Positions 1 through 64,000 of a stretch of DNA of 64,000 nucleotides are shown piece by piece. This stretch comes from Sinorhizobium terangae (lineage in GTDB: Bacteria; Pseudomonadota; Alphaproteobacteria; Rhizobiales; Rhizobiaceae), in the NCBI RefSeq assembly GCF_009601505.1, contig NZ_WITC01000120.1, positions 124,001 through 188,000 of the forward strand, read 5' to 3'. Each line of letters starts with the position of its first letter. The first letter of the stretch is position 1. The notes beneath the pieces were generated by a model. The model was not told the origin of the DNA. It did no database searches and saw nothing but the letters and a program-made list of their open reading frames with translations. The translations under genes were made by a program, and so were the position numbers.

Positions 1-202
1 CACTCTGCCTGCCTCCGGTCTGATCGAGGATTGCCTCACGATCGCCGCCATTCGTTACAGCGATGCCGGAAAGGCGCCGACGATCCTGTTCGTCTGCCTT
101 GGCGGAGACGGAACCGAGATCCGCGTCGAGCAGCCAGGCGCGCAAACCGCGGATCTGAAAAGCTTTGCCGAGGCCTTTGTCGGCGTCCTCGAGCGAATCT
201 GA
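1..202 (+). CDS. Hypothetical protein, C-terminal fragment
   Basis: An open frame enters from the left edge (first whole codon at base 2) and stops with TGA at 200-202, giving about 66 residues ending in AEAFVGVLERI. It contains a beta-rich stretch (TILFVCLGGDGTEIRVEQP) and shows no motif I can assign. The codon bias (C/G third positions) resembles neighbouring genes, so it is probably a real gene cut by the window. It points towards the small lipoprotein gene, but 320 bases separate them. I do not recognise the family. Confidence 0.55.
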   Translation, partial: TLPASGLIEDCLTIAAIRYSDAGKAPTILFVCLGGDGTEIRVEQPGAQTADLKSFAEAFVGVLERI

Positions 203-522
203 ACAACGGCCCAACGGCGGTTGACCGGTCGGCAGCGGCGGGCGCATGATATCGCGGCCTAATTGAACTGCGCCTTGCGGACTTGCTTTATGCGTTACCG
301 GTGCATGCTTGTGCCCTCTGCGTGCAGAAGCGCGACGAACCCTCTCCCTCGCCCCGCCGTGAATATGCCCCGCCTTTCGGCCGATCTTTGTTCCCGCACG
401 CCGGCGCCGGCGGCCCGCACCAAGATCGGCGCTACGCAACATCTGCTGTGCTCGATTGATCGTCGCGTGCCGCGCGTGTCGATTTGAGCGGGATGAGGAA
501 AAGTGCGATCCAGGAGGTAGTG
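203..522. other. Intergenic region without recognised gene
   Basis: This 320-base gap lies between the edge gene and the small lipoprotein gene. Short open frames occur on both strands, but none has a convincing ribosome binding site or recognisable product. The only clear signal is the strong Shine-Dalgarno AGGAGGT at 512-518, serving the ATG at 523. Confidence 0.5.
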
Positions 523-792
523 ATGAAACCTTTGAGACTGCTGACCCTCGCCGCGGCTGGGCTGCTGCTTGTCGCGTGCCAGACGCCGGAGGAACGGCGG
601 GCGGCCGACAGCAACACCTGTGCTTCCTACGGCTTCCGCCGCGGTACCGATGCCTTCGCCACCTGCCTGCAACGCATCGAACTCGACCGCCGCGCCGAGG
701 CGCGCAGCATGCGCTACAGCAACGACCTAATGATGTGGGGTTGGAGCCGGCCGATCGTCGTCGAGCGGCCTCTGATCGTCAGGCCGAAATGA
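523..792 (+). CDS. Small lipoprotein, hypothetical
   Basis: This 89-residue protein begins MKPLRLLTLAAAGLLLVACQ, a short lipoprotein signal with lipobox LVAC. It should therefore be lipidated at the Cys near residue 19 and anchored in the envelope. The mature part is polar and arginine-rich (PEERRAADSNTCASYGF, then LQRIELDRRAEARS) and contains two further cysteines. The ATG at 523 is preferred over an in-frame upstream ATG at 484 because AGGAGGT lies five bases before it and the signal peptide starts there. Function is unknown. It is convergent with ppdK, whose stop lies 48 bases away. Confidence 0.8.
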   Translation: MKPLRLLTLAAAGLLLVACQTPEERRAADSNTCASYGFRRGTDAFATCLQRIELDRRAEARSMRYSNDLMMWGWSRPIVVERPLIVRPK

Positions 793-840
793 TGCTGGCC
801 AACAAGGTGTTCCCGACTTACGGACACGGGGCGGCAGAAA

Positions 841-3534
841 TCAGCTCGCTGCCGCCGCGGTCTCGGTTTTGCCGCTGACGTTGATCGCCGCCTGCGCCGC
901 TGCCAGCCGGGCGATCGGCACGCGGAACGGCGAACAGGAAACATAGTCGAGACCCGCCTCCTCGCAGAAGCGGATGGACGCAGGATCGCCGCCATGTTCA
1001 CCGCATATCCCGAGTTTCAAGCCGTTCTTGGTCCGCCGGCCGCGCTCGGTCGCAATCTGGATCAGTTCACCGACACCGTCGAAATCGAGAGAAACGAACG
1101 GATCCTGCTCGATGATGCCCTTCTGCTGGTAGGTGGCGAGAAACAGGGCGGCGTCATCGCGAGAGATGCCGAAGGTGGTCTGCGTCAGGTCGTTGGTACC
1201 GAAGGAGAAGAAATCAGCCGACTCGGCAATCGTGTCGGCCCGGAGCGCCGCGCGGGGCAGCTCGATCATCGTGCCGATCAGGTAGTCGATATTCACGCCG
1301 GCCTCGCCGATGACGTCCTTCGCCACGGCCTCTATGCGTTCCTTGACGTAGTCGAGCTCGGAGCGAAGCCCTACGAGCGGAACCATAATCTCCGGGACCA
1401 CGGCAGCACCGGTCTTGTGCGCGGCCTCGACCGCGGCCTCGAAGATCGCGCGCGCCTGCATTTCGGCAATTTCCGGATAGGAAATCGCCAAACGGCATCC
1501 GCGATGCCCAAGCATCGGGTTGAACTCGTGCAGAGCGTCGACCCGTTGGCGCAGCTCCGAAGGATCGATCGAGAGGACCCCCGCGACGTCGGCGATCTCG
1601 TCGTCCGTCTTCGGCAGGAACTCGTGGAGCGGCGGGTCAAGAAGACGGATCGTGACCGGCAGGCCGTGCATGATCGAGAAGAGCTCGATGAAATCCGAGC
1701 GCTGCATCGGCAGCAGTTTGGCGAGCGCCTTGCGCCGGCCCGCCTCGTTCTCAGCGAGAATCATCTCGCGCATCACATTGATGCGGTCGTCCTCGAAGAA
1801 CATATGCTCGGTGCGGCAGAGGCCGATGCCTTCGGCGCCGAAGGAACGGGCGGCGCGCGCATCCGCCGGCGTTTCGGCGTTGGTGCGAACGGTCATCCGG
1901 CGGCTCTGATCGGCCCATTCCATGATCCGGCCGAAATCGCCCGAAAGCTCGGGCTGAAGCATCGGGATTTCGCCCTTCAGCACCTGGCCGGAAGACCCGT
2001 CGATCGTGATGATGTCGCCCTTCTTCAGTGTCACGCTCGCGGCAATCAGGAGCTCGTTGCGCGGGTCGACGCGGATATTGCCCGCCCCGGATACGCAAGG
2101 CGTCCCCATGCCGCGGGCAACGACTGCCGCATGGCTGGTCATGCCTCCGCGGGTTGTCAGGATACCCTGCGCCGCATGCATGCCGTGGATATCCTCGGGG
2201 CTCGTCTCGATGCGGACCAGAATGACCTTGCGCCCCTCCTTGACGGCCTGGACCGCCTCCTCGGAGGAGAAGACGATCTCGCCGGTTGCCGCGCCCGGCG
2301 AGGCCGGCAGACCGGAACCGATGATGTCTCGCCGCGCATGGGGGTCGATCGTCGGATGCAGGAGCTGGTCGAGCGAGGCTGGGTCGATCCGCGCCACGGC
2401 CTCGTTCTTGGAAATGAGCCCCTGTTCGGCCATGTCGACCGCAATCCTCAGGGCCGCCTTGGCGGTGCGCTTGCCCGACCGGGTCTGCAGCATCCATAGC
2501 TTGCCGCGCTCGATCGTGAATTCCAGGTCCTGCATGTCGCGGTAATGCCGCTCGAGCTTGCTGCAGATCGCCTCGAATTCGGCGAAAGCCTCGGGCATCA
2601 GCTTTTCCAGAGACGGCTTGTCGGAGCCCGACGCGATGCGTGCGGCCTCGGTGATGTTCTGCGGCGTGCGAATGCCGGCGACGACGTCCTCGCCCTGGGC
2701 GTTCACCAGAAACTCGCCATAGAGCTCGCTCTCGCCCGTCGATGGATTGCGGGTGAAGGCGACGCCTGTCGCCGACGAATTTCCGAGGTTGCCGAAGACC
2801 ATCGCCTGCACGTTGACCGCAGTACCCCAACCGGCCGGAATTCCGTGAAGATGCCGGTAGGTTATCGCGCGCGGGTTCATCCAGCTCGAAAAGACCGCGC
2901 CGATCGCGCCCCAGAGCTGAACCTCGGGATCCTGCGGAAAGGGCTCGCCAAGCACCTCTTCGATCGCTTCCTTGAAGCGCGAAATGACGTGCTGCCACTC
3001 GACGGCCGAAAGTTCCGTGTCCTGCTCGTGGCCAAGCCGCCCCTTCTCGTCCTCCAGGATTTCCTCGAAGACCTCGTGGTCGACGCCCATGACGACATCA
3101 CCATACATCTGGATGAAGCGCCGGTAACTGTCCCAGGCGAAGCGCGCATCGCCGGCGTCGTGCCCGAGTGCATGCACGGACTTGTCGTTGAGGCCAAGAT
3201 TGAGAACCGTGTCCATCATGCCGGGCATCGACGCGCGCGCTCCGGAACGGACGGACAGGAGAAGCGGACGGACCGTGTCACCGAAGGTGCGGCCGGTAAT
3301 TTTTTCCATTCGGGTAATGCCCTCCCGCACCTGCTCGCGCAGGCCGTCGGGCATGGCCCTGTCATTTTCGAAATAGCTGTTGCAGGCATCCGTGACGATC
3401 GTAAGCCCGGGCGGCACCGGCAGGCCGAGATTGCACATCTCCGCGAGGTTTGCTCCCTTGCCGCCGAGCTTGTTGCGATCCCCCGCACGCCCTTCGGCCT
3501 TGCCTCCGCCGAAGGTATATACCCATTTCGTCAT
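841..3534 (-). CDS. ppdK: Pyruvate, phosphate dikinase
   Basis: This 897-residue enzyme interconverts pyruvate, ATP and phosphate with phosphoenolpyruvate, AMP and pyrophosphate in the cytoplasm. The N-terminal nucleotide-binding domain begins near GGKGANLAEM. The swivelling phosphohistidine domain carries GGMTSHAAVVARG with the phosphorylated His at residue 468. The C-terminal PEP/pyruvate barrel ends with the catalytic region GICGEHGGDP (Cys 844). Length matches bacterial PPDK of roughly 870-900 residues. The gene is monocistronic: it converges with the small lipoprotein gene, and 172 bases separate its ATG from the end of smc. In rhizobia the enzyme serves the gluconeogenic/C4-acid side of metabolism; that role is inferred from the family. 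Confidence 0.97.
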   Translation of the reverse strand: MTKWVYTFGGGKAEGRAGDRNKLGGKGANLAEMCNLGLPVPPGLTIVTDACNSYFENDRAMPDGLREQVREGITRMEKITGRTFGDTVRPLLLSVRSGARASMPGMMDTVLNLGLNDKSVHALGHDAGDARFAWDSYRRFIQMYGDVVMGVDHEVFEEILEDEKGRLGHEQDTELSAVEWQHVISRFKEAIEEVLGEPFPQDPEVQLWGAIGAVFSSWMNPRAITYRHLHGIPAGWGTAVNVQAMVFGNLGNSSATGVAFTRNPSTGESELYGEFLVNAQGEDVVAGIRTPQNITEAARIASGSDKPSLEKLMPEAFAEFEAICSKLERHYRDMQDLEFTIERGKLWMLQTRSGKRTAKAALRIAVDMAEQGLISKNEAVARIDPASLDQLLHPTIDPHARRDIIGSGLPASPGAATGEIVFSSEEAVQAVKEGRKVILVRIETSPEDIHGMHAAQGILTTRGGMTSHAAVVARGMGTPCVSGAGNIRVDPRNELLIAASVTLKKGDIITIDGSSGQVLKGEIPMLQPELSGDFGRIMEWADQSRRMTVRTNAETPADARAARSFGAEGIGLCRTEHMFFEDDRINVMREMILAENEAGRRKALAKLLPMQRSDFIELFSIMHGLPVTIRLLDPPLHEFLPKTDDEIADVAGVLSIDPSELRQRVDALHEFNPMLGHRGCRLAISYPEIAEMQARAIFEAAVEAAHKTGAAVVPEIMVPLVGLRSELDYVKERIEAVAKDVIGEAGVNIDYLIGTMIELPRAALRADTIAESADFFSFGTNDLTQTTFGISRDDAALFLATYQQKGIIEQDPFVSLDFDGVGELIQIATERGRRTKNGLKLGICGEHGGDPASIRFCEEAGLDYVSCSPFRVPIARLAAAQAAINVSGKTETAAAAS

Positions 3535-3706
3535 GCCTGCTCTCCACCCAGAAACAGCTTTGATGACGGTCTACAGTATATGTTTCGGACTGAAAATGCA
3601 CTCGACGAAGATTTTTGCTGCGGTGCATCAAAATTGAAACGAACACCAGGCCAAGCCAAGACAGCCGCGTCATTCGACGTCGCCTGACCTAGTTGCGGCG
3701 GGCTGT

Positions 3707-6700
3707 TCAGACCACTTCCCGCAGGCGTTCGGCCGTCTGCAGGTCGACGGAGACGAGTTGCGAGACGCCCTGCTCGGCCATGGTAACGCCGAAGAGACGA
3801 TTCATGCGCGCCATGGTGATCGGGTTATGGGTGATGATGATGAAGCGGGTCTCGGTCGAGGCCGCCATTTCGTCCATCAGGTTGCAATAGCGCTCGACAT
3901 TGTGGTCGTCGAGCGGGGCGTCGACTTCGTCAAGCACGCAGATCGGAGCCGGATTGGTGAGGAAGACGGCGAAGATCAGCGCCATCGCCGTCAGCGCCTG
4001 CTCGCCGCCCGAGAGCAGCGTCATCGTCTGCGGCTTCTTGCCGGGCGGACGGGCGAGGATCTCGAGGCCGGCCTCCAGCGGATCGTCGCTCTCGATCAGT
4101 TGCAGTTCCGCGGTACCGCCGCCGAAGAGGTGGGTGAACAGCCGCTGGAACTGCCCGTTGACCACATCGAAGGCGGCGATCAGCCGCTCGCGCCCCTCGC
4201 GATTGAGGTTCTGGATGGCGCTGCGGAGCTTACGGATCGCCTCGATGACGTCGTCGCGCTCCTTGAGAATCGCCGCCAGGCGTTCGGAGAGCTCCTTCTG
4301 CTCTTCCTCAGCGCGAAGATTGACGGCGCCGAGCCGTTCCCGCTCGACCTTCAGCCTTTCGAGTTCGCGCTCGATGCCGTGCATGCCGGGCAGTGCCTCA
4401 TCGGCGGCGAGCCCGGTCAGGCGCATCACTTCATGCGGCGCGCAGGCAAGGCCCTCGTGAATGCGCGCCTCGATCTCGACGCGACGCTCGCGGGCCGAGA
4501 CCAGGCGCTCTTCCGCGCGACCGCGCTTTTCCCGGGCCTCGGCTAGATCCGAAAGCGCAGCAGCGGCAGCTCGATCCGCCTCCCGCTGGCGGCCTTCAGC
4601 TTCGGCGAGAACGTCGGCCGCTTCGCGGCGCGAAGCCTCCGCCTTCTGCAGTTCGTTCATCAACGCGCGGCGCTTGTCCTCGAACTCATCGGGCGCATCC
4701 ACCAACTCCTCGACTTCGTCCCGCGCTTCCGCCTCGCGCTCGCGCAGCGTACCGATGTGTTCCTCGGCACTGGCCGCCCTCGCCCGCCACGTCTCGCGCT
4801 CCGCAGCGATTGCCGAAAGGCGGCGCAAGCGCATCTCGTTCTCGCGGGCGAGGCTATCATGGGCAGCACGCGCCTCCGCGACTGCGGCGCGATCGGCGGC
4901 AACCGCCGTCGTCTGGTTGCGCAGATTGAGCTCAAGTTCGGAGAGATCCGGGGTTGTGGCGAGCGCGTCGTTGGCCGCCTCGATCTGTTCTGCCGCCTCC
5001 TCGACCTGCCCCTGCAGTTGAAGCTTGGTTTCGGCAAGAACGGCGCGGCGGCGGGCGAGATCGCCCGAGGCACGCTCGGCTGCAGCCAGCGCTTCCCGCG
5101 CCTCGGCAAGTTGACGGCCGATCATGCGTTGGGCATCGCGCGCAAGTCGCAGCCGCTCATCCTCGGCACGGATGCGTGCACCGGCCGCGGTGAGATCGGC
5201 TTCGGCCCGCCGCAGCGCTTCGGTCGCATCCTCGGTCTCGCTCTCGAGTTCGAGAAGCCGGTTCTTCTGCGCGAGCCGCAAGGCTGCGGCGCTCGGTGCC
5301 TCCGACCCCGTCACGTGCCCGTCCCAGCGCCAGACCGCGCCTTCCTTTGTCACAAGGCGCTGGCCGGTCTTCAAAAGCGGTAGCAGGCGCTCCGCCTCCG
5401 CTTCGCTTTCGATGATCCCGATCTGGCCAAGCGCCCGCTTGAGCGCATCCGGCGCGCGTACATAGCCGTCAAGCGGCACGGCACCCGCCGGTAAGGGCGG
5501 ATCGGCAGAATGATCGCCGGGCATTCGCCAATGTGCGGGCGCCGCCTGATCCAAAGGCGAATCGAGGTCGTCGCCGAGCGCCGCACCAAGGGCCGTCTCG
5601 AAGCCGCGTTCGACCTTCATCTCCTCGACGATCGCCGGATAGGCGCCGCCGCCGGCCGCCTCCAGCATCCGGCGGATCGTGCGTGCCTCGGCTTCGATGC
5701 CGTTCAACGCCGCACGCGCCTCATCGACCGGCGGGCGGGCAGCAGCCTCGTCGGCGCGAGCGTCGGTGAGCGCCTCCTCAATGGAGACGACAGCCGCTTC
5801 GGCTTCATCGAGCGCAGCCTCCGCGACCTCCACCTGTCCCTGCTTTTCATGCGGATCGGGAAGCGCGGCCATCTGCCGGTCGAGATCATCGAGGTCGCGC
5901 GTCTGGTCGGAAAGCTGGCGGACGAGGCGCGCCTGGCGTTCTGAGAGATCGCGAAGCGTTCTTTCGATCTGATTACGACCCGCCTGCGCCTCGGCACGCT
6001 CGGCCGTCAGCCGTGCGAGCTCGGCTTCGCTGATCGCCAAAGCCTCGTTGGCAGCATCGAGCCGTTCGCGCGTCTCGCCGGCGCGGTCATCCGCCTCCGC
6101 CAGCACGTCACGAAGCTCCGCTTCCTCCTCGTCGAGGCGTGCGAGAATGCCGGCATTGTCTGCAACCAGCCGCTCCTCGCGCGCAATATCCTCGGCGAGT
6201 TGCGCCAGACGGCGCTGCAATTCATCGCGGCGCCTGAGGATCCGGCCGGCATCCTCTTCAAGCTGCGAACGGGCGATCTGCAGGCGCTGTAGCGCCGCCG
6301 CGAGTTTGGCCTCGTTCTCGCGCAACTCCGGCAGTTTGAGGCTCGCGATCGCTTGTGCCTTCGCCGCTTCCATCTGTATTTGCGCCTTTTCGGCGACCAC
6401 AGCGGTGATCTGGTTCAACTGGCTTGTCGCCTCGGCTTCCGCCTCTTTGGCCTGCACCCAGCGGATATGGAAGAGGATCGCCTCGTGCCGGCGAATATCG
6501 GCCGACAGCATCTTGAAGCGGTTGGCCTGGCGGGACTGGCGCTTCAGGCTCTCGATCTGGCTTTCGAGCTGGGACGTCACGTCGTCGAGCCGCTCGAGAT
6601 TGGTCTCGGCCGCCCGCAAGCGCAGTTCCGCCTCATGGCGGCGGGAATGCAGGCCGGAGATACCGGCCGCCTCTTCGAGCAGCTGACGGCGGGCCTGAGG

Positions 6701-7168
6701 CTTGGCGGCGATCAGTTCGCCGATCCGCCCCTGCCCGACCATCGATGGCGAGCGGGCGCCGGTCGATGCGTCGGCAAACAGCAGCTGCACGTCCTTGGCA
6801 CGCGCTTCCTTGCCGTTGATGCGGTAGACCGAACCCTGCTCGCGCTCGATGCGGCGGGTCACCTGGATCTCGTCGCTGTCGTTGAAGGCGGCAGGCGCCG
6901 TGCGATCGGCGTTGTCGAGATAGAGACCTACTTCAGCGGTGTTGCGCGCCGGCCGGTTGCCCGAGCCGGAAAAGATCACGTCGTCCATGCCGGAGGCGCG
7001 CATGTTCTTGTAGGAGTTTTCGCCCATCACCCAGCGCAGCGCCTCGACAAGGTTCGACTTGCCGCAGCCGTTTGGCCCGACGACGCCGGTCAGGCCGCGC
7101 TCGATAACGAATTCGGTCGGTTCGACGAAGGACTTGAAGCCGAGCAGGCGGAGCTTGTTGAACTTCAT
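3707..7168 (-). CDS. smc: Chromosome segregation ATPase SMC
   Basis: This 1153-residue SMC protein condenses and segregates the chromosome, normally as a homodimer with ScpA/ScpB. The head begins MKFNKLRLLGFKSFVEP, and Walker A GPNGCGKS is at residues 31-38. Two long coiled coils rich in E, A, R and L flank a hinge near residues 540-640. The C-terminal head has the signature LSGGEQALTAMAL near residue 1050 and Walker B CVLDEVDAPLDD. The frame is open 92 codons further upstream, but that part is encoded by palindromic repeats, so the ATG at 7168 is chosen because it starts the conserved head. That ATG overlaps the stop of the upstream DUF559 frame (ATGA), so translation may be coupled. Confidence 0.96.
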   Translation of the reverse strand: MKFNKLRLLGFKSFVEPTEFVIERGLTGVVGPNGCGKSNLVEALRWVMGENSYKNMRASGMDDVIFSGSGNRPARNTAEVGLYLDNADRTAPAAFNDSDEIQVTRRIEREQGSVYRINGKEARAKDVQLLFADASTGARSPSMVGQGRIGELIAAKPQARRQLLEEAAGISGLHSRRHEAELRLRAAETNLERLDDVTSQLESQIESLKRQSRQANRFKMLSADIRRHEAILFHIRWVQAKEAEAEATSQLNQITAVVAEKAQIQMEAAKAQAIASLKLPELRENEAKLAAALQRLQIARSQLEEDAGRILRRRDELQRRLAQLAEDIAREERLVADNAGILARLDEEEAELRDVLAEADDRAGETRERLDAANEALAISEAELARLTAERAEAQAGRNQIERTLRDLSERQARLVRQLSDQTRDLDDLDRQMAALPDPHEKQGQVEVAEAALDEAEAAVVSIEEALTDARADEAAARPPVDEARAALNGIEAEARTIRRMLEAAGGGAYPAIVEEMKVERGFETALGAALGDDLDSPLDQAAPAHWRMPGDHSADPPLPAGAVPLDGYVRAPDALKRALGQIGIIESEAEAERLLPLLKTGQRLVTKEGAVWRWDGHVTGSEAPSAAALRLAQKNRLLELESETEDATEALRRAEADLTAAGARIRAEDERLRLARDAQRMIGRQLAEAREALAAAERASGDLARRRAVLAETKLQLQGQVEEAAEQIEAANDALATTPDLSELELNLRNQTTAVAADRAAVAEARAAHDSLARENEMRLRRLSAIAAERETWRARAASAEEHIGTLREREAEARDEVEELVDAPDEFEDKRRALMNELQKAEASRREAADVLAEAEGRQREADRAAAAALSDLAEAREKRGRAEERLVSARERRVEIEARIHEGLACAPHEVMRLTGLAADEALPGMHGIERELERLKVERERLGAVNLRAEEEQKELSERLAAILKERDDVIEAIRKLRSAIQNLNREGRERLIAAFDVVNGQFQRLFTHLFGGGTAELQLIESDDPLEAGLEILARPPGKKPQTMTLLSGGEQALTAMALIFAVFLTNPAPICVLDEVDAPLDDHNVERYCNLMDEMAASTETRFIIITHNPITMARMNRLFGVTMAEQGVSQLVSVDLQTAERLREVV

Positions 7169-7824
7169 GGGCGGGACGCTGGGGCGGACGGCAGGTACCC
7201 CCCTCTGCCGAATACATCGGCTGCAGGAGCCGTGCGGTACCCCCCTCTGCCCTGCCGGGCATCTCCCCCACAAGGAGGGAGATTGGCCAGAAGCGCAGCC
7301 CTGCCCCGCGATAACATCGCGTGTGCCGAGACCACGCCAGGGATGAACCAATACGGTGGCCTGCTGGTGAAGCGGGGCGTTGCCGCTCGCCGATCTCCCC
7401 CGTTGTGGGGGAGATGCCCGGCAGGGCAGAGGGGGGTGGGCCACGAATGCATCACTCGAATGCCCCCTCCCCCGATCACGCGCACGATGTGCTCACACAC
7501 ATTATCGATATCGCGCAGCACGTCATCATTCCAGAAACGCAGCACCGTCCAGCCATCCGCCTCCAGACGCTGGCTACGCTGCCGGTCGTAATCGATATCC
7601 CCTGCTCTCGCATGCTGTGAACCGTCTATCTCGACGATCAGCCGATGCTCGGCGCATGCAAAATCAACAACGTAGCCGGCAATCGGAACCTGCCGGCGAA
7701 AGCCTAGCCCCATCAGGCGGTGCGCACGCAACTCGTTCCAGAGCTTGAGTTCTGCATCTGTCATCGCACTGCGCATGCGGCGCGCATTGGCGCGGGTTCT
7801 CGGCAAAACATCAACGTGAGGCAT
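7165..7824 (-). CDS. DUF559 endonuclease-like protein with repeat-encoded tail
   Basis: The first 120-125 residues form a DUF559 domain related to very-short-patch-repair-type endonucleases. The core reads VVDFACAEHRLIVEIDGSQH followed by RSQRLEADGWTVLRFWNDDV, the usual E-x-D and W-x-V-x-R-F-W pattern of this PD-(D/E)XK-like fold. Family members usually end near 120-130 residues. Here the frame continues to 219 residues because the distal 95 codons are read from inverted palindromic repeats at 7195-7445 (PTPLCPAGHLPHNGGD and similar). The stop overlaps the smc start as ATGA. Whether the tail is functional or the original stop was lost by repeat insertion cannot be told here. The specific role of DUF559 proteins is unknown. 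Confidence 0.8.
   Translation of the reverse strand: MPHVDVLPRTRANARRMRSAMTDAELKLWNELRAHRLMGLGFRRQVPIAGYVVDFACAEHRLIVEIDGSQHARAGDIDYDRQRSQRLEADGWTVLRFWNDDVLRDIDNVCEHIVRVIGGGGIRVMHSWPTPLCPAGHLPHNGGDRRAATPRFTSRPPYWFIPGVVSAHAMLSRGRAALLANLPPCGGDARQGRGGYRTAPAADVFGRGGYLPSAPASRP
7195..7445. repeat. Inverted pair of rhizobial palindromic repeats (CCCCTCTGCC type)
   Basis: One arm at about 7238-7285 reads CCCCCCTCTGCCCTGCCGGG followed by CATCTCCCCCAC and GGAGGGAGAT. The other at about 7396-7440 is its inverse complement, ending GCCCGGCAGGGCAGAGGGGG. A fragment of the same motif starts near 7195. The spacer of about 110 bases shows no gene. The pair lies inside the 3' part of the DUF559 frame and just upstream of smc. 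Confidence 0.75.
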
Positions 7825-7910
7825 GCGATGCCCTCACTTGCTGTAAGCACCGAATGCAAAAAACGGGCGCACGGCTGCCGCCGTCGCCCGCCATTCGAAT
7901 AAGCGAAGGA

Positions 7911-8726
7911 TCAGAGCTTGCTGTCGATGAGGGCCGACATAACGTCAACCGACATGTCCCCCGAATAGTGCTCACCATTGACGAAGAAGGTCGGCGTCGA
8001 CTTGACGCCGAAATCCTTGGCGCCCCTCTGCATCACTGCATTCACATCATCCAGAAGTTTTTGGTTCGTCAAGCAGGCCTCGAAGCTCTCCTGTGTAAAA
8101 CCGGCGAGTTTCGACATCTGCAGGAGCGCATCGCGGCCGTTCTGCGCTGCGGCCCACTGCTCCTGCTGCTTGAACAGCATCGAGATCATCGGGAAATACT
8201 GCCCTTCGGGCGCGCAGCGTGCCAGCATGAAAGCCGCGGCGGCGCGCGGATCGAACGGGAATTCGCGCACGATGAAGCGGACCTTGCCGCTGTCGACATA
8301 TTTCGCCTTGATCGCGTCGAAGGTCTTGTTGTGGAAGTTCGCGCAGTGCGGGCAGGTCATCGACATGTATTCGACGATCGTCACCGGCGCATTGGCTTCG
8401 CCCAGAGCCATTTCCGGCAGCGCTCCCGGTTCGAGCAGCTTCTTCACGTCGACGCTGCCTTCCGACTGCGGCAGTTCAACCTTGGCCGCCGGGGGCGTGG
8501 CTGCCTGGGCGACCTCGGTTTCAGCAGGCTTCGCCTCGCCGGTGGCGGCGGGCGCTGCCGGCGTGGACGCAGTTGTCGTAGCCTCCGTGGTCGCGCTGGT
8601 TTCAGTCGGCGCAGTCGAAGCCGTCTCCTTCTTTTCCTCGCTGCAGGCGGCGAGCATCAGGGCGAGCGCGGCGACGGCGGCACCGCCCAGAAGGCGTTTC
8701 GAAAGGCTCTTTTCGGAAGCGGACAT
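7911..8726 (-). CDS. DsbA-family thiol:disulfide oxidoreductase lipoprotein
   Basis: This 271-residue exported thioredoxin-fold protein carries the active site MTCPHC (CPHC), typical of DsbA-like oxidants and of the DsbG/BdbD type. The N-terminus MSASEKSLSKRLLGG leads into a hydrophobic stretch ending LAAC, a lipobox, so a periplasm-facing lipoprotein is likely. A low-complexity Ala/Thr/Glu/Pro linker (about residues 35-90) separates the anchor from the catalytic domain. The ATG at 8726 is chosen over a frame extension to 8822 because the signal peptide starts there. It probably introduces disulfides into exported proteins. It is downstream of the DciA-like gene on the same strand, 117 bases apart. 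Confidence 0.9.
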   Translation of the reverse strand: MSASEKSLSKRLLGGAAVAALALMLAACSEEKKETASTAPTETSATTEATTTASTPAAPAATGEAKPAETEVAQAATPPAAKVELPQSEGSVDVKKLLEPGALPEMALGEANAPVTIVEYMSMTCPHCANFHNKTFDAIKAKYVDSGKVRFIVREFPFDPRAAAAFMLARCAPEGQYFPMISMLFKQQEQWAAAQNGRDALLQMSKLAGFTQESFEACLTNQKLLDDVNAVMQRGAKDFGVKSTPTFFVNGEHYSGDMSVDVMSALIDSKL

Positions 8727-8843
8727 GAATGTGACCCGTGTTCTGTGAGGGAAAATTAAATTGCGAATTCGATAACTTGCCTTGCTGGAGGCGACAAGGG
8801 GCGCCGTCTCAACTGAATTCAAAGAAACGTGACCGCTTGAAGA

Positions 8844-9362
8844 TCACGTTTCCTTCCTGCGCGACGAAAACACTGATGTGCCAAGACGCCGGAGCGCGGC
8901 CTTCAGCGCCTCGCTTTCCACACCTTCCACCATGGCTTCGAGCTTTCGCGCAGGCTCGCCGACGAGCGGACGCTGACGACGGGACGGCTTGGGTGCGGCC
9001 GCAACCGGCTTCTGCACGATCCGGACCTGACCGATCGCGTAGAAACCGAAAAACCCGTTGATCCGCTGGATCAGTTCGCCCTGGGCGTGGGTCAGGAAAA
9101 GCGCTCTCGCGCCCTCGCAGGCGACGGTCAGAACGCCAGGCTGATGGCCGCCCTCGCCGCCCATTTCAGAAGCACGACGTGGCCAGGCGATTTTTTCCGG
9201 CCGTGTACAGTCGGCAAACTCCGGACCGGCGATTTCGTCCCAGGAGCCGAGCAGCATGGTGTTGATGCCCGCGCGCTTGGCGAGCACCGGATCGATCAGG
9301 CTGTTTGCGACCTCGCTGATCTGGACGACGCCCCTGCGGGCCTTCTCTTGATTCACCGGCAC
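8844..9362 (-). CDS. DciA-like DUF721 protein
   Basis: This 172-residue protein matches the DUF721 family, whose members include DciA, the ancestral bacterial helicase-loading factor that works with DnaB. The N-terminal KH-like domain (about residues 15-110) has the family features WDEIAGPEFADCTRPEKIAW and GVLTVACEGARALFLTHAQG followed by RINGFFGF. The C-terminal part is basic and less conserved. The start is GTG at 9362, with a second GTG two codons later. It lies between mutY (divergent) and the DsbA-like gene. This mutY/DUF721/DsbA/smc neighbourhood is, from memory, usual for rhizobia. Confidence 0.85.
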   Translation of the reverse strand: MPVNQEKARRGVVQISEVANSLIDPVLAKRAGINTMLLGSWDEIAGPEFADCTRPEKIAWPRRASEMGGEGGHQPGVLTVACEGARALFLTHAQGELIQRINGFFGFYAIGQVRIVQKPVAAAPKPSRRQRPLVGEPARKLEAMVEGVESEALKAALRRLGTSVFSSRRKET

Positions 9363-9401
9363 GACTTTCTGTTTGCAGTTCCGATTGCGCCTTGAAGCCT
9401 A

Positions 9402-9505
9402 CTGCATGTTTCCTTAAATCGTAGCCGATTTAAGGATAAAAACATGCAGCAATTCAAAGTGCTACAGCGTCCTTTGCGCGTCTCATAAGTCGCGCGGCGC
9501 TGTAG
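9402..9505. repeat. RIME-like double palindrome, copy A
   Basis: The element has two palindromes. The first, at 9402-9449, pairs CTGCATGTTTCCTTAAATCG with its inverse ending AACATGCAG. The second, at 9462-9505, starts CTACAGCG and ends CGGCGCTGTAG. Near-identical copies occur at 19743-19841, 54374-54476 and, diverged, at 20532-20629 and 16621-16723. The layout fits the rhizobial intergenic mosaic element type. It lies between divergent dciA-like and mutY genes and may sit in their promoter region. Confidence 0.85.
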
Positions 9506-9547
9506 TGACGTCATCCAACTATAGGCCGGAAAAGGATTCCCCGGCAA

Positions 9548-10639
9548 ATGAAGCACGACACCCCGGCGGCGGACGCCACCTTTCTTCTTCTCGACTGGTA
9601 CGATCGCCACCACCGCGATCTTCCTTGGCGGGTCTCGCCGCCAATGGCGCGAAAGGGCGTCATCGCCGATCCTTACCACGTCTGGCTGTCCGAGGTCATG
9701 CTGCAGCAGACCACCGTCCAGGCGGTCAAGGCCTATTTCAACAAGTTCCTGACGCTGTGGCCGACGATCAACGATCTTGCCGCTGCTGATACCGAAGACG
9801 TGATGAAAGCTTGGGCTGGGCTCGGCTATTACGCCCGTGCGCGCAACCTGAAGAAATGTGCCGAAGCGGTGGCGGCCGAGCACGGCGGACGCTTTCCGGA
9901 CGGTGAGGACACGCTGAAAGCACTTCCCGGTATCGGCGGCTACACGGCGGCGGCAGTCGCGGCGATCGCCTTCAACCGCCGAAGCGCCGTTCTCGACGGC
10001 AATGTCGAGCGCGTGATCTCGCGGCTCTACGCCATCGAAACGCCACTGCCGGCGGCCAAGCCGGAAATGCGGGCGCGAGTCCTTGCCCTGACGCCTGAGG
10101 ACCGCCCGGGTGACTTCGCGCAGGCGATGATGGATCTCGGCGCGACGATCTGCACGCCGAAGCGGCCGGCCTGCTCGCTCTGTCCCTTCCGCGCAAGCTG
10201 TATGGCGCTTGCAACGGCCGACCCCGAAACATTTCCACGCAAGGCGGAAAAGAGGCAAAAACCGCTGCGCCTCGGCGCCGCATTCGTGGCGATCGACCGC
10301 TCGAACGCCGTCTATCTGCAGAAGCGCGCCGGCACCGGCCTTCTCGGCGGTATGACCGAGGTGCCCGGAACGGGATGGACCGCCCGCCACGACGGCGAAA
10401 CCTCGGTCGATGCCCAACCGTTTGCCGCGCCTTGGCAGGCCTGCGGAACGATCACGCATGTTTTTACGCATTTCGAGTTGCGCCTGTCGGTCTACCGCGC
10501 CAATGTTCAGCGCCCCGAGACGGGAACGAACGGATGGTGGGAGCCGGTCGCATCGCTCGGGGCGCAAGCATTGCCAACCGTCATGAAAAAGGCAATCGCC
10601 CAGGCTATACCAAACGCCTTCAAGACCGAGCGAAGCTAG
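9548..10639 (+). CDS. mutY: A/G-specific adenine glycosylase MutY
   Basis: This 363-residue base-excision enzyme removes adenine mispaired with 8-oxoguanine. The HhH-GPD fold carries the catalytic Glu at residue 49 (LSEVMLQQT), the helix-hairpin-helix LPGIGGYTAAAVAAIAF and the catalytic Asp in LDGNVERVISRL. The [4Fe-4S] loop follows as C-x6-C-x2-C-x5-C (CTPKRPACSLCPFRASC). The C-terminal NUDIX-like domain, from about residue 235, recognises 8-oxoG (LQKRAGTGLLGGMTEVPGTGW). Length is normal. A HAD hydrolase gene follows in the same direction 65 bases later. Confidence 0.97.
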   Translation: MKHDTPAADATFLLLDWYDRHHRDLPWRVSPPMARKGVIADPYHVWLSEVMLQQTTVQAVKAYFNKFLTLWPTINDLAAADTEDVMKAWAGLGYYARARNLKKCAEAVAAEHGGRFPDGEDTLKALPGIGGYTAAAVAAIAFNRRSAVLDGNVERVISRLYAIETPLPAAKPEMRARVLALTPEDRPGDFAQAMMDLGATICTPKRPACSLCPFRASCMALATADPETFPRKAEKRQKPLRLGAAFVAIDRSNAVYLQKRAGTGLLGGMTEVPGTGWTARHDGETSVDAQPFAAPWQACGTITHVFTHFELRLSVYRANVQRPETGTNGWWEPVASLGAQALPTVMKKAIAQAIPNAFKTERS

Positions 10640-10704
10640 GCTCAGGCGAGAAGCGTTTTCATCAGTTTCCCCGCACAGGACTTTGAAACATCTAAGGATT
10701 GCCG

Positions 10705-11322
10705 ATGAGCAGCGCAAACATCCGCCACATCGTCTTCGACATCGGCAAGGTGTTGATCCATTACGATCCGCGTCTTCCCTACTGCCGCATCATTCCGGAT
10801 GAAGCCGAGCGCAACTGGTTCTTCGCCAATGTCTGCACCCATGACTGGAACGTCGAGCAGGATCGAGGACGCTCGTGGGAAGAAGCGGAGGAGATTTTGG
10901 TTCGGGTACACCCGGATCGCGAGGACCAGATTCGGGCGTTTCGCAAATGCTGGCACGAGATGGTGCCGCATGCCTATGTCGAGACCGTTTCCCTGATGGA
11001 GGGACTGATCGCCGAAGGGCGCGACGTCACCATGCTTACCAATTTTGCGTCGGACACCTTCCGCGAGGCCCAGAAGCTTTATCCCTTCCTGACGCTGGCA
11101 CGCGGCGTGACGGTCTCCGGCGATGTCGGCCTGATCAAGCCGGAAGTCGCGATCTATCGGGCCCATGCGAAAGCCTTCGATCTGGAGCCCGCCGCCACGC
11201 TCTTCATCGACGACAGCATGGCCAATGTGGAGGGCGCGCGCAGTGCGGGTTGGCACGCGGTTCACTTCACTGACGCCGAGAAGCTGAAGGTCGATCTCGC
11301 CTGCTATGGCATTCAGCACTAA
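10705..11322 (+). CDS. HAD-superfamily hydrolase
   Basis: This 205-residue HAD subfamily IA protein has motif I HIVFDIGKVLIHYDP (nucleophile Asp in FDIG), motif II TNFAS near residue 113, the motif III lysine in GLIKPEVAIY and motif IV TLFIDDSMANVEGA. The DxG form of motif I matches the YihX-like branch, whose members dephosphorylate sugar phosphates. Here the substrate is unknown. ATG at 10705 is preferred to the TTG at 10699 because AGGA at 10694-10697 is correctly spaced. It probably forms a unit with mutY. Confidence 0.88.
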   Translation: MSSANIRHIVFDIGKVLIHYDPRLPYCRIIPDEAERNWFFANVCTHDWNVEQDRGRSWEEAEEILVRVHPDREDQIRAFRKCWHEMVPHAYVETVSLMEGLIAEGRDVTMLTNFASDTFREAQKLYPFLTLARGVTVSGDVGLIKPEVAIYRAHAKAFDLEPAATLFIDDSMANVEGARSAGWHAVHFTDAEKLKVDLACYGIQH

Positions 11323-11450
11323 GACCGTTCGGGGATGCCCGTACTGGCTGTAAAATCATCAAAGCGCCACAATCGGTTCAGCCGCCATTCAGCTCGCGCC
11401 GTTCATGATCAGGACCAGAATTCGACGCCCACTCTGAAAGGTTCTGTTCC

Positions 11451-12488
11451 ATGGCCACGCGTATCTACGGCACGAACTACAGCGACAAGATCGTCCAGAA
11501 CGGCTATATCTCGGTAGAGATCTATGCCCTTGATGGAAATGACCAGATTTATCTGAACAGGACCGACAGTTACGGCGGATATAACTTCGTCGATGCGGGA
11601 TACGGCAACGACGTTGTCGTTAATTACTTCGAGGGCGGCAACGATATCTTCATGGGCGCCGGCGACGATCTTTATATCGCCGACGCCCGTGTCCGTGACG
11701 CCAGCTCCTACGACGTGGTTTACGGCGGCAGCGGCAACGACCGCTTCGAGATCGAAACCTACGCCAGCGACTATTACGGCGATAGCGGCAACGACACCTT
11801 CCTTTCCGTCGGGTTCAAGAACTACTTCAACGGCGGCACCGGCGTCGACACCATCAGCTATCAACTGCAGGACAGCTTCGGTTCGGAGCGCGGCCGGGGC
11901 GTGACGATCGACCTCGGCTACAAATATGCGACCACCGGCACCGGCCGCCGGGAAGACCTGATCAGCATCGAGAATGCGACGGGCACCAACTACGGCCATG
12001 ACGACATTACCGGCAGCTCGGTCGCCAATGTGCTGCGTGGGCTCGGCGGCCACGACATTCTCGAAGGCCTCGGCGGCGACGATTTCCTCGATGGCGGCAC
12101 CGGCGACGACGATCTCTATGGTGGTTCGGGCGCCGATATCCTGCGCGGCGGCACCGGCTTCGACTATCTCAACGGCGGCACCGGCACCGACAGCTTCGAT
12201 TTCAACTCGATCAGCGAATCGGCCGTCGGCAGCCGGCGCGACGTGATCGCCGACTTCCACCGGTCGGAATGGGACGTCATCGACCTTTCGACGATCGACG
12301 CCGACACGACCTGGAGCGGAAACCAGAGTTTTACCTTCATCGGCAGCCGCGGCTTTTCCGGCGAGGCGGGCGAGTTGAATTTCCGCTCCGGCGTCGTCTC
12401 GGGCGATGTCAATGGCGACGGCTACGCCGATTTCCAGATCAAGGTAAACGGCGTGTCCAGCCTGCGGGTCGACGACTTCTTTCTCTGA
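11451..12488 (+). CDS. RTX-type calcium-binding repeat protein
   Basis: This 345-residue acidic, glycine/aspartate-rich protein is built almost entirely of RTX nonapeptides (GGxGxDxUx), for example GGSGNDRFE, then LGGDDFLDGGTGDDDLYGG and GGTGFDYLNGGTGTD around residues 195-250. There is no N-terminal signal peptide. The C-terminus GYADFQIKVNGVSSLRVDDF plus the last residues resembles a type I secretion signal, as in serralysin-like C-terminal domains. It should be exported by a TolC-dependent ABC exporter and fold on external Ca2+. No type I exporter gene and no catalytic domain lie in this window, so its role (surface layer, adhesion, regulation of exopolysaccharide) is open. The next gene, ccrM, is convergent across a shared terminator. 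Confidence 0.88.
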   Translation: MATRIYGTNYSDKIVQNGYISVEIYALDGNDQIYLNRTDSYGGYNFVDAGYGNDVVVNYFEGGNDIFMGAGDDLYIADARVRDASSYDVVYGGSGNDRFEIETYASDYYGDSGNDTFLSVGFKNYFNGGTGVDTISYQLQDSFGSERGRGVTIDLGYKYATTGTGRREDLISIENATGTNYGHDDITGSSVANVLRGLGGHDILEGLGGDDFLDGGTGDDDLYGGSGADILRGGTGFDYLNGGTGTDSFDFNSISESAVGSRRDVIADFHRSEWDVIDLSTIDADTTWSGNQSFTFIGSRGFSGEAGELNFRSGVVSGDVNGDGYADFQIKVNGVSSLRVDDFFL

Positions 12489-12585
12489 TTGTTTGCTTTT
12501 TGGCATGGAGCCCTGGCTGCGAACAGCAGCCGGGGCCTCGCTGTTCCAAAAACCAGCGATTCTATGGCCCGGAGCGTATGCGATC

Positions 12586-12636
12586 GTCTCCCCGCAAAAG
12601 CGGGGAGAAGGTGGCCGGCAGGCCGGATGAAGGGCC
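12586..12636. repeat. CTCCCCGC palindromic repeat, copy 1
   Basis: The sequence contains CTCCCCGC-aaaa-GCGGGGAG followed by GTGGCCGGCAGGCCGGATGA. Related arrangements occur at 29598-29706 and 63051-63165. It lies in the gap between the RTX gene and ccrM. Confidence 0.7.
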
Positions 12637-12651
12637 GTTCCTACTTCATAC

Positions 12652-12686
12652 AAACGCCCGGAATCCTCATCGGATTCCGGGCGTTT
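12652..12686. terminator. Bidirectional rho-independent terminator
   Basis: A perfect 15-bp stem pairs AAACGCCCGGAATCC (12652-12666) with GGATTCCGGGCGTTT (12672-12686) across a 5-base loop. Flanking A and T runs lie on either side, so it can work for the RTX gene on the plus strand and for ccrM on the minus strand. Confidence 0.85.
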
Positions 12687-12761
12687 AAAGCTCTCCCTCC
12701 GGGACTGAAGGTACAAAAACCGGATGGAGCGCTTTTCGAAGACCCGAGCGGAACTGGTTGA

Positions 12762-13925
<1,164 letters not shown>

Positions 13926-13935
13926 CTATACGCTT

Positions 13936-13957
13936 ATGGTTACCGAAGATGGTTACC
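13936..13957 (-). promoter_or_regulatory. Direct repeat upstream of ccrM, candidate CtrA site
   Basis: ATGGTTACC occurs twice, at 13936-13944 and 13949-13957, with a 13-base period. Read on the ccrM strand these are GGTAACCAT repeats 44-65 bases before the ccrM start. They differ by one base from the CtrA half-site type TTAACCAT. Binding is inferred, not shown. Confidence 0.4.
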
Positions 13958-14043
13958 AAAGGCTGAAACCGTTCCGGAAAAATTTGCGTCCATGCTTACG
14001 CCGACCGATCCGCGATCGGTGGCCCAGCTTTGAAGCGCCTCGC

Positions 14044-14403
14044 TCAAGTCGTTTGGGCTCGATCGTGCCATTGCCGGCTATCCGGCGGCGCCTGATCGCG
14101 ATCGTTGAGGCCGTAGTCCCGGACGACCGTCGCGATCCTCAGCCGATAATCGGCAAAGACTCCCCGCCGGCCCGCCTCCTGGGCTGCGCGATGTTCGGCA
14201 CCGTTACGCCAGGCCTTTACCGCCGCCTCGTCTCGCCAGAAGGAAAGCGACAGCAACTTGTTCGGATCGGCAAGGCTTTGAAACCGCTCGATCGAAATGA
14301 AGCCGTCGATCCCGTCCAGCAGAGGACGCAGATCGGCGGCAAGGCCAAGATAGGTGTCACGCTCGTCCTCGGACGGCGCGACTTCGAATATTACCGCAAT
14401 CAT
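14044..14403 (-). CDS. Antibiotic-biosynthesis-monooxygenase (ABM) domain protein
   Basis: This 119-residue ferredoxin-like dimeric alpha/beta protein begins MIAVIFEVAPSEDERDTYL. The family pattern FISIERFQSLADPNKLLSLSFWRDEAAVKAWR is typical of ABM-domain proteins. These include small heme-degrading or quinone monooxygenases, but no catalytic residue can be assigned here. It follows the NIPSNAP gene by four bases on the same strand, and the pair diverges from an ArsR-type regulator. It is therefore probably induced by the signal sensed by that regulator. Confidence 0.82.
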   Translation of the reverse strand: MIAVIFEVAPSEDERDTYLGLAADLRPLLDGIDGFISIERFQSLADPNKLLSLSFWRDEAAVKAWRNGAEHRAAQEAGRRGVFADYRLRIATVVRDYGLNDRDQAPPDSRQWHDRAQTT

Positions 14404-14407
14404 CGCG

Positions 14408-14728
14408 TCATTCCTTTCCTTGCGGCAGAGAGACGTTCCTCAAAAAGATACGGTCCTCCTTGAGAATGAAGCGCTCACGCCTGGCGAATTCGTAGTTCTC
14501 GCGACCGAGCGGATCGGCGGCGAGCCGCGCTCGATAGGCTTCGTAGGCGGCAAGACTCTCGATGTTATAGACGCCGTAGCCAATCGTAGCCGACCCCTCG
14601 TGCGGGCCAAAATAGCCGATGAGATCGGCACCGCAGCGGGGAATGGCTTCGCCCCAATTGCGGGCATAGGCCGCGAAATCGTCCTTGCGGAACGGGTCGA
14701 TCTCGTAACGGATGAAACAGGTGATCAT
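14408..14728 (-). CDS. NIPSNAP family protein
   Basis: This 106-residue protein begins MITCFIRYEIDPFRKDDFAAY and contains GADLIGYFGPHEGSATIGYG and YEAYRARLAADPLGRENYEFA, characteristic of small NIPSNAP/dimeric alpha-beta barrel proteins. Function is unknown. It is the first gene of a two-gene unit with the ABM protein and diverges from the ArsR gene across a 71-base region containing an inverted repeat. Confidence 0.85.
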   Translation of the reverse strand: MITCFIRYEIDPFRKDDFAAYARNWGEAIPRCGADLIGYFGPHEGSATIGYGVYNIESLAAYEAYRARLAADPLGRENYEFARRERFILKEDRIFLRNVSLPQGKE

Positions 14729-14777
14729 GGTCGTCTCCTTCGTGATGAAGACAACTATGCCGCCTTGTTCGGCGCGA

Positions 14778-14801
14778 ATGCTTCGATTATGATCGAAGTA
14801 T
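14778..14801. promoter_or_regulatory. Inverted repeat, likely ArsR operator
   Basis: ATGCTTCGAT (14778-14787), a 4-base spacer and ATCGAAGTAT (14792-14801) form a 10-4-10 inverted repeat with one mismatch. It lies between the divergent NIPSNAP and ArsR genes and overlaps the ArsR start codon at 14800. This is the shape expected for an autoregulatory ArsR dimer site. Confidence 0.65.
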
Positions 14802-15480
14802 GAAGGAAGGTCCGGACATTGCCCTGATCGGCTCGCTCATCGGCGATCCTGCGCGCGCCAACATGCTGACCGCGTTGATGGGCGGCCGGGCTTTGACGGC
14901 CACGGAGCTTGCGACGCATGCCGGAATAACGCTGCAGACCGCAAGCTCGCATCTTGCCAAGCTGGAGGCCGGCGGGTTGCTCACGCAGCGCAAGCAGGGC
15001 CGCCACCGTTATTATGCCTTGAGCGAGGACGAGGTCGGGCTGATGCTCGAAAGCATCATGGGCTTTGCGGCAAGCCGTGGGTTGACGCGGCATCGACCGG
15101 GACCGAAGGACCCGGCGCTCAGAAAGGCGCGTGTCTGCTACAATCACCTCGCTGGTGACTACGGGGTACGCATGCTCGACAGCCTGGTCGCCGCGCGCCA
15201 AATCGACGTAACCGGTGATGACCTTGTGCTGACCGATGCCGGTCAGGCGCGCGTCGAGGCCCTGGGCATCGACTATGCCGCGCTCAAGAAATCCCGGCGG
15301 CCGATCTGCCGGACCTGCCTCGACTGGAGCGAGCGCCGCTCGCATCTTGCCGGCTCGCTCGGCGAGGCACTCCTGACCCTCTTCATCGACAAGGGGTGGG
15401 CGAGGCGCGAGCAGAACAGCCGCGCCATTCGCTTTACCGATACCGGCGAAAAAGCCTTCTCAGAGCTCTTCCCGCAATAA
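14800..15480 (+). CDS. ArsR-family transcriptional regulator
   Basis: This 226-residue regulator has an N-terminal winged helix (about residues 10-90): LIGDPARANMLTALMGGRAL, TATELATHAGITLQTASSHL and KLEAGGLLTQRKQGRHRYY. The extended C-terminal domain has a C-x2-C pair in RPICRTCLDWSERRSHLAG that could bind metal or sense redox. Classical ArsR proteins are about 100-120 residues, so this belongs to the longer branch. The ATG lies inside the inverted repeat and no Shine-Dalgarno is visible, so the message may be leaderless. It probably represses itself and the divergent NIPSNAP/ABM pair. Its 3' end overlaps the convergent DUF1284 gene by 21 bases. Confidence 0.88.
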   Translation: MKEGPDIALIGSLIGDPARANMLTALMGGRALTATELATHAGITLQTASSHLAKLEAGGLLTQRKQGRHRYYALSEDEVGLMLESIMGFAASRGLTRHRPGPKDPALRKARVCYNHLAGDYGVRMLDSLVAARQIDVTGDDLVLTDAGQARVEALGIDYAALKKSRRPICRTCLDWSERRSHLAGSLGEALLTLFIDKGWARREQNSRAIRFTDTGEKAFSELFPQ

Positions 15481-15918
15481 GGCAGGCGGCGCCCACCCGG
15501 CTCGAACGACCGCGCCGGCAAAGCCATCGCGCGCGACGCGCGTGCAGAGGGCGGACCATTCGCATTCATCGCAGGCACCACGGACAGAACCAAGCGCAAA
15601 GGCGCCGCGCATGTCCTGAAGACGCCGGTCGTCGAGAATGAGAACGGAGCCTGGGCCAAGCGGAAACCCAAGCAGGTCGGCTACTGCAGCCAAGGCCCGA
15701 CTGTCGCGACCGCGGATATTCTCGTTGCGGCAATGAGCTTCGGCCAAACCCAGCATCGGCGCACAGATATCGTCCGGCCCTTCGACGATCTCGATCGGCT
15801 CGCCGGCGGAAAGGCGACGGGCAACGACTTGGTAGTTGCGGGTGAACGAGGGCGTATAGCCCTCGCCCACGAAAGTCAGCAGGCACAGAAGGTGATGCCC
15901 GCGCAGGCGAACCGTCAC
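15460..15918 (-). CDS. DUF1284 domain protein
   Basis: This 152-residue protein begins MTVRLRGHHLLCLLTFVGEG, the signature opening of DUF1284. Cysteines occur in GHHLLC, DICAPM, AHCRNEN and GACDECEWSALCT, suggesting a metal or Fe-S site. Family function is unknown. The start overlaps the stop of bioY by four bases (ATGA), so it is probably co-transcribed and translationally coupled with the biotin transporter. The 3' end overlaps the convergent ArsR gene. Confidence 0.85.
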   Translation of the reverse strand: MTVRLRGHHLLCLLTFVGEGYTPSFTRNYQVVARRLSAGEPIEIVEGPDDICAPMLGLAEAHCRNENIRGRDSRALAAVADLLGFPLGPGSVLILDDRRLQDMRGAFALGSVRGACDECEWSALCTRVARDGFAGAVVRAGWAPPALLREEL

Positions 15919-16502
15919 AGCAGGTCCGCCGGCTCACGAACACGGTCCTGGATTCCCTTCAGAACTGCGGCGGCGAGCGCCGATTTCAGGACGGCACCGA
16001 GCAGGAACGGGACGACACCCAACATGACCGCCTTGTCGAGGCCGATCAGCGTCGCGAGCCAGGCCGCGCCGATGACGAGGCAGAGTATGTTGGCGGAAAA
16101 GTGCGCGAGGAAGCTCAGCACCACCCGATCGCCCGTCCAGCCCCGGCCAGCCAGCCAACCAGCAAGGCCGCCGATCAACGGAAAAGAGACAAGATAGCCG
16201 GCGGTCGGACCGGCGAAATGGGCGATGCCGCCGGCGCCGTTTGCAAGCACCGGCAAGCCGACGATGGCTTCCGCCAACCAGGCGAGGATCGCGACCACGC
16301 CGAGGCGCCAGCCGTAGATAACACCGATCATGGTGACTGCGAACGTCTGCATGGTGATCGGCACCGGCACCATCGGCACGCTGATCTGCGAAGAAAGCGC
16401 AAGAAAGCCGGTGCCTGCCAGCACGAACAGGGCCTTGAGCGGCAACGCCTTACCGCCGAGACGAAGCGGATCGAAGGCAGACGCAGAAACGAGTTCGGAC
16501 AT
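15915..16502 (-). CDS. bioY: BioY biotin transporter S component (lone)
   Basis: This 195-residue BioY substrate-binding membrane protein has about six hydrophobic segments. The family loop is SSQISVPMVPVPITMQTFAV, followed by GVIYGWRLGVVAI and GPTAGYLVSFPL. It takes up biotin either alone or with a shared EcfAT module. The ATG at 16502 has a good ribosome site (TAGGAGAACCC on its strand). Two BioR boxes lie 28-56 bases upstream and the bioR gene is immediately upstream, so biotin repression through BioR is expected. A second bioY is at 57155-57718. Confidence 0.93.
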   Translation of the reverse strand: MSELVSASAFDPLRLGGKALPLKALFVLAGTGFLALSSQISVPMVPVPITMQTFAVTMIGVIYGWRLGVVAILAWLAEAIVGLPVLANGAGGIAHFAGPTAGYLVSFPLIGGLAGWLAGRGWTGDRVVLSFLAHFSANILCLVIGAAWLATLIGLDKAVMLGVVPFLLGAVLKSALAAAVLKGIQDRVREPADLL

Positions 16503-16529
16503 GGGTTCTCCTAAACCAGTATTTCACGA

Positions 16530-16539
16530 TTATAGATAA
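16530..16539. promoter_or_regulatory. BioR box 1
   Basis: TTATAGATAA matches the BioR consensus TTATMKATAA of alphaproteobacteria exactly. It lies 28 bases upstream of the bioY start, where bound repressor would block transcription. Confidence 0.85.
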
Positions 16540-16548
16540 TTTCTAGAA

Positions 16549-16558
16549 CTATCTATAA
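16549..16558. promoter_or_regulatory. BioR box 2
   Basis: CTATCTATAA is the inverse of TTATAGATAG, one mismatch from the BioR consensus. It is separated from box 1 by nine bases, giving a tandem operator in front of bioY. Confidence 0.75.
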
Positions 16559-16620
16559 TTCGCTCAATACCCGTAAGCAGAGGTGCAATCAATAGCTAGA
16601 GGCCACGAAATCGCCGGCCC

Positions 16621-16723
16621 CTACATGCCGCGCATCTTTTGAGACGCGCAAAATCGCGCCGTAGAGCTTTGAATCACTGCATGATTTTTTCCTCAATCGG
16701 TTCCCACTTGAGGAATCATGCAG
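16621..16723. repeat. RIME-like double palindrome, copy E (diverged, inverted)
   Basis: The element runs from CTACATGCCGCGCATC to GAATCATGCAG, with inner palindrome CTGCATGATTTTTTCCTCAA / TTGAGGAATCATGCAG. Compared with copy A it is inverted and diverged. It lies between the tandem BioR boxes before bioY and a third BioR box next to bioR. Confidence 0.7.
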
Positions 16724-16773
16724 TAGGCTACCGGAAGGCCCCGGCGGACCTTCAGCGAGCCCTCGCTCTAAAA

Positions 16774-16783
16774 TTATAGATAA
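16774..16783. promoter_or_regulatory. BioR box 3, displaced
   Basis: TTATAGATAA is an exact consensus box 31 bases beyond the stop codon of bioR and 272 bases upstream of bioY. No gene starts directly after it. It may once have been part of the bioY operator before the repeat at 16621-16723 was inserted. Confidence 0.7.
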
Positions 16784-16814
16784 TTCGAAACACTCCACCC
16801 CGGTCGGGCGTGCG

Positions 16815-17483
16815 CTAGCCGACGATCGAAAAGGCGTCGCGAACTTCGCCTGAGGCCGTCCTTACCGGAGTCTTGCCGATCCATCCGACATGACGCTCGA
16901 GAATGGCGGCCGCCTCGTCGCCCTTCCCCTGACGGAGAGCCGTCAGGATCGCGCGATGATCATGATCCGTGCGCGCCTCCCAACTCGACCGCCAGGCCGA
17001 GAAGAGAAATCGGGCACTTGCCGCGTGAAGATCGTCAATCGCGGCGAGCAGGCGCGGCATACCGCAGGGCTCGAGAATGATCCGGTGAAAGGCACGGTTC
17101 GCCGCCTCCCAGGAGCGCACATCTCTGGAACTGTCTGCCGCGGCCGTTGCCGCCTCGGCCCTGTCCAGGATCGCCGGCGTCAGGTGAGGCACGGCGTGGC
17201 GCAGCGCCAGGACTTCCAGGGCGGCCCGCATCTCGGCCACTTCACGCACCTCCTTGAGGTCGAAAGCAGCGACACGCACGCCGCGGCGCGGCTCGCTCAC
17301 GGCAAGCCCCTGCGCCTCCAGCCTACGAAAGGCCTCGCGAACGGGAACATGGCTGGCGCCGAATTCCTCTGCAACGTGATCCTGCCGCAGCCGCTCGCCT
17401 GGCGGCAGCACTCCGGAGATGATCCTTTCGGCAAGCACGCGGCTGATGCGGCTCGCAAGCGTGTCGTCACGTTCCTTGTTCAT
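16815..17483 (-). CDS. bioR: GntR-family biotin repressor BioR
   Basis: This 222-residue FadR-type GntR regulator has an N-terminal winged helix (SRISRVLAERIISGVLPPGE, then EFGASHVPVREAFRRLEAQG) and a C-terminal FCD domain, from about residue 80, with the metal-site-like residues EAANRAFHRII and TDHDHRAIL. The name rests on position beside bioY and on three matching BioR boxes. In Rhizobiales, BioR replaces BirA as repressor of biotin genes. No clear box lies in its own promoter region (17484-17663), so autoregulation is not supported by sequence. Confidence 0.85.
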   Translation of the reverse strand: MNKERDDTLASRISRVLAERIISGVLPPGERLRQDHVAEEFGASHVPVREAFRRLEAQGLAVSEPRRGVRVAAFDLKEVREVAEMRAALEVLALRHAVPHLTPAILDRAEAATAAADSSRDVRSWEAANRAFHRIILEPCGMPRLLAAIDDLHAASARFLFSAWRSSWEARTDHDHRAILTALRQGKGDEAAAILERHVGWIGKTPVRTASGEVRDAFSIVG

Positions 17484-17663
17484 GCGCTACAGATAGAGGT
17501 GCATCCCGACGCTGTCGAGCAAGCTCGCATGCGCATCCGGCGATTTCCAAAGGTTGAGCTTTGGACCGCCATCGTATAAAGCTCGCTCGACTGCCGCTTT
17601 CGCCGCGATCCAGACTCCTCCCCCTGCCGCTGGCGTATTTTCTCCCAAGGAACTGACCCCCAA

Positions 17664-18359
17664 ATGACCGGTATCGATCTCATTATCTTCGATTGCGACG
17701 GCGTGCTCGTCGACTCGGAAATCATCGCCTCGGAAGTCGAGGCCGGATTGCTGACGGAAGCGGGCTACCCGATCAGTGTCGAGGAAATGGCCGAGCGTTT
17801 CGCCGGCATGACCTGGCACAACACGCTGCTGGCGATCGAGAAAGAGGCGAGTATTCCACTGTCGGCATCGCTGATCGACAAGGTCGATGCCATTCTCGAC
17901 AAGCGGCTCGCCCGCGATGTCAAGATCATCGAGGGCGTCAAGCCGGCACTGATGCAGCTGACGCTGCCGCACTGCGTCTGCTCCAACTCCACCTCCGAGC
18001 GCCTTGCCATCATGCTCGGCAAGGTCGGCATCAAGGACCATTTCGGCAAGCATATCTATTCCGCGCGCGATCTCGGCCCGGACCGCGTCAAGCCGAAGCC
18101 AGATATCTTCCTGCACGGTGCCGCCCAATTCGGTATCGAACCCTCGCGCGTCCTCGTTATCGAGGACTCGGTGCATGGTATTCATGGCGCACGCGCCGCA
18201 GGGATGCGGGTCCTCGGCTTCACCGGCGGTGCCCATACCTATCCTTCGCACGCGGACAAATTGACCGAAGCTGGCGCCGAGACGGTGATTTCCCGCATGG
18301 CGGTTTTGCCCGGCGTGATCGCCGCGCTCGCCGAATGGTCGGAGTCCATGACGGCCTGA
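17664..18359 (+). CDS. HAD-superfamily phosphatase (subfamily IA)
   Basis: This 231-residue beta-phosphoglucomutase/phosphoglycolate-phosphatase-like protein has motif I LIIFDCDGVLVDSE (nucleophile Asp, second Asp present), motif II VCSNST, motif III VKPKPDIFLHGA and motif IV VLVIEDSVHGIHGA. All catalytic residues are present. The substrate is unknown, though phosphosugars are typical. It diverges from bioR. A candidate ribosome site AAGGAA lies at about 17647. The next gene begins 198 bases further on, so it is probably monocistronic. Confidence 0.9.
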   Translation: MTGIDLIIFDCDGVLVDSEIIASEVEAGLLTEAGYPISVEEMAERFAGMTWHNTLLAIEKEASIPLSASLIDKVDAILDKRLARDVKIIEGVKPALMQLTLPHCVCSNSTSERLAIMLGKVGIKDHFGKHIYSARDLGPDRVKPKPDIFLHGAAQFGIEPSRVLVIEDSVHGIHGARAAGMRVLGFTGGAHTYPSHADKLTEAGAETVISRMAVLPGVIAALAEWSESMTA

Positions 18360-18557
18360 CGGCCGTGCGATCCTTTTCGCCCCGGCTGCTGCCGGGACGG
18401 AAAATCCCGCGGGTTGCGATGGGGGCGCGTTCACTTTGCACAAGGACGCCATGCCGCATTGATTGCGCTTGACCTTCCTTCAAAATCATGGCTTTCGCAC
18501 TGCGCCCAGGGGCTATATCAAGCAGTCTACAAGCGTTACTTCCAAGGAGGAGACATT

Positions 18558-19664
18558 ATGCGTCTTTCGATATTGACCGGTTTGACGTTGGCGGCCAGTG
18601 TCGCTTTCGCACCGCTCGCCCATGCCGATATCACGATTGGCGTGATCACCCCGCTCACGGGCCCGGTCGCCGCCTTCGGCGAGCAGGTCAAGAACGGCGC
18701 CGAAGCGGCGGTCGAGGCCATCAACAATGCCGGCGGCATCAATGGCGAAAAGATCGTCATCAAGATCGTCGATGACGCCGGTGAGCCCAAGCAAGCCGTA
18801 TCCGTTGCAAACCAGCTTGCCGGCGAAGGCCTGCGCTATGTTGTCGGCCCGGTAACCTCCGGCACCTCGATGCCGGCATCGGACGTGCTCGCGGAAAACG
18901 GCATCCTGATGGTCACGCCGACGGCGACGACGCCGGACCTCACGACCCGCGGCCTGTGGAACGTGCTGCGTACCTGCGGGCGGGATGACCAGCAGGCGGT
19001 CGTTGCCGCCGACTATGTCATCAAGAACCTAAAGGACAAGCGCGTCGCCGTGCTGCACGACAAGGCCGCCTATGGCAAGGGGCTTGCCGACGGGTTCAAG
19101 GCCGCGATCAACGCGGGCGGCATCACCGAAGTCGTCTACGAGGGCCTGACCCCCGGCGAAAAGGACTTCGGCGCCATCGTCACGCGCCTCAAGGCCGAGA
19201 ACGTCGACGTCGTCTATTTCGGCGGCTATCATGCCGAAGGCGGCCTGCTCGTTCGCCAGATGCGCGACCAGGGCGTAAACGCCCAGCTTCTCGGCGGCGA
19301 TGGCCTCTCTAATACCGAGTTCTGGGCAATCGGCGGCGAAGCGGCGAGCGGCACGGTTTACACCAATGCAAGCGACGCGACCCGCAACCCGGCAGCCGCT
19401 CCGGTGATCGAGGCCCTCAAGGCCAAGAACATCCCCGCAGAAGCCTTCACGCTCAATGCCTATGCCGCCGTGCAGGTCCTCAAGGCCGGCATCGAAAAAG
19501 CGGGCTCCGCCGAGGACCCGAACGCAGTCGCGACGGCAATCAAGTCCGGCGACGCGATCGATACCGTCATTGGCAAGCTGACCTACGGCGAAACCGGCGA
19601 TCTCACCTCGCCGAGCTTCTCGCTCTACAAATGGGAAGCCGGCCAGAGCGTCCCGGCCGAATAA
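18558..19664 (+). CDS. Branched-chain amino acid ABC transporter substrate-binding protein
   Basis: This 368-residue periplasmic binding protein of the LivJ/LivK class has a Sec signal peptide ([21 protein letters not shown], then HA before the mature end). The mature part begins [20 protein letters not shown], followed by [17 protein letters not shown] and [17 protein letters not shown]. It should bind leucine/isoleucine/valine or a related amino acid and deliver it to a LivHMGF permease. None of those genes is nearby, so it is an orphan binding protein, as is common in rhizobia. The ATG at 18558 has an ideal AAGGAGG six bases upstream. A strong terminator follows at 19683-19714. Confidence 0.93.
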
Positions 19665-19682
19665 GGCGGCCGCGAACGGATA

Positions 19683-19714
19683 AAAAAACGCCGGGGCATG
19701 CCCCGGCGTTTTTT
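19683..19714 (+). terminator. Rho-independent terminator
   Basis: AAAAAACGCCGGGG and CCCCGGCGTTTTTT form a perfect 14-bp stem with loop CATG and a T tract. It lies 18 bases after the stop of the binding-protein gene. Confidence 0.92.
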
Positions 19715-19742
19715 GTTGCGCGCTGTGGGATTTCGCGTCCAC

Positions 19743-19841
19743 CTACAGCGCCGCGCGTCTTGCCAGACGCGCAAAGGACGCTGTAGCGCTTTGCTGCATG
19801 TTTTTATCCTTAAATCGGCTACGATTTAAGGAAACATGCAG
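19743..19841. repeat. RIME-like double palindrome, copy B (inverted)
   Basis: This is the inverse of copy A: it opens CTACAGCGCCGCGCGTC and closes with the palindrome CTGCATGTTTTTATCCTTAA ... TTAAGGAAACATGCAG. It lies directly between the terminator of the binding-protein gene and the stop codon of the next lipoprotein (19845), four bases away. Confidence 0.85.
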
Positions 19842-19844
19842 TAG

Positions 19845-20387
19845 TCACTGCGTCCGGTACGGTCCCTCATCGAAGCCGACGAAAACCTTGGCCTCGGCGC
19901 CGGCACCAGCGGGAATCGTCACGTCGGCCTTGGTGAAAACAAACTGGGTCGAGGCGCTGCCCTGCGGAACCTCGACCGGAAATTGGGTGAGTTCGGAATA
20001 AAGCGTTTTTTTACCGTCCGTCGCGGCAACGCGGATCGGCAGGGTCACCTTGCCGGGTCCTCCAGCGGGGCCCGCCACGACACGTCCCTGCACCACCACC
20101 GTTACCTTGAGCGCATCTTCACTCTGCACGCATTGACGCGTGGTGTCGGCGAGCGACGCCTGATAGACGACCTTGGTCGGATCGTCCTTCGCGCCCTTCG
20201 CATAGGTGCGGTAGCTGGACGTCCCGTCCCGAAGCGTAATCTGAGGGCAGGCCGCCTGTATTACCGCCGGCGTAGCAGCGGACGCACTTCCGCCAGATTC
20301 GATGGCGCCGCCCGTTTGCGTCTTGTTACAGCCGGCGAGCGCCGCAAGAAGCGATACGGCGAGAACACGGCGAGATACTTTGCCAAA
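19845..20387 (-). CDS. Hypothetical lipoprotein
   Basis: The protein is about 180 residues, with an N-terminal signal ending in lipobox LAGC (VLAVSLLAALAGC). It should be an outer- or inner-membrane lipoprotein. The mature region is beta-rich, including ITLRDGTSSYRTYAKGAKDD and VTVVVQGRVVAGPAGGPGKV, and it contains three cysteines. It resembles conserved rhizobial lipoproteins of unknown function. GTG at 20387 is preferred, since AGAGG precedes it and it gives a standard signal length. An upstream GTG at 20423 in the same frame is possible but abuts a 45-base hairpin. Confidence 0.75.
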   Translation of the reverse strand, partial: FGKVSRRVLAVSLLAALAGCNKTQTGGAIESGGSASAATPAVIQAACPQITLRDGTSSYRTYAKGAKDDPTKVVYQASLADTTRQCVQSEDALKVTVVVQGRVVAGPAGGPGKVTLPIRVAATDGKKTLYSELTQFPVEVPQGSASTQFVFTKADVTIPAGAGAEAKVFVGFDEGPYRTQ

Positions 20388-20425
20388 CACGTTACACAAC
20401 CTCTGCTGAACCCGGTTAAACACCA

Positions 20426-20470
20426 GATCACGATGAGTTTGGACTGGATCAATCCAAAATCATCGTGATC
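20426..20470. repeat. Long hairpin repeat upstream of lipoprotein gene
   Basis: GATCACGATGA (20426-20436) pairs with TCATCGTGATC (20460-20470), and inside it TTTGGA (20438-20443) pairs with TCCAAA (20453-20458). One mismatch and a 9-base loop complete a 17-bp stem. It is followed by AATAGGTTAGAGCGCGAT. The layout looks like a rhizobial interspersed palindrome. On the minus strand it would lie in the leader of the lipoprotein mRNA. Confidence 0.7.
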
Positions 20471-20531
20471 GATTTCAATAGGTTAGAGCGCGATGGAGCA
20501 GTGACCCCCCTTTATCCCAATCGCGCCTCCA

Positions 20532-20629
20532 CTGCATGTTTCCCTAGATGCACCCGATCTAGGGCCAAGACATGCAGCAATTCAAAAGTGCGGCCTTTGC
20601 GCGTCTGATTAAGGCGCGCGGCACCGTAG
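20532..20629. repeat. RIME-like double palindrome, copy C (diverged)
   Basis: This diverged copy in the same orientation as copy A opens CTGCATGTTTCCCTAGATGC and pairs with a segment ending AAGACATGCAG. The second part, GCCTTTGCGCGTCTGATTAA to GGCACCGTAG, matches the second palindrome. It lies in the 441-base gap before thrC, and I see no gene in the rest of that gap. Confidence 0.75.
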
Positions 20630-20864
20630 ACCGAAAACGTTCGGTCAGGGCCTTTCACGGCCCACGGGCATCGTCTATAGCAGCGGCGTTTTGAAAAATC
20701 GATCCAGTCAGCGGTCCTATGAAGAAGATTCCGGGGGAGCGTGGCCAGCCGGAATTGCCATGGTGACAAGATTGACGGGGTGTTTTGCCGGGGATTGACG
20801 CAATAAGGCGGCCGGGTCGGGCGGACCTCAGGGCCGTACGCGTGGACAGGACGAAGGGGTGAAA

Positions 20865-22265
20865 ATGGTGAAGTATGTTTCGACACGGGGAGAAGCGGCG
20901 CCCCTCGGTTTCTGCGACGCCCTCCTCGCAGGGCTCGCGCGTGACGGCGGGCTCTACCTGCCGAAGGAATGGCCGACGCTCTCGAAGAAGGAGATACGGG
21001 CGCTGCGCGGCAAGTCCTATCAGGAAATCGCCTTTGCCGTGCTCGAGCCCTTCACCAACGGCGAAATTCCGGCCACGAAGTTTCGCGAGATGATCGACGA
21101 AGCCTATGCCACCTTCCGGCATCCGGCCGTCGTGCCGCTGGTGCAGACCGGGGCGAATTCCTTCGTGCTGGAGCTCTTCCACGGCTCGACGCTCGCCTTC
21201 AAGGACGTGGCCATGCAGTTGCTCGCCCGCCTGATGGATCATGTGCTTGCGGAGCGCGGCGAACGGGCGACCATCGTCGGCGCGACGTCCGGCGATACCG
21301 GTGGCGCGGCAATCGACGCTTTTGCCGGCAGGGAACGCACCGACATCTTCATTCTCTTCCCGCACGGCAAGGTCTCGCCGGTGCAGCAAAGGCAGATGAC
21401 CACGTCCACGGCCGCGAACGTGCATGCGATTGCGATCAAGGGTAATTTCGACGACTGCCAGAATCTCGTCAAAGCGATGTTCAACGACCAGAGCTTCCGC
21501 GACGGCGTCAAGCTCTCGGGCGTCAACTCGATCAACTGGGCCCGCATCATGGCCCAGATCGTCTACTATTTCACCGCCGCGATCTCGCTTGGCGGCCCCG
21601 ACCGCAAGATTTCCTTCACCGTCCCGACCGGCAATTTCGGCGACATCTTCGCAGGCTACGTGGCCAAGCGTATGGGCTTGCCGATCGACAAGCTGATCAT
21701 TGCGACCAACGAGAACGACATTCTTGCACGCACGCTGAAAACCGGCCGATACGAAATGCGCGAGGTCAAGGCAACCACATCGCCCTCGATGGACATCCAG
21801 ATCTCCTCCAACTTCGAAAGACTGTTGTTCGAGGCTTACGATCGCGATCCGGCCATGGTGCGTGCTGCCATGGCAGGCCTCAAGCAATCGGGCTCCTTCG
21901 CGATCGACGACGGTGCCTTGAAAAAAATTCGCAAGGAGTTCCGCGCGGCCCGCGCCTCGGAAAAAGAAGTGGCGAAGACAATCCGCAAGACCTTTGAGGG
22001 CAGCGGCTATCTCCTTGATCCGCATACAGCAATCGGCGTGTTCGTGGCGGCCAAACACGAGAAATCCTCTGCACCGATGGTGACGCTTGCGACGGCCCAT
22101 CCGGCGAAATTCCCCGACGCAGTAAAATCGGCAAGTGGTATTGACCCCGCGCTTCCAACGTGGCTTGCTGATCTCATGAATAGGGCGGAGCGTTTCGATA
22201 TCCTGGACCCGGAGCTTAAGAACGTCGAAACCTTCATCGGCGAGCGTACCCGCGTTCGGGAGTAG
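20865..22265 (+). CDS. thrC: Threonine synthase
   Basis: This 466-residue PLP enzyme converts O-phosphohomoserine to threonine. The PLP-binding lysine is residue 113 in HGSTLAFKDVAMQLL, and the phosphate-binding segment GATSGDTGGAAIDAFAG follows. Later conserved blocks include PTGNFGDIFAGYVAKRMGLP and the C-terminal LDPHTAIGVF. Length matches the long bacterial/fungal class. The ATG at 20865 is preferred over GTG at 20859 because AAGGGG is suitably spaced. The M16 peptidase gene follows after 15 bases, so the two are probably co-transcribed. The substrate-forming kinase thrB is about 9 kb away. Confidence 0.97.
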   Translation: MVKYVSTRGEAAPLGFCDALLAGLARDGGLYLPKEWPTLSKKEIRALRGKSYQEIAFAVLEPFTNGEIPATKFREMIDEAYATFRHPAVVPLVQTGANSFVLELFHGSTLAFKDVAMQLLARLMDHVLAERGERATIVGATSGDTGGAAIDAFAGRERTDIFILFPHGKVSPVQQRQMTTSTAANVHAIAIKGNFDDCQNLVKAMFNDQSFRDGVKLSGVNSINWARIMAQIVYYFTAAISLGGPDRKISFTVPTGNFGDIFAGYVAKRMGLPIDKLIIATNENDILARTLKTGRYEMREVKATTSPSMDIQISSNFERLLFEAYDRDPAMVRAAMAGLKQSGSFAIDDGALKKIRKEFRAARASEKEVAKTIRKTFEGSGYLLDPHTAIGVFVAAKHEKSSAPMVTLATAHPAKFPDAVKSASGIDPALPTWLADLMNRAERFDILDPELKNVETFIGERTRVRE

Positions 22266-22280
22266 AACGAGAAGAAACGT

Positions 22281-23582
22281 ATGATGAAAGTTAAGTGCAC
22301 CCAGCTCCCTTCCGGGCTGACGGTGGTGACCGAGCGAATGCCGCATCTCGAAAGCGTGGCGCTCGGCGTCTGGATCAAGTCCGGTTCGCGCAACGAAACC
22401 GTGGATGAACACGGCATAGCGCACCTGCTGGAGCACATGGCTTTCAAGGGGACCCGGCGGCGCAGTGCCCGCCAGATCGCTGAGGAAATCGAAAATGTCG
22501 GCGGCGAACTCAACGCCGCCACCTCCACCGAAACGACCTCCTACTACGCCCGCGTTCTCAAGGATCATGTGCCGCTGGCTGTCGACATCCTCGCCGACAT
22601 CCTGACGGACTCGACCTTCGACGCCGAGGAACTCAGGCGTGAGAAACACGTCATTCTGCAGGAAATCGGTGCCGCGGACGACACACCGGACGACGTCGTC
22701 TTCGACCGCTTCGCCGAGACGGCCTATCGCGACCAGACGGTCGGCCGCCCGATCCTCGGCACGCCGGACACCGTCATGTCGTTTTCGCCCGACCAGATTC
22801 GCCATTACCTCGGCCGCAACTACACGACCGACCGGATCTTCATCGTGGCAGCCGGCGCGGTCGAGCACGACGCCTTCGTACGCGAGGTCGAAACACGCTT
22901 TTCCGCCCTGCCGCGCCTGCCGCACTCCTCTCCCGTTCTCGATACCGCGCGTTACACCGGCGGCGACAGCCGTGAGAGCCGCGACCTCATGGATGCGCAG
23001 GTCCTGCTCGGCTTCGAGGGGAAAGCCTACCATGCACGCGACTTCTACTGCTCGCAGATCCTCGCCAACATTCTCGGCGGGGGAATGTCTTCGCGCCTGT
23101 TCCAGGAAGTGCGCGAGCACCGGGGCCTCTGTTATTCCGTCTATGCCTTTCACTGGGGCTTCTCCGACACCGGCATTTTCGGCGTCCATGCTGCCACCGG
23201 CGGTGAAAACCTGCCGGAACTGATGCCGGTGATCGTCGACGAACTGCGCAAATCATCGATGAGCATCGAGCAGCAGGAAATCGAGCGCGCCCGTGCGCAG
23301 ATCCGCGCGCAGTTGCTCATGGGGCAGGAAAGCCCTGCGGCGCGCGCAGGACAGATCGCCCGCCAGATGATGCTCTACGGCCGCCCCATCCCCAATGAGG
23401 AATTGATGGAACGGCTCTCCGGCATCACGAAGGAGCGCCTTACCGATCTCGCCGGTCGCTTGTTCTTCGATACGGTCCCGACGTTGTCGGCGATCGGCCC
23501 GCTTGAACATCTGGCTCCTATGGGCGACATCCTGTCGTCTCTCAGCCCCAGGGCGGCCGAGACTCATGCCGTGGCGATCTGA
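22281..23582 (+). CDS. M16 family zinc peptidase (processing-peptidase-like)
   Basis: This 433-residue pitrilysin-superfamily peptidase carries the inverted zinc motif H48-L-L-E51-H52 (HGIAHLLEHMAFKGT) and the downstream Glu in the ENVGGELNAATSTETTSYYA region. The second half is the non-catalytic M16 domain, including NILGGGMSSRLFQEVREHRG, a segment typical of the mitochondrial processing peptidase beta / PqqL-like group. Its substrate is unknown. A conserved thrC-M16-GNAT order is known in alphaproteobacteria. It follows thrC by 15 bases. Confidence 0.93.
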   Translation: MMKVKCTQLPSGLTVVTERMPHLESVALGVWIKSGSRNETVDEHGIAHLLEHMAFKGTRRRSARQIAEEIENVGGELNAATSTETTSYYARVLKDHVPLAVDILADILTDSTFDAEELRREKHVILQEIGAADDTPDDVVFDRFAETAYRDQTVGRPILGTPDTVMSFSPDQIRHYLGRNYTTDRIFIVAAGAVEHDAFVREVETRFSALPRLPHSSPVLDTARYTGGDSRESRDLMDAQVLLGFEGKAYHARDFYCSQILANILGGGMSSRLFQEVREHRGLCYSVYAFHWGFSDTGIFGVHAATGGENLPELMPVIVDELRKSSMSIEQQEIERARAQIRAQLLMGQESPAARAGQIARQMMLYGRPIPNEELMERLSGITKERLTDLAGRLFFDTVPTLSAIGPLEHLAPMGDILSSLSPRAAETHAVAI

Positions 23583-23838
23583 CCGGATCTGCCGCCGAGC
23601 AACGGCCTAACCTGGCGAAACCGAAGTGTTTTTCTTGTACAATTCCTGAAAATCGGATTCGATTCGAGCGCGAAGTTGTGCAACGTTTCAGAAGTGCGGC
23701 GGCGCTACCGGAAAGCTTGATCGGCGGCGCCGTTGACGGGAGGCATACGTCCCGTCGCGCGTAAATGGCTGGGACGGACGAGGAAAATCCAGACGGCTTT
23801 CAGCCCCGCCCCGCCGCGATCCTGGTCTGGAGGGACAT

Positions 23839-24450
23839 ATGGCACGATCGGTTTTTCGGTTTCTGTCGCGGCAGCCCGAGTCGATCGAGATCGCCAACCG
23901 GGACTATCTGCTCCGCCTTCCCCGATACGCCGACTATCGCCAATGGTATCAGCTGCGCAGCGAGAGCCGCGCCTTTCTGGAGCCGTGGGAGCCCAGCTGG
24001 CGTGCCGACGAAATGACCGAGAGCGCGTTTCGCGGCCGCGTCATCCGCAACGAGCAGGAATATGCCTCCGGCCAGGCCGTTCCCCTGTTCCTTTTCCAGA
24101 AGCCCGACGAAACACTCCTCGGCGGCCTCACCATCGGACATATCCGGCGCGGCGCCGCCCAGAACTGCATGATCGGCTATTGGATGGGGCAGAAATTTGC
24201 GGGCCAGGGTCACATGTACGAGGCCCTCAAGCTGACGATTCCCTACATCTTTTCGGTCCTTGAGTTGCACCGTATTGAAGCAGCCTGTATTCCAGAGAAT
24301 GCTCGGAGCATCCGGCTCCTTGAAAAGGCCGGCTTTGAGCGTGAAGGCTATTTGAGACAGTACTTGAAGATAAACGGGCAGTGGCGGGACCATCTGATGT
24401 TTTCCCTCCTGCCCGCAGACGCCGTACCGAACAGGAATATGCCCCTTTGA
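23839..24450 (+). CDS. GNAT N-acetyltransferase, RimJ-like
   Basis: This 203-residue GNAT protein resembles ribosomal-protein-alanine acetyltransferases of the RimJ/RimL type. It has WYQLRSESRAFLEPWEPSW and the acetyl-CoA motif GYWMGQKFAGQGHMYEALKL, followed by LELHRIEAACIPENARSIRL and EKAGFEREGYLRQYLKINGQ near the end. It probably transfers acetyl groups to protein N-termini or small amines; the target is unknown. Its TGA stop shares one base with the ATG of the following GGDEF/EAL gene (TGATG), indicating translational coupling. The 256-base upstream gap contains a small hairpin (GACGGGA...TCCCGTC) at about 23736-23757 and no gene. Confidence 0.88.
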   Translation: MARSVFRFLSRQPESIEIANRDYLLRLPRYADYRQWYQLRSESRAFLEPWEPSWRADEMTESAFRGRVIRNEQEYASGQAVPLFLFQKPDETLLGGLTIGHIRRGAAQNCMIGYWMGQKFAGQGHMYEALKLTIPYIFSVLELHRIEAACIPENARSIRLLEKAGFEREGYLRQYLKINGQWRDHLMFSLLPADAVPNRNMPL

Positions 24451-27362
24451 TGCCCCTGACCTCTAAGCCGTTCGCGCGACCAGCCGCAAAGCTGGCGGCG
24501 TTTCTGGTCGCATTCGCCGTCTTCGCCATTGGCCTTGCCGGCGGCGTTGCGCATGCGCTCGAACCGGTGAAGATCTCTCGCGAAGATACGGCACTCGATC
24601 TGACGGCGACGACCGAGATCTACAGTGGAAGGGGCGAGGCGTTCCAGGTTTCGACCGCGCCCGGCACCGACGGCATCGTGCGCCGCATCGAGGTGCGATC
24701 GAGTACCGAAAATCACCAGGGCGACTGGGCGGTTTTCGCGCTCGCAAATGTCTCCGAGGAGCAGCTCGAGCGCGTGATCGTCGCGCCGCATTTCCGGCTC
24801 GTGAATTCAAAGCTGTTCTGGCCGGATCTCGGGTCGCAGCGCATCCTCTCTATCACGCCGAGCGAAGGCTTTGCCCTCGACCGGCAGCCGAGCGATGAGG
24901 CCGACGTCTTCCGCATCACCCTCAATCCGGGCGCCGTCATCACGTTCGTCGCCGAGCTTGCCACCCCCGATCTGCCGCAAATCTATCTTTGGCAGCCCGA
25001 TGCCTACAAGGACACGGTCAACGCGTTCACGCTCTACCGTGGGATCGTGCTCGGGATCGCCGGTCTCCTGGCGGTGTTCCTCACCATCCTCTTCGTCGTC
25101 AAGGGAACCTCGATGCTTCCGGCGACGGCGGCGCTTGCCTGGGCAGTGCTTGCCTATATCTGCGTCGATTTCGGTTTCCTGTCGAAACTGATCAGCGTTA
25201 CCGCCGGCGATGAGCGAATATGGCGAGCGGGTACCGAAGTCTTCCTGGCGGCGGGACTGGTCGTTTTCCTGTTCACCTACCTCAACCTCAATCGCTGGCA
25301 TCAGCATCTCGGCTATGCAACGCTCGCCTGGATTCTCGGACTGGCACTGCTCTTCGGCGTCGCCGTCTATGACCCTGCGATCGCCTCGGGCATTGCCCGC
25401 CTCTCCTTCGCGCTGACGGCAAGCGTCGGCATCGTGCTGATCGCTTATCTCGGCTTCAACCGCTACGACCGCGCAATCCTTCTGGTTCCGGCCTGGCTAT
25501 TGATCCTTGTCTGGCTTTTCGGTGCATGGCTCGCGGTCACGGGCCAGCTCGCCAACGATATCGTCCAGCCGGCGCTCGGCGGCGGCCTCGTGCTGATCGT
25601 GCTCTTGATCGGCTTCACCGTGATGCAACATGCCTTTGCGGGCGGCGCCTATCAGCAGGGCCTTTTCTCCGATCTGGAGCGGCAGTCGCTCGCGCTTACC
25701 GGATCGGGCGACACCGTGTGGGATTGGGACGTCGCGCGCGACCGCGTCGTGACCATCCCGGACATCTCGCACCAGCTCGGGCTGTCGCTCGGAACCATGA
25801 ACGGCCCCGTCCGCAACTGGGTGCCGCGCCTCCACCCGGACGACCGCGACCGGTTCCGCGCGACACTCGACGTGCTGCTGGAGCATAGGCGCGGCCGGCT
25901 GAACCATGAGTTCCGCGTGCGTGCTGAAGATGGCCACTATCATTGGCTGTCGATCCGCGCGCGCCCCGTGCTCGGCGCAAACGGCGAGATCATCCGCTGC
26001 GTCGGGACCATCGTCGACATCACCGAACAGCGCAATTCGATCGAGCGGCTGCTGCACAACGCGCTCCACGACAATCTGACCGGCCTTCCGAACAGGCAGG
26101 TGTTTCTCGACCGCTTGCAGGCAATCCTGCTGATGGCAGACGGATCCAGCACAGTGCGGCCGACCGTTCTTGCGATCGACATCGATCGCTACAAGCAGGT
26201 CAACGATTTGCTCGGCATCGCGGCTGGCGACAACATTCTCATCGCGTTGACGCGCCGTCTGCGCCGTCTATTGCGCCCGCAGGACACTCTGGCACGCCTC
26301 GGCGGCGACCAGTTCGGCCTCATCCTTCTCTCCGAGCGCGATCCGGCGAAAATCGCCGACTTTGCCGATGCGGTCAGCAAGGCGATCATGGTCCCGCTCA
26401 ACTACGGCAATCGCGAGATCAATCTCACCGCCTCGATCGGCCTGGTTTCCTGGCTCGACCAGGAGCAGAGCGCAGCCGGGCTTCTGGACGACGCGGAGCT
26501 GGCGATGTTCCGCGCCAAGAAGGCGGGCGGCAACCGCGTCGAACCGTTCCGTCCGGCCTTCAGAACATCGGGATCGGACCGCCTGCAGCTCGAGGCGGAC
26601 CTCAAGCGGGCGATCGAGCGCAAGGAACTTTCGCTGGTCTACCAGCCGATCGTTCGGCTCAACGATGCTGAAATCGCCGGCTTCGAGGCGCTGATGCGCT
26701 GGGATCATCCGAAGCGTGGCAATGTCTCGCCGACGGAGTTTATCCCGATCGCCGAGAATTCCGATCTCATCAATCAGCTTGGCATGTTCGCCTTCGAAAA
26801 GGCGACCAACGATCTTACCGATTGGCAGATACAGACGGGCGACCTGCCGATTTTCGTTGCGATCAATCTTTCGAGCGCACAGCTTCTGAACAACGAGCTC
26901 TATGACGACATCCGCGCCGTTCTCAACAAGAACCGCTGCGATCCCGCAAAAGTCAAGATGGAGCTGACGGAATCGCTGGTGATGGAAAACCCGGAACAGG
27001 CGCGGCTCGTCCTCGAAAAACTCAAGGAGGCGGGCCTGCGGCTGGCGCTCGACGATTTCGGCACCGGCCACTCGTCGCTCTCCTACCTGACGCGTTTCCC
27101 CTTCGACACGATCAAGATCGACAAGGCGCTCGTTCGCGATCCGAGCGACAAGCGCGGTATCCTCTTGCGTTCCGTGATCACGATGGCTCGCGAACTCGAT
27201 ATGCAAGTGGTGGCCGAGGGCATCGAGTCCGAAGAAGATGCGATCCAACTCGCGCAGATGGGTTGCGATTACGGCCAGAGTTTCCTCTTCGGTCCGCCGG
27301 TCGGATCGGAATCGATCCTGCGCCTGCTGAAGGAACGATTTCCCTTGATGAAGAGGGCGTAG
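24450..27362 (+). CDS. Membrane PAS-GGDEF-EAL protein, likely c-di-GMP phosphodiesterase
   Basis: This 970-residue protein starts with a signal-like segment (FLVAFAVFAIGLAGGVAHAL), a periplasmic beta domain (about residues 35-195) and seven or so membrane segments (about 200-410), reminiscent of 7TMR-DISM receptors. A PAS domain (about 420-560), GGDEF (about 575-720) and EAL follow. The GGDEF motif is GGDQF (618-622), so the metal-binding Glu is replaced by Gln, while an inhibitory RxxD site (RPQD) lies five residues before it. The EAL domain (EAL at 746-748) keeps ELTESLVME, DDFGTGHSSLSYL, KIDKALV and VAEGIES. The likely activity is c-di-GMP hydrolysis with GGDEF as sensor. It overlaps the GNAT stop by one base. 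Confidence 0.93.
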   Translation: MPLTSKPFARPAAKLAAFLVAFAVFAIGLAGGVAHALEPVKISREDTALDLTATTEIYSGRGEAFQVSTAPGTDGIVRRIEVRSSTENHQGDWAVFALANVSEEQLERVIVAPHFRLVNSKLFWPDLGSQRILSITPSEGFALDRQPSDEADVFRITLNPGAVITFVAELATPDLPQIYLWQPDAYKDTVNAFTLYRGIVLGIAGLLAVFLTILFVVKGTSMLPATAALAWAVLAYICVDFGFLSKLISVTAGDERIWRAGTEVFLAAGLVVFLFTYLNLNRWHQHLGYATLAWILGLALLFGVAVYDPAIASGIARLSFALTASVGIVLIAYLGFNRYDRAILLVPAWLLILVWLFGAWLAVTGQLANDIVQPALGGGLVLIVLLIGFTVMQHAFAGGAYQQGLFSDLERQSLALTGSGDTVWDWDVARDRVVTIPDISHQLGLSLGTMNGPVRNWVPRLHPDDRDRFRATLDVLLEHRRGRLNHEFRVRAEDGHYHWLSIRARPVLGANGEIIRCVGTIVDITEQRNSIERLLHNALHDNLTGLPNRQVFLDRLQAILLMADGSSTVRPTVLAIDIDRYKQVNDLLGIAAGDNILIALTRRLRRLLRPQDTLARLGGDQFGLILLSERDPAKIADFADAVSKAIMVPLNYGNREINLTASIGLVSWLDQEQSAAGLLDDAELAMFRAKKAGGNRVEPFRPAFRTSGSDRLQLEADLKRAIERKELSLVYQPIVRLNDAEIAGFEALMRWDHPKRGNVSPTEFIPIAENSDLINQLGMFAFEKATNDLTDWQIQTGDLPIFVAINLSSAQLLNNELYDDIRAVLNKNRCDPAKVKMELTESLVMENPEQARLVLEKLKEAGLRLALDDFGTGHSSLSYLTRFPFDTIKIDKALVRDPSDKRGILLRSVITMARELDMQVVAEGIESEEDAIQLAQMGCDYGQSFLFGPPVGSESILRLLKERFPLMKRA

Positions 27363-27383
27363 CCCGCGACGAAGCGGGGAAGG

Positions 27384-27989
27384 TCAGGCGTGGCCGGCGT
27401 CTGTGGAAAGCATGGCGGAACTGACGCCCATCAGCTCAAGCGCTCGGTCATATTTCTCGTCCAAGGCGCGGTCGAAGATGAGCTCTTCGCGTGCGGGGCA
27501 CGTCAGCCAGCCGTTTTGGGCGATCTCGGCCTCGAGCTGGCCGGGACCCCATCCAGCATAGCCGAGCAGCATCGTCGCCTTGAGCGGCCCCTCGCCGCGC
27601 GAAATGGCTCTGACGATATCGAGCGTCGCCGTCAGGCAGATGTCATCGCTCACAGGAATGCTGGAGTCGCTCAGATAATCGTCTGAATGCAGCACGAAGC
27701 CGCGGCCGGTCTCGACCGGACCGCCTGCCTGTATCTGAAAGTCCCTGGCCGTCGGAGGGAGGCGGATCGCCTCCTCCTCGTCAAGGAGCTGCAGATGCAA
27801 GAGGACATCCGGGAAGGTCAGCCGCTGGGGCCGATTAAGAACGAAGCCCATCGCCCCATCCTCGGAATGGGCGCAGACGAAAATGACCGTGCGGGCAAAA
27901 TTGGCGTCGAACATGCTCGGCATGGCGATCAGGAATTGACCGTCAAGGAAACCACGTTCGCGTGTCTTGTGCAGCACCGTTGTCGCCAT
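27384..27989 (-). CDS. YqgE/AlgH family protein
   Basis: This 201-residue UPF0301 protein has [40 protein letters not shown] and [18 protein letters not shown], the diagnostic blocks of YqgE/AlgH. It is cytoplasmic and of unclear biochemical role, with family members named for an alginate regulator. It is convergent with the GGDEF/EAL gene and divergent from the DsbD-N-like gene. The ATG at 27989 gives the usual length of 185-205 residues. Confidence 0.93.
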
Positions 27990-28154
27990 AATGGGTATAG
28001 CCTACCAATTCGTCGCGAAATGAAAAGCGCCTCTACGTGGCGGCTGCGAAAATTTGCACGCGCGCCGCTCACGCGTGCCAATCAAGCGATTATGATCGCC
28101 GGCATAGTCAAGGGCGGCTGGCGGTACGGGGCGAAGAACGGTAATGCTTAGCCC

Positions 28155-29003
28155 ATGACCAAGCGCCCTCCACTAGAGAAGATGGCCCAACGCGTCGCTG
28201 CGGCAAGTCTTCTGATTTTATTTTTTCTTCCAGCCAAAACATATGCGGCCGCCAGCGACTGGGTGACGTCGGCCGGCGGCACGATCCGTCTCGTCGCCGC
28301 GCAGCCCGAAGGGGACGGCACCATACCGGCTATTCTCGAGGTCAAGCTAAAGCCCGGCTGGAAGACCTACTGGCGAGATCCGGGCACAAGTGGAATCCCC
28401 CCACAGATTACGATCGACCCTTCCTCCGGCGTTGTCCTCCAGGCTATCAATTTCCCCGCACCGAAGACATTCGGCGAGGGGGCGGGCCGCTATGTCGGCT
28501 ACGACACGCCCGTCGCTTTTCCACTGGTGCTGAAAAGGACGCGTGGCGACGGCGATCTCGCCATCCGGGCGTCGGTCTTTCTGGGCATCTGCGAGGAGAT
28601 CTGCATTCCGGTCCAGGGCGAACTGAACCTTATCCTGAAGCAGGGCGAGTTCGACAATCCCCTCGACGGGGCACGCATCGCCGATGCCGTAGCGGCGCTG
28701 CCGCAAGCCCCGTCGAGCGAATTCAATGTCGCGACAGCAAGCTTCGATGCGGCTGCAGGAGCGATCCGGGTCCGGCTTCAATTGCCGCCAGAAGCAAAGG
28801 CAGACCAGCCGGAGCTCTTTCTCGCCGGCCCCTCCGGTATCAGCTTCGGCAAGCCGGCGTTCGGGGTGGAAACGGGCATTCAACGCACGGCGGACATTCC
28901 GGTGAAGTTCTCCGGCAAGGACAAGGACATCAACGGAAAGCCGATCGCGCTGACTGTGCGCGCCGGCAGCCGCAGCATGGAAACGACCCTTGCCTTTGAG
29001 TGA
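28155..29003 (+). CDS. DsbD N-terminal-domain-like periplasmic protein
   Basis: This 282-residue exported protein has a signal peptide (VAAASLLILFFLPAKTYA) and a single domain resembling the N-terminal domain of DsbD/ScsB-type reductases. Features are LEVKLKPGWKTYWRDPGTSG, IPPQITIDPSS and a paired-cysteine loop LGICEEICIPVQGEL (C-x3-C). Canonical DsbD continues into a membrane domain and a C-terminal thioredoxin domain. Neither is present here, and no cytochrome-c-biogenesis-type membrane partner is adjacent. It probably shuttles reducing equivalents or protects periplasmic thiols. A peroxiredoxin gene follows 73 bases downstream in the same direction. Confidence 0.87.
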   Translation: MTKRPPLEKMAQRVAAASLLILFFLPAKTYAAASDWVTSAGGTIRLVAAQPEGDGTIPAILEVKLKPGWKTYWRDPGTSGIPPQITIDPSSGVVLQAINFPAPKTFGEGAGRYVGYDTPVAFPLVLKRTRGDGDLAIRASVFLGICEEICIPVQGELNLILKQGEFDNPLDGARIADAVAALPQAPSSEFNVATASFDAAAGAIRVRLQLPPEAKADQPELFLAGPSGISFGKPAFGVETGIQRTADIPVKFSGKDKDINGKPIALTVRAGSRSMETTLAFE

Positions 29004-29076
29004 TGGCGACCTATAGTCCCTGACGCGTTCGGTCGCTCCCACCGCACCGAACTTCGCTCATATCAGGGAGAGAACC

Positions 29077-29562
29077 GTGACTATTTCCGTCGGAGACAAG
29101 CTGCCCACCACAACCTTCAAGGAAAAGACTGCCGACGGCCCGGTTGAGGTGACGACGGACCAGCTCTTCAAGGGCAAGCGTGTCGTTCTTTTTGCCGTCC
29201 CGGGTGCCTTCACGCCGACCTGCTCGCTCAACCACCTTCCCGGCTATCTCGAAAATCGAGACGCGATCCTTGCCCGCGGCGTCGACGAGATTGCCGTGGT
29301 CGCAGTCAACGACCTGCACGTCATGGGCGCCTGGGCAACCGCGTCCGGCGGCATGGGCAAGATCCATTTCCTCTCGGACTGGAACGCCGCATTCACGAAG
29401 GCGCTCGGCATGGATATCGATCTTTCTGCCGGCACGCTGGGCATCCGCTCCAAGCGCTACTCGATGCTGGTCGAAGATGGGGTGGTGAAGACGCTGAACG
29501 TCGAGGAGAGCCCCGGCCAGGCGACTGTTTCGGGCGCCGCCGCCATGCTGGAACAGCTTTGA
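29077..29562 (+). CDS. Peroxiredoxin, Prx5/AhpE type
   Basis: This 161-residue thiol peroxidase has the peroxidatic Cys at residue 49 in VPGAFTPTCSLNHLPGY, with the conserved Pro and Thr of the active site. The rest includes VDEIAVVAVNDLHVMGAWA and GTLGIRSKRYSMLVEDGVV, as in PrxV enzymes. No second cysteine is present, so it is 1-Cys with an external thiol reductant. It removes hydroperoxides in the cytoplasm. The start is GTG at 29077, preceded by AGGGAGAG. It lies after the DsbD-N-like gene. Confidence 0.94.
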   Translation: MTISVGDKLPTTTFKEKTADGPVEVTTDQLFKGKRVVLFAVPGAFTPTCSLNHLPGYLENRDAILARGVDEIAVVAVNDLHVMGAWATASGGMGKIHFLSDWNAAFTKALGMDIDLSAGTLGIRSKRYSMLVEDGVVKTLNVEESPGQATVSGAAAMLEQL

Positions 29563-29597
29563 TGTGAAGCCGCGCTCGCAAGAATTGGAGCGGAATT

Positions 29598-29706
29598 GCC
29601 CCTCACCCTCTCCCCGCGTGCGGGGGCGAGGGAACTTGAGAGGGCGCCGCGGATCTCCTTCGCCCCGCTTGCGGGGAGAAGGTGCCGGCAGGCGGTTGAG
29701 GGGCTG
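29598..29706. repeat. CTCCCCGC palindromic repeats, tandem copy 2
   Basis: Two hairpins follow each other: CCTCTCCCCGC-gtg-CGGGGGCGAGGG, then CGCCCCGCTTGCGGGGAG, followed by AAGGTGCCGGCAGGCGG. The block ends just before rnhA (stop at 29729) and lies between convergent genes, so it could aid termination. Related blocks are at 12586-12636 and 63051-63165. Confidence 0.75.
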
Positions 29707-29728
29707 ATACGGGCCGCGCGGGCCTGTT

Positions 29729-30190
29729 TCATTTCACCGCATCGGCGCGGCGCGATTTCTTGAATGGCTCCATGCCCTTGCGCGCGAGTTCGTCGGCACG
29801 CTCGTTCTCGGGGTGCCCGGCATGGCCCTTGACCCAGTGCCAGGTCACGTTGTGGCGCCCCCTCGCCTCATCGAGCGCCTGCCAAAGCTCGCCGTTCTTC
29901 ACCGGCTTCTTGTCTCCGGTCCTCCAGCCGTTGCGCTTCCAGCCGTGAATCCACTTTGAGATGCCGTCCATGACGTATTTGCTGTCGGTATGAAGATCGA
30001 CCTCGCAAGGCTGTTTCAGCGCATTCAGCGCCGAAATCGCGGCAAGCAGTTCCATGCGGTTGTTGGTGGTCTCCGCCTCTCCACCGGACATTTCCTTCTC
30101 GACGTCGCCATAGCGTAGCACTGCGCCCCAGCCCCCCGGGCCGGGATTTCCCGAACAGGCGCCATCCGTAAAGATGTCGACGTGCTTCAT
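29729..30190 (-). CDS. rnhA: Ribonuclease HI
   Basis: This 153-residue RNase HI cuts RNA in RNA-DNA hybrids (Okazaki primers, R-loops). Catalytic residues are visible: Asp 9 in [19 protein letters not shown], Glu in [13 protein letters not shown], Asp in [14 protein letters not shown], and the final His/Asp region [17 protein letters not shown]. Length is typical. The ATG overlaps the thrB stop by four bases (ATGA), so the two are translationally coupled on the minus strand. Confidence 0.97.
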
Positions 30191-31167
30191 GCCGATGCCT
30201 CTTGACGTGTGAGACCGTATTCGGCGCTCGACAGGATAGCGCGATGAAAGCGGATCTTCGTCAGGTATTCGAGCGGATCTTTCTTCACGACGAGCGCGCC
30301 GGGCGGCGTCATCAGCCAGTCATAGAGCCGGGTCAGGAAGAAGCGCAGGGCCGAGCCCCGTGCAAGCAACGGCAGGGCCGCCACTTCTTCCGCCGTCAGC
30401 CTTCGCACACTCTGGTAACCCGACAGCAGCGCCATGCCTTTGGTGATGTTGTAGGAGCCATTCTTCTCGAAGCACCAGGAATTCAGGCAGACTGCGATAT
30501 CATAGGCGAGGAAATCGTTGCAGGCGAAATAGAAATCGATGAGCCCCGACAGGCGATCGCCAAGGAAGAAGACGTTGTCGGGGAAAAGATCCGCGTGGAT
30601 GACGCCTTCGGGCAGGTTCTTCGGCCAACGTGCCTCCAGATAGCTCAGCTCCGCCGCGATCTCATCCTTCAAGCCGGCCTGCACCTCATCGGCGCGGGCC
30701 TCCGAGTTCTGCCAGAGCGGACGCCAGCCGGAAACCGAGAGCGCGTTGGCGCGCTTCAAGGGAAAGTCCTGGCCGGCGACATGCATGGCCGCGAGTGCGC
30801 GGCCGACCTCGCGGCAATGCTGCGCCTCGGGCTTTCTCAGCCACATGCCTTCGAGGAAGGAGATCACGGCGGCCGGACGGCCGGACAGTTCTCCGAGAAG
30901 CTTGCCGTCAGCGCGCGGCAGCGGCAGCGGGCACGACAGCCCCCGTTCGGCCAGATGGTGCATCAGGCCAAGGAAGAACGGCAGATCGTCCGCGTTCACA
31001 CGCTTTTCGTAAAGCGTGAGGATGTAGGAGCCTTTGGTCGTGTGGAGAAGGAAGTTCGAATTTTCGACCCCTTCCGCAATGCCCTTGTAGGAGGTCAGGG
31101 CACCCACGTCATAAGCTGCCAGAAAACGGATCAGATCGTCTTCCGTAATGTCGGTATAAACTGCCAA
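30187..31167 (-). CDS. thrB: Homoserine kinase, APH-fold type
   Basis: This 326-residue enzyme phosphorylates homoserine for threonine synthesis. It belongs to the aminoglycoside-phosphotransferase fold found in alphaproteobacteria and pseudomonads, not the GHMP ThrB of enterics. It starts [20 protein letters not shown], the catalytic loop is [17 protein letters not shown], and the Mg site is [10 protein letters not shown]. The start is TTG at 31167, matching the family N-terminus MAVYTDI. ispH lies 68 bases upstream and rnhA overlaps downstream, as is usual for Rhizobiales. Confidence 0.95.
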
Positions 31168-31235
31168 GGTTCGCCACTTTCAGAAATGCAAGTCGAGTAG
31201 TCGGAGCAGGCCGGGGGCGGAAGACCGCACCTTGA

Positions 31236-32246
31236 TTATTCGCCGTTGACGAAGGCCATGTCGGCAGCGGTCAATTCGACGTGGCGGAGCTCCCGGTTGA
31301 CAAGGAAGTTCTCATTTTCCTCGACCGTATCGGCAAGCTCCACCGCCGCATCGTAACGTTCGCGGAACGCCTCGATGATTTCGTTGACGATGACTTCCGG
31401 CGCAGATGCGCCGGCCGACAGGCCGACCGTAGAGATGTCCCCGATCGCGTCCCAGTCGATTTCCGACGCGCGCTGGACCAGAACCGATTTCTTTGCGCCG
31501 GCTCTTAGCGCCACTTCGACGAGGCGCTTGGAATTGGATGAATTCGGCGCGCCGACGATCAGGAACAGGTCGCAGCCGGGCGCCGCCTGCTTTACCGCTT
31601 CCTGGCGGTTCGTGGTCGCGTAGCAGATCGAATCGGCCGCCGGCGCCGTCAGATTCGGGAAGCGCTCGTGCAGCCTCTTGATGACGCCGGCGGTGTCGTC
31701 GACCGACAGCGTCGTCTGGGTCACGAATCCGAGATTGTCGGGGTCCGGGGGGACGTAGACGTCCGCATCTTCGACGGTTTCGACAAGCGACACGGCGCCT
31801 TCGGGCAGTTGCCCCATCGTGCCGATGACCTCCGGGTGCCCGGCATGGCCGATGAGCACGACATGGCGTCCCAGCCGATGGTGGCGCATCGCCTGCTTGT
31901 GCACTTTCGACACCAGCGGGCAGGTCGCATCGAGATAGAAGAGATTGCGCGCGTCCGCGTCCGCCGGCACGGACTTCGGCACGCCATGGGCCGAAAAGAC
32001 CACCGGCTGCTTACGATGCTCCGGCGGGATCTCGTCCAGTTCCTCGACGAAAATCGCGCCCTTGGCTTCGAGGCCCTCGACAACATAACGGTTGTGCACG
32101 ATTTCATGGCGAACGTAGACCGGGGCGCCAAACTCTTTCAACGCCAGAACGACGATCTGGATCGCCCGATCGACGCCGGCGCAGAAGCCGCGCGGGCCGC
32201 AGAGGCGAATGGTAACCGGAGATTTTGCTGCCGCGGATGAGGCCAT
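31236..32246 (-). CDS. ispH: 4-hydroxy-3-methylbut-2-enyl diphosphate reductase
   Basis: This 336-residue IspH (LytB) performs the last step of the MEP pathway, making IPP and DMAPP through a [4Fe-4S] cluster. The cluster cysteines are seen in [16 protein letters not shown], in [13 protein letters not shown] and in the [13 protein letters not shown] region. Substrate residues appear in [15 protein letters not shown] and [16 protein letters not shown]. The ATG at 32246 gives normal length. It heads the ispH-thrB-rnhA run on the minus strand; a 163-base gap separates it from the SURF1 gene. Confidence 0.97.
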
Positions 32247-32409
32247 GAGTCACAAAACGGTAGAACAAACAGGGGCGAACATAGCCGGGCTACCCCGGCC
32301 ATGCGCCATATATAGCGGCAACGGTAACGCACACAAGAAAGAACACCTCAACCGGGCAAATGCGGTGTCGGGGATCGCCTGACCAGATCGCATGCGCCTC
32401 ATCTCCGGA

Positions 32410-33198
32410 TCAGACCTCCGAGGCCGGATTTTCCTGGTCGGGCTGCCGCCTGCGGCGATAGAAGTAGACGCCACTCACCACCACCAGCGCCGCCGCAAGG
32501 CCGTACCACGTAAGAGCATATTGCAGATGGTTGTTTGGGAGGTCGAATTGCGTGACGCCGCCGATCGGCAGTCCGCCGGGGTTCGCGGTGGCATCGGCGT
32601 CCACGAAGAAAGAAACCACCCGATCGGCCGGAAGGCCGGCCGAGCCAGCCATCGCATCGAGGTCCTTCCAGTAGAAGATGTTCTTGGCGATGTCGTTATC
32701 GGGAACGAGAGAGGAAGGCTTTTCCGAAAGTCTCGGACGGGCAAGGCCGTTCACCGTTACCGTTCCGGCAACCTGCCCTTCGGGGCGAGTCGATGCATCC
32801 TTCTTCTCGAACGGCACGAAGCCGCGGTTGACGAAAAGGGCGCGGCCATCATCGAGCATCAGCGGGGTGAAGACATAGTAGCCGGTGCGGCCTTCGTGGG
32901 TGGCGAAGAAATGGCGCTCCTTGCCGTGATCGTAGGTGCCCGACACGCTAACGGTGCGGTAATCGATGTCGTCGCCCGCGGCAGCCATCGCCTCGATCTC
33001 CTTGAGCGAGACCGGGGGCGCCGTGCGCCGCTCTGCGATTGCAGCCAGCAGCCCTTCCTTCCACTGAAGCCGCTGCACCTGCCAAGTGCCGAGCGACACG
33101 AGCACGCCAAAAGCCGCAACGACCAGGATGAGGCCGGCAATCCTGCCGAGGCGGCCACGCCCCGCCGGCTTGCGCTCTTCAACCACGATCGATCTCAC
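32410..33198 (-). CDS. SURF1-family cytochrome oxidase assembly protein
   Basis: This 262-residue membrane protein has two transmembrane segments, near residues 20-40 (IAGLILVVAAFGVLVSLGTW) and near the C-terminus (LTWYGLAAALVVVSGVYFY). The intermembrane-type loop carries the SURF1 marks VQRLQWKEGLLA and LFVNRGFVPFEKK. It assists heme a insertion into subunit I of the aa3 oxidase. The start is GTG at 33198, inside the DUF983 gene (20-base overlap), with a second GTG four codons later. It is the last gene of the cox operon. Confidence 0.9.
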   Translation of the reverse strand: MRSIVVEERKPAGRGRLGRIAGLILVVAAFGVLVSLGTWQVQRLQWKEGLLAAIAERRTAPPVSLKEIEAMAAAGDDIDYRTVSVSGTYDHGKERHFFATHEGRTGYYVFTPLMLDDGRALFVNRGFVPFEKKDASTRPEGQVAGTVTVNGLARPRLSEKPSSLVPDNDIAKNIFYWKDLDAMAGSAGLPADRVVSFFVDADATANPGGLPIGGVTQFDLPNNHLQYALTWYGLAAALVVVSGVYFYRRRRQPDQENPASEV

Positions 33199-33562
33199 CC
33201 GGACGCGCGCTGTTGCGGTATTGCAGATTGATCAGCACGCCCTTCAGCATCCGCGTCAGAGCGAGGCTAAGGATCGTCGCGAGCGGTATCCAGAGCAGGA
33301 AGTGCAGCCACAGCGGCGGATTGACGTTGACCTCCATCCACAGCGCCGCGCCGACGACGATGAAGCCGACGATCAGAATGACGAAGACAACAGGTCCGTC
33401 GCCGGAATCGGCGAAGCGATAGTCGAGTTCGCAATTGCTGCAAGCCGGGCGCAGCTTCAGAAACCCCTCGAAGAGTTGACCCTGGCCGCAACGCGGGCAG
33501 TGCCCCCTGATGCCGGTCAAGATCGGGTCGACTGGCGGATAGAGCGCCTTGTCGTCAGTCAT
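33179..33562 (-). CDS. DUF983 membrane protein
   Basis: This 127-residue protein has an N-terminal zinc-ribbon-like pair, GHCPRCGQGQLFEGF and CSNCELDY, and two transmembrane helices (PVVFVILIVGFIVVGAALWM and LHFLLWIPLATILSLALTRM). DUF983 genes sit between coxC and surf1 in many alphaproteobacteria, which suggests a role in oxidase assembly. No activity is established. The gene overlaps surf1 by 20 bases and follows coxC by 75 bases. Confidence 0.9.
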   Translation of the reverse strand: MTDDKALYPPVDPILTGIRGHCPRCGQGQLFEGFLKLRPACSNCELDYRFADSGDGPVVFVILIVGFIVVGAALWMEVNVNPPLWLHFLLWIPLATILSLALTRMLKGVLINLQYRNSARPGEIDRG

Positions 33563-33637
33563 TGCTCAACCTCCAAATGCGAGGGGCGGCCGCGTTTCCG
33601 CAGGCCGCCCCGAATTCAGTACACCGTCGCCGGCCTG

Positions 33638-34516
33638 TTAGCCGTGGGCGACCGGCGCACCCCAGCTGCCCCAGATGTAGATGGAGAAGAAGAGGAACAG
33701 CCAGACCACGTCAACGAAGTGCCAGTACCAGGCAGCCGCCTCGAGGCCGAAATGGTGCTTCGGCGTGAAGTCACCACGAATTGCGCGCAACAGGCAGACC
33801 AGCAGGAAGATCGTGCCGATCAGAACGTGGAAACCGTGGAAGCCCGTCGCCATGAAGAAGGTTGCACCATAGATCGAGTCCCTGAAGGCGAACGGCGCGT
33901 GCGCATATTCGTAGGCCTGTACGCTCGAGAACAGGACGCCGAGCAGGACCGTCAGCGTCAGGCCGGAAACCAGACCCTTGCGGTCATTGTGCAGCAGGGC
34001 ATGGTGCGCCCAGGTAACGGTCGTGCCGGACAGCAGCAGGATGACGGTGTTGTAGAGCGGCAGGTGCCAGGGATCGAGGACCTCGATGCCCTTCGGCGGC
34101 CAGACGCCGCCAGTGTAGGTCGCGCGCGCGGCCTGGATCGCTTCGCCTGGAAAGAGGCTCGCGTCGAAGAAGGCCCAGAACCAGGCTACGAAGAACATCA
34201 CCTCCGAGGCGATGAACATGATCATGCCGTAGCGCAGGTGCAGCGACACGACGCGGGTGTGATGCCCCTCATGCGCTTCCTTGATCGTGTCCGACCACCA
34301 ACCGAACATGGTGTAGAGTACGACCGCCAGGCCGATGAAGAAAACCCAGGGGGTGGCAAGCTCTGCACCGAACAGCTTGAACGAACCACCGGCGACAAAG
34401 CGCATGAAGCCAACGCCGCCCAAAGCCATGACGAAGGCGCCGATGGAGGCGAGCAGCGGCCACGGGCTCGGGTCTATGATGTGGTAGTCGTGATTCTTCT
34501 GATGCGCATCGGCCAT
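33638..34516 (-). CDS. coxC: Cytochrome c oxidase subunit III
   Basis: This 292-residue integral membrane subunit of aa3-type oxidase has seven hydrophobic segments. Conserved features are the [19 protein letters not shown] block with its lipid/proton-site Glu, [19 protein letters not shown], and the C-terminal [20 protein letters not shown]. The ATG at 34516 starts [20 protein letters not shown], the standard N-terminus; an upstream in-frame extension lacks homology. It follows ctaG by 64 bases on the minus strand. Confidence 0.96.
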
Positions 34517-34580
34517 GTCAGTAATCCCCGATAGGTCTTTCTCGTGTCGCCCGCCCGACATAGCCGAAACGGGCCCTGTG

Positions 34581-35189
34581 TCAAAGTTTGTTCTGAGCTT
34601 CCCCTGCCTTAGCCTTCACTTCGGCGAGCGGCTTGGACGGCTCGCGCGGGTAGAAGGTGTAGGACAGCGTAAGTGTCTTGATGCCCTTGGTCTCGACCGC
34701 CTTGACGATCTCCGGATCGACGAAGAAGACGACCGGCATCTCCAGCTCTTCGCCCGGCTGAAGGGTGATTTCCGTGAAGCAGAAGCATTGCACCTTGTTG
34801 AAATAGGCGCCTGCCGCCATTGGCGTCACGTTGAAGGTTGCCTGGCCGGTCGTCGGTTTCGATGACAGGTTCTTCGCCCGGTAGCTGACCTGTACCGTCT
34901 CGCCGATCCTGACGTCGATGTCGCGTTGCACAGGCTTGAATTCCCACGGCAGGCCCGACGTATTGGCGTCGAAGGTAACCTTGACCTTCTCGTCGAGGAT
35001 GACGTCCGAGGCCTGCTCGACCCGCTGCGTCGTGCCGTTATACCCCGTCACCCGGCAGAACATGTCGTAGAGCGGCACGGCGGCATAGGCCATGCCCACC
35101 ATACCTACCACGAAGGCAATGCACGCGCCGACGATCACGCCATTTGCGCGCTCTTTCCGGCTCGATTGCGATTGCGGAGTGTTGGTCAT
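34581..35189 (-). CDS. ctaG: Cytochrome c oxidase assembly protein CtaG (Cox11)
   Basis: The protein is about 202 residues: a short cytoplasmic tail, one transmembrane helix ([20 protein letters not shown]) and a periplasmic Ig-like domain that inserts CuB into subunit I. The copper motif is [40 protein letters not shown] after the membrane helix is diagnostic, and FVDPEIV is near the end. The start is ATG at 35189; another in-frame ATG at 35198, three bases after the upstream stop, would add three residues. It lies between the short coxF-like gene and coxC, the usual order. Confidence 0.94.
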
Positions 35190-35200
35190 GCGCGGCATTC

Positions 35201-35341
35201 TCAATGGACCATGCCGTTGCCGAATTTAATCAGCGTGACGACGTAGAAAAGTGCCACAAGGCCGGCGAGTACGAGACCAAGAGCGATGTTGCGGCTGCGC
35301 CGTGACTTGCGCTGTGCCTCGCTGAGTTTAACGGTTTCCAT
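35201..35341 (-). CDS. Small single-pass membrane protein of the cox operon (CoxF-like)
   Basis: This 46-residue frame begins [20 protein letters not shown] and has one transmembrane helix ([20 protein letters not shown]) ending GNGMVH. Its ATG overlaps the ctaB stop by one base (TGATG), and its stop lies three bases before an in-frame ctaG ATG, so it is locked into the operon. Small proteins of this size and shape occur at this position in rhizobial cox operons and are called CoxF. Function is probably assembly or stability of the oxidase. It is short enough to be missed by automatic annotation. Confidence 0.85.
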
Positions 35342-36297
35342 CAGGCGATACCTCCGGCGTTGAGCCAGATCTGCGCGATCACGTAGTCGACCACCAGGGC
35401 CGAGAAGATCGCGAAAAGATAGGCAATCGAAAAGGCGAAGAGTTTCTTGGCCGGAACCATTTTCTCGTCTCCCTCCGGCATGCGCAGGACACCGATCGAA
35501 TACCAGACGAAGCCCAGGCCCATGACGGTCGCGAACGCCCCATAGCCAAGGCTCGCGAAGCCGAGCAAGGTGGGACAGATGCCGATGAGAGCGGTCAGGA
35601 CGGCGTAGATGACGATCTGCTTCTTCGTCGTCGCCTCGCCGCAGACATTGGGCATCATCGGCACGCCGACGGCACCATAGTCCCGCATCTTGAACAGGGC
35701 GAGCGCCCAGAAATGGGCCGGTGTCCAGAGGAATGTGATGAGAAAGAGCACAATGCTTTCGATCGACACACCGCCGGTCACACAGGCCCAGCCGATCATC
35801 GGCGGGAAGGCCCCTGCAGCACCGCCGATAACGATGTTCTGCGGCGTCGAGCGCTTCAGCCACATGGTGTAGATCACGGCGTAGAAGAAAATCGTGAAGG
35901 CGAGCAACCCGGCTGCGAGCCAATTGACGGCGAGCCCGAGGATGATCACGGAAAAGGCTGACAGCGTCAGGCCGAAGGCGAGCGCCTCCTCAGGCAGGAT
36001 CTTGCCAGCGGGAATCGGACGCTTGGCGGTACGGCTCATCACCGCATCGATATCGGCGTCGTACCACATGTTCAGCGCACCGGAGGCTCCGGCACCGACG
36101 GCGATGCACAGGATGGCGATGAAGCCGATAAACGGATTGATTTGTCCTGGCGCAAGGACGAGCCCGGCAAATGCGGTAAAGACGACAAGCGACATGACGC
36201 GCGGCTTCAAGAGCTCGAAATAATCGCGCGCAGAGGCCTCGGACAGGCGCGGTGCGCCTTCCATGCCGACTGCTTCGTGATTGTCGATGAGCGTCAT
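35341..36297 (-). CDS. ctaB: Protoheme IX farnesyltransferase (heme O synthase)
   Basis: This 318-residue UbiA-superfamily membrane enzyme adds a farnesyl group to protoheme, the first step to heme A of the oxidase. It has about eight transmembrane segments and the Asp-rich site [20 protein letters not shown] (DxxxD), preceded by [19 protein letters not shown] and followed by [20 protein letters not shown]. The ATG at 36297 has AAGGA upstream; a longer in-frame extension is repeat-like and not homologous. It lies 98 bases after coxA. Confidence 0.96.
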
Positions 36298-36395
36298 GTC
36301 TGGTCCTTGAAACTGCTGCGGCCATGGCAGCCGCATTCTGCCGGCAGGCCGGCGGGGTGAAGCCGCCGGAACCGGCGGCTTCTGTTCGTTCCCCG

Positions 36396-38087
<1,692 letters not shown>

Positions 38088-38104
38088 TCAAGCTCCCCTT
38101 CCGA

Positions 38105-38989
38105 TTACTTTGCGGCGTTGGCAGCGACGTCAACGGCCTTGGCCGCGCCGTCGATGGACGCCATGAGCGCCTTGTTCGCTTCGCCGATATTGGTTGCGGC
38201 GGCAGCGAGCCAGGCGTCGTATTTATCCTGCGCGACTACGCGAATGGCGATCGGCATAAAGGCGTGATCCTTGCCGCAGAGCTCGGAACACTGGCCATAA
38301 TAGAGCCCTTCACGGTCCGCCTTGAACCAGGTTTCGTTGAGGCGGCCCGGGACGGCGTCGATCTTTACACCGAAAGCCGGCATGGCGAAGGCATGGATAA
38401 CGTCCGCAGCCGTCACGAGCATGCGCACGGTCTTGCCGACGGGCACGACCACTTCGTTGTCGACGGCGAGAAGACGCGGATACTGGGTCTTGTCTTCCTT
38501 GCCGAGGCTTGCGCGATCCTCTTCCTTCATCAGCAGGCTGTCGAACGAAAGCGGGTTTTCCCCAACCTCATACTCGTAGGACCAATACCACTGGTTGCCA
38601 GTCGCCTTGACGGTCAGGTCAGGGTTCTGCGGCGGCGTCAGCTGCGCCGTCAGAAGCTGGAACGACGGGATGGCAAGGAAAAGCAGAACGATAACCGGAC
38701 CGACGGTCCAGATGACTTCGATCAGAGTGTTGTGGCTGGTCCTGGACGGAATCGGGTTGGCACCCTCGCGGAACCTGACCACGATGACAATCAGCAGGAG
38801 GAGAACCAGGAGTGTGATCGGAATGATGAACCACAGGGTATATTGTTCAAACCACGTGATTTCTTCCATGATGCCCGTAGCGGCCGATTGAAGACGCGTC
38901 TGCCATTCGACAGGCTTGTCAGCAAAGGCGCTCGAAGCAAAAAGCAGACAGGCAAGCGCTGCCAGAACTGCATAAGCCTTGTTTTTCAC
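38105..38989 (-). CDS. coxB: Cytochrome c oxidase subunit II
   Basis: This 294-residue protein has a signal peptide (AYAVLAALACLLFASSAFA), two transmembrane helices (TLWFIIPITLLVLLLLIVIV and VIVLLFLAIPSFQLLTAQL) and a periplasmic cupredoxin domain. The CuA site is YGQCSELCGKDHAFMP with C-x3-C, His and Met, and the docking segment GNQWYWSYEYEVG is present. The start is GTG at 38989 (GGGGAG upstream), since the further upstream frame has no signal peptide. It is the first gene of the cox operon. Confidence 0.96.
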   Translation of the reverse strand: MKNKAYAVLAALACLLFASSAFADKPVEWQTRLQSAATGIMEEITWFEQYTLWFIIPITLLVLLLLIVIVVRFREGANPIPSRTSHNTLIEVIWTVGPVIVLLFLAIPSFQLLTAQLTPPQNPDLTVKATGNQWYWSYEYEVGENPLSFDSLLMKEEDRASLGKEDKTQYPRLLAVDNEVVVPVGKTVRMLVTAADVIHAFAMPAFGVKIDAVPGRLNETWFKADREGLYYGQCSELCGKDHAFMPIAIRVVAQDKYDAWLAAAATNIGEANKALMASIDGAAKAVDVAANAAK

Positions 38990-39340
38990 AATGTGTCTCC
39001 CCAATGCGCTTTGATCAGGATCAAACCGAAATCGCAGAATCCCTGCGATGCTGCAGCGCTTCAAACCACAGTTTGACCAGCGCCGCAACATCTGTCCAAT
39101 CGACGCCGTGCGGCATTTTTGCACAAAGGCCGCTTTTCGCACAGGCGACCCTCGCCCCGGTCCGCGAATTGGGTTAGGCCTGTCGCGGCCCGCGCGACGG
39201 ACAGTCTCGGATTTGCATTCCAGAGCTTCCCGAGGGGCCCAATTTCCGCCATATGGCGCTGGAATGTAGCCCGCAGGGCTTTTCATTTATCTTCGCGCGC
39301 ATCAAGAATAGCCCTGATGATTCGACGTTTTGAGGTTTAC
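38990..39340. other. Divergent promoter region of cox operon and IalB-like gene
   Basis: This 351-base gap holds the start signals for coxB (minus) and the IalB-like gene (plus). I see no gene and no clear sigma70 box. A TGATCAGGATCAAA segment near 39011 and a TGCGAT repeat near 39032-39047 are the only notable short motifs. Confidence 0.4.
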
Positions 39341-39871
39341 ATGGGCCTGTCCCTCTTCTCCCGGCTGCCGGTTCTGGCCGCGCTCGGAATTGCCACCCTC
39401 GCCTTCCCCACCGCAAGCATGGCCCAGCAATCCGGCGGCACGCCCGGAACGGTGAAGTCAAACCACGGTGCCTGGTCGATCGTCTGCGATCAGCCGGCGG
39501 GTGCGTCGGCTGAGCAATGCGCGCTGATGCAGAACGTCATCGCCGAGGACAGGCCGGAAGTCGGGCTTTCGGTCGTCGTTCTGAAGACCGCCGATCGCAA
39601 GGCAAAGATCCTTCGCGTCCTGGCGCCGCTCGGCGTGCTCCTGCCGAACGGCCTTGGTCTCAATGTCGACGGCAAAGATATTGGTCGCGCCTATTTCGTG
39701 CGCTGCTTCTCTGACGGATGCTATGCTGAAGTGGTGCTCGAAGACGAGCTCCTGAAGACGTTCCGCGCTGGAGCGACCGCGACCTTCATCGTCTTCCAGT
39801 CGCCGGAAGAAGGTATCGGCATCCCGGTCGACCTCAAGGGTTTCGGCGAGGGCTACGACGCCCTCCCCTGA
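39341..39871 (+). CDS. Invasion-associated locus B (IalB) family protein
   Basis: This 176-residue secreted protein has a signal peptide ending ASMAQQ (cleavage about residue 28) and an IalB domain: SNHGAWSIVCDQPAGASAEQ, CALMQNVIAED, then AYFVRCFSDGCYAEVVLEDE. Four cysteines are spaced as in the family. In Bartonella, IalB aids erythrocyte invasion; in soil rhizobia the role is unknown and probably envelope-related. The ATG at 39341 is chosen for its TGAGGT ribosome site; an in-frame ATG at 39317 is possible. A terminator follows at 39908-39936. Confidence 0.9.
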   Translation: MGLSLFSRLPVLAALGIATLAFPTASMAQQSGGTPGTVKSNHGAWSIVCDQPAGASAEQCALMQNVIAEDRPEVGLSVVVLKTADRKAKILRVLAPLGVLLPNGLGLNVDGKDIGRAYFVRCFSDGCYAEVVLEDELLKTFRAGATATFIVFQSPEEGIGIPVDLKGFGEGYDALP

Positions 39872-39907
39872 TTTGGGAAGTGATGCTGCATTAGAGGCGC
39901 TGATATC

Positions 39908-39936
39908 AAAAAGCCGCGCTCAGAGCGCGGCTTTTT
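39908..39936. terminator. Bidirectional rho-independent terminator
   Basis: AAAAAGCCGCGCTC and GAGCGCGGCTTTTT form a 14-bp stem flanked by A and T runs. It lies between the convergent IalB-like gene and ribB and can serve both. Confidence 0.9.
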
Positions 39937-39960
39937 CTTGCGGTGCGCAAAGACAGGTCC

Positions 39961-41061
39961 CTACAGGATCTCGGTCGCTGCAATCTTGATGCCGAAACCT
40001 TCAAGGCCGACATAGTGGCGCTCGCGCGAGGAAATGAGGCGGATCGAGGAGATGCCGAGGTCTTTCAGGATCTGCGCTCCGAGACCGATTTCCAGCCATT
40101 CGCTTTCGCGCACCTGGGCTTCCGAATGGACCTCGCGGTCATGCTTGCCCTTGCGCGCCGTTTGCGAAACGCCGACACCGACGGAACCCTCGCGGAGGTA
40201 GACGATGACCCCCCTGCCCTCGCCGGCGAGGCGTTTCATGATGGCGTCGATGTGACGATCCCCGCCGAAGACGTCCGCCCCGACATTCTCAAGGTGCAGA
40301 CGGACGGGGATGTCGACGCCGTCGCGAATGTCGCCGAAGACGACGGCAAGATGCTGCATCGGATCCCAGGGCAGCGAATAGGTGTGGCCCTTCGCCTTGC
40401 CGTATGGCGTATCGATCTCGAAGCAACTGCCCTGCTCGATCAGTGTTTCCTTGCGCTGGCGATAGGCGATCAGATCCGCGACCGAGACCTGTTTCAGGCC
40501 ATGGGCCTCGGCGAAGCTCTCGACCTGTGGGCCGCGCATCACGGTGCCGTCGTCGTTGACGAGTTCGCAGATGACGCCGACCGGCGGGAGGCTCGCGAGC
40601 TTGCAGAGATCCACGGCAGCCTCGGTATGGCCCGAACGCATCAGCACGCCGCCCTCGCGCGCCACCAGCGGGAAGATATGGCCCGGGCGGACGAAATCGG
40701 CCGGCCCGATGTTCGGATTGGCAAGGTTACGAACGGTCAACGTCCGGTCGTCGGCCGAGATGCCGGTGGTGGTTCCGTGCCTGAAATCGACCGAAACGGT
40801 GAATGCCGTCGTATGCGCGGAATCGTTCTCCGCCACCATCGCATTCAGATTGAGCCGCTTTGCCTCCTCGCGCGGCATCGGCGCACAGACGATGCCGGAG
40901 GTGTGGCGCACGATGAAGGCCATCTTTTCGGGCGTGCAATGCACGGCTGCGACGATCAGGTCGCCCTCGTTCTCGCGGCCGCCGTCATCGGTCACGACGA
41001 CGATCTCGCCGGCCTCGAAGGCGCGAATGGCGTCGACGACGCGCTTCTGGTCATAAGACAT
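39961..41061 (-). CDS. ribB: 3,4-dihydroxy-2-butanone 4-phosphate synthase with degenerate GTP cyclohydrolase II domain
   Basis: This 366-residue protein has an N-terminal RibB domain (about residues 1-205) with VVVTDDGGRENEGDLIVAA, the substrate loop RPGHIFPLVAREGGVLMRSG and HTEAAVDL. It makes the four-carbon unit of riboflavin from ribulose 5-phosphate. The C-terminal RibA-like domain lacks the three zinc cysteines of GTP cyclohydrolase II; the equivalent stretch reads VRLHLENVGADVFGG. Cyclohydrolase activity is therefore not expected. The ATG at 41061 is used rather than TTG one codon upstream. It follows aroC by 17 bases on the same strand, which leaves no room for an FMN riboswitch. Confidence 0.94.
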   Translation of the reverse strand: MSYDQKRVVDAIRAFEAGEIVVVTDDGGRENEGDLIVAAVHCTPEKMAFIVRHTSGIVCAPMPREEAKRLNLNAMVAENDSAHTTAFTVSVDFRHGTTTGISADDRTLTVRNLANPNIGPADFVRPGHIFPLVAREGGVLMRSGHTEAAVDLCKLASLPPVGVICELVNDDGTVMRGPQVESFAEAHGLKQVSVADLIAYRQRKETLIEQGSCFEIDTPYGKAKGHTYSLPWDPMQHLAVVFGDIRDGVDIPVRLHLENVGADVFGGDRHIDAIMKRLAGEGRGVIVYLREGSVGVGVSQTARKGKHDREVHSEAQVRESEWLEIGLGAQILKDLGISSIRLISSRERHYVGLEGFGIKIAATEIL

Positions 41062-41078
41062 CAAAATTCTCCCGCAAA

Positions 41079-42176
41079 CTACTTCAGACGCCCGGTCTGA
41101 CCCCGGTCGCGCAGGTAATGGTCAGCGATCGTGCAGGCGAGCATTGCCTCGCCGATCGGCACGGCCCGAATTCCGACACAAGGATCGTGGCGACCCTTGG
41201 TGCGCACATCAACTTCCTTGCCGTCGCTATCGATCGAGCGCCGTTCGGTCAGGATGGATGACGTCGGCTTGATCGCGAAGCGTGCAACGACCGGCTGACC
41301 CGTGGCGATGCCGCCCAGGATGCCGCCCGCATTGTTGGAAAGGAAAACCGGCTCGCCGCCGGGCCCGATGCGCATCTCGTCGGCGTTTTCCTCGCCACTG
41401 ATCTCGGCCGCGGCAAAACCGTTGCCGATCTCGACACCCTTGACCGCGTTGATCGACATGAGGTTCGAGGCGATGTCCTGGTCGAGCTTGCCGTAGATCG
41501 GCGCGCCGATCCCCGCGGGTACCCCCTCGGCAACCACCTCGACGACCGCCCCGATCGATGAACCGGCATTGCGGATGCCATCGAGATATTCCTCCCAAAC
41601 GGGGACGATCGCCGGGTCCGGAGCGAAGAACGGGTTGTTGTTCACCTCGGCCCAGTCCCAGTTGGCGCGATTAATTCTGTGCTTGCCGATCTGCACGAGT
41701 GCGCCGCGGACGACCAGGCCGGGCACCACTTTGCGGGCGATGCCGCCGGCTGCGACGCGTGCTGCCGTTTCGCGCGCCGAAGAGCGGCCGCCGCCACGAT
41801 AATCGCGAATGCCGTACTTGACGTCGTAGGTGTAATCCGCGTGGCCGGGCCGGTAACGCTTGGCGATCTCGGAATAGTCTTTCGAGCGCTGGTCGGTGTT
41901 CTCGATCATCATCGAGATCGGCGTACCGGTCGAGATCATCGTCTCGCCGTCCTCGTCGAACATCACGCCGGACAGGACCTTGACCAGGTCGTCCTCGCGG
42001 CGCTGGGTCACGAAGCGGGATTGCCCGGGCTTGCGCTTGTCGAGCCAGGCCTGGATTTCGGCAAGCGAGAAGCGAATGCCGGGCGGGCATCCGTCGACAA
42101 CGCAGCCGAGCGCCGGCCCATGGCTTTCGCCCCAGGTGGTGACGCGGAAGAGGTGACCGAAGCTATTGTGCGACAT
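41079..42176 (-). CDS. aroC: Chorismate synthase
   Basis: This 365-residue flavin-dependent enzyme makes chorismate from EPSP, the last shared step of aromatic biosynthesis. Signatures are present: [19 protein letters not shown] near the start, [20 protein letters not shown] with [16 protein letters not shown], and [15 protein letters not shown] at the end. The ATG at 42176 ([16 protein letters not shown]) is the conserved start. ribB follows, and the two probably form a unit. Confidence 0.97.
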
Positions 42177-42293
42177 GACGACAACCAATTGCTGACAACC
42201 GCGCGCAAAAACAGGCGCGCGCCCTCTCTTAGTGGAAAGCCGTCAAAGGGAAAAGACTTTCTGCGGCACCGGCTGGCTTTGTCGCCAAATCGA

Positions 42294-45011
42294 TCAGGAA
42301 GCGAGGCGGAATCCGCGGTCCATGGCGAAGGCGATGAAACTTTCGCTGCTCAACGGCTTGGAAAAGGCGTAGCCCTGCAGAAGGTCGCAACCAAGGATGC
42401 CGAGCATTTCCGCATGCGCCATGGTTTCCACGCCTTCGGCAACGGTTTCGATGCCGAGCGAGCGGCCGATGTCGATGATCGAGCGCACGAGCGCCTGCTC
42501 GGTTCGGGCGCCAAGCACCGGCGCCACCAGCTGGCGATCGATCTTCAAGCGCTTCGGCTTGATCCTCAAGAGGCTGACGATCGAGGTGTGCCCGGTGCCG
42601 AAGTCATCGATCTCGATGTCGATGCCGAGCTTCTTGATCCCGTCGATATTGGCGGTGACGACGTCGTCGCTTTCGTCGAGGAAGATTGACTCCACCAGTT
42701 CGAACGAAATCTGCCCGGGCACGATGCTCAGTCCCTTGAGCGAGGCGAGCAGATCCTTTTCCTGCAGGCGCTTGGCAGAGACGTTCACGGAAATCTTCGG
42801 TACCTGGAGACCGGCCGCGGCCCAGCGCATCCGGTCGGCAAGAGCCTTTTGCAGAACCAGCCGATCGAGCGTCGCCGTCACGTTCAGCTCTTCGGCAATG
42901 CTCAGGAACCGGTCCGGCGTCAGGATTCCCTCGCGCGGGTGCTGCCAACGGATCAGCGCCTCGACACCGGACAGTGCCAGCGTCGAGGCGTCGAACTGCG
43001 GCTGGTACCACGGCACGAACTCGTCGCGCTCGATCCCTTCCAGGATTTCATCGGCGATGCGCTTGTTGGTGACCACTTCGGCTTCCAACGCCTGCGTAAA
43101 GAACTGGTAGCGGTTGCGTCCACTTTCCTTGGCTCGATAGAGGGCGATGTCGGCATTGACGAGCAGCTTGCGCGCGTCCGCCGTGGAACGATGCGCCACC
43201 GCAACGCCGATGCTGACGCCGAAGCGGCAAGGAAAGCCGTCATAGTCCACCGGTTGCCGCATCTGAGCGATTATTTGGTCGCATAGCGCGGCCAAGGCCG
43301 TATCGTCCGGCGCTCCGGAGATCACGACGACGAACTCGTCTCCGCCGATGCGGGCGACGATGTCATCTGCCGAGACGCTCGACCGCAGGATCTCGGAAGC
43401 ATGAACAAGCATGGCGTCGCCGGCGGCATGTCCAAGCGTGTCGTTGATCTGCTTGAAGCGATCGAGATCGATATGGAGGATGGCGATGCTCTCCGACTTT
43501 ACGGCGCTCGCCGCGAAGAGCCGATCCAGCGCCTTGTCGAGCATCCGCCGATTGCCGAGTCCCGTCAGCGGATCATGCAGGGCATTGTGCTCGATGCGAT
43601 CCTTCGCATCCGCGAGCTCGGCATTCTTCATGTCAGCGATCGCCTTGGCCGCCCTAAGCTGCTCGGTCATCAGCACGTCGTCGGTGACGTCCCAGCTAAT
43701 GCCGGTGATTTTCGCCCGGCCGTCCGGCCCGTCGTGGGCCGAGCCCACATGGCGGACGTGACGGATGGAGCCATCCGCCATCACGACGCGGTACTGCGAG
43801 CGATGTTCAAGCCCTTCGTCCAGGCTGCGGAACAAGGCGTTGGAGGCAGCGGCGGTGTCATCAGGGTGCACCGTCGCGCGCCATTCCGCATGGGTGGGAT
43901 CGCGGCCGGTGCGGACAAGCCCATGCAGGTGGAACATCCGGTCATCCCAGGACCGTTCCTGCGTGGCGATGTCGATTTCCCAGATCCCGATCTTCGAAGC
44001 GTCGAGAGCCAGGTTGAGCCGATGGGACAGGGCCATCACCTCGCCTTCGCGCGCCTTCAGCTTGGCGATGTTGCGCTGCCGCTCATTGACGAGACCACCG
44101 GCAAGAAGAATAGGTACGACAACGATCACGACAGCGGCGATGGTCGCAAGCATGATGTCGCGGCTATCTGCCGGTTCCTGCGCCCACCCAGCGACGGGAG
44201 TCGCGGCCAATTCCCACACGCCACCGGGCAAAGAGAGCTCCCGGACGATCGGCGAGTTCAGGAACACGCCCGTTTCGTCGAGAAACGGTTCCAGAACGTT
44301 GTCGCTGACCGAAACGTCGCGAATGGCGAGATGAATAGGCACATGCCGAGGGTCGCGGCCGTCAGCCTCGTGAATTTCCATGCTTTCCTCATTGAGGCGT
44401 GCCGACCGATAGAGCGCCTCTTCATCAAGGACGGCCTCAACGAAGCCCCAGAACGCATTTCGTCCCCCGACATTGGAGGTGACCGGCACAAAGATTTCGA
44501 AGCCATCGTGGCCGCTTGGCAGGCGTACCGGTCCGACGACCACGGGCTTTGTCGTTGAAGCAGCACGATCGAGCGCCGCTCGCATCGCTCGGAATCTGCC
44601 CAGATCCGTGCCGACAAAGGATTGTTGGCGCGCTTGCGAAAGTGTCATCGTGACGACGCCCGCCGGTGCCGCAGAAACACGAATGAGCTGAGGATTTTGC
44701 AGGAGCAGCTTCGAAGCCAGCTTGCTGAAATCGCCTTCCGTCATCGCCGGTTGGACGGCGATCGCATTCGCCAGCCCATTGAGTGCAGCGATATTGGTGT
44801 TGAATACCCCGCGGAAACGCCCCGCAATCAGGCTTAATTCGTTTTCGACATCGACCTTGAGGTCTTTGCGGAAGTTCTCGCGGTGTTGGCGCTCATAGAT
44901 ATTGCCACCGATGAAGACCACGGCACCTGCGATCAACGCCGGAATGAACGACGGCTTCGCAAAATCGGCAATCGCACGAACGCGGCGGCACAGAGCGACG
45001 ATGATACTCAA
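42294..45011 (-). CDS. Membrane sensor GGDEF-EAL protein
   Basis: This protein of about 905 residues has two transmembrane segments (FIPALIAGAVVFIGGNIY and IMLATIAAVVIVVVPILLAG) flanking a periplasmic CHASE-like domain (about residues 40-290). A PAS domain, GGDEF (GGDEF near residue 555) and EAL (GVEALIRWQHP near 683) follow. Both catalytic motifs look intact: ARIGGDEFVVVI and, in EAL, ELVESIFLDE, IDDFGTGHTSI, KIDRQLV and VAEGVETM. There is no RxxD I-site before GGDEF (SADD instead). It could therefore both make and degrade c-di-GMP. TTG at 45011 has GGGGA upstream; GTG at 45038 is an alternative. Confidence 0.9.
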   Translation of the reverse strand: MSIIVALCRRVRAIADFAKPSFIPALIAGAVVFIGGNIYERQHRENFRKDLKVDVENELSLIAGRFRGVFNTNIAALNGLANAIAVQPAMTEGDFSKLASKLLLQNPQLIRVSAAPAGVVTMTLSQARQQSFVGTDLGRFRAMRAALDRAASTTKPVVVGPVRLPSGHDGFEIFVPVTSNVGGRNAFWGFVEAVLDEEALYRSARLNEESMEIHEADGRDPRHVPIHLAIRDVSVSDNVLEPFLDETGVFLNSPIVRELSLPGGVWELAATPVAGWAQEPADSRDIMLATIAAVVIVVVPILLAGGLVNERQRNIAKLKAREGEVMALSHRLNLALDASKIGIWEIDIATQERSWDDRMFHLHGLVRTGRDPTHAEWRATVHPDDTAAASNALFRSLDEGLEHRSQYRVVMADGSIRHVRHVGSAHDGPDGRAKITGISWDVTDDVLMTEQLRAAKAIADMKNAELADAKDRIEHNALHDPLTGLGNRRMLDKALDRLFAASAVKSESIAILHIDLDRFKQINDTLGHAAGDAMLVHASEILRSSVSADDIVARIGGDEFVVVISGAPDDTALAALCDQIIAQMRQPVDYDGFPCRFGVSIGVAVAHRSTADARKLLVNADIALYRAKESGRNRYQFFTQALEAEVVTNKRIADEILEGIERDEFVPWYQPQFDASTLALSGVEALIRWQHPREGILTPDRFLSIAEELNVTATLDRLVLQKALADRMRWAAAGLQVPKISVNVSAKRLQEKDLLASLKGLSIVPGQISFELVESIFLDESDDVVTANIDGIKKLGIDIEIDDFGTGHTSIVSLLRIKPKRLKIDRQLVAPVLGARTEQALVRSIIDIGRSLGIETVAEGVETMAHAEMLGILGCDLLQGYAFSKPLSSESFIAFAMDRGFRLAS

Positions 45012-45299
45012 TTGATTTCCCCAATCCCCGCGGCGCACGGTAGCCTTGGAGTCTTAAAATAGGCTTTCGCAAAAATTTCACTGGAAAACGTGGCGACAAC
45101 GTCCATCCGCCGGGCAGCCGATCAGCCTCGTTGGCTTGAAATTCGCCGCGGCGGCGTCCACTCTCCGATCGTCGGCTGCACTGTCCTAAACCAGCCGACA
45201 GTTGCGCTAAAGCAACGGTTTAAGGCAACTTTTGCCACAATCAGGGATCAAATGGTGATGACAAAAATATTCGCGGAATCATTGAGGAGGGCAAGAAAG
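45012..45299. other. Divergent intergenic region with small hairpins
   Basis: This 288-base gap is upstream of the GGDEF/EAL gene (minus) and the DUF1344 gene (plus). GTCGGCTG (45171-45178) pairs with CAGCCGAC (45192-45199), followed by a small TTGC/GCAA hairpin at 45202-45215, in the plus-strand leader. The region has no recognised gene. Confidence 0.45.
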
Positions 45300-45560
45300 A
45301 TGCGATTTGTCATTGCCGCACTCATGGCCACTGCAGGTTTGCTCTCTCCGCTTTCCGCGCATGCCGAAAGCGCCGATGTGGAGGCGGTGATCACCAGCGT
45401 GGACACCGAGCGCCTGAGCCTCTCGCTCGATGACGGCAAGAGCTATCAGGCTCCCGAGGAATTCAACTTTGAAGGCCTCGAGGCAGGCGTCAAGGTTCTC
45501 GTCTTCTATACCGAAATCGATGGCAAACGCGTCATCAACGACCTGGAGATCGTCCAGTAG
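45300..45560 (+). CDS. Small exported DUF1344 protein
   Basis: This 86-residue protein has a signal peptide (MRFVIAALMATAGLLSPLSA, then HAES) and a mature beta domain SADVEAVITSVDTERLSLSL with YQAPEEFNFEGLEAGVKVLV, which is DUF1344. The ATG at 45300 is preferred because GAGGAGG lies nine bases before it; an in-frame ATG at 45255 would add residues that spoil the signal. Function is unknown. It has its own promoter region and is convergent with the phosphatase gene. Confidence 0.85.
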   Translation: MRFVIAALMATAGLLSPLSAHAESADVEAVITSVDTERLSLSLDDGKSYQAPEEFNFEGLEAGVKVLVFYTEIDGKRVINDLEIVQ

Positions 45561-45577
45561 CCGTGATCAGGCCCGTC

Positions 45578-45672
45578 TTTTAGCGCCGCGCGTCTCAAAA
45601 GATGCACCAAGGACGCTGCTGTAGCACCTTTGCAAGAAGCGCGCGTCGCATGTCCGATTGAACGCGACGCGC
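45578..45672. repeat. Partial RIME-like repeat, copy F
   Basis: AGCGCCGCGCGTCTCAAAAG followed by GGACGCTGCTGTAGC resembles the second palindrome of the RIME-like copies. The next stretch GAAGCGCGCGTCGCATGTCC ... GACGCGCTTTA looks like a rearranged arm. The copy is incomplete, lacking the CTGCATGTTTCC palindrome. Confidence 0.5.
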
Positions 45673-45673
45673 T

Positions 45674-46258
45674 TTAGACCCAGCCGATCGACCCGTCAGC
45701 TATCTTCAGCAGCCGGTCTTGCGGAATGGCGGAAGCCGCCGCTTCGTCGGCGCTCATTTCTCCGAGAAGCTTGAACAGCACGCGAATGACGCCGCCATGC
45801 GTGACGCAGACCGTCGGCCGCATCACGCCCTTCAACCAGGCGCCGACGCGCCATGAGAGAATTTCGTAGCTTTCCGCGTCTTGGCCGGGCGGGATGAAAT
45901 CCCATTTGGCAACGCGCCGTTCGGCGATGCGCTGTGGTACCTGGCGCTTCAATTCGGGCAGGGTGTAACCTTCCCAGTCGCCGAAGGAGACTTCCTTCAG
46001 CCTGTCGTCGGTCCGGTAGGAGAGCGGGTCGAGCCCCATGGCGTGCCGCAGGCGCTCCATCGTCTCGCGTGTGCGGCCGAGCGGACTGGCAACGAAATCG
46101 AAGTTGTTGGCTTCGCGCCCTAGGATCTCTGCCAGGGCGAGGCCGTTCCCGGTCGCCTGCCGGCGACCGGTTTCGTTGAGGGGGATGTCCTTTTGTCCCT
46201 GCAGACGGCTTTCGGCATTCCAATCCGTTTGTCCATGCCGAACCATGTAGACGAGCAC
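45674..46258 (-). CDS. Histidine phosphatase family protein
   Basis: This 194-residue phosphoglycerate-mutase-like phosphatase has the catalytic histidine in YMVRHGQTDWNAESRLQG. RKT-type residues follow in VASPLGRTRETMERLRHAMG, then the general acid Glu in LKEVSFGDWEGY and the second His in VCVTHGGVIRVLFKLLGE. It may act on phosphosugars or small phosphate esters; the substrate is unknown. GTG at 46258 with CGGAG nine bases upstream is better spaced than GTG at 46267. It is downstream of fabI by 52 bases and probably co-transcribed. Confidence 0.88.
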   Translation of the reverse strand: MLVYMVRHGQTDWNAESRLQGQKDIPLNETGRRQATGNGLALAEILGREANNFDFVASPLGRTRETMERLRHAMGLDPLSYRTDDRLKEVSFGDWEGYTLPELKRQVPQRIAERRVAKWDFIPPGQDAESYEILSWRVGAWLKGVMRPTVCVTHGGVIRVLFKLLGEMSADEAAASAIPQDRLLKIADGSIGWV

Positions 46259-46310
46259 AGCGTTCACTCCGGGCGAGCTGTCACCACCGCCGTCGCATCA
46301 AAAAAGGAAA

Positions 46311-47129
46311 TCAGTCCTTCAGAACGGAAATGTCCGGTGCATCGACAGCCTTCATGCCGACCGTATGATAACCGGAATCGACGTGGTGCACTTCGCCGGT
46401 GACGCCGCTCGAAAGATCGGAGAGCAGATAGAGCGCCGAATTGCCGACTTCCTCGATCGAGACGGTACGCTTCAACGGCGCATTGTACTCGTTCCATTTG
46501 AGTATGTAGCGGAAGTCGCCGATGCCGGATGCGGCAAGCGTCTTGATCGGACCGGCCGAGATCGCGTTGACGCGGATACCGCGGTTGCCCACATCGACTG
46601 CAAGATAGCGCACGCTCGCCTCGAGCGCCGCCTTGGCAACGCCCATGACATTGTAATGCGGCATCACCTTCTCAGCACCGTAGTAGGTCAGCGTCAGCAT
46701 CGAGCCGCCGTCGTTCATGATGCGCTCGGCACGTGCGGCAACAGCCGTGAAGGAATAGACGGAAATATCCATCGTACGCGCGAAGTTGTCGCGGCTCGTT
46801 TCGAGGTAGCGCCCTGTCAGTTCATCCTTGTCGGAGAAGGCGATGGCATGCACGACGAAGTCGATCTTGCCCCACTTCTCTTCGAGGGTTGAGAAAACGG
46901 CGTCTATTGTTGCAAGGTCGGTCACATCGCAGTGACCCGCCATGAAGGCGCCCAGTTCCTGCGCCAATGGTTCGACACGCTTCTTCAGTGCGTCGCCCTG
47001 CCAGGTCAGTGCGATTTCAGCGCCCGCTTCCGAGCAAGCCTTTGCGATGCCCCATGCAATCGAGCGGTTGTTTGCGACGCCCATGATGACGCCGCGCTTG
47101 CCATTCATCAGACCCGATGCCTGAGCCAT
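46311..47129 (-). CDS. fabI: Enoyl-[acyl-carrier-protein] reductase (NADH)
   Basis: This 272-residue SDR enzyme performs the last reduction of fatty-acid elongation. The N-terminal NADH site is GKRGVIMGVANNRSIAWGIA, and the catalytic region has Y-x6-K in the YNVMGVAKAALEASVRYL segment with a preceding Tyr in TLTYYGAEKV. The C-terminal GIRVNAISAGPIKTLAASGI is a FabI signature. The ATG at 47129 (MAQASGLMNGKRG) gives the standard length. It is the first gene of a probable unit with the histidine phosphatase. Confidence 0.97.
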   Translation of the reverse strand: MAQASGLMNGKRGVIMGVANNRSIAWGIAKACSEAGAEIALTWQGDALKKRVEPLAQELGAFMAGHCDVTDLATIDAVFSTLEEKWGKIDFVVHAIAFSDKDELTGRYLETSRDNFARTMDISVYSFTAVAARAERIMNDGGSMLTLTYYGAEKVMPHYNVMGVAKAALEASVRYLAVDVGNRGIRVNAISAGPIKTLAASGIGDFRYILKWNEYNAPLKRTVSIEEVGNSALYLLSDLSSGVTGEVHHVDSGYHTVGMKAVDAPDISVLKD

Positions 47130-47330
47130 GGAATGTCCCCAATACTGTCTGCTGCACCGGCCGCCGCCGATGCGAGAGTTCATGAATGTCAACGCCGCCG
47201 CACAAGCGTCTGTGCAGTGCGGCAAATTGTCGAGCATTTGCCTATGGCATAGCCGTTAAAACGGTTCAAGCGCGGCGCAGATCAGGAACTGTTAGTCCCC
47301 GTAATATTGGTTCAGCTTGTCAGAAAACCG

Positions 47331-48389
47331 TCACAGATAAAGGCCATGGCGCAAGGACCGCATCAGGTCCGTTACCTTGTCGTCCGGCTTTTCGCGAAGC
47401 ATCAGTCGCAGTTCGACAAGCAGATCCCCGGCTTCTCCATCCGCACCGCGCAAGCCCGCGCCGGCAATTCGGATCACCTTGTCGGATCCGGACCACGCCG
47501 GGACGGTAACCGTAACCGACCCGCTTGGCGTTTCTAAGACAGTGTCACAGCCGAGCACCGCATCTTCAAGATCGAGCGGCAGGGTGGTCACCAGGTCGAG
47601 ACCTTGCGTTCGAAACGGCCCCTCCTGGTTGATCCGCAATGTCGCCAGGACATCGCCGCGCGCCATGCCCGTCACCCGGTATCCCTGCTCCTTGAGCCGG
47701 ATGGCCTGGCCGTCGGTTGTGCCGGGCGGGATCGAGAGCTTCACGGTTTCGCCGTCCGGAAGCTCGACGGATAGCCGGGCGCGATTGACGACTTGCTCGA
47801 TGCTCACATTCACGTCGACCGCCAGATCCGGCACCTTCTCGGCAGGCTTTGCAATGCGACCGCGAATTCGCCGTACGATCGCGGCGACCAAATCCGCCGC
47901 CGGTGCAGCGGAGCGCCGGAGGGCCGTTGCTTCGAGCCTGGACGCTTCCTCGCGTTTCGAATCCGCGACCGCCTCGGTCCTGGTGTCCGCCGGCGCCTCG
48001 CCCTTGTCGACTGGCCGCTGAGGCGCTGCTTTTGGTTTTGAGGGAGATGGCTGAGCCTGCGGTTCGACACCGAAGATGCGCGAGATCGCCTCTTCCGCCG
48101 TTTCGGCATCGACCGGTTCCTCGGCAGGTTCCGGCCCACGCATCTTCTGCTTCATCGCTTCCATGCGGCGCAGCTCGGCTTCACGCCGAACGCGATCGTA
48201 ACGGCTCCTCAGCACCGGATCGCGCAGCAGTTCGTAAGCCTTTCCCGCCTCGGCAAAGCGCTGTGTTGCCAAGGGATCGTCCTGGTTGTGGTCCGGGTGC
48301 ACGGCTTTGGCCACGGATCGCCAAGCGGCCTTGATCTCATCCTGCCCGGCATTGCGGCGCACGCCGAGAATTGCATAGGGATCACGCAT
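47331..48389 (-). CDS. DnaJ/CbpA-like co-chaperone
   Basis: This 352-residue protein has an N-terminal J domain (DPYAILGVRRNAGQDEIKAA with VHPDHNQDDPL, HPD intact), a long Ala/Pro/Glu-rich linker (about residues 90-185) and a C-terminal substrate-binding domain like CbpA (VSIEQVVNRARLSVELPDGE, then GYRVTGMARGDVLATLRINQ). The zinc-finger domain of true DnaJ is absent. It should stimulate DnaK and bind unfolded proteins. It lies 201 bases upstream of fabI on the same strand, and its start faces a 213-base gap with no gene. Confidence 0.92.
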   Translation of the reverse strand: MRDPYAILGVRRNAGQDEIKAAWRSVAKAVHPDHNQDDPLATQRFAEAGKAYELLRDPVLRSRYDRVRREAELRRMEAMKQKMRGPEPAEEPVDAETAEEAISRIFGVEPQAQPSPSKPKAAPQRPVDKGEAPADTRTEAVADSKREEASRLEATALRRSAAPAADLVAAIVRRIRGRIAKPAEKVPDLAVDVNVSIEQVVNRARLSVELPDGETVKLSIPPGTTDGQAIRLKEQGYRVTGMARGDVLATLRINQEGPFRTQGLDLVTTLPLDLEDAVLGCDTVLETPSGSVTVTVPAWSGSDKVIRIAGAGLRGADGEAGDLLVELRLMLREKPDDKVTDLMRSLRHGLYL

Positions 48390-48602
48390 GGTTCGTCACC
48401 ATCTTCTCCGACCGGCGGCCTCTCCCTGATGCTCGCCTTGTGCTGACCATTGGAAGAACGCCGGGCTTGCCGTTTTCTTCTCTCGGCGATGATCTGGAGA
48501 AGTTGCTAAATATCGGTTAGTCGACGCATGCGGCGTCGGAGCGAGCGTTTCGGTCGCGACGCTTTTCCGCGGCTTTGAAACAACGTGGTTAATCGAGGAT
48601 TT

Positions 48603-49055
48603 TCAGTCCTGGGGGCCGAAGCTCGTCAGGTACCACTCGCCATTGCCGAGCTGGCAAGCGCTGCCATCAAACTTCGCTATGCCTTCAAAGGAGTGACGGG
48701 TCGTGGTGAAGCGCCGGCAGAGCATTCCGCTTGCACGGTCTTCCTGGATGGCACTGATCACGCCTGCGCTGCCGGACCTCGCGTTCGCCCACGGAATCGG
48801 GCTGTCGCCACCCTGACTGATATCGGCGGAGGAAACGGCGTTGCGCACGGCGACGGCGTCCGAGAGACCATCCGCGGTTTTCGCGACCGGTACGGTTCCC
48901 GTCGATACACGGTCGACGCTTGGACCGCCAAAGAGGTCGAGGCCCGCGCCCATGCACCCCGGCAGGGCGAGAAGTGTCATGCAAAGCATTCCACTGCGCA
49001 GCAAGGCGAAGGAAAATCCCTTCTTGCCATCGATCGACTTTGCTATGTCTTGCAC
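48603..49055 (-). CDS. RT0821/Lpp0805-like surface lipoprotein
   Basis: This protein of about 150 residues has a signal ending in lipobox LPGC ([17 protein letters not shown]) and a mature domain of the RT0821/17-kDa surface-antigen type, with [39 protein letters not shown] and the C-terminal [14 protein letters not shown] at 49055 with AGGA upstream is favoured; the frame opens further to 49139 but that part is not signal-like. It is divergent from pdxH. It should be an outer-membrane lipoprotein of unknown function. Confidence 0.82.
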
Positions 49056-49195
49056 GGCAATCCTGTCAGACTCGCAAGAGCTGCACGTTTTCCGAGGAAG
49101 TCCACAGGCAGGCTCTGACACTTTTCGATGCGGAAACACCGACCGGGCTCATCCCGAGGCGTCCCGCGCCAGATATCACGGCATTGGAAGGCACT

Positions 49196-49816
49196 ATGAC
49201 CGCGAATGAGTTAATAACCGGTGACTTCACCGAAGCAAACGAACCTTTTTCCCTTTTTGGCACATGGTTGAAAGACGCCGAAGAGAACGAGATCAACGAT
49301 CCGAACGCCGTGGCGCTTGCGACCGTCGATCCGGATGGGCTGCCCAACGTCCGCATGGTGCTGCTCAAGGGATTCGATGAACGCGGTTTCGTCTTCTACA
49401 CGAATTTCGAAAGTCAGAAAGGCCGTGAAATTCTTTCCGCCCGGAAAGCCGCCATGTGCTTCCACTGGAAATCGTTGCGCCGGCAGGTGCGAATTCGCGG
49501 TCCGGTCGAAATCGTCTCCGACGAAGAAGCGGACGAGTATTTCAGGAGCCGGCCGCGCGGGAGCCGCATCGGCGCCTGGGCTTCGAAGCAATCGCGTCCG
49601 CTGGAAAGCCGTTTCGCTCTGGAAAAGGCGGTCGCCGAATACACGGCACGCCACGCCATCGGCGAAATCCCGCGCCCGGAATACTGGTCCGGCTTCCGCA
49701 TCTGCCCAACCTCGATCGAATTCTGGCACGACCGGCCCTTCCGGCTGCATGACCGCGTGGAGTTCCGTCGCCAAACACCGGAGGGCGGCTGGGCAAAGGT
49801 TCGGATGTATCCGTGA
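49196..49816 (+). CDS. pdxH: Pyridoxamine 5'-phosphate oxidase
   Basis: This 206-residue FMN enzyme oxidises pyridoxine/pyridoxamine phosphate to PLP. Conserved blocks are [20 protein letters not shown] (FMN/PLP site), [35 protein letters not shown] and the terminal [12 protein letters not shown]. The ATG at 49196 is the natural start, with frame extension upstream non-homologous. It converges with the polysaccharide deacetylase gene across 26 bases. Confidence 0.96.
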
Positions 49817-49842
49817 AGATGTATTCGTGATGCGCCGACGGA

Positions 49843-50898
49843 TTATCCCGCCATCAGCCGAAAGGGAATTCCGGAGGCAAGCGCCGTGACGTGGCGGCGG
49901 CTCTGGAAATGCCCATTGAGCGAGATTCGCGGCAGCGTATGGAGATTTGAAACGGTGTCGGCTGAAAGCGTGGCGGGCTGTGTCGTCACCGCCACCGTGA
50001 AGCCGAGCCGTTCGGCCAGACGACAGTCGCGTTCCGAGACGGCATGCCTGTCCCCATAGGGATAGGCGAAGGTCGCCGGCCAACGGCCGGCGATGGCCTC
50101 GACACGCGCGGCGGATTCCGACATCTCCCGCTGCGCCTCCGCGTCGCTCAGCGGCGCCAGTGCGCGATGGCTGATCGTATGCGCGCCGAGGTTTGCCAGC
50201 GGGTTCTGCAGCAGGCAACGCAGCCCTGCGGCATCGAGCGTCAGACGTGTGGTGATCGCAAGGGGATCAATGCCTTGGGCACACGCCAGCTCATTCAGTT
50301 TGCCGACGGCGCCCTCCTCGTCGTGACCTCGAACATAGGCGGAGATGCGGTCGAACACGGCCTGCTTTTCGGCATTGCTTACGGCTCTCATGGCCTCGAT
50401 ACCGGAGCCGAAGTCGAAACGGAAATCCCTTACGGGTGAGAGCATGTCGGCAAGCGTTTCCCACCAGAGCGTGTGGGTGCGATCGACATAGCCGCCGGAG
50501 ACGAAGACGGTGAATGGCACGCCGTGTTGCTCGAAAACCGGCAGTGCATATTCGAGATTGTTGCGGTAGCCGTCATCGAGCGTGAAGCAAGCGACGGGCC
50601 GTGGGTCGCCGAGCACCAGGCTTTCCGGCAGATCCTGCAACGCGACGAAGCGATAACCGTCGCGTTTCAGTGTGAGGATTGCCTCCTCGAGAAACGTGGG
50701 CGTAATTTCCAGGTGGGCGTTCGGGTCAAAGGCCCGCGGGGCCCTGGGGCGAACATGATGCAGGGTGAAGATCGCGCCGCTTCCACGCGCACCCGTCATC
50801 AATCCGGAGCGCGCCAGGAGTTGCGCGATTTCGAGCCCGCCGCCAATGGCGACGCGCCTCACTCGGTTTCTGACCACCCGCGCGATGCCCTGCTTCAT
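49843..50898 (-). CDS. Polysaccharide deacetylase (NodB-homology) protein
   Basis: This 351-residue carbohydrate esterase family 4 protein has motif 1 ACFTLDDGYRNNLEYAL (Asp-Asp), motif 2 LGAHTISHRALA (H-x3-H) and motif 3 ATFAYPYGDRHAV (R/P-Y-G). It removes N-acetyl groups from a polysaccharide, perhaps exopolysaccharide or peptidoglycan. It is not a nod gene by context. There is no classical signal peptide, only a hydrophobic N-terminal helix. It diverges from the DD-carboxypeptidase gene. Confidence 0.9.
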   Translation of the reverse strand: MKQGIARVVRNRVRRVAIGGGLEIAQLLARSGLMTGARGSGAIFTLHHVRPRAPRAFDPNAHLEITPTFLEEAILTLKRDGYRFVALQDLPESLVLGDPRPVACFTLDDGYRNNLEYALPVFEQHGVPFTVFVSGGYVDRTHTLWWETLADMLSPVRDFRFDFGSGIEAMRAVSNAEKQAVFDRISAYVRGHDEEGAVGKLNELACAQGIDPLAITTRLTLDAAGLRCLLQNPLANLGAHTISHRALAPLSDAEAQREMSESAARVEAIAGRWPATFAYPYGDRHAVSERDCRLAERLGFTVAVTTQPATLSADTVSNLHTLPRISLNGHFQSRRHVTALASGIPFRLMAG

Positions 50899-51095
50899 CC
50901 GGTTACCCTGCCCTGCGGAGCGAAACTAGCGCCGGCCGGTTAAGCCTTGCTGAATCTGGCTGACTTCGCTGCATTTGCCGCCAAAGTTCTGCATTTTGGG
51001 GAGCAGTTATAAGCCTCGATATTGCAACAGAGCGGCTACCCTGTCACAAAGCGAAACACCGTTCCTAACGAGCGTGCTTTGGAGAGGGAAATCCG

Positions 51096-52346
51096 ATGAA
51101 AAGCTTTCGATTTGCCCTGGCGGCGATCGCCGCTTTCGTGTTCGGTGCCGCGCATGCGCTGGCGGGTAGCGCGTCCCTCGTTCTTGATGCGCGGACAGGC
51201 AGGGTTCTTTCTGCCGAAAATGCCGACACACTCAATCATCCGGCGTCGCTGACGAAGATGATGACGCTCTACCTGACCTTCGAGGCGTTGCATCAGGGCA
51301 AGATCGGCTGGAGCACCCGGGTGGTGATGTCGCCGACAGCCGCGCGCAAACCGCCGACCAAGCTCGGAGTTAAGCCCGGCGATACAATCACAGTTCAGGA
51401 GGCCGTCTACGGCATGATCGTTCGCTCCGCCAACGATGCGGCGGCGGCGGTCGCCGAAGCGCTCGGGGGCTCGGAGGCCGGCTTTGCGCAGATGATGAAC
51501 GCAAGAGCGCGACGTCTCGGCATGAGCCGCACGTATTTCGTCAACGCTTCCGGATTGCCGGCACGCGAGCAGGTAACGACTGCGCGCGACATGGCGCGGC
51601 TTGCAATTGCACTCATGAGGGATTTTCCTGGCGAGTACCGCATGTTCGCGGCCCAGGGATTCACCTTTCGCGGCCGCAAGATTCGTGGTCACAACAACCT
51701 GATGTATCGATACGCGGGCATGGACGGCATCAAGACCGGCTACACCAATGCATCGGGCTACAACATTGTGAGCGCTGTCAGGGATGGCAACCGCCGCATC
51801 GTCGGCGTGGTTCTTGGTGGTCGGTCGGCGAAGGGTCGGGATGACAAGATGGCTTCCCTGCTCGACCAGCATTTGGGCAGGGCGGCGGCGCCCGCCGGCA
51901 GCCGGCCGGTCGCGGCAGCGAGTTCGCAAGGCGCGGTTGAAGTGGCTGGGCTGCCGGGCGTCCGGCTATCCTATACCGATACCGATCGGACGAGTGAAAG
52001 CGGCCTCGCCATTGCCGCATCCACCGCACCCGCGATGCCGGCGGATCGCCCCACGGCCGTCGACGGCACCGCAGGCGTAACACCGGCCGCTAGCGGCCAC
52101 TGGCAAATTCAGCTCTCCACGGCAGCAACGGCAGAAGGCGCCAAGAAGATTCTGGTCGAAGCGCAATCGGCCGGTGGCGCGGTCCTGCTCGGCGCCTCCC
52201 CTCATACGGAAGTGTCCGGCACCGGCAGCGCCAAGCAATACCGGGCGCGTTTCATCGGCTTCGCCAGCCGGGAGGCCGCCAATTCCGCCTGCGCCATTCT
52301 CAGGAAGCGATCCTACGATTGCACGTTGCTGCCCGACCGCGGTTAG
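51096..52346 (+). CDS. D-alanyl-D-alanine carboxypeptidase with SPOR domain
   Basis: This 416-residue PBP5-like DD-peptidase has a signal peptide ending AHALAG and catalytic motifs SLTK at residues 51-54 (ASLTKMMTLYL), SAN at 111-113 and KTG near 213 (GMDGIKTGYTN). A C-terminal SPOR domain (about residues 335-416, WQIQLSTAATAEGAKKILVE) binds denuded glycan at the septum. This replaces the amphipathic membrane anchor of PBP5. The ATG at 51096 has GAGAGGG upstream. It trims pentapeptides during division. Confidence 0.93.
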   Translation: MKSFRFALAAIAAFVFGAAHALAGSASLVLDARTGRVLSAENADTLNHPASLTKMMTLYLTFEALHQGKIGWSTRVVMSPTAARKPPTKLGVKPGDTITVQEAVYGMIVRSANDAAAAVAEALGGSEAGFAQMMNARARRLGMSRTYFVNASGLPAREQVTTARDMARLAIALMRDFPGEYRMFAAQGFTFRGRKIRGHNNLMYRYAGMDGIKTGYTNASGYNIVSAVRDGNRRIVGVVLGGRSAKGRDDKMASLLDQHLGRAAAPAGSRPVAAASSQGAVEVAGLPGVRLSYTDTDRTSESGLAIAASTAPAMPADRPTAVDGTAGVTPAASGHWQIQLSTAATAEGAKKILVEAQSAGGAVLLGASPHTEVSGTGSAKQYRARFIGFASREAANSACAILRKRSYDCTLLPDRG

Positions 52347-52376
52347 CTGCCGAAAGAGGATCTTGCGCGCCGCAAA

Positions 52377-52892
52377 CTATGCGGCGGGCGAGAGCCGGCG
52401 AACGTAGAATTTCGTGTCGACGCTCATGACGGGAAAGCCAGCCGGCAGATCATCCTTCGCGATCTCGGCAAAGCCGTTCTTCTCATAGAAACGATGCGCG
52501 GCGAGGAACTTGTCCGTGGTGCCGAGAAAGAGGGCTGCGATCTTGCGGTGCTCGGCGTGGGCAAGCAGGTTTTCGAGCAGGCGCGCCGCCACGCCATGGC
52601 TGCGTCCACGAAAATCGGGAGCGACGAACATCTTGCGGATTGCCGCTTGAGAACCGCCGATATCCTTGAGTCCAAGGGTGCCGACGATCCGGTCGTCCAT
52701 GGTGGCAACCCAGAAATCTCCGGTCCCGCTCTGATAGAAATCGGCGATCGAGCGCAGATCCGGCTGATCGTCGATGGTGATTGCAATGCCGAATTCTTCG
52801 CGCTGGATCGGCAGAATGACGTCGATGACGCCCTGTTCGTCCGCAGCTGCAAAGCGGCGGATCTCCACCGCTCCAGGTGCCTCATCGGTCAT
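52377..52892 (-). CDS. GNAT N-acetyltransferase
   Basis: This 171-residue acetyltransferase carries the acetyl-CoA motif KMFVAPDFRGRSHGVAARLL (R-G-x-x-H-G-V/A), with EIRRFAAADEQGVIDVILPI at the N-terminus and FYEKNGFAEIAKDDLP near the end. The substrate is unknown. The ATG at 52892 has the better ribosome site; another ATG at 52907 is in frame. It lies 35 bases upstream of the tldD stop on the same strand, hence downstream of no obvious partner. Confidence 0.85.
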   Translation of the reverse strand: MTDEAPGAVEIRRFAAADEQGVIDVILPIQREEFGIAITIDDQPDLRSIADFYQSGTGDFWVATMDDRIVGTLGLKDIGGSQAAIRKMFVAPDFRGRSHGVAARLLENLLAHAEHRKIAALFLGTTDKFLAAHRFYEKNGFAEIAKDDLPAGFPVMSVDTKFYVRRLSPAA

Positions 52893-52926
52893 GGCGTCAT
52901 CCCTCATCCCTCAACCGGCGCTTCGC

Positions 52927-54342
52927 TCACGCCTGCGTGCCGCCGACGGTGATCTGATCCATCCTGAGATGCGGCTGGCCGACGCCGACCGGCACCCATT
53001 GGCCAGCCTTGCCGCAATTGCCGATGCCGGTATCGAGTTTCGTGTCGTTGCCGACCATCGTCACCCGCTTCATCGCATCCGGCCCATTGCCGATCAGCAT
53101 CGCCACCTTGACGGGCGCGCCGACCTTGCCGTTCTCGATCAAATAGGCCTCGGTGCAGCCGAACACGAACTTGCCGGAGGTGATGTCCACCTGACCGCCG
53201 CCAAAGGAGACGGCGTAGATGCCCTTCTTGACCGAAGCGATGATTTCCTCGGGCGTGCGATCGCCGGAAAGCATGTAGGTGTTGGTCATGCGGGGCATCG
53301 GCACGTGCGCATAGCCCTGTCGGCGGCCATTGCCGGTAGCCTTCATGCCCATCAGCCGTGCATTCTGCCGGTCCTGCATATAGCCGACCAATTTGCCGCC
53401 CTCGATCAGGACGTTGTAGCCTGACGGGGTGCCCTCATCATCGACCGAGATCGAGCCGCGCCGCGCCTCGATCGTGCCGTCGTCGACGACGGTGACCCCC
53501 TTGGCCGCCACCTGCTCACCCAGGAGGCCGGCGAAGGCCGACGTTTTCTTGCGATTGAAATCGCCCTCGAGCCCGTGGCCGACCGCTTCATGCAACATGA
53601 CGCCGGGCCAGCCGGAGGCGAGCACCACGTCCATCGTGCCCGCGGGGGCATCGATGGCTTCGAGGTTGACGAGCGCCTGCCGCAACGCTTCGTCGGCACC
53701 GCGCTTCCAGTTCTCCTCCGTGACGAAGTCACCGAACCCACAGCGCCCGCCAGTCCCGAACGACCCCGTTTCCTGCCGATCGCCGTCGCCAACGACGACC
53801 GAGAAGTTGATACGGGTCATCGGCCTCACATCGTGGACGCGATGACCGTCAGCCCGCAGAATGTCGACCACCTGCCAACTTGCGGAGATCGAAGCCGTCA
53901 CCTGCCTGACTTTCGGATCCTTGGCACGCAGATAGGCGTCAACCTCCTGGAGCAACGCGACCTTGGACTCGAAGCTCGGCTCACCGATCGGGTTTTCGTC
54001 GCCATAGAGTTTCTTGTTGGTGCGCTGAGGGGCTGCGGCATAGGAGCCGGCATAGCCGCGCGTCACCTGGCCAACGGCGTCTGCTGCCCTGCGCAAGGCG
54101 GCCAGCGACAATTCGCCGGCATGCGCGTAGCCGACCGATTCACCGGCGACGGCGCGCAAGCCGAAACCCTGGTCGGTGTTGAAGCTGCCACCCTTGAGGC
54201 GTCCGTTGTCGAAGGAGAGGACCTCGGCCTGCGCGTGTTCCAGAAAGAGCTCGCCATCATCTGCGCCGGAAAGCGTGTCGGACAGAACCTTGCGGACCGT
54301 AGCCTCGTCCGCATCGAAGAGGCTTATCAGATCGGTGTTCAT
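52927..54342 (-). CDS. tldD: TldD-family metalloprotease
   Basis: This 471-residue TldD/PmbA-like protein pairs with PmbA (TldE) to degrade flexible peptides; in enterics it processes microcin and the CcdA antitoxin. The zinc motif HEAVGHGLEGDF (HExxxH) is near residue 250, and GMKATGNGRRQGYAHVPMPR is typical. The zinc-Cys region VFGCTEAYLIENGK is near the end. The ATG at 54342 is chosen since the frame upstream is repeat-encoded. A RIME-like copy sits directly upstream. Confidence 0.95.
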   Translation of the reverse strand: MNTDLISLFDADEATVRKVLSDTLSGADDGELFLEHAQAEVLSFDNGRLKGGSFNTDQGFGLRAVAGESVGYAHAGELSLAALRRAADAVGQVTRGYAGSYAAAPQRTNKKLYGDENPIGEPSFESKVALLQEVDAYLRAKDPKVRQVTASISASWQVVDILRADGHRVHDVRPMTRINFSVVVGDGDRQETGSFGTGGRCGFGDFVTEENWKRGADEALRQALVNLEAIDAPAGTMDVVLASGWPGVMLHEAVGHGLEGDFNRKKTSAFAGLLGEQVAAKGVTVVDDGTIEARRGSISVDDEGTPSGYNVLIEGGKLVGYMQDRQNARLMGMKATGNGRRQGYAHVPMPRMTNTYMLSGDRTPEEIIASVKKGIYAVSFGGGQVDITSGKFVFGCTEAYLIENGKVGAPVKVAMLIGNGPDAMKRVTMVGNDTKLDTGIGNCGKAGQWVPVGVGQPHLRMDQITVGGTQA

Positions 54343-54373
54343 GGTCGTCCGCTCCCGCTGGTTCGAGGTCTCA

Positions 54374-54476
54374 CTGCATGTTTCCTTAAACCGTAGTCGA
54401 TTTAAGGAAAGAAACATGCAGCAAATCAAAGTGCTACAGCGACCTTTGCACGTCTGATGAGACGCGCGGCGCTGTA
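54374..54476. repeat. RIME-like double palindrome, copy D
   Basis: The first palindrome pairs CTGCATGTTTCCTTAAACCG with TTTAAGGAAAGAAACATGCAG; the second spans CTACAGCGACCTTTGCACGT to GCGCGGCGCTGTA. It is about 90% like copy A by eye and lies 32 bases upstream of tldD. Confidence 0.85.
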
Positions 54477-54520
54477 TGCCCTCCATTTAGGAAGCAAGGG
54501 ACCGCAAGCCAAGGAAATTC

Positions 54521-55722
54521 TCAGGAAAAGGACGCATTCCAGCCGTCGAGAAGGTTGACCTCTTCGACGCCGGTGAACCGGGCGATGCGGTCGAGTTCTG
54601 CAGCCAGCTTTTCCATGCGGCCGGACGAAGCCCTGACGCCCGGCTCCAGCCAGAGGCGGCGAACATCGAGGCGCCCGAGCTTTCGGTCTGCTTTCATGTC
54701 GATGCGGCCGATCAAGCGGTCGCCTTCGATTAACGGGAAGACGTAATAGCCGTATTCCCGCTTCGGCTCCGGCACAAAAAAATCTCTATACGATAGAAGA
54801 AGCCGAAAAGACGCTCCGTTCGATTGCGATCGCGCAGCAACGGATCGAACGGGCTGAGCACGCGAATGCGCGCCGGCGGCTCGGCAATGTCGCCAAGATT
54901 GTCGGGGAATCCGGAAAACGCATAGGACGGGCGTGGCTTGCCGCCGTTGGCGGATTCGATCAGGACGTCTGAAAGCTCGTCCCGATGCGCGGCGACCCAG
55001 GCTTTCGCCTCATCCGGCGACACCAGATCCCAGAAGGCGGCGATCTCTCCATGGGTGGCGAAGCCCAGTCGATCGAGAGCGCTGCGGCAGGCCCAGTCGA
55101 TGAACTCCGTGTGGCTCACCTCGCCCTCGTAGTGGTGCGCAGGTATGACGCGCTCCGTAAGATCGTAGACCTTCTGGAAGTTCTCCCGCCGTGCGATCGC
55201 CAGCCTGCCCTGGCGCCACAACACTTCAAGCGCAGTCTTCGACGGATGCCAGTTCCACCAGCCGCCGGATGCGTGGCCGTCCACCTTGAGATCACGCGCC
55301 ATCACCGCACCATTGCTGACGATGCGTTCGTAGGTTTCCTCGCAACCGTCGTCGAACCCCTCGCCCCGCCATTTGATCCAGCGCTCGCGCAGCGTCTCGC
55401 TTTCCCATTTGAAGCGATGTTTCCAATAGATGAAAAAGGCGCTCGGAATGATCGAGGCGTCATGGGTCCAGTGTTCGAAAAGCTCGCCGTCCTTCTCCAA
55501 CAATTCGGTGAGGTGTTCGCGACGATAGGTCTGGTTGCGGGAAAAGAGGATCTGGTGATGGGCCCGCTCGACCGTCTGGATGCTGTCGACCTGGATGAAA
55601 CCGAGGTCGCGGATGAGCTTCAACAGCCCGTCCTTGCCGAGCGCTCGTTGCGGCGCGGCGGAAAGGCCCTGTTTTGCAAGGAAGATGCGCCGGGCATCGC
55701 GATTGGAGAGGCGAATCGTCAT
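54521..55722 (-). pseudogene. YcaQ/AlkZ-like DNA crosslink glycosylase, frameshifted
   Basis: This winged-helix protein of the YcaQ/AlkZ family (DNA interstrand crosslink unhooking glycosylase in E. coli) is split into two frames. The first (55722 to about 54777) has LIRDLGFIQVDSIQTVERAH, GGWWNWHPSKTALEVLWRQG and LSPFDPLLRDRNRTERLFGF. The second (54775-54521) continues with REYGYYVFPLIEGDRLIGRI and IDMKADRKLG. The junction is a run of seven A (54776-54782; T7 on the coding strand). One missing base would restore a 400-residue protein of normal length. T TTT TTG is also a possible -1 slippery site. A pseudogene, a sequencing indel and programmed slippage are all possible. Confidence 0.8.
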
Positions 55723-55784
55723 GGTTTGAAAGAGTAGGCTTTTATTCCCAATTTTGAAATGCGTGATGCAAAGGCTTGGCTGCA

Positions 55785-55813
55785 TTGCCCTTCCTGAGCG
55801 ACTTGCCTATAGA
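55785..55813 (+). promoter_or_regulatory. Candidate sigma70 promoter of bioMNY
   Basis: TTGCCC (55785-55790) and TATAGA (55808-55813) are 17 bases apart and lie 30 bases before the bioM start. Each matches four of six consensus bases. Confidence 0.35.
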
Positions 55814-55842
55814 GCCACCACGCAAACCGCGAGGAACAAGGC

Positions 55843-56523
55843 TTGGATATTCGCTTTACCGATTGCTCGGTCAGCTTCGGCGAACGAGTCGCGCTCCATC
55901 CCCTGACACTCGCCCTTGACGAACGCCGCATCGGCATCATTGGCCTCAACGGCTCCGGCAAGACGACCTTCGCGCGGCTGATCAACGGGCTCGTCAAGCC
56001 GACCAGGGGCCGGGTGATGGTCAATGGCCTCGATACGGTCAAGGACGAGAAGGCCGTTCTCGCCGAGGCAGGCTTCATCTTCCAGAATCCGCAGCACCAG
56101 TTGATCATGCCGATCGTCTGCGACGATATCGCATTCGGACTGAAGAATCGCGGCTTGCCTCAGCACGAAGTCGCCGCACGCACCGAGGCGGCGCTGACGC
56201 GCTTCGGCGTCACGCATCTTGGCCGGCGCCGTGTGCATGAGCTTTCGGGTGGCGAAACGCAACTCGTCGCCATGGCGAGCGTCGTCGTTACCGGGCCGAA
56301 GATCCTGATTCTCGATGAGCCGACCAACCAGCTCGACCTCCGCAACCGCCGCATGGTCGCGGATACGATCGACACGCTCGACGAAGATACCATCGTCATC
56401 ACCCACGACCTTGCGCTTGTCGAAGGCGTCGAAAGGCTGTTGCTCTTCCACGAGGGTCGGCTGCTCGCCGATGGCAAACCCGCCGAAACGATCCGGCGGT
56501 ATCACGAGGTGGCCGGATGCTGA
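55843..56523 (+). CDS. bioM: ECF biotin transporter ATPase BioM
   Basis: This 226-residue ABC ATPase of the EcfA/CbiO type has Walker A GLNGSGKT at residues 34-41, signature LSGGETQLVAMA and Walker B ILILDEPTNQLD. The H-loop is VITHDLALVEG. With BioN and BioY it energises biotin uptake. The start is TTG at 55843, preceded by GAGGA. The stop overlaps the bioN start by seven bases. It heads bioMNY, a cluster known in Rhizobium as a high-affinity biotin importer. Confidence 0.94.
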   Translation: MDIRFTDCSVSFGERVALHPLTLALDERRIGIIGLNGSGKTTFARLINGLVKPTRGRVMVNGLDTVKDEKAVLAEAGFIFQNPQHQLIMPIVCDDIAFGLKNRGLPQHEVAARTEAALTRFGVTHLGRRRVHELSGGETQLVAMASVVVTGPKILILDEPTNQLDLRNRRMVADTIDTLDEDTIVITHDLALVEGVERLLLFHEGRLLADGKPAETIRRYHEVAGC

Positions 56524-57122
56524 CGAGCCTCTACGTGGAGGGCAATAGCTGGTTTCACCGTCTGCCGGTGCGCGTGAAACTCATTGCCCTCCTGCTCCTC
56601 AGCCTCTCGCTCTTCGCGACGCAATCGCTCTACCTGCTCGTGCCCGCCTTCCTGCTCTGCGGATGGCTCTACTTTTCGCTTGGCATGACGTTGCGCCAGG
56701 CACTCGCGCGGATCGGTCTCGTTTTTTTCACCATCCTCGTCCTTGCTGCCGTCAACTTTTTCCTTCTGCCCCTCCCCGAAGTCGCCGCGCTGATGCTGCG
56801 GCTGATGGCGCTGGTGTTCTTCGCCGCCGCGGTGACGGCAACGACGACAATCAGCGCCTTCATGGACGAGATCACGATCCTTCTGAAGCCGCTCGAGCGC
56901 ATCGGCTTGCTCAATGCCGCCGATGTCAGCCTGGCGCTCGGCCTCGTGCTACGCTTCGTTCCCGACATCTTCGCCCGCTATGAGGCGATCCGCGAGGCGC
57001 ATCGCGCGCGGGGCCTGCCGATACGGCCGCTGACGATCATCGGGCCGCTTATCATCCTCACGCTCAAAGATGCGGATACGATTGCCGCGGCCATTGACGC
57101 TCGCGGATTTCGGCGGCAATAA
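56517..57122 (+). CDS. bioN: ECF biotin transporter transmembrane protein BioN (EcfT)
   Basis: This 201-residue EcfT-family protein has about four to five hydrophobic segments (VKLIALLLLSLSLFATQSLY, ALARIGLVFFTILVLAAVNF and others). The two Ala-Arg-Gly coupling motifs occur at residues 164-166 (AHRARGLPIRPL) and 195-197 (AAIDARGFRR); they transmit ATPase motion from BioM. It overlaps bioM by seven bases and precedes bioY by 32. Confidence 0.94.
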   Translation: MLTSLYVEGNSWFHRLPVRVKLIALLLLSLSLFATQSLYLLVPAFLLCGWLYFSLGMTLRQALARIGLVFFTILVLAAVNFFLLPLPEVAALMLRLMALVFFAAAVTATTTISAFMDEITILLKPLERIGLLNAADVSLALGLVLRFVPDIFARYEAIREAHRARGLPIRPLTIIGPLIILTLKDADTIAAAIDARGFRRQ

Positions 57123-57154
57123 ATTCGCGCTTTCTAATAAAAGGGTAGGACCAC

Positions 57155-57718
57155 ATGAACACCAGAGATCTCGTCCTCGTCGCGCTTTTTGCCGCGATCG
57201 TCGTCGTACTTGGCCTCATCCCGCCGATCACGCTCGGTTTCATCCCTGTTCCGATCACGGCGCAGTCGATGGGCGTGATGCTTGCCGGCTGCATCATCGG
57301 CGCAAAACGCGGGGCACTTGCCTTCCTGCTGTTCGTCCTCCTGGTCGCCATCGGCCTGCCCGTGCTTTCCGGCGGACGCGGCGGTCTCGCTGTTCTGGCT
57401 GGCCCTTCGGGCGGCTTCATCCTCGGCTGGGCGGTCGCCGCCTACGTCACGGGCCTTATCGCCGAGCGCTTCATTCATGAGGACCAGCCGGAGAGCCGTC
57501 AGTTCGGCGGGTTCTTCCTGGCCTCGGTCGTCGGCGGCATCGTCGTGCTCTACGGGATCGGCGTGCCATGGCTGTCCGCCGTCACCGGCACGCCGCTGCT
57601 CGCAGCCGCGACAGGTTCGCTCGCCTTCATCCCCGGAGACCTTTTGAAGGCGGCGATCGCGACCCTTGCCGCCCGCGCCGTCTACGCCGGCTATCCGCTG
57701 CTGCCGGTCCGCGCCTGA
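57155..57718 (+). CDS. bioY: Biotin transporter S component BioY (bioMNY operon)
   Basis: This 187-residue membrane protein begins MNTRDLVLVALFAAIVVVLG and contains the BioY pattern IPPITLGFIPVPITAQSMGV with LAGPSGGFILGWAVAAYVTG. It differs clearly from the lone BioY at 15915-16502 but has the same fold, about six helices. It follows bioN closely and is followed after four bases by an acyl-CoA ligase gene, so all probably share one message. Confidence 0.94.
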   Translation: MNTRDLVLVALFAAIVVVLGLIPPITLGFIPVPITAQSMGVMLAGCIIGAKRGALAFLLFVLLVAIGLPVLSGGRGGLAVLAGPSGGFILGWAVAAYVTGLIAERFIHEDQPESRQFGGFFLASVVGGIVVLYGIGVPWLSAVTGTPLLAAATGSLAFIPGDLLKAAIATLAARAVYAGYPLLPVRA

Positions 57719-57722
57719 ACCA

Positions 57723-59225
57723 ATGCCGCTCGCCGAAGCAATCATGCGTCATGCGGGTGAGCGCCCGCATGACCCGGCTTTCCGCTTCGAAGACCGGGTC
57801 TTCTCTTTCGGAGACCTTGCAGCCGACGCGGGCCGCATCCTCCGCGAGATCGAGCAGCGGTCATCGGCCGAGACGGATAGCAGCATTCTGTCCGGCCGCG
57901 CCCGGCTGATCGCGCTCCAGACCGGAAATCACCCGCTCTTTGCTGCTGCCTTCATCGCCGCGACCGCCGGCGGCAATTGCGCCGCGCTCATCGATCCGCA
58001 TCTGCCTGAGCCGACGCGCCGGCGGATGATCGCGCAGCTGCGGCCCGACATCGTCGTCCATCCGGAGGGCGATGCGCTGCGGCTCGAACAGCCGGCGACG
58101 GGAGAAACCGCTCTCATCGACACCGCCCCCGATCGCGTTGGTACCATCCCTGTCGGAGAGGGCGGCGAACCTTTCCTCATCGTATTCACGTCCGGCACGA
58201 CGGGAGAACCGAAAGCAATCATCCGCGATCGCCGGTCCTGGCGTCTCAGCCTCGAAACCGGCCAGCGTTTTTTCGGCATCGGGGTCGAAACGACAACCTA
58301 TGCTCCGGGGCCGCTTGCCCACGGCCTGACGCTCTACGCGCTGGCCGAAAGCCTGAAGGCAGGCGCCGAATTTATCGGCGCCCGGCATTTCGACCCCCGA
58401 CAAGCCGTGGCGACGATCACGGCCAGAAAGGCCAAGCGGCTCGTCCTGGTGCCGACGATGCTGCGGCGGCTGTGCGAACAGGTGCGGGGCTCCAGCATCC
58501 TGCCCTCGGTCGAAGCAATCACCGTCGCCGGCGCGAAGCTCACGCCCGCGGACCGGGAGGCCGCGCGCCTTGCCTTTCCGGAGGCGCGCGTCCTCGAATA
58601 CTACGGCGCGTCCGAGCTCGGCTTCATTACCGTCGCCGGTGCAGCGGACAAACACACGCCCACAGCCGTCGGCAAGGCCTTCCCCGGCGTCCGAGTCCAG
58701 ATTCTCGACGAGGCGGGAAACAGCCTCCCAGCGGGCGAGACCGGCACAATCTTCGTCGAAAGCGCGCTCATTTCCGATGGCTATGTTGCGGGCGGCGATG
58801 GCGCAGGGTTTCGTCGGCACGGCGATCTCGCGACGGTCGGCGATCTCGGCTTCCTCGACCCCGACGGCACACTGCATCTGATCGGCCGTGCCGGAGGGAT
58901 GGTGCTCTCAGGTGGCAACAACATTTATCCATCCGAGGTCGAAGCCGTTATCATGGCCGCCGACAATGTGAGCGCCGTCCAGGTGCTGGGTCTCGACCAC
59001 CCCGACCTCGGCAGCGAGCTCGTTGCCATCATCCAACCGCACGGCGAGGCTGTCGACCATCTTGCATTCGAACGTCATCTTGCCGCCGCCCTGCCGCGCT
59101 ACAAGCATCCACGCAAGATCTGGCTCTGCCGTGAAATGCCGATGACGGCCTCCGGCAAGATCGCCACCAAGGAGCTCCGGCAATGGATCGCGGAGGGAAA
59201 CGGTGCCCTTGAACGCCTCATCTGA
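57723..59225 (+). CDS. Acyl-CoA synthetase (AMP-dependent ligase)
   Basis: This 500-residue ANL-superfamily enzyme has the P-loop VFTSGTTGEPKAIIRDRRSW, motif YYGASELGFITV, the adenylate region HGDLATVGDLGFLDPDGTLH and the C-terminal catalytic Lys in MTASGKIATKEL. It activates a carboxylic acid to its CoA thioester through an adenylate. The acid is unknown. The gene starts four bases after bioY and overlaps the thiolase by 23 bases, tying it to biotin uptake. Possible substrates are pimelate, a fatty acid, or biotin/desthiobiotin with its valeryl side chain, all inferred from context. Length is normal for the short acyl-CoA ligases. Confidence 0.9.
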   Translation: MPLAEAIMRHAGERPHDPAFRFEDRVFSFGDLAADAGRILREIEQRSSAETDSSILSGRARLIALQTGNHPLFAAAFIAATAGGNCAALIDPHLPEPTRRRMIAQLRPDIVVHPEGDALRLEQPATGETALIDTAPDRVGTIPVGEGGEPFLIVFTSGTTGEPKAIIRDRRSWRLSLETGQRFFGIGVETTTYAPGPLAHGLTLYALAESLKAGAEFIGARHFDPRQAVATITARKAKRLVLVPTMLRRLCEQVRGSSILPSVEAITVAGAKLTPADREAARLAFPEARVLEYYGASELGFITVAGAADKHTPTAVGKAFPGVRVQILDEAGNSLPAGETGTIFVESALISDGYVAGGDGAGFRRHGDLATVGDLGFLDPDGTLHLIGRAGGMVLSGGNNIYPSEVEAVIMAADNVSAVQVLGLDHPDLGSELVAIIQPHGEAVDHLAFERHLAAALPRYKHPRKIWLCREMPMTASGKIATKELRQWIAEGNGALERLI

Positions 59226-60402
59226 CCCGGCCCGCACACCCGTCATCATCGCCGCATTGCGCACGCCGATCGGCCGTGTGAATGGCAGCCTGGCCAAGAT
59301 TGAACCGGCGACGCTTGCCGCCCCGCTGATTGACCGGATCATCGCCGACATCGGCATCGACCGCGATGAAATCGACGACGTGCTGCTCGGCAACGCCGCT
59401 AACAGTGCCGGCAACCTCGCACGGCTTGCCGCACTTGAAGCCGGCCTGCCTGTCGCGATCCCCGGCGTCACCGTCGACCGGCAATGCGGCTCTGGCCTCG
59501 AAGCCGTCATCCTCGCGGCGCGGCAGATCCAGGCAGGAGCGGGCCGGTTCTATCTCGCCGGCGGCAGCGAAAGCGCCAGCCGCGCCCATATCCGGCTTCG
59601 CCCGCCGCTTCAGCGCGACGAGGAACTTCAGCCGGTCAGGCGGGCACGGATGGCGCCCGATTCGATCGGCGATCCGGACATGGGCGTTGCCGCCGAGAAC
59701 GTCGCTGCTGCCTGCGGCATTTCCCGCGAACGGCAAGACCAGTTCGCGCTGGAAAGCCACCGACGCGCCGTTGCGGCCGCGGCGGCCGGCAGGTTCCAGC
59801 GCGAGATCGTGCCGGTCTCGACACCAACTGGTCTCGTCTCCAGCGATGAATGCCCTCGGGCAAACGCGGCGCCGGAGACGCTTGCGCGGCTGAAGCCGGT
59901 TTTCGTCAAGGATGGCACCGTGACAGCCGGCAATGCCTGTCCGATCAATGACGGGGCCGCCATGGTGTTGGTGACGAGCCTCGCCGAGGCGCGCCGGCTT
60001 GGTGTTCCCTTTGCCATGGAATTCGTTGACGCGGCGACGGCGGGTGTTGACCCGAACCTCCTCGGGCTCGGTCCTGTTCCGGCGATGGCGAGACTACGCG
60101 CACGCAATCCGGCGCTCGAGATCGCCGCAGTCGAGTTCATCGAGTTCAACGAGGCATTCGCCTCGCAGCTTCTCGGCAGCCTCGATCAACTCGATATTGC
60201 GCCGGCGCGCGTCAATCTCGACGGCGGGGCGATTGCGCTTGGTCACCCCTACGGCGCGTCGGGGACAATACTCGTCGTCAGGCTGTTTTCACAGATGCTT
60301 GCGGCCCCATCCGACACAGAGGGCCTGGCGATGATCGGGATCGGCGGCGGCATGGGCGCGGTCGCTCACTTCCGCAGCCTTGGGCCCGGTCACGCAAGAT
60401 AG
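59203..60402 (+). CDS. Thiolase family protein lacking second catalytic cysteine
   Basis: This 399-residue thiolase fold protein has the nucleophile Cys 95 in VDRQCGSGLEAVILAARQIQ, NEAFA in VEFIEFNEAFASQLL and His 348 in GGAIALGHPYGASG. In typical thiolases the C-terminal motif is C-I-G-G-G-x-G; here it is MIGIGGGMGAV with Gly at residue 379 instead of the acid/base Cys. Claisen condensation by the standard mechanism is therefore doubtful. The start is GTG at 59203 with GGAGGG upstream, 23 bases inside the ligase gene. It ends 13 bases into the convergent thioesterase. Confidence 0.9.
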   Translation: MPLNASSDPARTPVIIAALRTPIGRVNGSLAKIEPATLAAPLIDRIIADIGIDRDEIDDVLLGNAANSAGNLARLAALEAGLPVAIPGVTVDRQCGSGLEAVILAARQIQAGAGRFYLAGGSESASRAHIRLRPPLQRDEELQPVRRARMAPDSIGDPDMGVAAENVAAACGISRERQDQFALESHRRAVAAAAAGRFQREIVPVSTPTGLVSSDECPRANAAPETLARLKPVFVKDGTVTAGNACPINDGAAMVLVTSLAEARRLGVPFAMEFVDAATAGVDPNLLGLGPVPAMARLRARNPALEIAAVEFIEFNEAFASQLLGSLDQLDIAPARVNLDGGAIALGHPYGASGTILVVRLFSQMLAAPSDTEGLAMIGIGGGMGAVAHFRSLGPGHAR

Positions 60403-60791
60403 GTGGTCAGCCATTCGCGTGTGGCGACAGGCAGCGGTACCGGGGCATGACGGGCGGGATCGACCGCCACCCAGACAATCTCGACCTCGGCGACAAGCTG
60501 GCCGGCAGCCTCCACGCGCACCGCAAAGCTCACCGAACTGCCGCCGATCTTCGAGACATTGACGATGAAACGGGCCGGCTCGTCGTAACGCAGACCGCGA
60601 TGGAAGACGCAGGCCGATCGGCGCACGAGATAGCTAGGCTCGTTCCTGACGGTCGGCCGGTGGCGCCACAGGCCGGACAAGGCGGCCTCGGCATGGGCGT
60701 AGTAGGCCGCATTGTGCATATGGCCGTGCATGTCTATATCGCGAAACGGAATGCGGATTTCCGTGACATTTTCCCGTTGCGTGCCGTCCAT
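60390..60791 (-). CDS. Acyl-CoA thioesterase, hot-dog fold
   Basis: This 133-residue 4-hydroxybenzoyl-CoA-thioesterase/FadM-like protein has the motif IPFRDIDMHGHMHNAAYYA (D-x-x-G-H-x-x-N, active-site Asp in the FRDID region) and RSACVFHRGLRYDEPARFIV. It hydrolyses an acyl-CoA. The single-domain length is typical. It is convergent with the thiolase (13-base overlap) and divergent from the MDR reductase (14-base gap), so it is regulated separately but lies within the same acyl-CoA cluster. Confidence 0.87.
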   Translation of the reverse strand: MDGTQRENVTEIRIPFRDIDMHGHMHNAAYYAHAEAALSGLWRHRPTVRNEPSYLVRRSACVFHRGLRYDEPARFIVNVSKIGGSSVSFAVRVEAAGQLVAEVEIVWVAVDPARHAPVPLPVATREWLTTYLA

Positions 60792-60805
60792 GCGAGGCCC
60801 TCACG

Positions 60806-61774
60806 ATGCGTTCTTCTCTGGTTAGACAGTTTGGGGATCCCGGACAAGTGATCGAGCTCGTCGATATCGATCGCGCCGCGCCGGGGGCCGGGGAAGTCGA
60901 GATCGCCATCTCGCTTTCGGCCATCAATCCATCGGACCTGATCCCCGTCACGGGAGCCTACAGCGCACGTACCGTGCTGCCCTTCGTTCCCGGTTTCGAG
61001 GGCGTCGGGGTCGTCACCCGGATCGGGGCGGGCGTAAGGGATCTGAAGCCCGGAGATCGGGTCGTTCCGATCGGCGCGAGCGGCCTGTGGCAGCAGTTTC
61101 TCGTCCGCCCGGCCGAATGGTGTTTTGCCGTTCCTGACGACATCGACGACCAGCAGGCCGCCACCAGCTACGTCAACCCGCTGACGGCTTTGAGGCTCTT
61201 CGAGCAACTGCGGGAGCATTTCGGGTCGCTGAAGGGCCGCAGCGTCGGCGTGACTGCGGCCGGCTCTGCAATTGGCGGCATGTTGCTGCGCCTGCTCGCA
61301 ATGGAGGACGTGACGACCACCGCCATCGTTCGAAGCGAAAAGAGCGTGCGCCACCTTGGCGATGCGGACCGGGTCATTGTCGCGGATGGCGTCAACCTTC
61401 CGCCGCGGCTCACTTTCGACGCCGCGCTCGATGCCGTCGGCGGGAATTTGGCCGGCGAGTTGATCGCACGCTGCGTTCAACCTGGTGGGATCTTCATCCA
61501 GTACGGTGCCTTGAGCGGTGTGCCGGTGCCGCAGGCGGCAATCAGCGGCCGGCCCGATGTGCGTTTCACCTTCTTTTGGCTTAGGACCTGGGTGCATTCG
61601 GCCGGCCGCAATCCGCTCGAAGTCGCCTTCGAGCGAAGCTTTGCGGGTCTGCGTGATGGGCTGTTTGCGAGTCCGATCGCAGCCATTTATCCGTTGAGCC
61701 GTCTCGCCGAAGCCCTGGCGCATCAGGAGGACCCGCGCCGCGATGGCAAGATTCTGCTCGATCCGCGCTGTTGA
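60806..61774 (+). CDS. MDR-family quinone/enoyl-thioester reductase
   Basis: This 322-residue NAD(P)H-dependent medium-chain reductase resembles quinone oxidoreductases and 2-enoyl thioester reductases of the MECR type. The N-terminal GroES-like domain has LSAINPSDLIPVTGAYSART and LPFVPGFEGVGVV, and the Rossmann part has GRSVGVTAAGSAIGGMLLRL. No zinc cysteine cluster is seen. The MECR-like opening (GDPGQVIELVDID) fits an enoyl-CoA reductase. It diverges from the thioesterase and may act on the same acyl-CoA intermediates. The HDAC-like gene follows 62 bases later. Confidence 0.85.
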   Translation: MRSSLVRQFGDPGQVIELVDIDRAAPGAGEVEIAISLSAINPSDLIPVTGAYSARTVLPFVPGFEGVGVVTRIGAGVRDLKPGDRVVPIGASGLWQQFLVRPAEWCFAVPDDIDDQQAATSYVNPLTALRLFEQLREHFGSLKGRSVGVTAAGSAIGGMLLRLLAMEDVTTTAIVRSEKSVRHLGDADRVIVADGVNLPPRLTFDAALDAVGGNLAGELIARCVQPGGIFIQYGALSGVPVPQAAISGRPDVRFTFFWLRTWVHSAGRNPLEVAFERSFAGLRDGLFASPIAAIYPLSRLAEALAHQEDPRRDGKILLDPRC

Positions 61775-61836
61775 AAATCGGCACTTTCACCGCGTGTACC
61801 ATGGACCTCTGGCAGTCTGCGCACTAGTTTTCCGCC

Positions 61837-62766
61837 ATGGCTACGTTCCTCTACGAAAATCCGGTCTTCCTGGAGCACCAGGTTCCCGAGGGGCATCCGG
61901 AGCGGCCGGACCGGCTGAGGGCGCTGAACCTGGCGCTTGAGCACCCGAATTTCGCCGAACTCAAACGGATCAGGGCGCCAAGGGGCAGCGAGGATCTTGT
62001 TCTGCTCGCCCATCCGGAAGAACATCTGAGGTCGATCGTCCGGGAGATTCCCGAAGAAGATATAAACCAGTTCGAGGCGGATACCTGTGCCAGTCCGCAG
62101 AGCCTTGTCGCGGCGCTGACGGGTATCGGCGGCGCCGTCGCGGCGGTGGACGCCGTCTTCGCCGGAGAGGCACACAACGCCTTCGTCGCAGCACGTCCGC
62201 CGGGACACCATGCTGAAAAAAAGAGGGCGATGGGTTTCTGCTTCTTCAATACGATCGCGATTGCCGCGCGCCATGCGCAAAAGGCGCACGGAGCCGAGCG
62301 CGTCGCGATCGTCGACTGGGACGTCCATCACGGCAACGGCACGCAGGACATTTTCTGGGACGACCCGTCGGTGCTCTTCTGCTCGACCCACCAGATGCCG
62401 CTCTATCCCGGCACAGGCGCCAAGGACGAGACGGGTGCCGATGGCAATATCGTCAATGCTCCGCTTTCGCCGAACAGCGGCAGCGAGCATTTCCGCGACG
62501 CTTTCCGCACGCGGGTGCTCACGGCGCTTGATGATTTCCGTCCCGACTTCGTGCTGATCTCCGCCGGTTTCGATGCCCACCACCGCGATCCGCTGGCGCA
62601 GATCAACCTCGTGGCCGAGGATTTCGACTGGGCAACGGGCCGCCTCATGGAAGTTGCCGGCAGGACTGCCGGCGACCGTATCGTCAGCCTGCTCGAGGGC
62701 GGCTATGACCTGCAGGGACTCGCCGAGTCGGCGGGCATGCATATTCTGAGATTGATGAGAGGGTAA
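61837..62766 (+). CDS. HDAC/acetoin-utilisation family deacetylase
   Basis: This 309-residue arginase/deacetylase-fold enzyme has AARPPGHHAEKKRAMGFCFF (catalytic His pair), VDWDVHHGNGTQDIFWDD (zinc Asp/His), and GFDAHHRDPLAQINL with the second zinc Asp. Bacterial members remove acetyl groups from polyamines or small amides, and the name acetoin utilisation is historical. All catalytic residues are present. The xseB start lies four bases after its stop, so the two form a unit that is common in Rhizobiales. Confidence 0.93.
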   Translation: MATFLYENPVFLEHQVPEGHPERPDRLRALNLALEHPNFAELKRIRAPRGSEDLVLLAHPEEHLRSIVREIPEEDINQFEADTCASPQSLVAALTGIGGAVAAVDAVFAGEAHNAFVAARPPGHHAEKKRAMGFCFFNTIAIAARHAQKAHGAERVAIVDWDVHHGNGTQDIFWDDPSVLFCSTHQMPLYPGTGAKDETGADGNIVNAPLSPNSGSEHFRDAFRTRVLTALDDFRPDFVLISAGFDAHHRDPLAQINLVAEDFDWATGRLMEVAGRTAGDRIVSLLEGGYDLQGLAESAGMHILRLMRG

Positions 62767-62769
62767 TTG

Positions 62770-63024
62770 ATGAACACCACCACGCAACAGGACGTTTCCG
62801 CCCTCTCCTTCGAGCAGGCCGTCGAAGAATTGGAGCGCATCGTCTCGGCGCTCGAACGCGGCGACGTCGCACTTGACAAGTCGATCGAGATCTACGAGCG
62901 CGGTGAGGCGCTGAAGAAGCATTGCGAGATGCTTTTGAAGGCCGCCGAGGACCGCATCGAGAAGATCCGGCTCGACCGCGCCGGCAGGCCGCAGGGCGTG
63001 GAACCGCTCGACGCGGATCAGTGA
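62770..63024 (+). CDS. xseB: Exodeoxyribonuclease VII small subunit
   Basis: This 84-residue small subunit, which joins XseA to degrade single-stranded DNA, has the diagnostic [40 protein letters not shown] and a short acidic tail. The ATG at 62770 is chosen over TTG one codon earlier. It lies four bases after the HDAC-like gene. Length is typical of XseB (75-90 residues). Confidence 0.96.
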
Positions 63025-63306
63025 GTTGGCGGGAGGGGTTGAGCCGATCTTCGCCCCTCATCCGGCCTGCCGGCCACCTTCTCCCCGCTAGCGGGGAGAA
63101 GGGAACTCGCGGCGGCTCTCTGCCCCGAGGTCTCCTTCCCAGCCCGCGGGGTAAGGGGCGAAGCGCGCCTTCATGTTTTCTGCCTTTGCGAATGACCGCG
63201 ATCGTTGACGCGGAACGATAAACGCAGTGTCTTCCGACGCCCGCTACCGCCCCGGCGGGATTGGCGCTACTCTCCCGAAAGGACGCGCACCAACGGAGTG
63301 ATTGCC
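63025..63306. repeat. Intergenic region with CTCCCCGC palindromic repeat, copy 3
   Basis: The repeat at about 63051-63165 has CGCCCCTCATCCGGCCTGCC and GGCCACCTTCTCCCCGCTAG followed by the inverse arm GCGGGGAGAAGG, then a second arm ending GGGTAAGGGGCGAAGCG. It is the inverse of the type at 12586-12636 and 29598-29706. No gene is seen in the remaining bases before the pirin start. Confidence 0.7.
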
Positions 63307-64000
63307 ATGTCGTTTTTTCCTGGTCCCGATCCGCTCGCCGGTGACAAGCCGGCCTGCGATGCCATCGAACATCTCATCATTCCGCGCACCAGCGACATCG
63401 GCGGCCTCGAGGTCCGCCGGGCACTGCCGACCGCCAAGCGCCGCCTTGTCGGACCCTTCATTTTCTTCGATCGGATGGGGCCGGCGCTGCTTCGGGCCGG
63501 CCAGGCGATCGATGTTCGCCCGCATCCGCATATCGGCCTTTCGACCGTCACCTACCTCTTCGACGGCGAGATCAAGCATCGCGACAGCCTCGGCACCGAA
63601 ATGGTGATCCGACCCGGAGACGTGAACCTGATGACCGCCGGCCGCGGCATCGTGCATTCCGAACGCTCTCCGGAAAATCAGCGTGACCACGAACGTTCGG
63701 TGTCCGGCCTGCAAACCTGGCTGGCGCTCCCTGACCACAAGGAAGAAATCGACCCGCTCTTCGATCACACCGAAAAGCATATGCTGCCGGTTCTTTCCGA
63801 TGGTGGCGTAGAAGCGCGTGTCGTCATCGGCGGCTTCGAGGGTGCAACCTCGCCGGTCTCCACCTTTACCGATACGATCTATGTCGACCTGATGATCGAA
63901 CCGGGCAAGAGCGCCCCCTTTGCCGCCAATTGGGAAGAACGGGCGCTCTATATCCTCTCCGGGGAAGCGATAATCTCCGGCGATCACTTTGCCGACAACC
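63307..64000 (+). CDS. Pirin family protein, N-terminal part
   Basis: This open frame of 231 codons starts at ATG 63307 and runs off the window edge. The cupin domain has RRALPTAKRRLVGPFIFFDR, the metal-binding IDVRPHPHIGLSTVTYLFDG and the second site MTAGRGIVHSERSPEN, as in pirins (YhhW-like quercetinase or redox sensors). GGAG lies about nine bases upstream. The 3' end is outside the window, and pirins are usually about 280-310 residues. Function in rhizobia is unknown. Confidence 0.93.
   Translation, partial: MSFFPGPDPLAGDKPACDAIEHLIIPRTSDIGGLEVRRALPTAKRRLVGPFIFFDRMGPALLRAGQAIDVRPHPHIGLSTVTYLFDGEIKHRDSLGTEMVIRPGDVNLMTAGRGIVHSERSPENQRDHERSVSGLQTWLALPDHKEEIDPLFDHTEKHMLPVLSDGGVEARVVIGGFEGATSPVSTFTDTIYVDLMIEPGKSAPFAANWEERALYILSGEAIISGDHFADN

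Follow-up and report, generated by a model that had tools for sequence, protein, structure and literature searches.

Locus and gene content

What are an acyl-CoA ligase and a thiolase doing directly behind the genes of a biotin importer? We addressed this question computationally, starting from a 64,000-nucleotide stretch of Sinorhizobium terangae DNA (contig NZ_WITC01000120.1; hereafter the window). The locus consists of the following features.

55785..55813, + strand: promoter-like TTGCCC-17-TATAGA before bioM, seen by eye in the sequence and in an alignment of 16 upstream regions
55843..56523, + strand: bioM, ECF transporter ATPase; TTG start; PF00005 (ABC_tran) over cut-off
56517..57122, + strand: bioN, ECF transmembrane (T) subunit; PF02361 (CbiQ) over cut-off
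57155..57718, + strand: bioY, substrate-binding S subunit; PF02632 over cut-off, tree placement, loop 71-77
57723..59225, + strand: AMP-forming acyl-CoA ligase, 500 aa; ATG start; PF00501 and PF13193
59203..60402, + strand: thiolase; GTG start; PF00108 and PF02803 (Thiolase_N and Thiolase_C)
60390..60791, − strand: 4HBT-type thioesterase; PF13279, PF03061
60806..61774, + strand: MDR-family reductase; PF08240, PF13602; related to mitochondrial trans-2-enoyl-CoA reductase

The first-pass annotation described a tight, one-direction array from bioM to the thiolase gene, and this is borne out by the coordinates and by Pfam matches over cut-off. All five genes lie on the + strand, with successive junctions of −7, +32, +4 and −23 bases; an alternative TTG start for the ligase, at 57666, would overlap bioY. 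The thioesterase and MDR genes are adjacent to the array, as had been noted, but they do not simply continue it: the thioesterase gene is encoded in the opposite direction, on the minus strand, and shares 13 bases with the end of the thiolase gene, and the MDR gene starts, divergently, 14 bases from the thioesterase start. In two streptomycete clusters the thioesterase gene shares the bioMNY strand. The promoter-like element was not flagged by a promoter scan.

By Pfam, the BioMNY subunit set is complete at the locus (ECF ATPase, CbiQ-type T subunit, BioY S subunit); BioM scores 188 bits against the ECF ATPase profile TIGR04520, below its cut-off of 315. The ligase carries both domains of AMP-forming acyl-CoA ligases, with conservation of what we take to be the P-loop and the C-terminal lysine. 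K479, G388 and R389 are unchanged across 44 aligned ligases, and S157 and G158 are likewise invariant in the ligase alignment.

Linkage to biotin uptake

The ligase, thiolase, thioesterase and MDR genes occur together in 30 of 30 fetched genus loci (the window's own and 29 relatives), which excludes a gene order unique to this strain. We also pooled 75 clusters, chosen by a ligase gene next to a thiolase gene and not by bioY; in 51 of these clusters, which are not independent of one another, bioY lies within 8 kb. Given the genus loci and the pooled clusters, the linkage is more than chance. Ligase and thiolase were found near BioY in Pseudomonadota, Bacillota, Actinomycetota, Cyanobacteriota and Fidelibacterota, and a linkage confined to Rhizobiaceae was rejected. 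The suggested tie of the two enzymes to biotin uptake thus holds, and it is old. In R. etli the ligase–thiolase group is present, away from bioMNY.

BioY was present in all 45 carriers of the ligase–thiolase set that were searched. Most set-linked BioYs form one lineage in the BioY tree, separate from the other BioYs of the same genomes, and the BioY of the operon (L167 in the tree) falls within it. Besides the operon bioY, the window has a solitary bioY (15915..16502). Exceptions are two FabK-bearing genomes (G404 and G445) with only a neighbouring-lineage BioY, and two Arthrobacter-type linked BioYs outside the main lineage. Residues 71-77 of the operon BioY read LSGGRGG; the loop comparison covered a 37-row group picked from the tree, with the two linked Arthrobacter-type BioYs left out.

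A cysteine change in the thiolase

The window thiolase (predicted structure, pLDDT 94.7) retains the nucleophilic cysteine (C95), the asparagine of NEAF (N316) and the histidine of GHP (H348). The second, acid/base cysteine, that of the CxG motif, is replaced by G379, and C246 replaces a serine. The enzyme is thus unusual, as it had been called from the single sequence. By alignment, none of the 41 thiolases linked to both ligase and bioY has the acid/base cysteine. Its loss is accompanied by Cys246 in 68 of 71 thiolases, a group defined by residue 379, hence circular for that column; canonical thiolases have serine at 246. The other thiolase alignments were grouped by neighbours or by score, not by residue 379. 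The exceptions are L131 and L132, with Ser246, and L056, with Ala/Ala; L138 is a degenerate control and L250 could not be aligned. Two further thiolases, L112 and L134, are canonical, and their ligase matches are weak or on the opposite strand. The thiolase tree was built without ctl_L032, ctl_L034 and L103.

Simple decay as the origin of Gly379 was rejected, since Cys246 accompanies the loss so consistently. From these alignments we infer that Cys246 may stand in for the lost catalytic base. The paired loss of the second cysteine and gain of a loop cysteine in linked thiolases is not described in the literature searched. Whatever the pathway, nature has here run its own experiment on thiolase catalysis by pairing the two changes.

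Putative reductive partner enzymes

Besides ligase and thiolase, the 75 clusters contain dehydratases, a ketoreductase, enoyl reductases (MDR or FabK-like) and a thioesterase: hadA was counted in 16, hadB in 16, sdr in 17, fabK in 7, mdr in 16 and tes in 16 (the hadA and sdr counts exclude L257). The neighbour survey covered 78 of 214 unlabelled ORFs and listed 25 of 97 families. Thiolase, ketoreductase, dehydratase and enoyl reductase come together in the seven FabK-bearing clusters, and two clusters (L073, L079) have the order BioY-ligase-thiolase-HadA-HadB-SDR-ECF ATPases-T subunit-FabK. In the window itself the set is limited to ligase, thiolase, MDR and thioesterase, and in many clusters to ligase and thiolase. 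The enoyl reductase is of MDR type in rhizobia and streptomycetes and FabK-like in Paenibacillus.

Judged from these enzyme families, the pooled clusters are best read as a putative set for reductive two-carbon elongation. No such set beside a biotin importer is described in the literature searched. An acyl-CoA dehydrogenase lies beside only 1 of 21 other loci compared, so its absence discriminates little; in L070, a 55-residue stretch of one is found close to the set. L040 has an enoyl-CoA hydratase-like gene at a distance of 1.3 kb from its thiolase gene.

Regulation

The BioR box has the consensus TTATMKATAA. None was found before bioM with up to one mismatch allowed, and BioR control of the window operon was rejected for this reason; two exact boxes lie near the other bioY. 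Among Bacillota loci, a BirA-like operator, TTGTTAAC-N13-17-GTTAACAA, based on the BirA operator half-site, precedes 21 of 35, and 14 are without it (up to 3 mismatches allowed, with an equally good match in no more than 5% of 100 mononucleotide shuffles). B. subtilis yhfUTS and S. aureus yhfT-yhfS are BirA/biotin-regulated according to the available text of PMC4016012, PMC6391492 and PMC7235819, and published excerpts have the Bacillota form repressed by biotin via BirA. In the portions of the literature at hand, the names given to the yhf ligase–thiolase pair are all putative and refer to fatty acids. The B. subtilis control genome has a PRK06690 match, and in the relative L106 the ligase passes the PRK07638 cut-off and the thiolase that of PRK06690.

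Salvage of shortened biotin and its rivals

The linkage, the enzyme classes, the cysteine change, the carriers without BioB and the largely matching BioY lineage are features of the genomes; the direction of the pathway and its substrate we infer. Our tentative proposal is that the set imports and re-lengthens side-chain-shortened biotin, e.g. bisnorbiotin. BioMNY would import a relative of biotin whose ring is intact and whose side chain is short (bisnorbiotin and tetranorbiotin are the likeliest candidates), and the ligase would convert it to a CoA thioester. The thiolase would add two carbons from acetyl-CoA; with this donor in place of malonyl-CoA, a starved cell would be spared a biotin-dependent step. 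Ketoreductase, dehydratase and enoyl reductase would reduce the new unit, with housekeeping enzymes serving where the genes are not clustered, and the thioesterase would release biotin. Of the earlier suggestion that the enzymes "shorten or build" a chain, building is the better half; shortening has lost ground to the clustered enoyl reductases and to biotin repression.

Condensation with acetyl-CoA is uphill, which counts against salvage. So do the BioB-positive carriers (22 of 52), the short enzyme complement of the window and of many clusters, the separate location of the R. etli group, the missing BioR box before bioM, the hydratase-like gene of L040, and the off-lineage BioYs of G404, G445 and the Arthrobacter type. 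The break in the lineage pattern in G404 and G445, the bioB genes directly beside the set in two streptomycetes, and the little that a missing acyl-CoA dehydrogenase says make salvage and its broader form somewhat less likely, and precursor supply and catabolism somewhat more so. Bisnorbiotin makes up 13-23% of the biotin in human urine (PMC9106636, available text); no report of growth on it was found in the literature searched.

It is unlikely, though it deserves weighing, that the set is instead a biotin-sparing lipid supply. At low biotin acetyl-CoA carboxylase fails and malonyl-CoA is low; the ligase and a thiolase cycle would then lengthen scavenged fatty or branched acids with acetyl-CoA. 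On this view importer and enzymes would adjoin just because both respond to biotin starvation. The same enzymes and the BirA regulation fit (PMC4016012 and PMC6391492, as far as their available text goes). The best-named family relatives are fatty-acid enzymes, and the explanation is indifferent to BioB. However, the BioYs that accompany the set belong mostly to a single lineage, different from that of the other BioYs in these genomes, and a whole ECF transporter sometimes accompanies the set. Where FakAB exists, moreover, fatty acids from outside can be used without a CoA ligase.

Precursor supply appears quite improbable. Here ligase and thiolase would make pimeloyl-CoA for biotin synthesis, from pimelate or from glutaryl-CoA and acetyl-CoA; a single elongation round on a C5 diacid would suffice, and BioZ performs a comparable step in alpha-proteobacteria with glutaryl-CoA and malonyl-ACP (PMC11089781, in part). 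The window's genome is among the carriers with BioB. However, in 30 of the 52 carriers no BioB scores over cut-off, five BioB-less genomes of the same genus keep the set, and it is also carried by R. etli CFN42, which is reported to be auxotrophic for biotin (PMC8914248, available text). Nor was BioB over cut-off found for any of 5 tested FabK-bearing clusters (Fisher p 0.0067 for the FabK/BioB association; five Paenibacillus, not independent). The missing BioB thus weakens pimelate or glutarate supply, including the pimelate salvage first suggested, as the general role, despite the streptomycete bioB genes; it may still apply in BioB-positive carriers. BioF counts were discarded as uninformative: paralogues reach similar scores, and in the window's genome the neighbour of its own bioB falls under the cut-off.

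More improbable still is a non-condensing thiolase, an acyltransferase or hydrolase that would take biotinyl or another acyl group off CoA and pass it to some acceptor. The uniform lack of the acid/base cysteine in linked thiolases would suit it, as would a thiolase-like protein without that cysteine that has no thiolase activity (PMC3406046, excerpt). Yet Cys246 is nearly always present, SCP2 thiolases likewise take a cysteine from another loop (PMC7682436, excerpt), and the neighbours provide the remaining steps of an elongation cycle.

Oxidative removal of the valeryl side chain, also raised in the first-pass annotation, is very improbable: the combination of ligase, hydratase, dehydrogenase and thiolase is able to work in the oxidative direction, and a related operon (L257) includes an acyl-CoA dehydrogenase and a thiolase with the old cysteine, but the clusters hold enoyl reductases, biotin repression has the wrong sign for catabolism and, a weak point, no acyl-CoA dehydrogenase lies beside the set.

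Returning to salvage, a broader form is possible though doubtful: a widespread, unrecognised vitamin repair, with a mostly dedicated BioY lineage, CoA-linked reductive rebuilding of the valeryl chain and a thiolase acid/base cysteine relocated from CxG to the pantetheine loop. If true, shortened biotin from other organisms would be a usable vitamin source, and the reading of biotin auxotrophy from genomes would change.

Comparison with known systems

Like the ECF biotin transporter BioMNY, the locus encodes an A, a T and an S subunit one after another; unlike it, the window operon runs almost gapless into ligase and thiolase. The MDR protein is related to mitochondrial trans-2-enoyl-CoA reductase (MECR; E about 1e-31), a named but distant relative; its closest PDB match is a putative quinone reductase (3gms), followed by 7ayc, 2vcy and 1zsy. 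FabK is the named relative of the Paenibacillus reductase, but the FabK-like proteins, at 278 and 287 bits, fall below the TIGR03151 cut-off of 453. SCP2-type thiolases also lack the CxG cysteine and take one from another loop (PMC7682436, in part); they have HDCF for NEAF, whereas the window thiolase keeps NEAF and has its extra cysteine at 246. The BioZ pathway likewise lengthens by two carbons with a biotin-linked condensing enzyme (PMC11089781, available text), but it serves de novo synthesis, whereas the window-type set is kept by many genomes in which no BioB passes the cut-off. The Bacillota counterpart is yhfUTS, with BioY (yhfU), acyl-CoA ligase (yhfT) and thiolase (yhfS). To these the window adds dedicated BioMN, MDR and thioesterase, and has no BioR site before bioM. 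Compared by profile score alone, the window proteins are under the cut-offs of the yhfT and yhfS equivalogs: the ligase has PRK07638 as its best NCBIfam match, at 262 bits (cut-off 518), and the thiolase scores 359 bits against PRK06690 (cut-off 498). For the yhf-type pair, the comparison thus points to partner enzymes, to the direction in which it probably works and to a substrate that can be put to the test.

Layout of the operon and its control region

The first-pass annotation described a co-directional run of bioM, bioN, bioY and genes for an acyl-CoA ligase and an unusual thiolase. The sequence bears out this run, with successive junctions of −7, +32, +4 and −23 bases, and Pfam supports the assignment of all five genes. 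The thioesterase gene that follows is on the opposite strand and overlaps the end of the thiolase gene by 13 bases; on its other side, the divergently oriented MDR reductase gene begins at a distance of 14 bases. A promoter-like TTGCCC-17-TATAGA can be read by eye upstream of bioM. It was not flagged by the promoter scan, and no BioR box was found upstream of bioM. Two exact BioR boxes lie elsewhere in the window, near a second, solitary bioY:

15915-16502, minus strand, solitary second bioY (PF02632)
16815-17483, minus strand, GntR-type gene upstream of the solitary bioY, bioR by eye
16530 and 16774, exact BioR boxes near the solitary bioY; 16549, box with one mismatch

An altered thiolase

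Alignment with solved thiolases showed that the window thiolase keeps the nucleophilic Cys95, Asn316 and His348. Gly379 replaces the acid/base cysteine, so that "unusual" was well chosen. The structure model was confident (pLDDT 94.7), and the 50 structural matches listed for it were thiolases of the ordinary kind.

All 41 thiolases with both ligase and bioY neighbours have Gly or Ser at 379, and 19 of 21 with a ligase match alone lack Cys there. Two Arthrobacter thiolases keep Cys379; their ligase matches are weak or on the opposite strand. With neither gene nearby, Cys379 is kept in 17/18, the exception lying on a 3-kb fragment. Position 246, which by motif we take to be equivalent to human T2 Ser284, is Ser in 21/21 canonical rows and Cys in 68/71 altered rows. 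Ser284 is described as sitting in the pantetheine-binding loop (PMC6790690), and a cysteine from another loop has a described precedent in SCP2 thiolases (PMC7682436). Among 25 control thiolases from the window's own and related genomes (two of them also among the 21 canonical rows), 24 were canonical at both positions and one was degenerate. In a quick tree with the three key columns omitted, a branch supported at 99% set the canonical rows apart from the others. The thiolase-like L138 (G037:C228) has altered key residues at 246 and in NEAF, GHP and CxG (C95 A246 G316 N348 G379).

We also examined, blind to linkage, the best-scoring 30 Bacillota thiolases from 299 genomes. The double change occurred in six, each with a ligase neighbour (one, L228, is locus L069 again); 22 were canonical and one could not be aligned. 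Next to canonical L230 lies a ligase scoring 154 bits, but its 8.7 kb of available sequence contains no bioY. L233, from the same 30, carries both cysteines and also adjoins a ligase gene. Its operon, that of L257 (G453; thiolase at 7572-8726, Cys at 246 and 379), runs ligase-thiolase-dehydratase-SDR with an acyl-CoA dehydrogenase, and no bioY was detected in it. This operon resembles an oxidative relative of the set caught between the two states, possibly an evolutionary intermediate.

Conservation in the genus and class

Apart from the window's own 7.08-Mb genome, strong thiolase matches (81–94% identity) were found in 30 of 31 genomes of the genus; the remaining one, G023, is 85% complete. 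Ligase, thiolase, thioesterase and MDR genes are kept in 30/30 same-genus loci (own genome plus 29 relatives), with identical altered thiolase residues. Distribution across the class is patchy, a strict score for the altered type being passed by 3/337 sampled genomes, own genome included. Plasmid records hold the ligase-thiolase pair in Rhizobium, Azospirillum, Sinorhizobium, Shinella, Streptantibioticus and Microvirga. Rhizobium etli CFN42 p42f groups MDR, thioesterase, ligase and thiolase genes without bioMNY, and two streptomycetes have all seven genes together, with bioB just past the MDR gene (L057, 583-1494; L051, 87-998). Given this recurrence, the set of these lineages includes the thioesterase and the MDR, and the importer link is common, not obligatory. 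On pSymB of Sinorhizobium meliloti Ak57 (L053, ~5523-7017) the ligase match is in two unannotated pieces between annotated genes.

Partner enzymes and direction

Neighbour clustering placed FAS1_DH/HadA-like, MaoC/HadB-like and FabG-like SDR genes downstream of the thiolase in Bacillota loci. Some of these loci then add an ECF ATPase, T-subunit-like genes and a FabK-like reductase, and the complete BioY-to-FabK run is present in L073 and L079. The window MDR is related to trans-2-enoyl-CoA reductase, although a putative quinone reductase is its best match in the PDB. The genome containing the window supplied five acyl-CoA dehydrogenases and five enoyl-CoA hydratases as queries. Within 3.5 kb of altered thiolases (genome-contig loci and L040) these matched one 55-residue dehydrogenase-like stretch (L070) and one hydratase-like gene (L040). 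At 21 other loci a hydratase was near 18 and a dehydrogenase near just one, so missing dehydrogenases alone say little on direction, for which the enoyl reductases make a stronger case.

Biotin import and synthesis in carriers

BioY was present in 45/45 carriers of the set searched versus 9/14 control genomes. One BioY lineage takes in most set-linked BioYs and the sole BioY of six genomes with unlinked sets (G397, G413, G427, G429, G430, G433). Other BioYs of the same genomes fall elsewhere in the tree, about ten of them adjoining bioB; the window holds both types, operon and solitary. Against this pattern, two linked Arthrobacter-type BioYs lie outside the main lineage, and G404 and G445, with FabK-bearing sets, have only a neighbouring-lineage BioY. 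G73 and G74 do not vary among the 37 rows chosen to represent the main lineage, and R75 occurs in 97% of them.

Precursor supply for biotin synthesis, proposed earlier, is weakened as a general role, since BioB exceeded the family cut-off in only 22 of 52 carrier genomes (L081 genome left out). The other 30 include five MAGs (L059, L066, L071, L108, L111), and some absences may be assembly gaps. Also among the 30, Paenibacillus G410 and G411 have sub-cut-off BioB-like matches of 91–96 bits, and G424 a 40-residue scrap adjoining a BioY. The five FabK-bearing clusters tested, all Paenibacillus, were in genomes without BioB over cut-off. Within the genus BioB was found in 26 of 31 genomes (own included, G009 left out); the BioB-less G006, G010, G018, G024 and G031 (99–100% complete) retain the set. 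BioF-like domains are embedded in open frames of ~2760 codons in two genomes of cyanobacteria (G402:C55:95174-96226; G444:C553:3175-4242).

Conservation, the thiolase change, partner enzymes, BioB-less carriers and BioY lineage, taken together, lead us to favour, from sequence comparison, a salvage pathway that would lengthen an imported chain reductively by two carbons. Bisnorbiotin is biotin minus two side-chain carbons. It is reported to make up 13–23% of biotin in human urine (PMC9106636), and for both reasons it is a sensible candidate substrate, if a tentative one. Searches of an open-access library turned up no earlier statement of vitamer elongation or of the thiolase cysteine change.

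Spread across phyla and relation to yhfUTS

One scan of genome contigs gave at least 80 loci. Ligase adjoins thiolase, often with BioY, in Pseudomonadota, Bacillota, Actinomycetota, Cyanobacteriota and Fidelibacterota. A bioY lay within 8 kb in 51 of 75 ligase-thiolase clusters, which are not independent (pooled from the window, genome contigs, plasmid and whole-genome loci; seven are Sinorhizobium/Ensifer). In Shouchella L117 and L124 a tandem pair of ligase matches precedes the altered thiolase, and no bioY was detected nearby. The thiolase of L121, in a record titled Vibrio cholerae strain 35D, nests among Arthrobacter thiolases; this assembly is probably mislabelled or contaminated.

In Bacillota the genes run bioY-ligase-thiolase, as they do in Bacillus subtilis yhfUTS, and the L106 proteins score over the cut-offs of PRK06690 and PRK07638, the NCBIfam models for yhfS and yhfT. 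The passages on these genes in PMC4016012, PMC6391492 and PMC7235819 name only putative functions. Candidate BirA-like operators lie upstream of 21/35 Bacillota clusters. In B. subtilis, yhfUTS is described as one of three sites that BirA regulates (PMC4016012), and the Staphylococcus aureus yhfS-yhfT promoter as repressed by BirA plus biotin in an Escherichia coli reporter strain (PMC6391492; see also PMC7235819).
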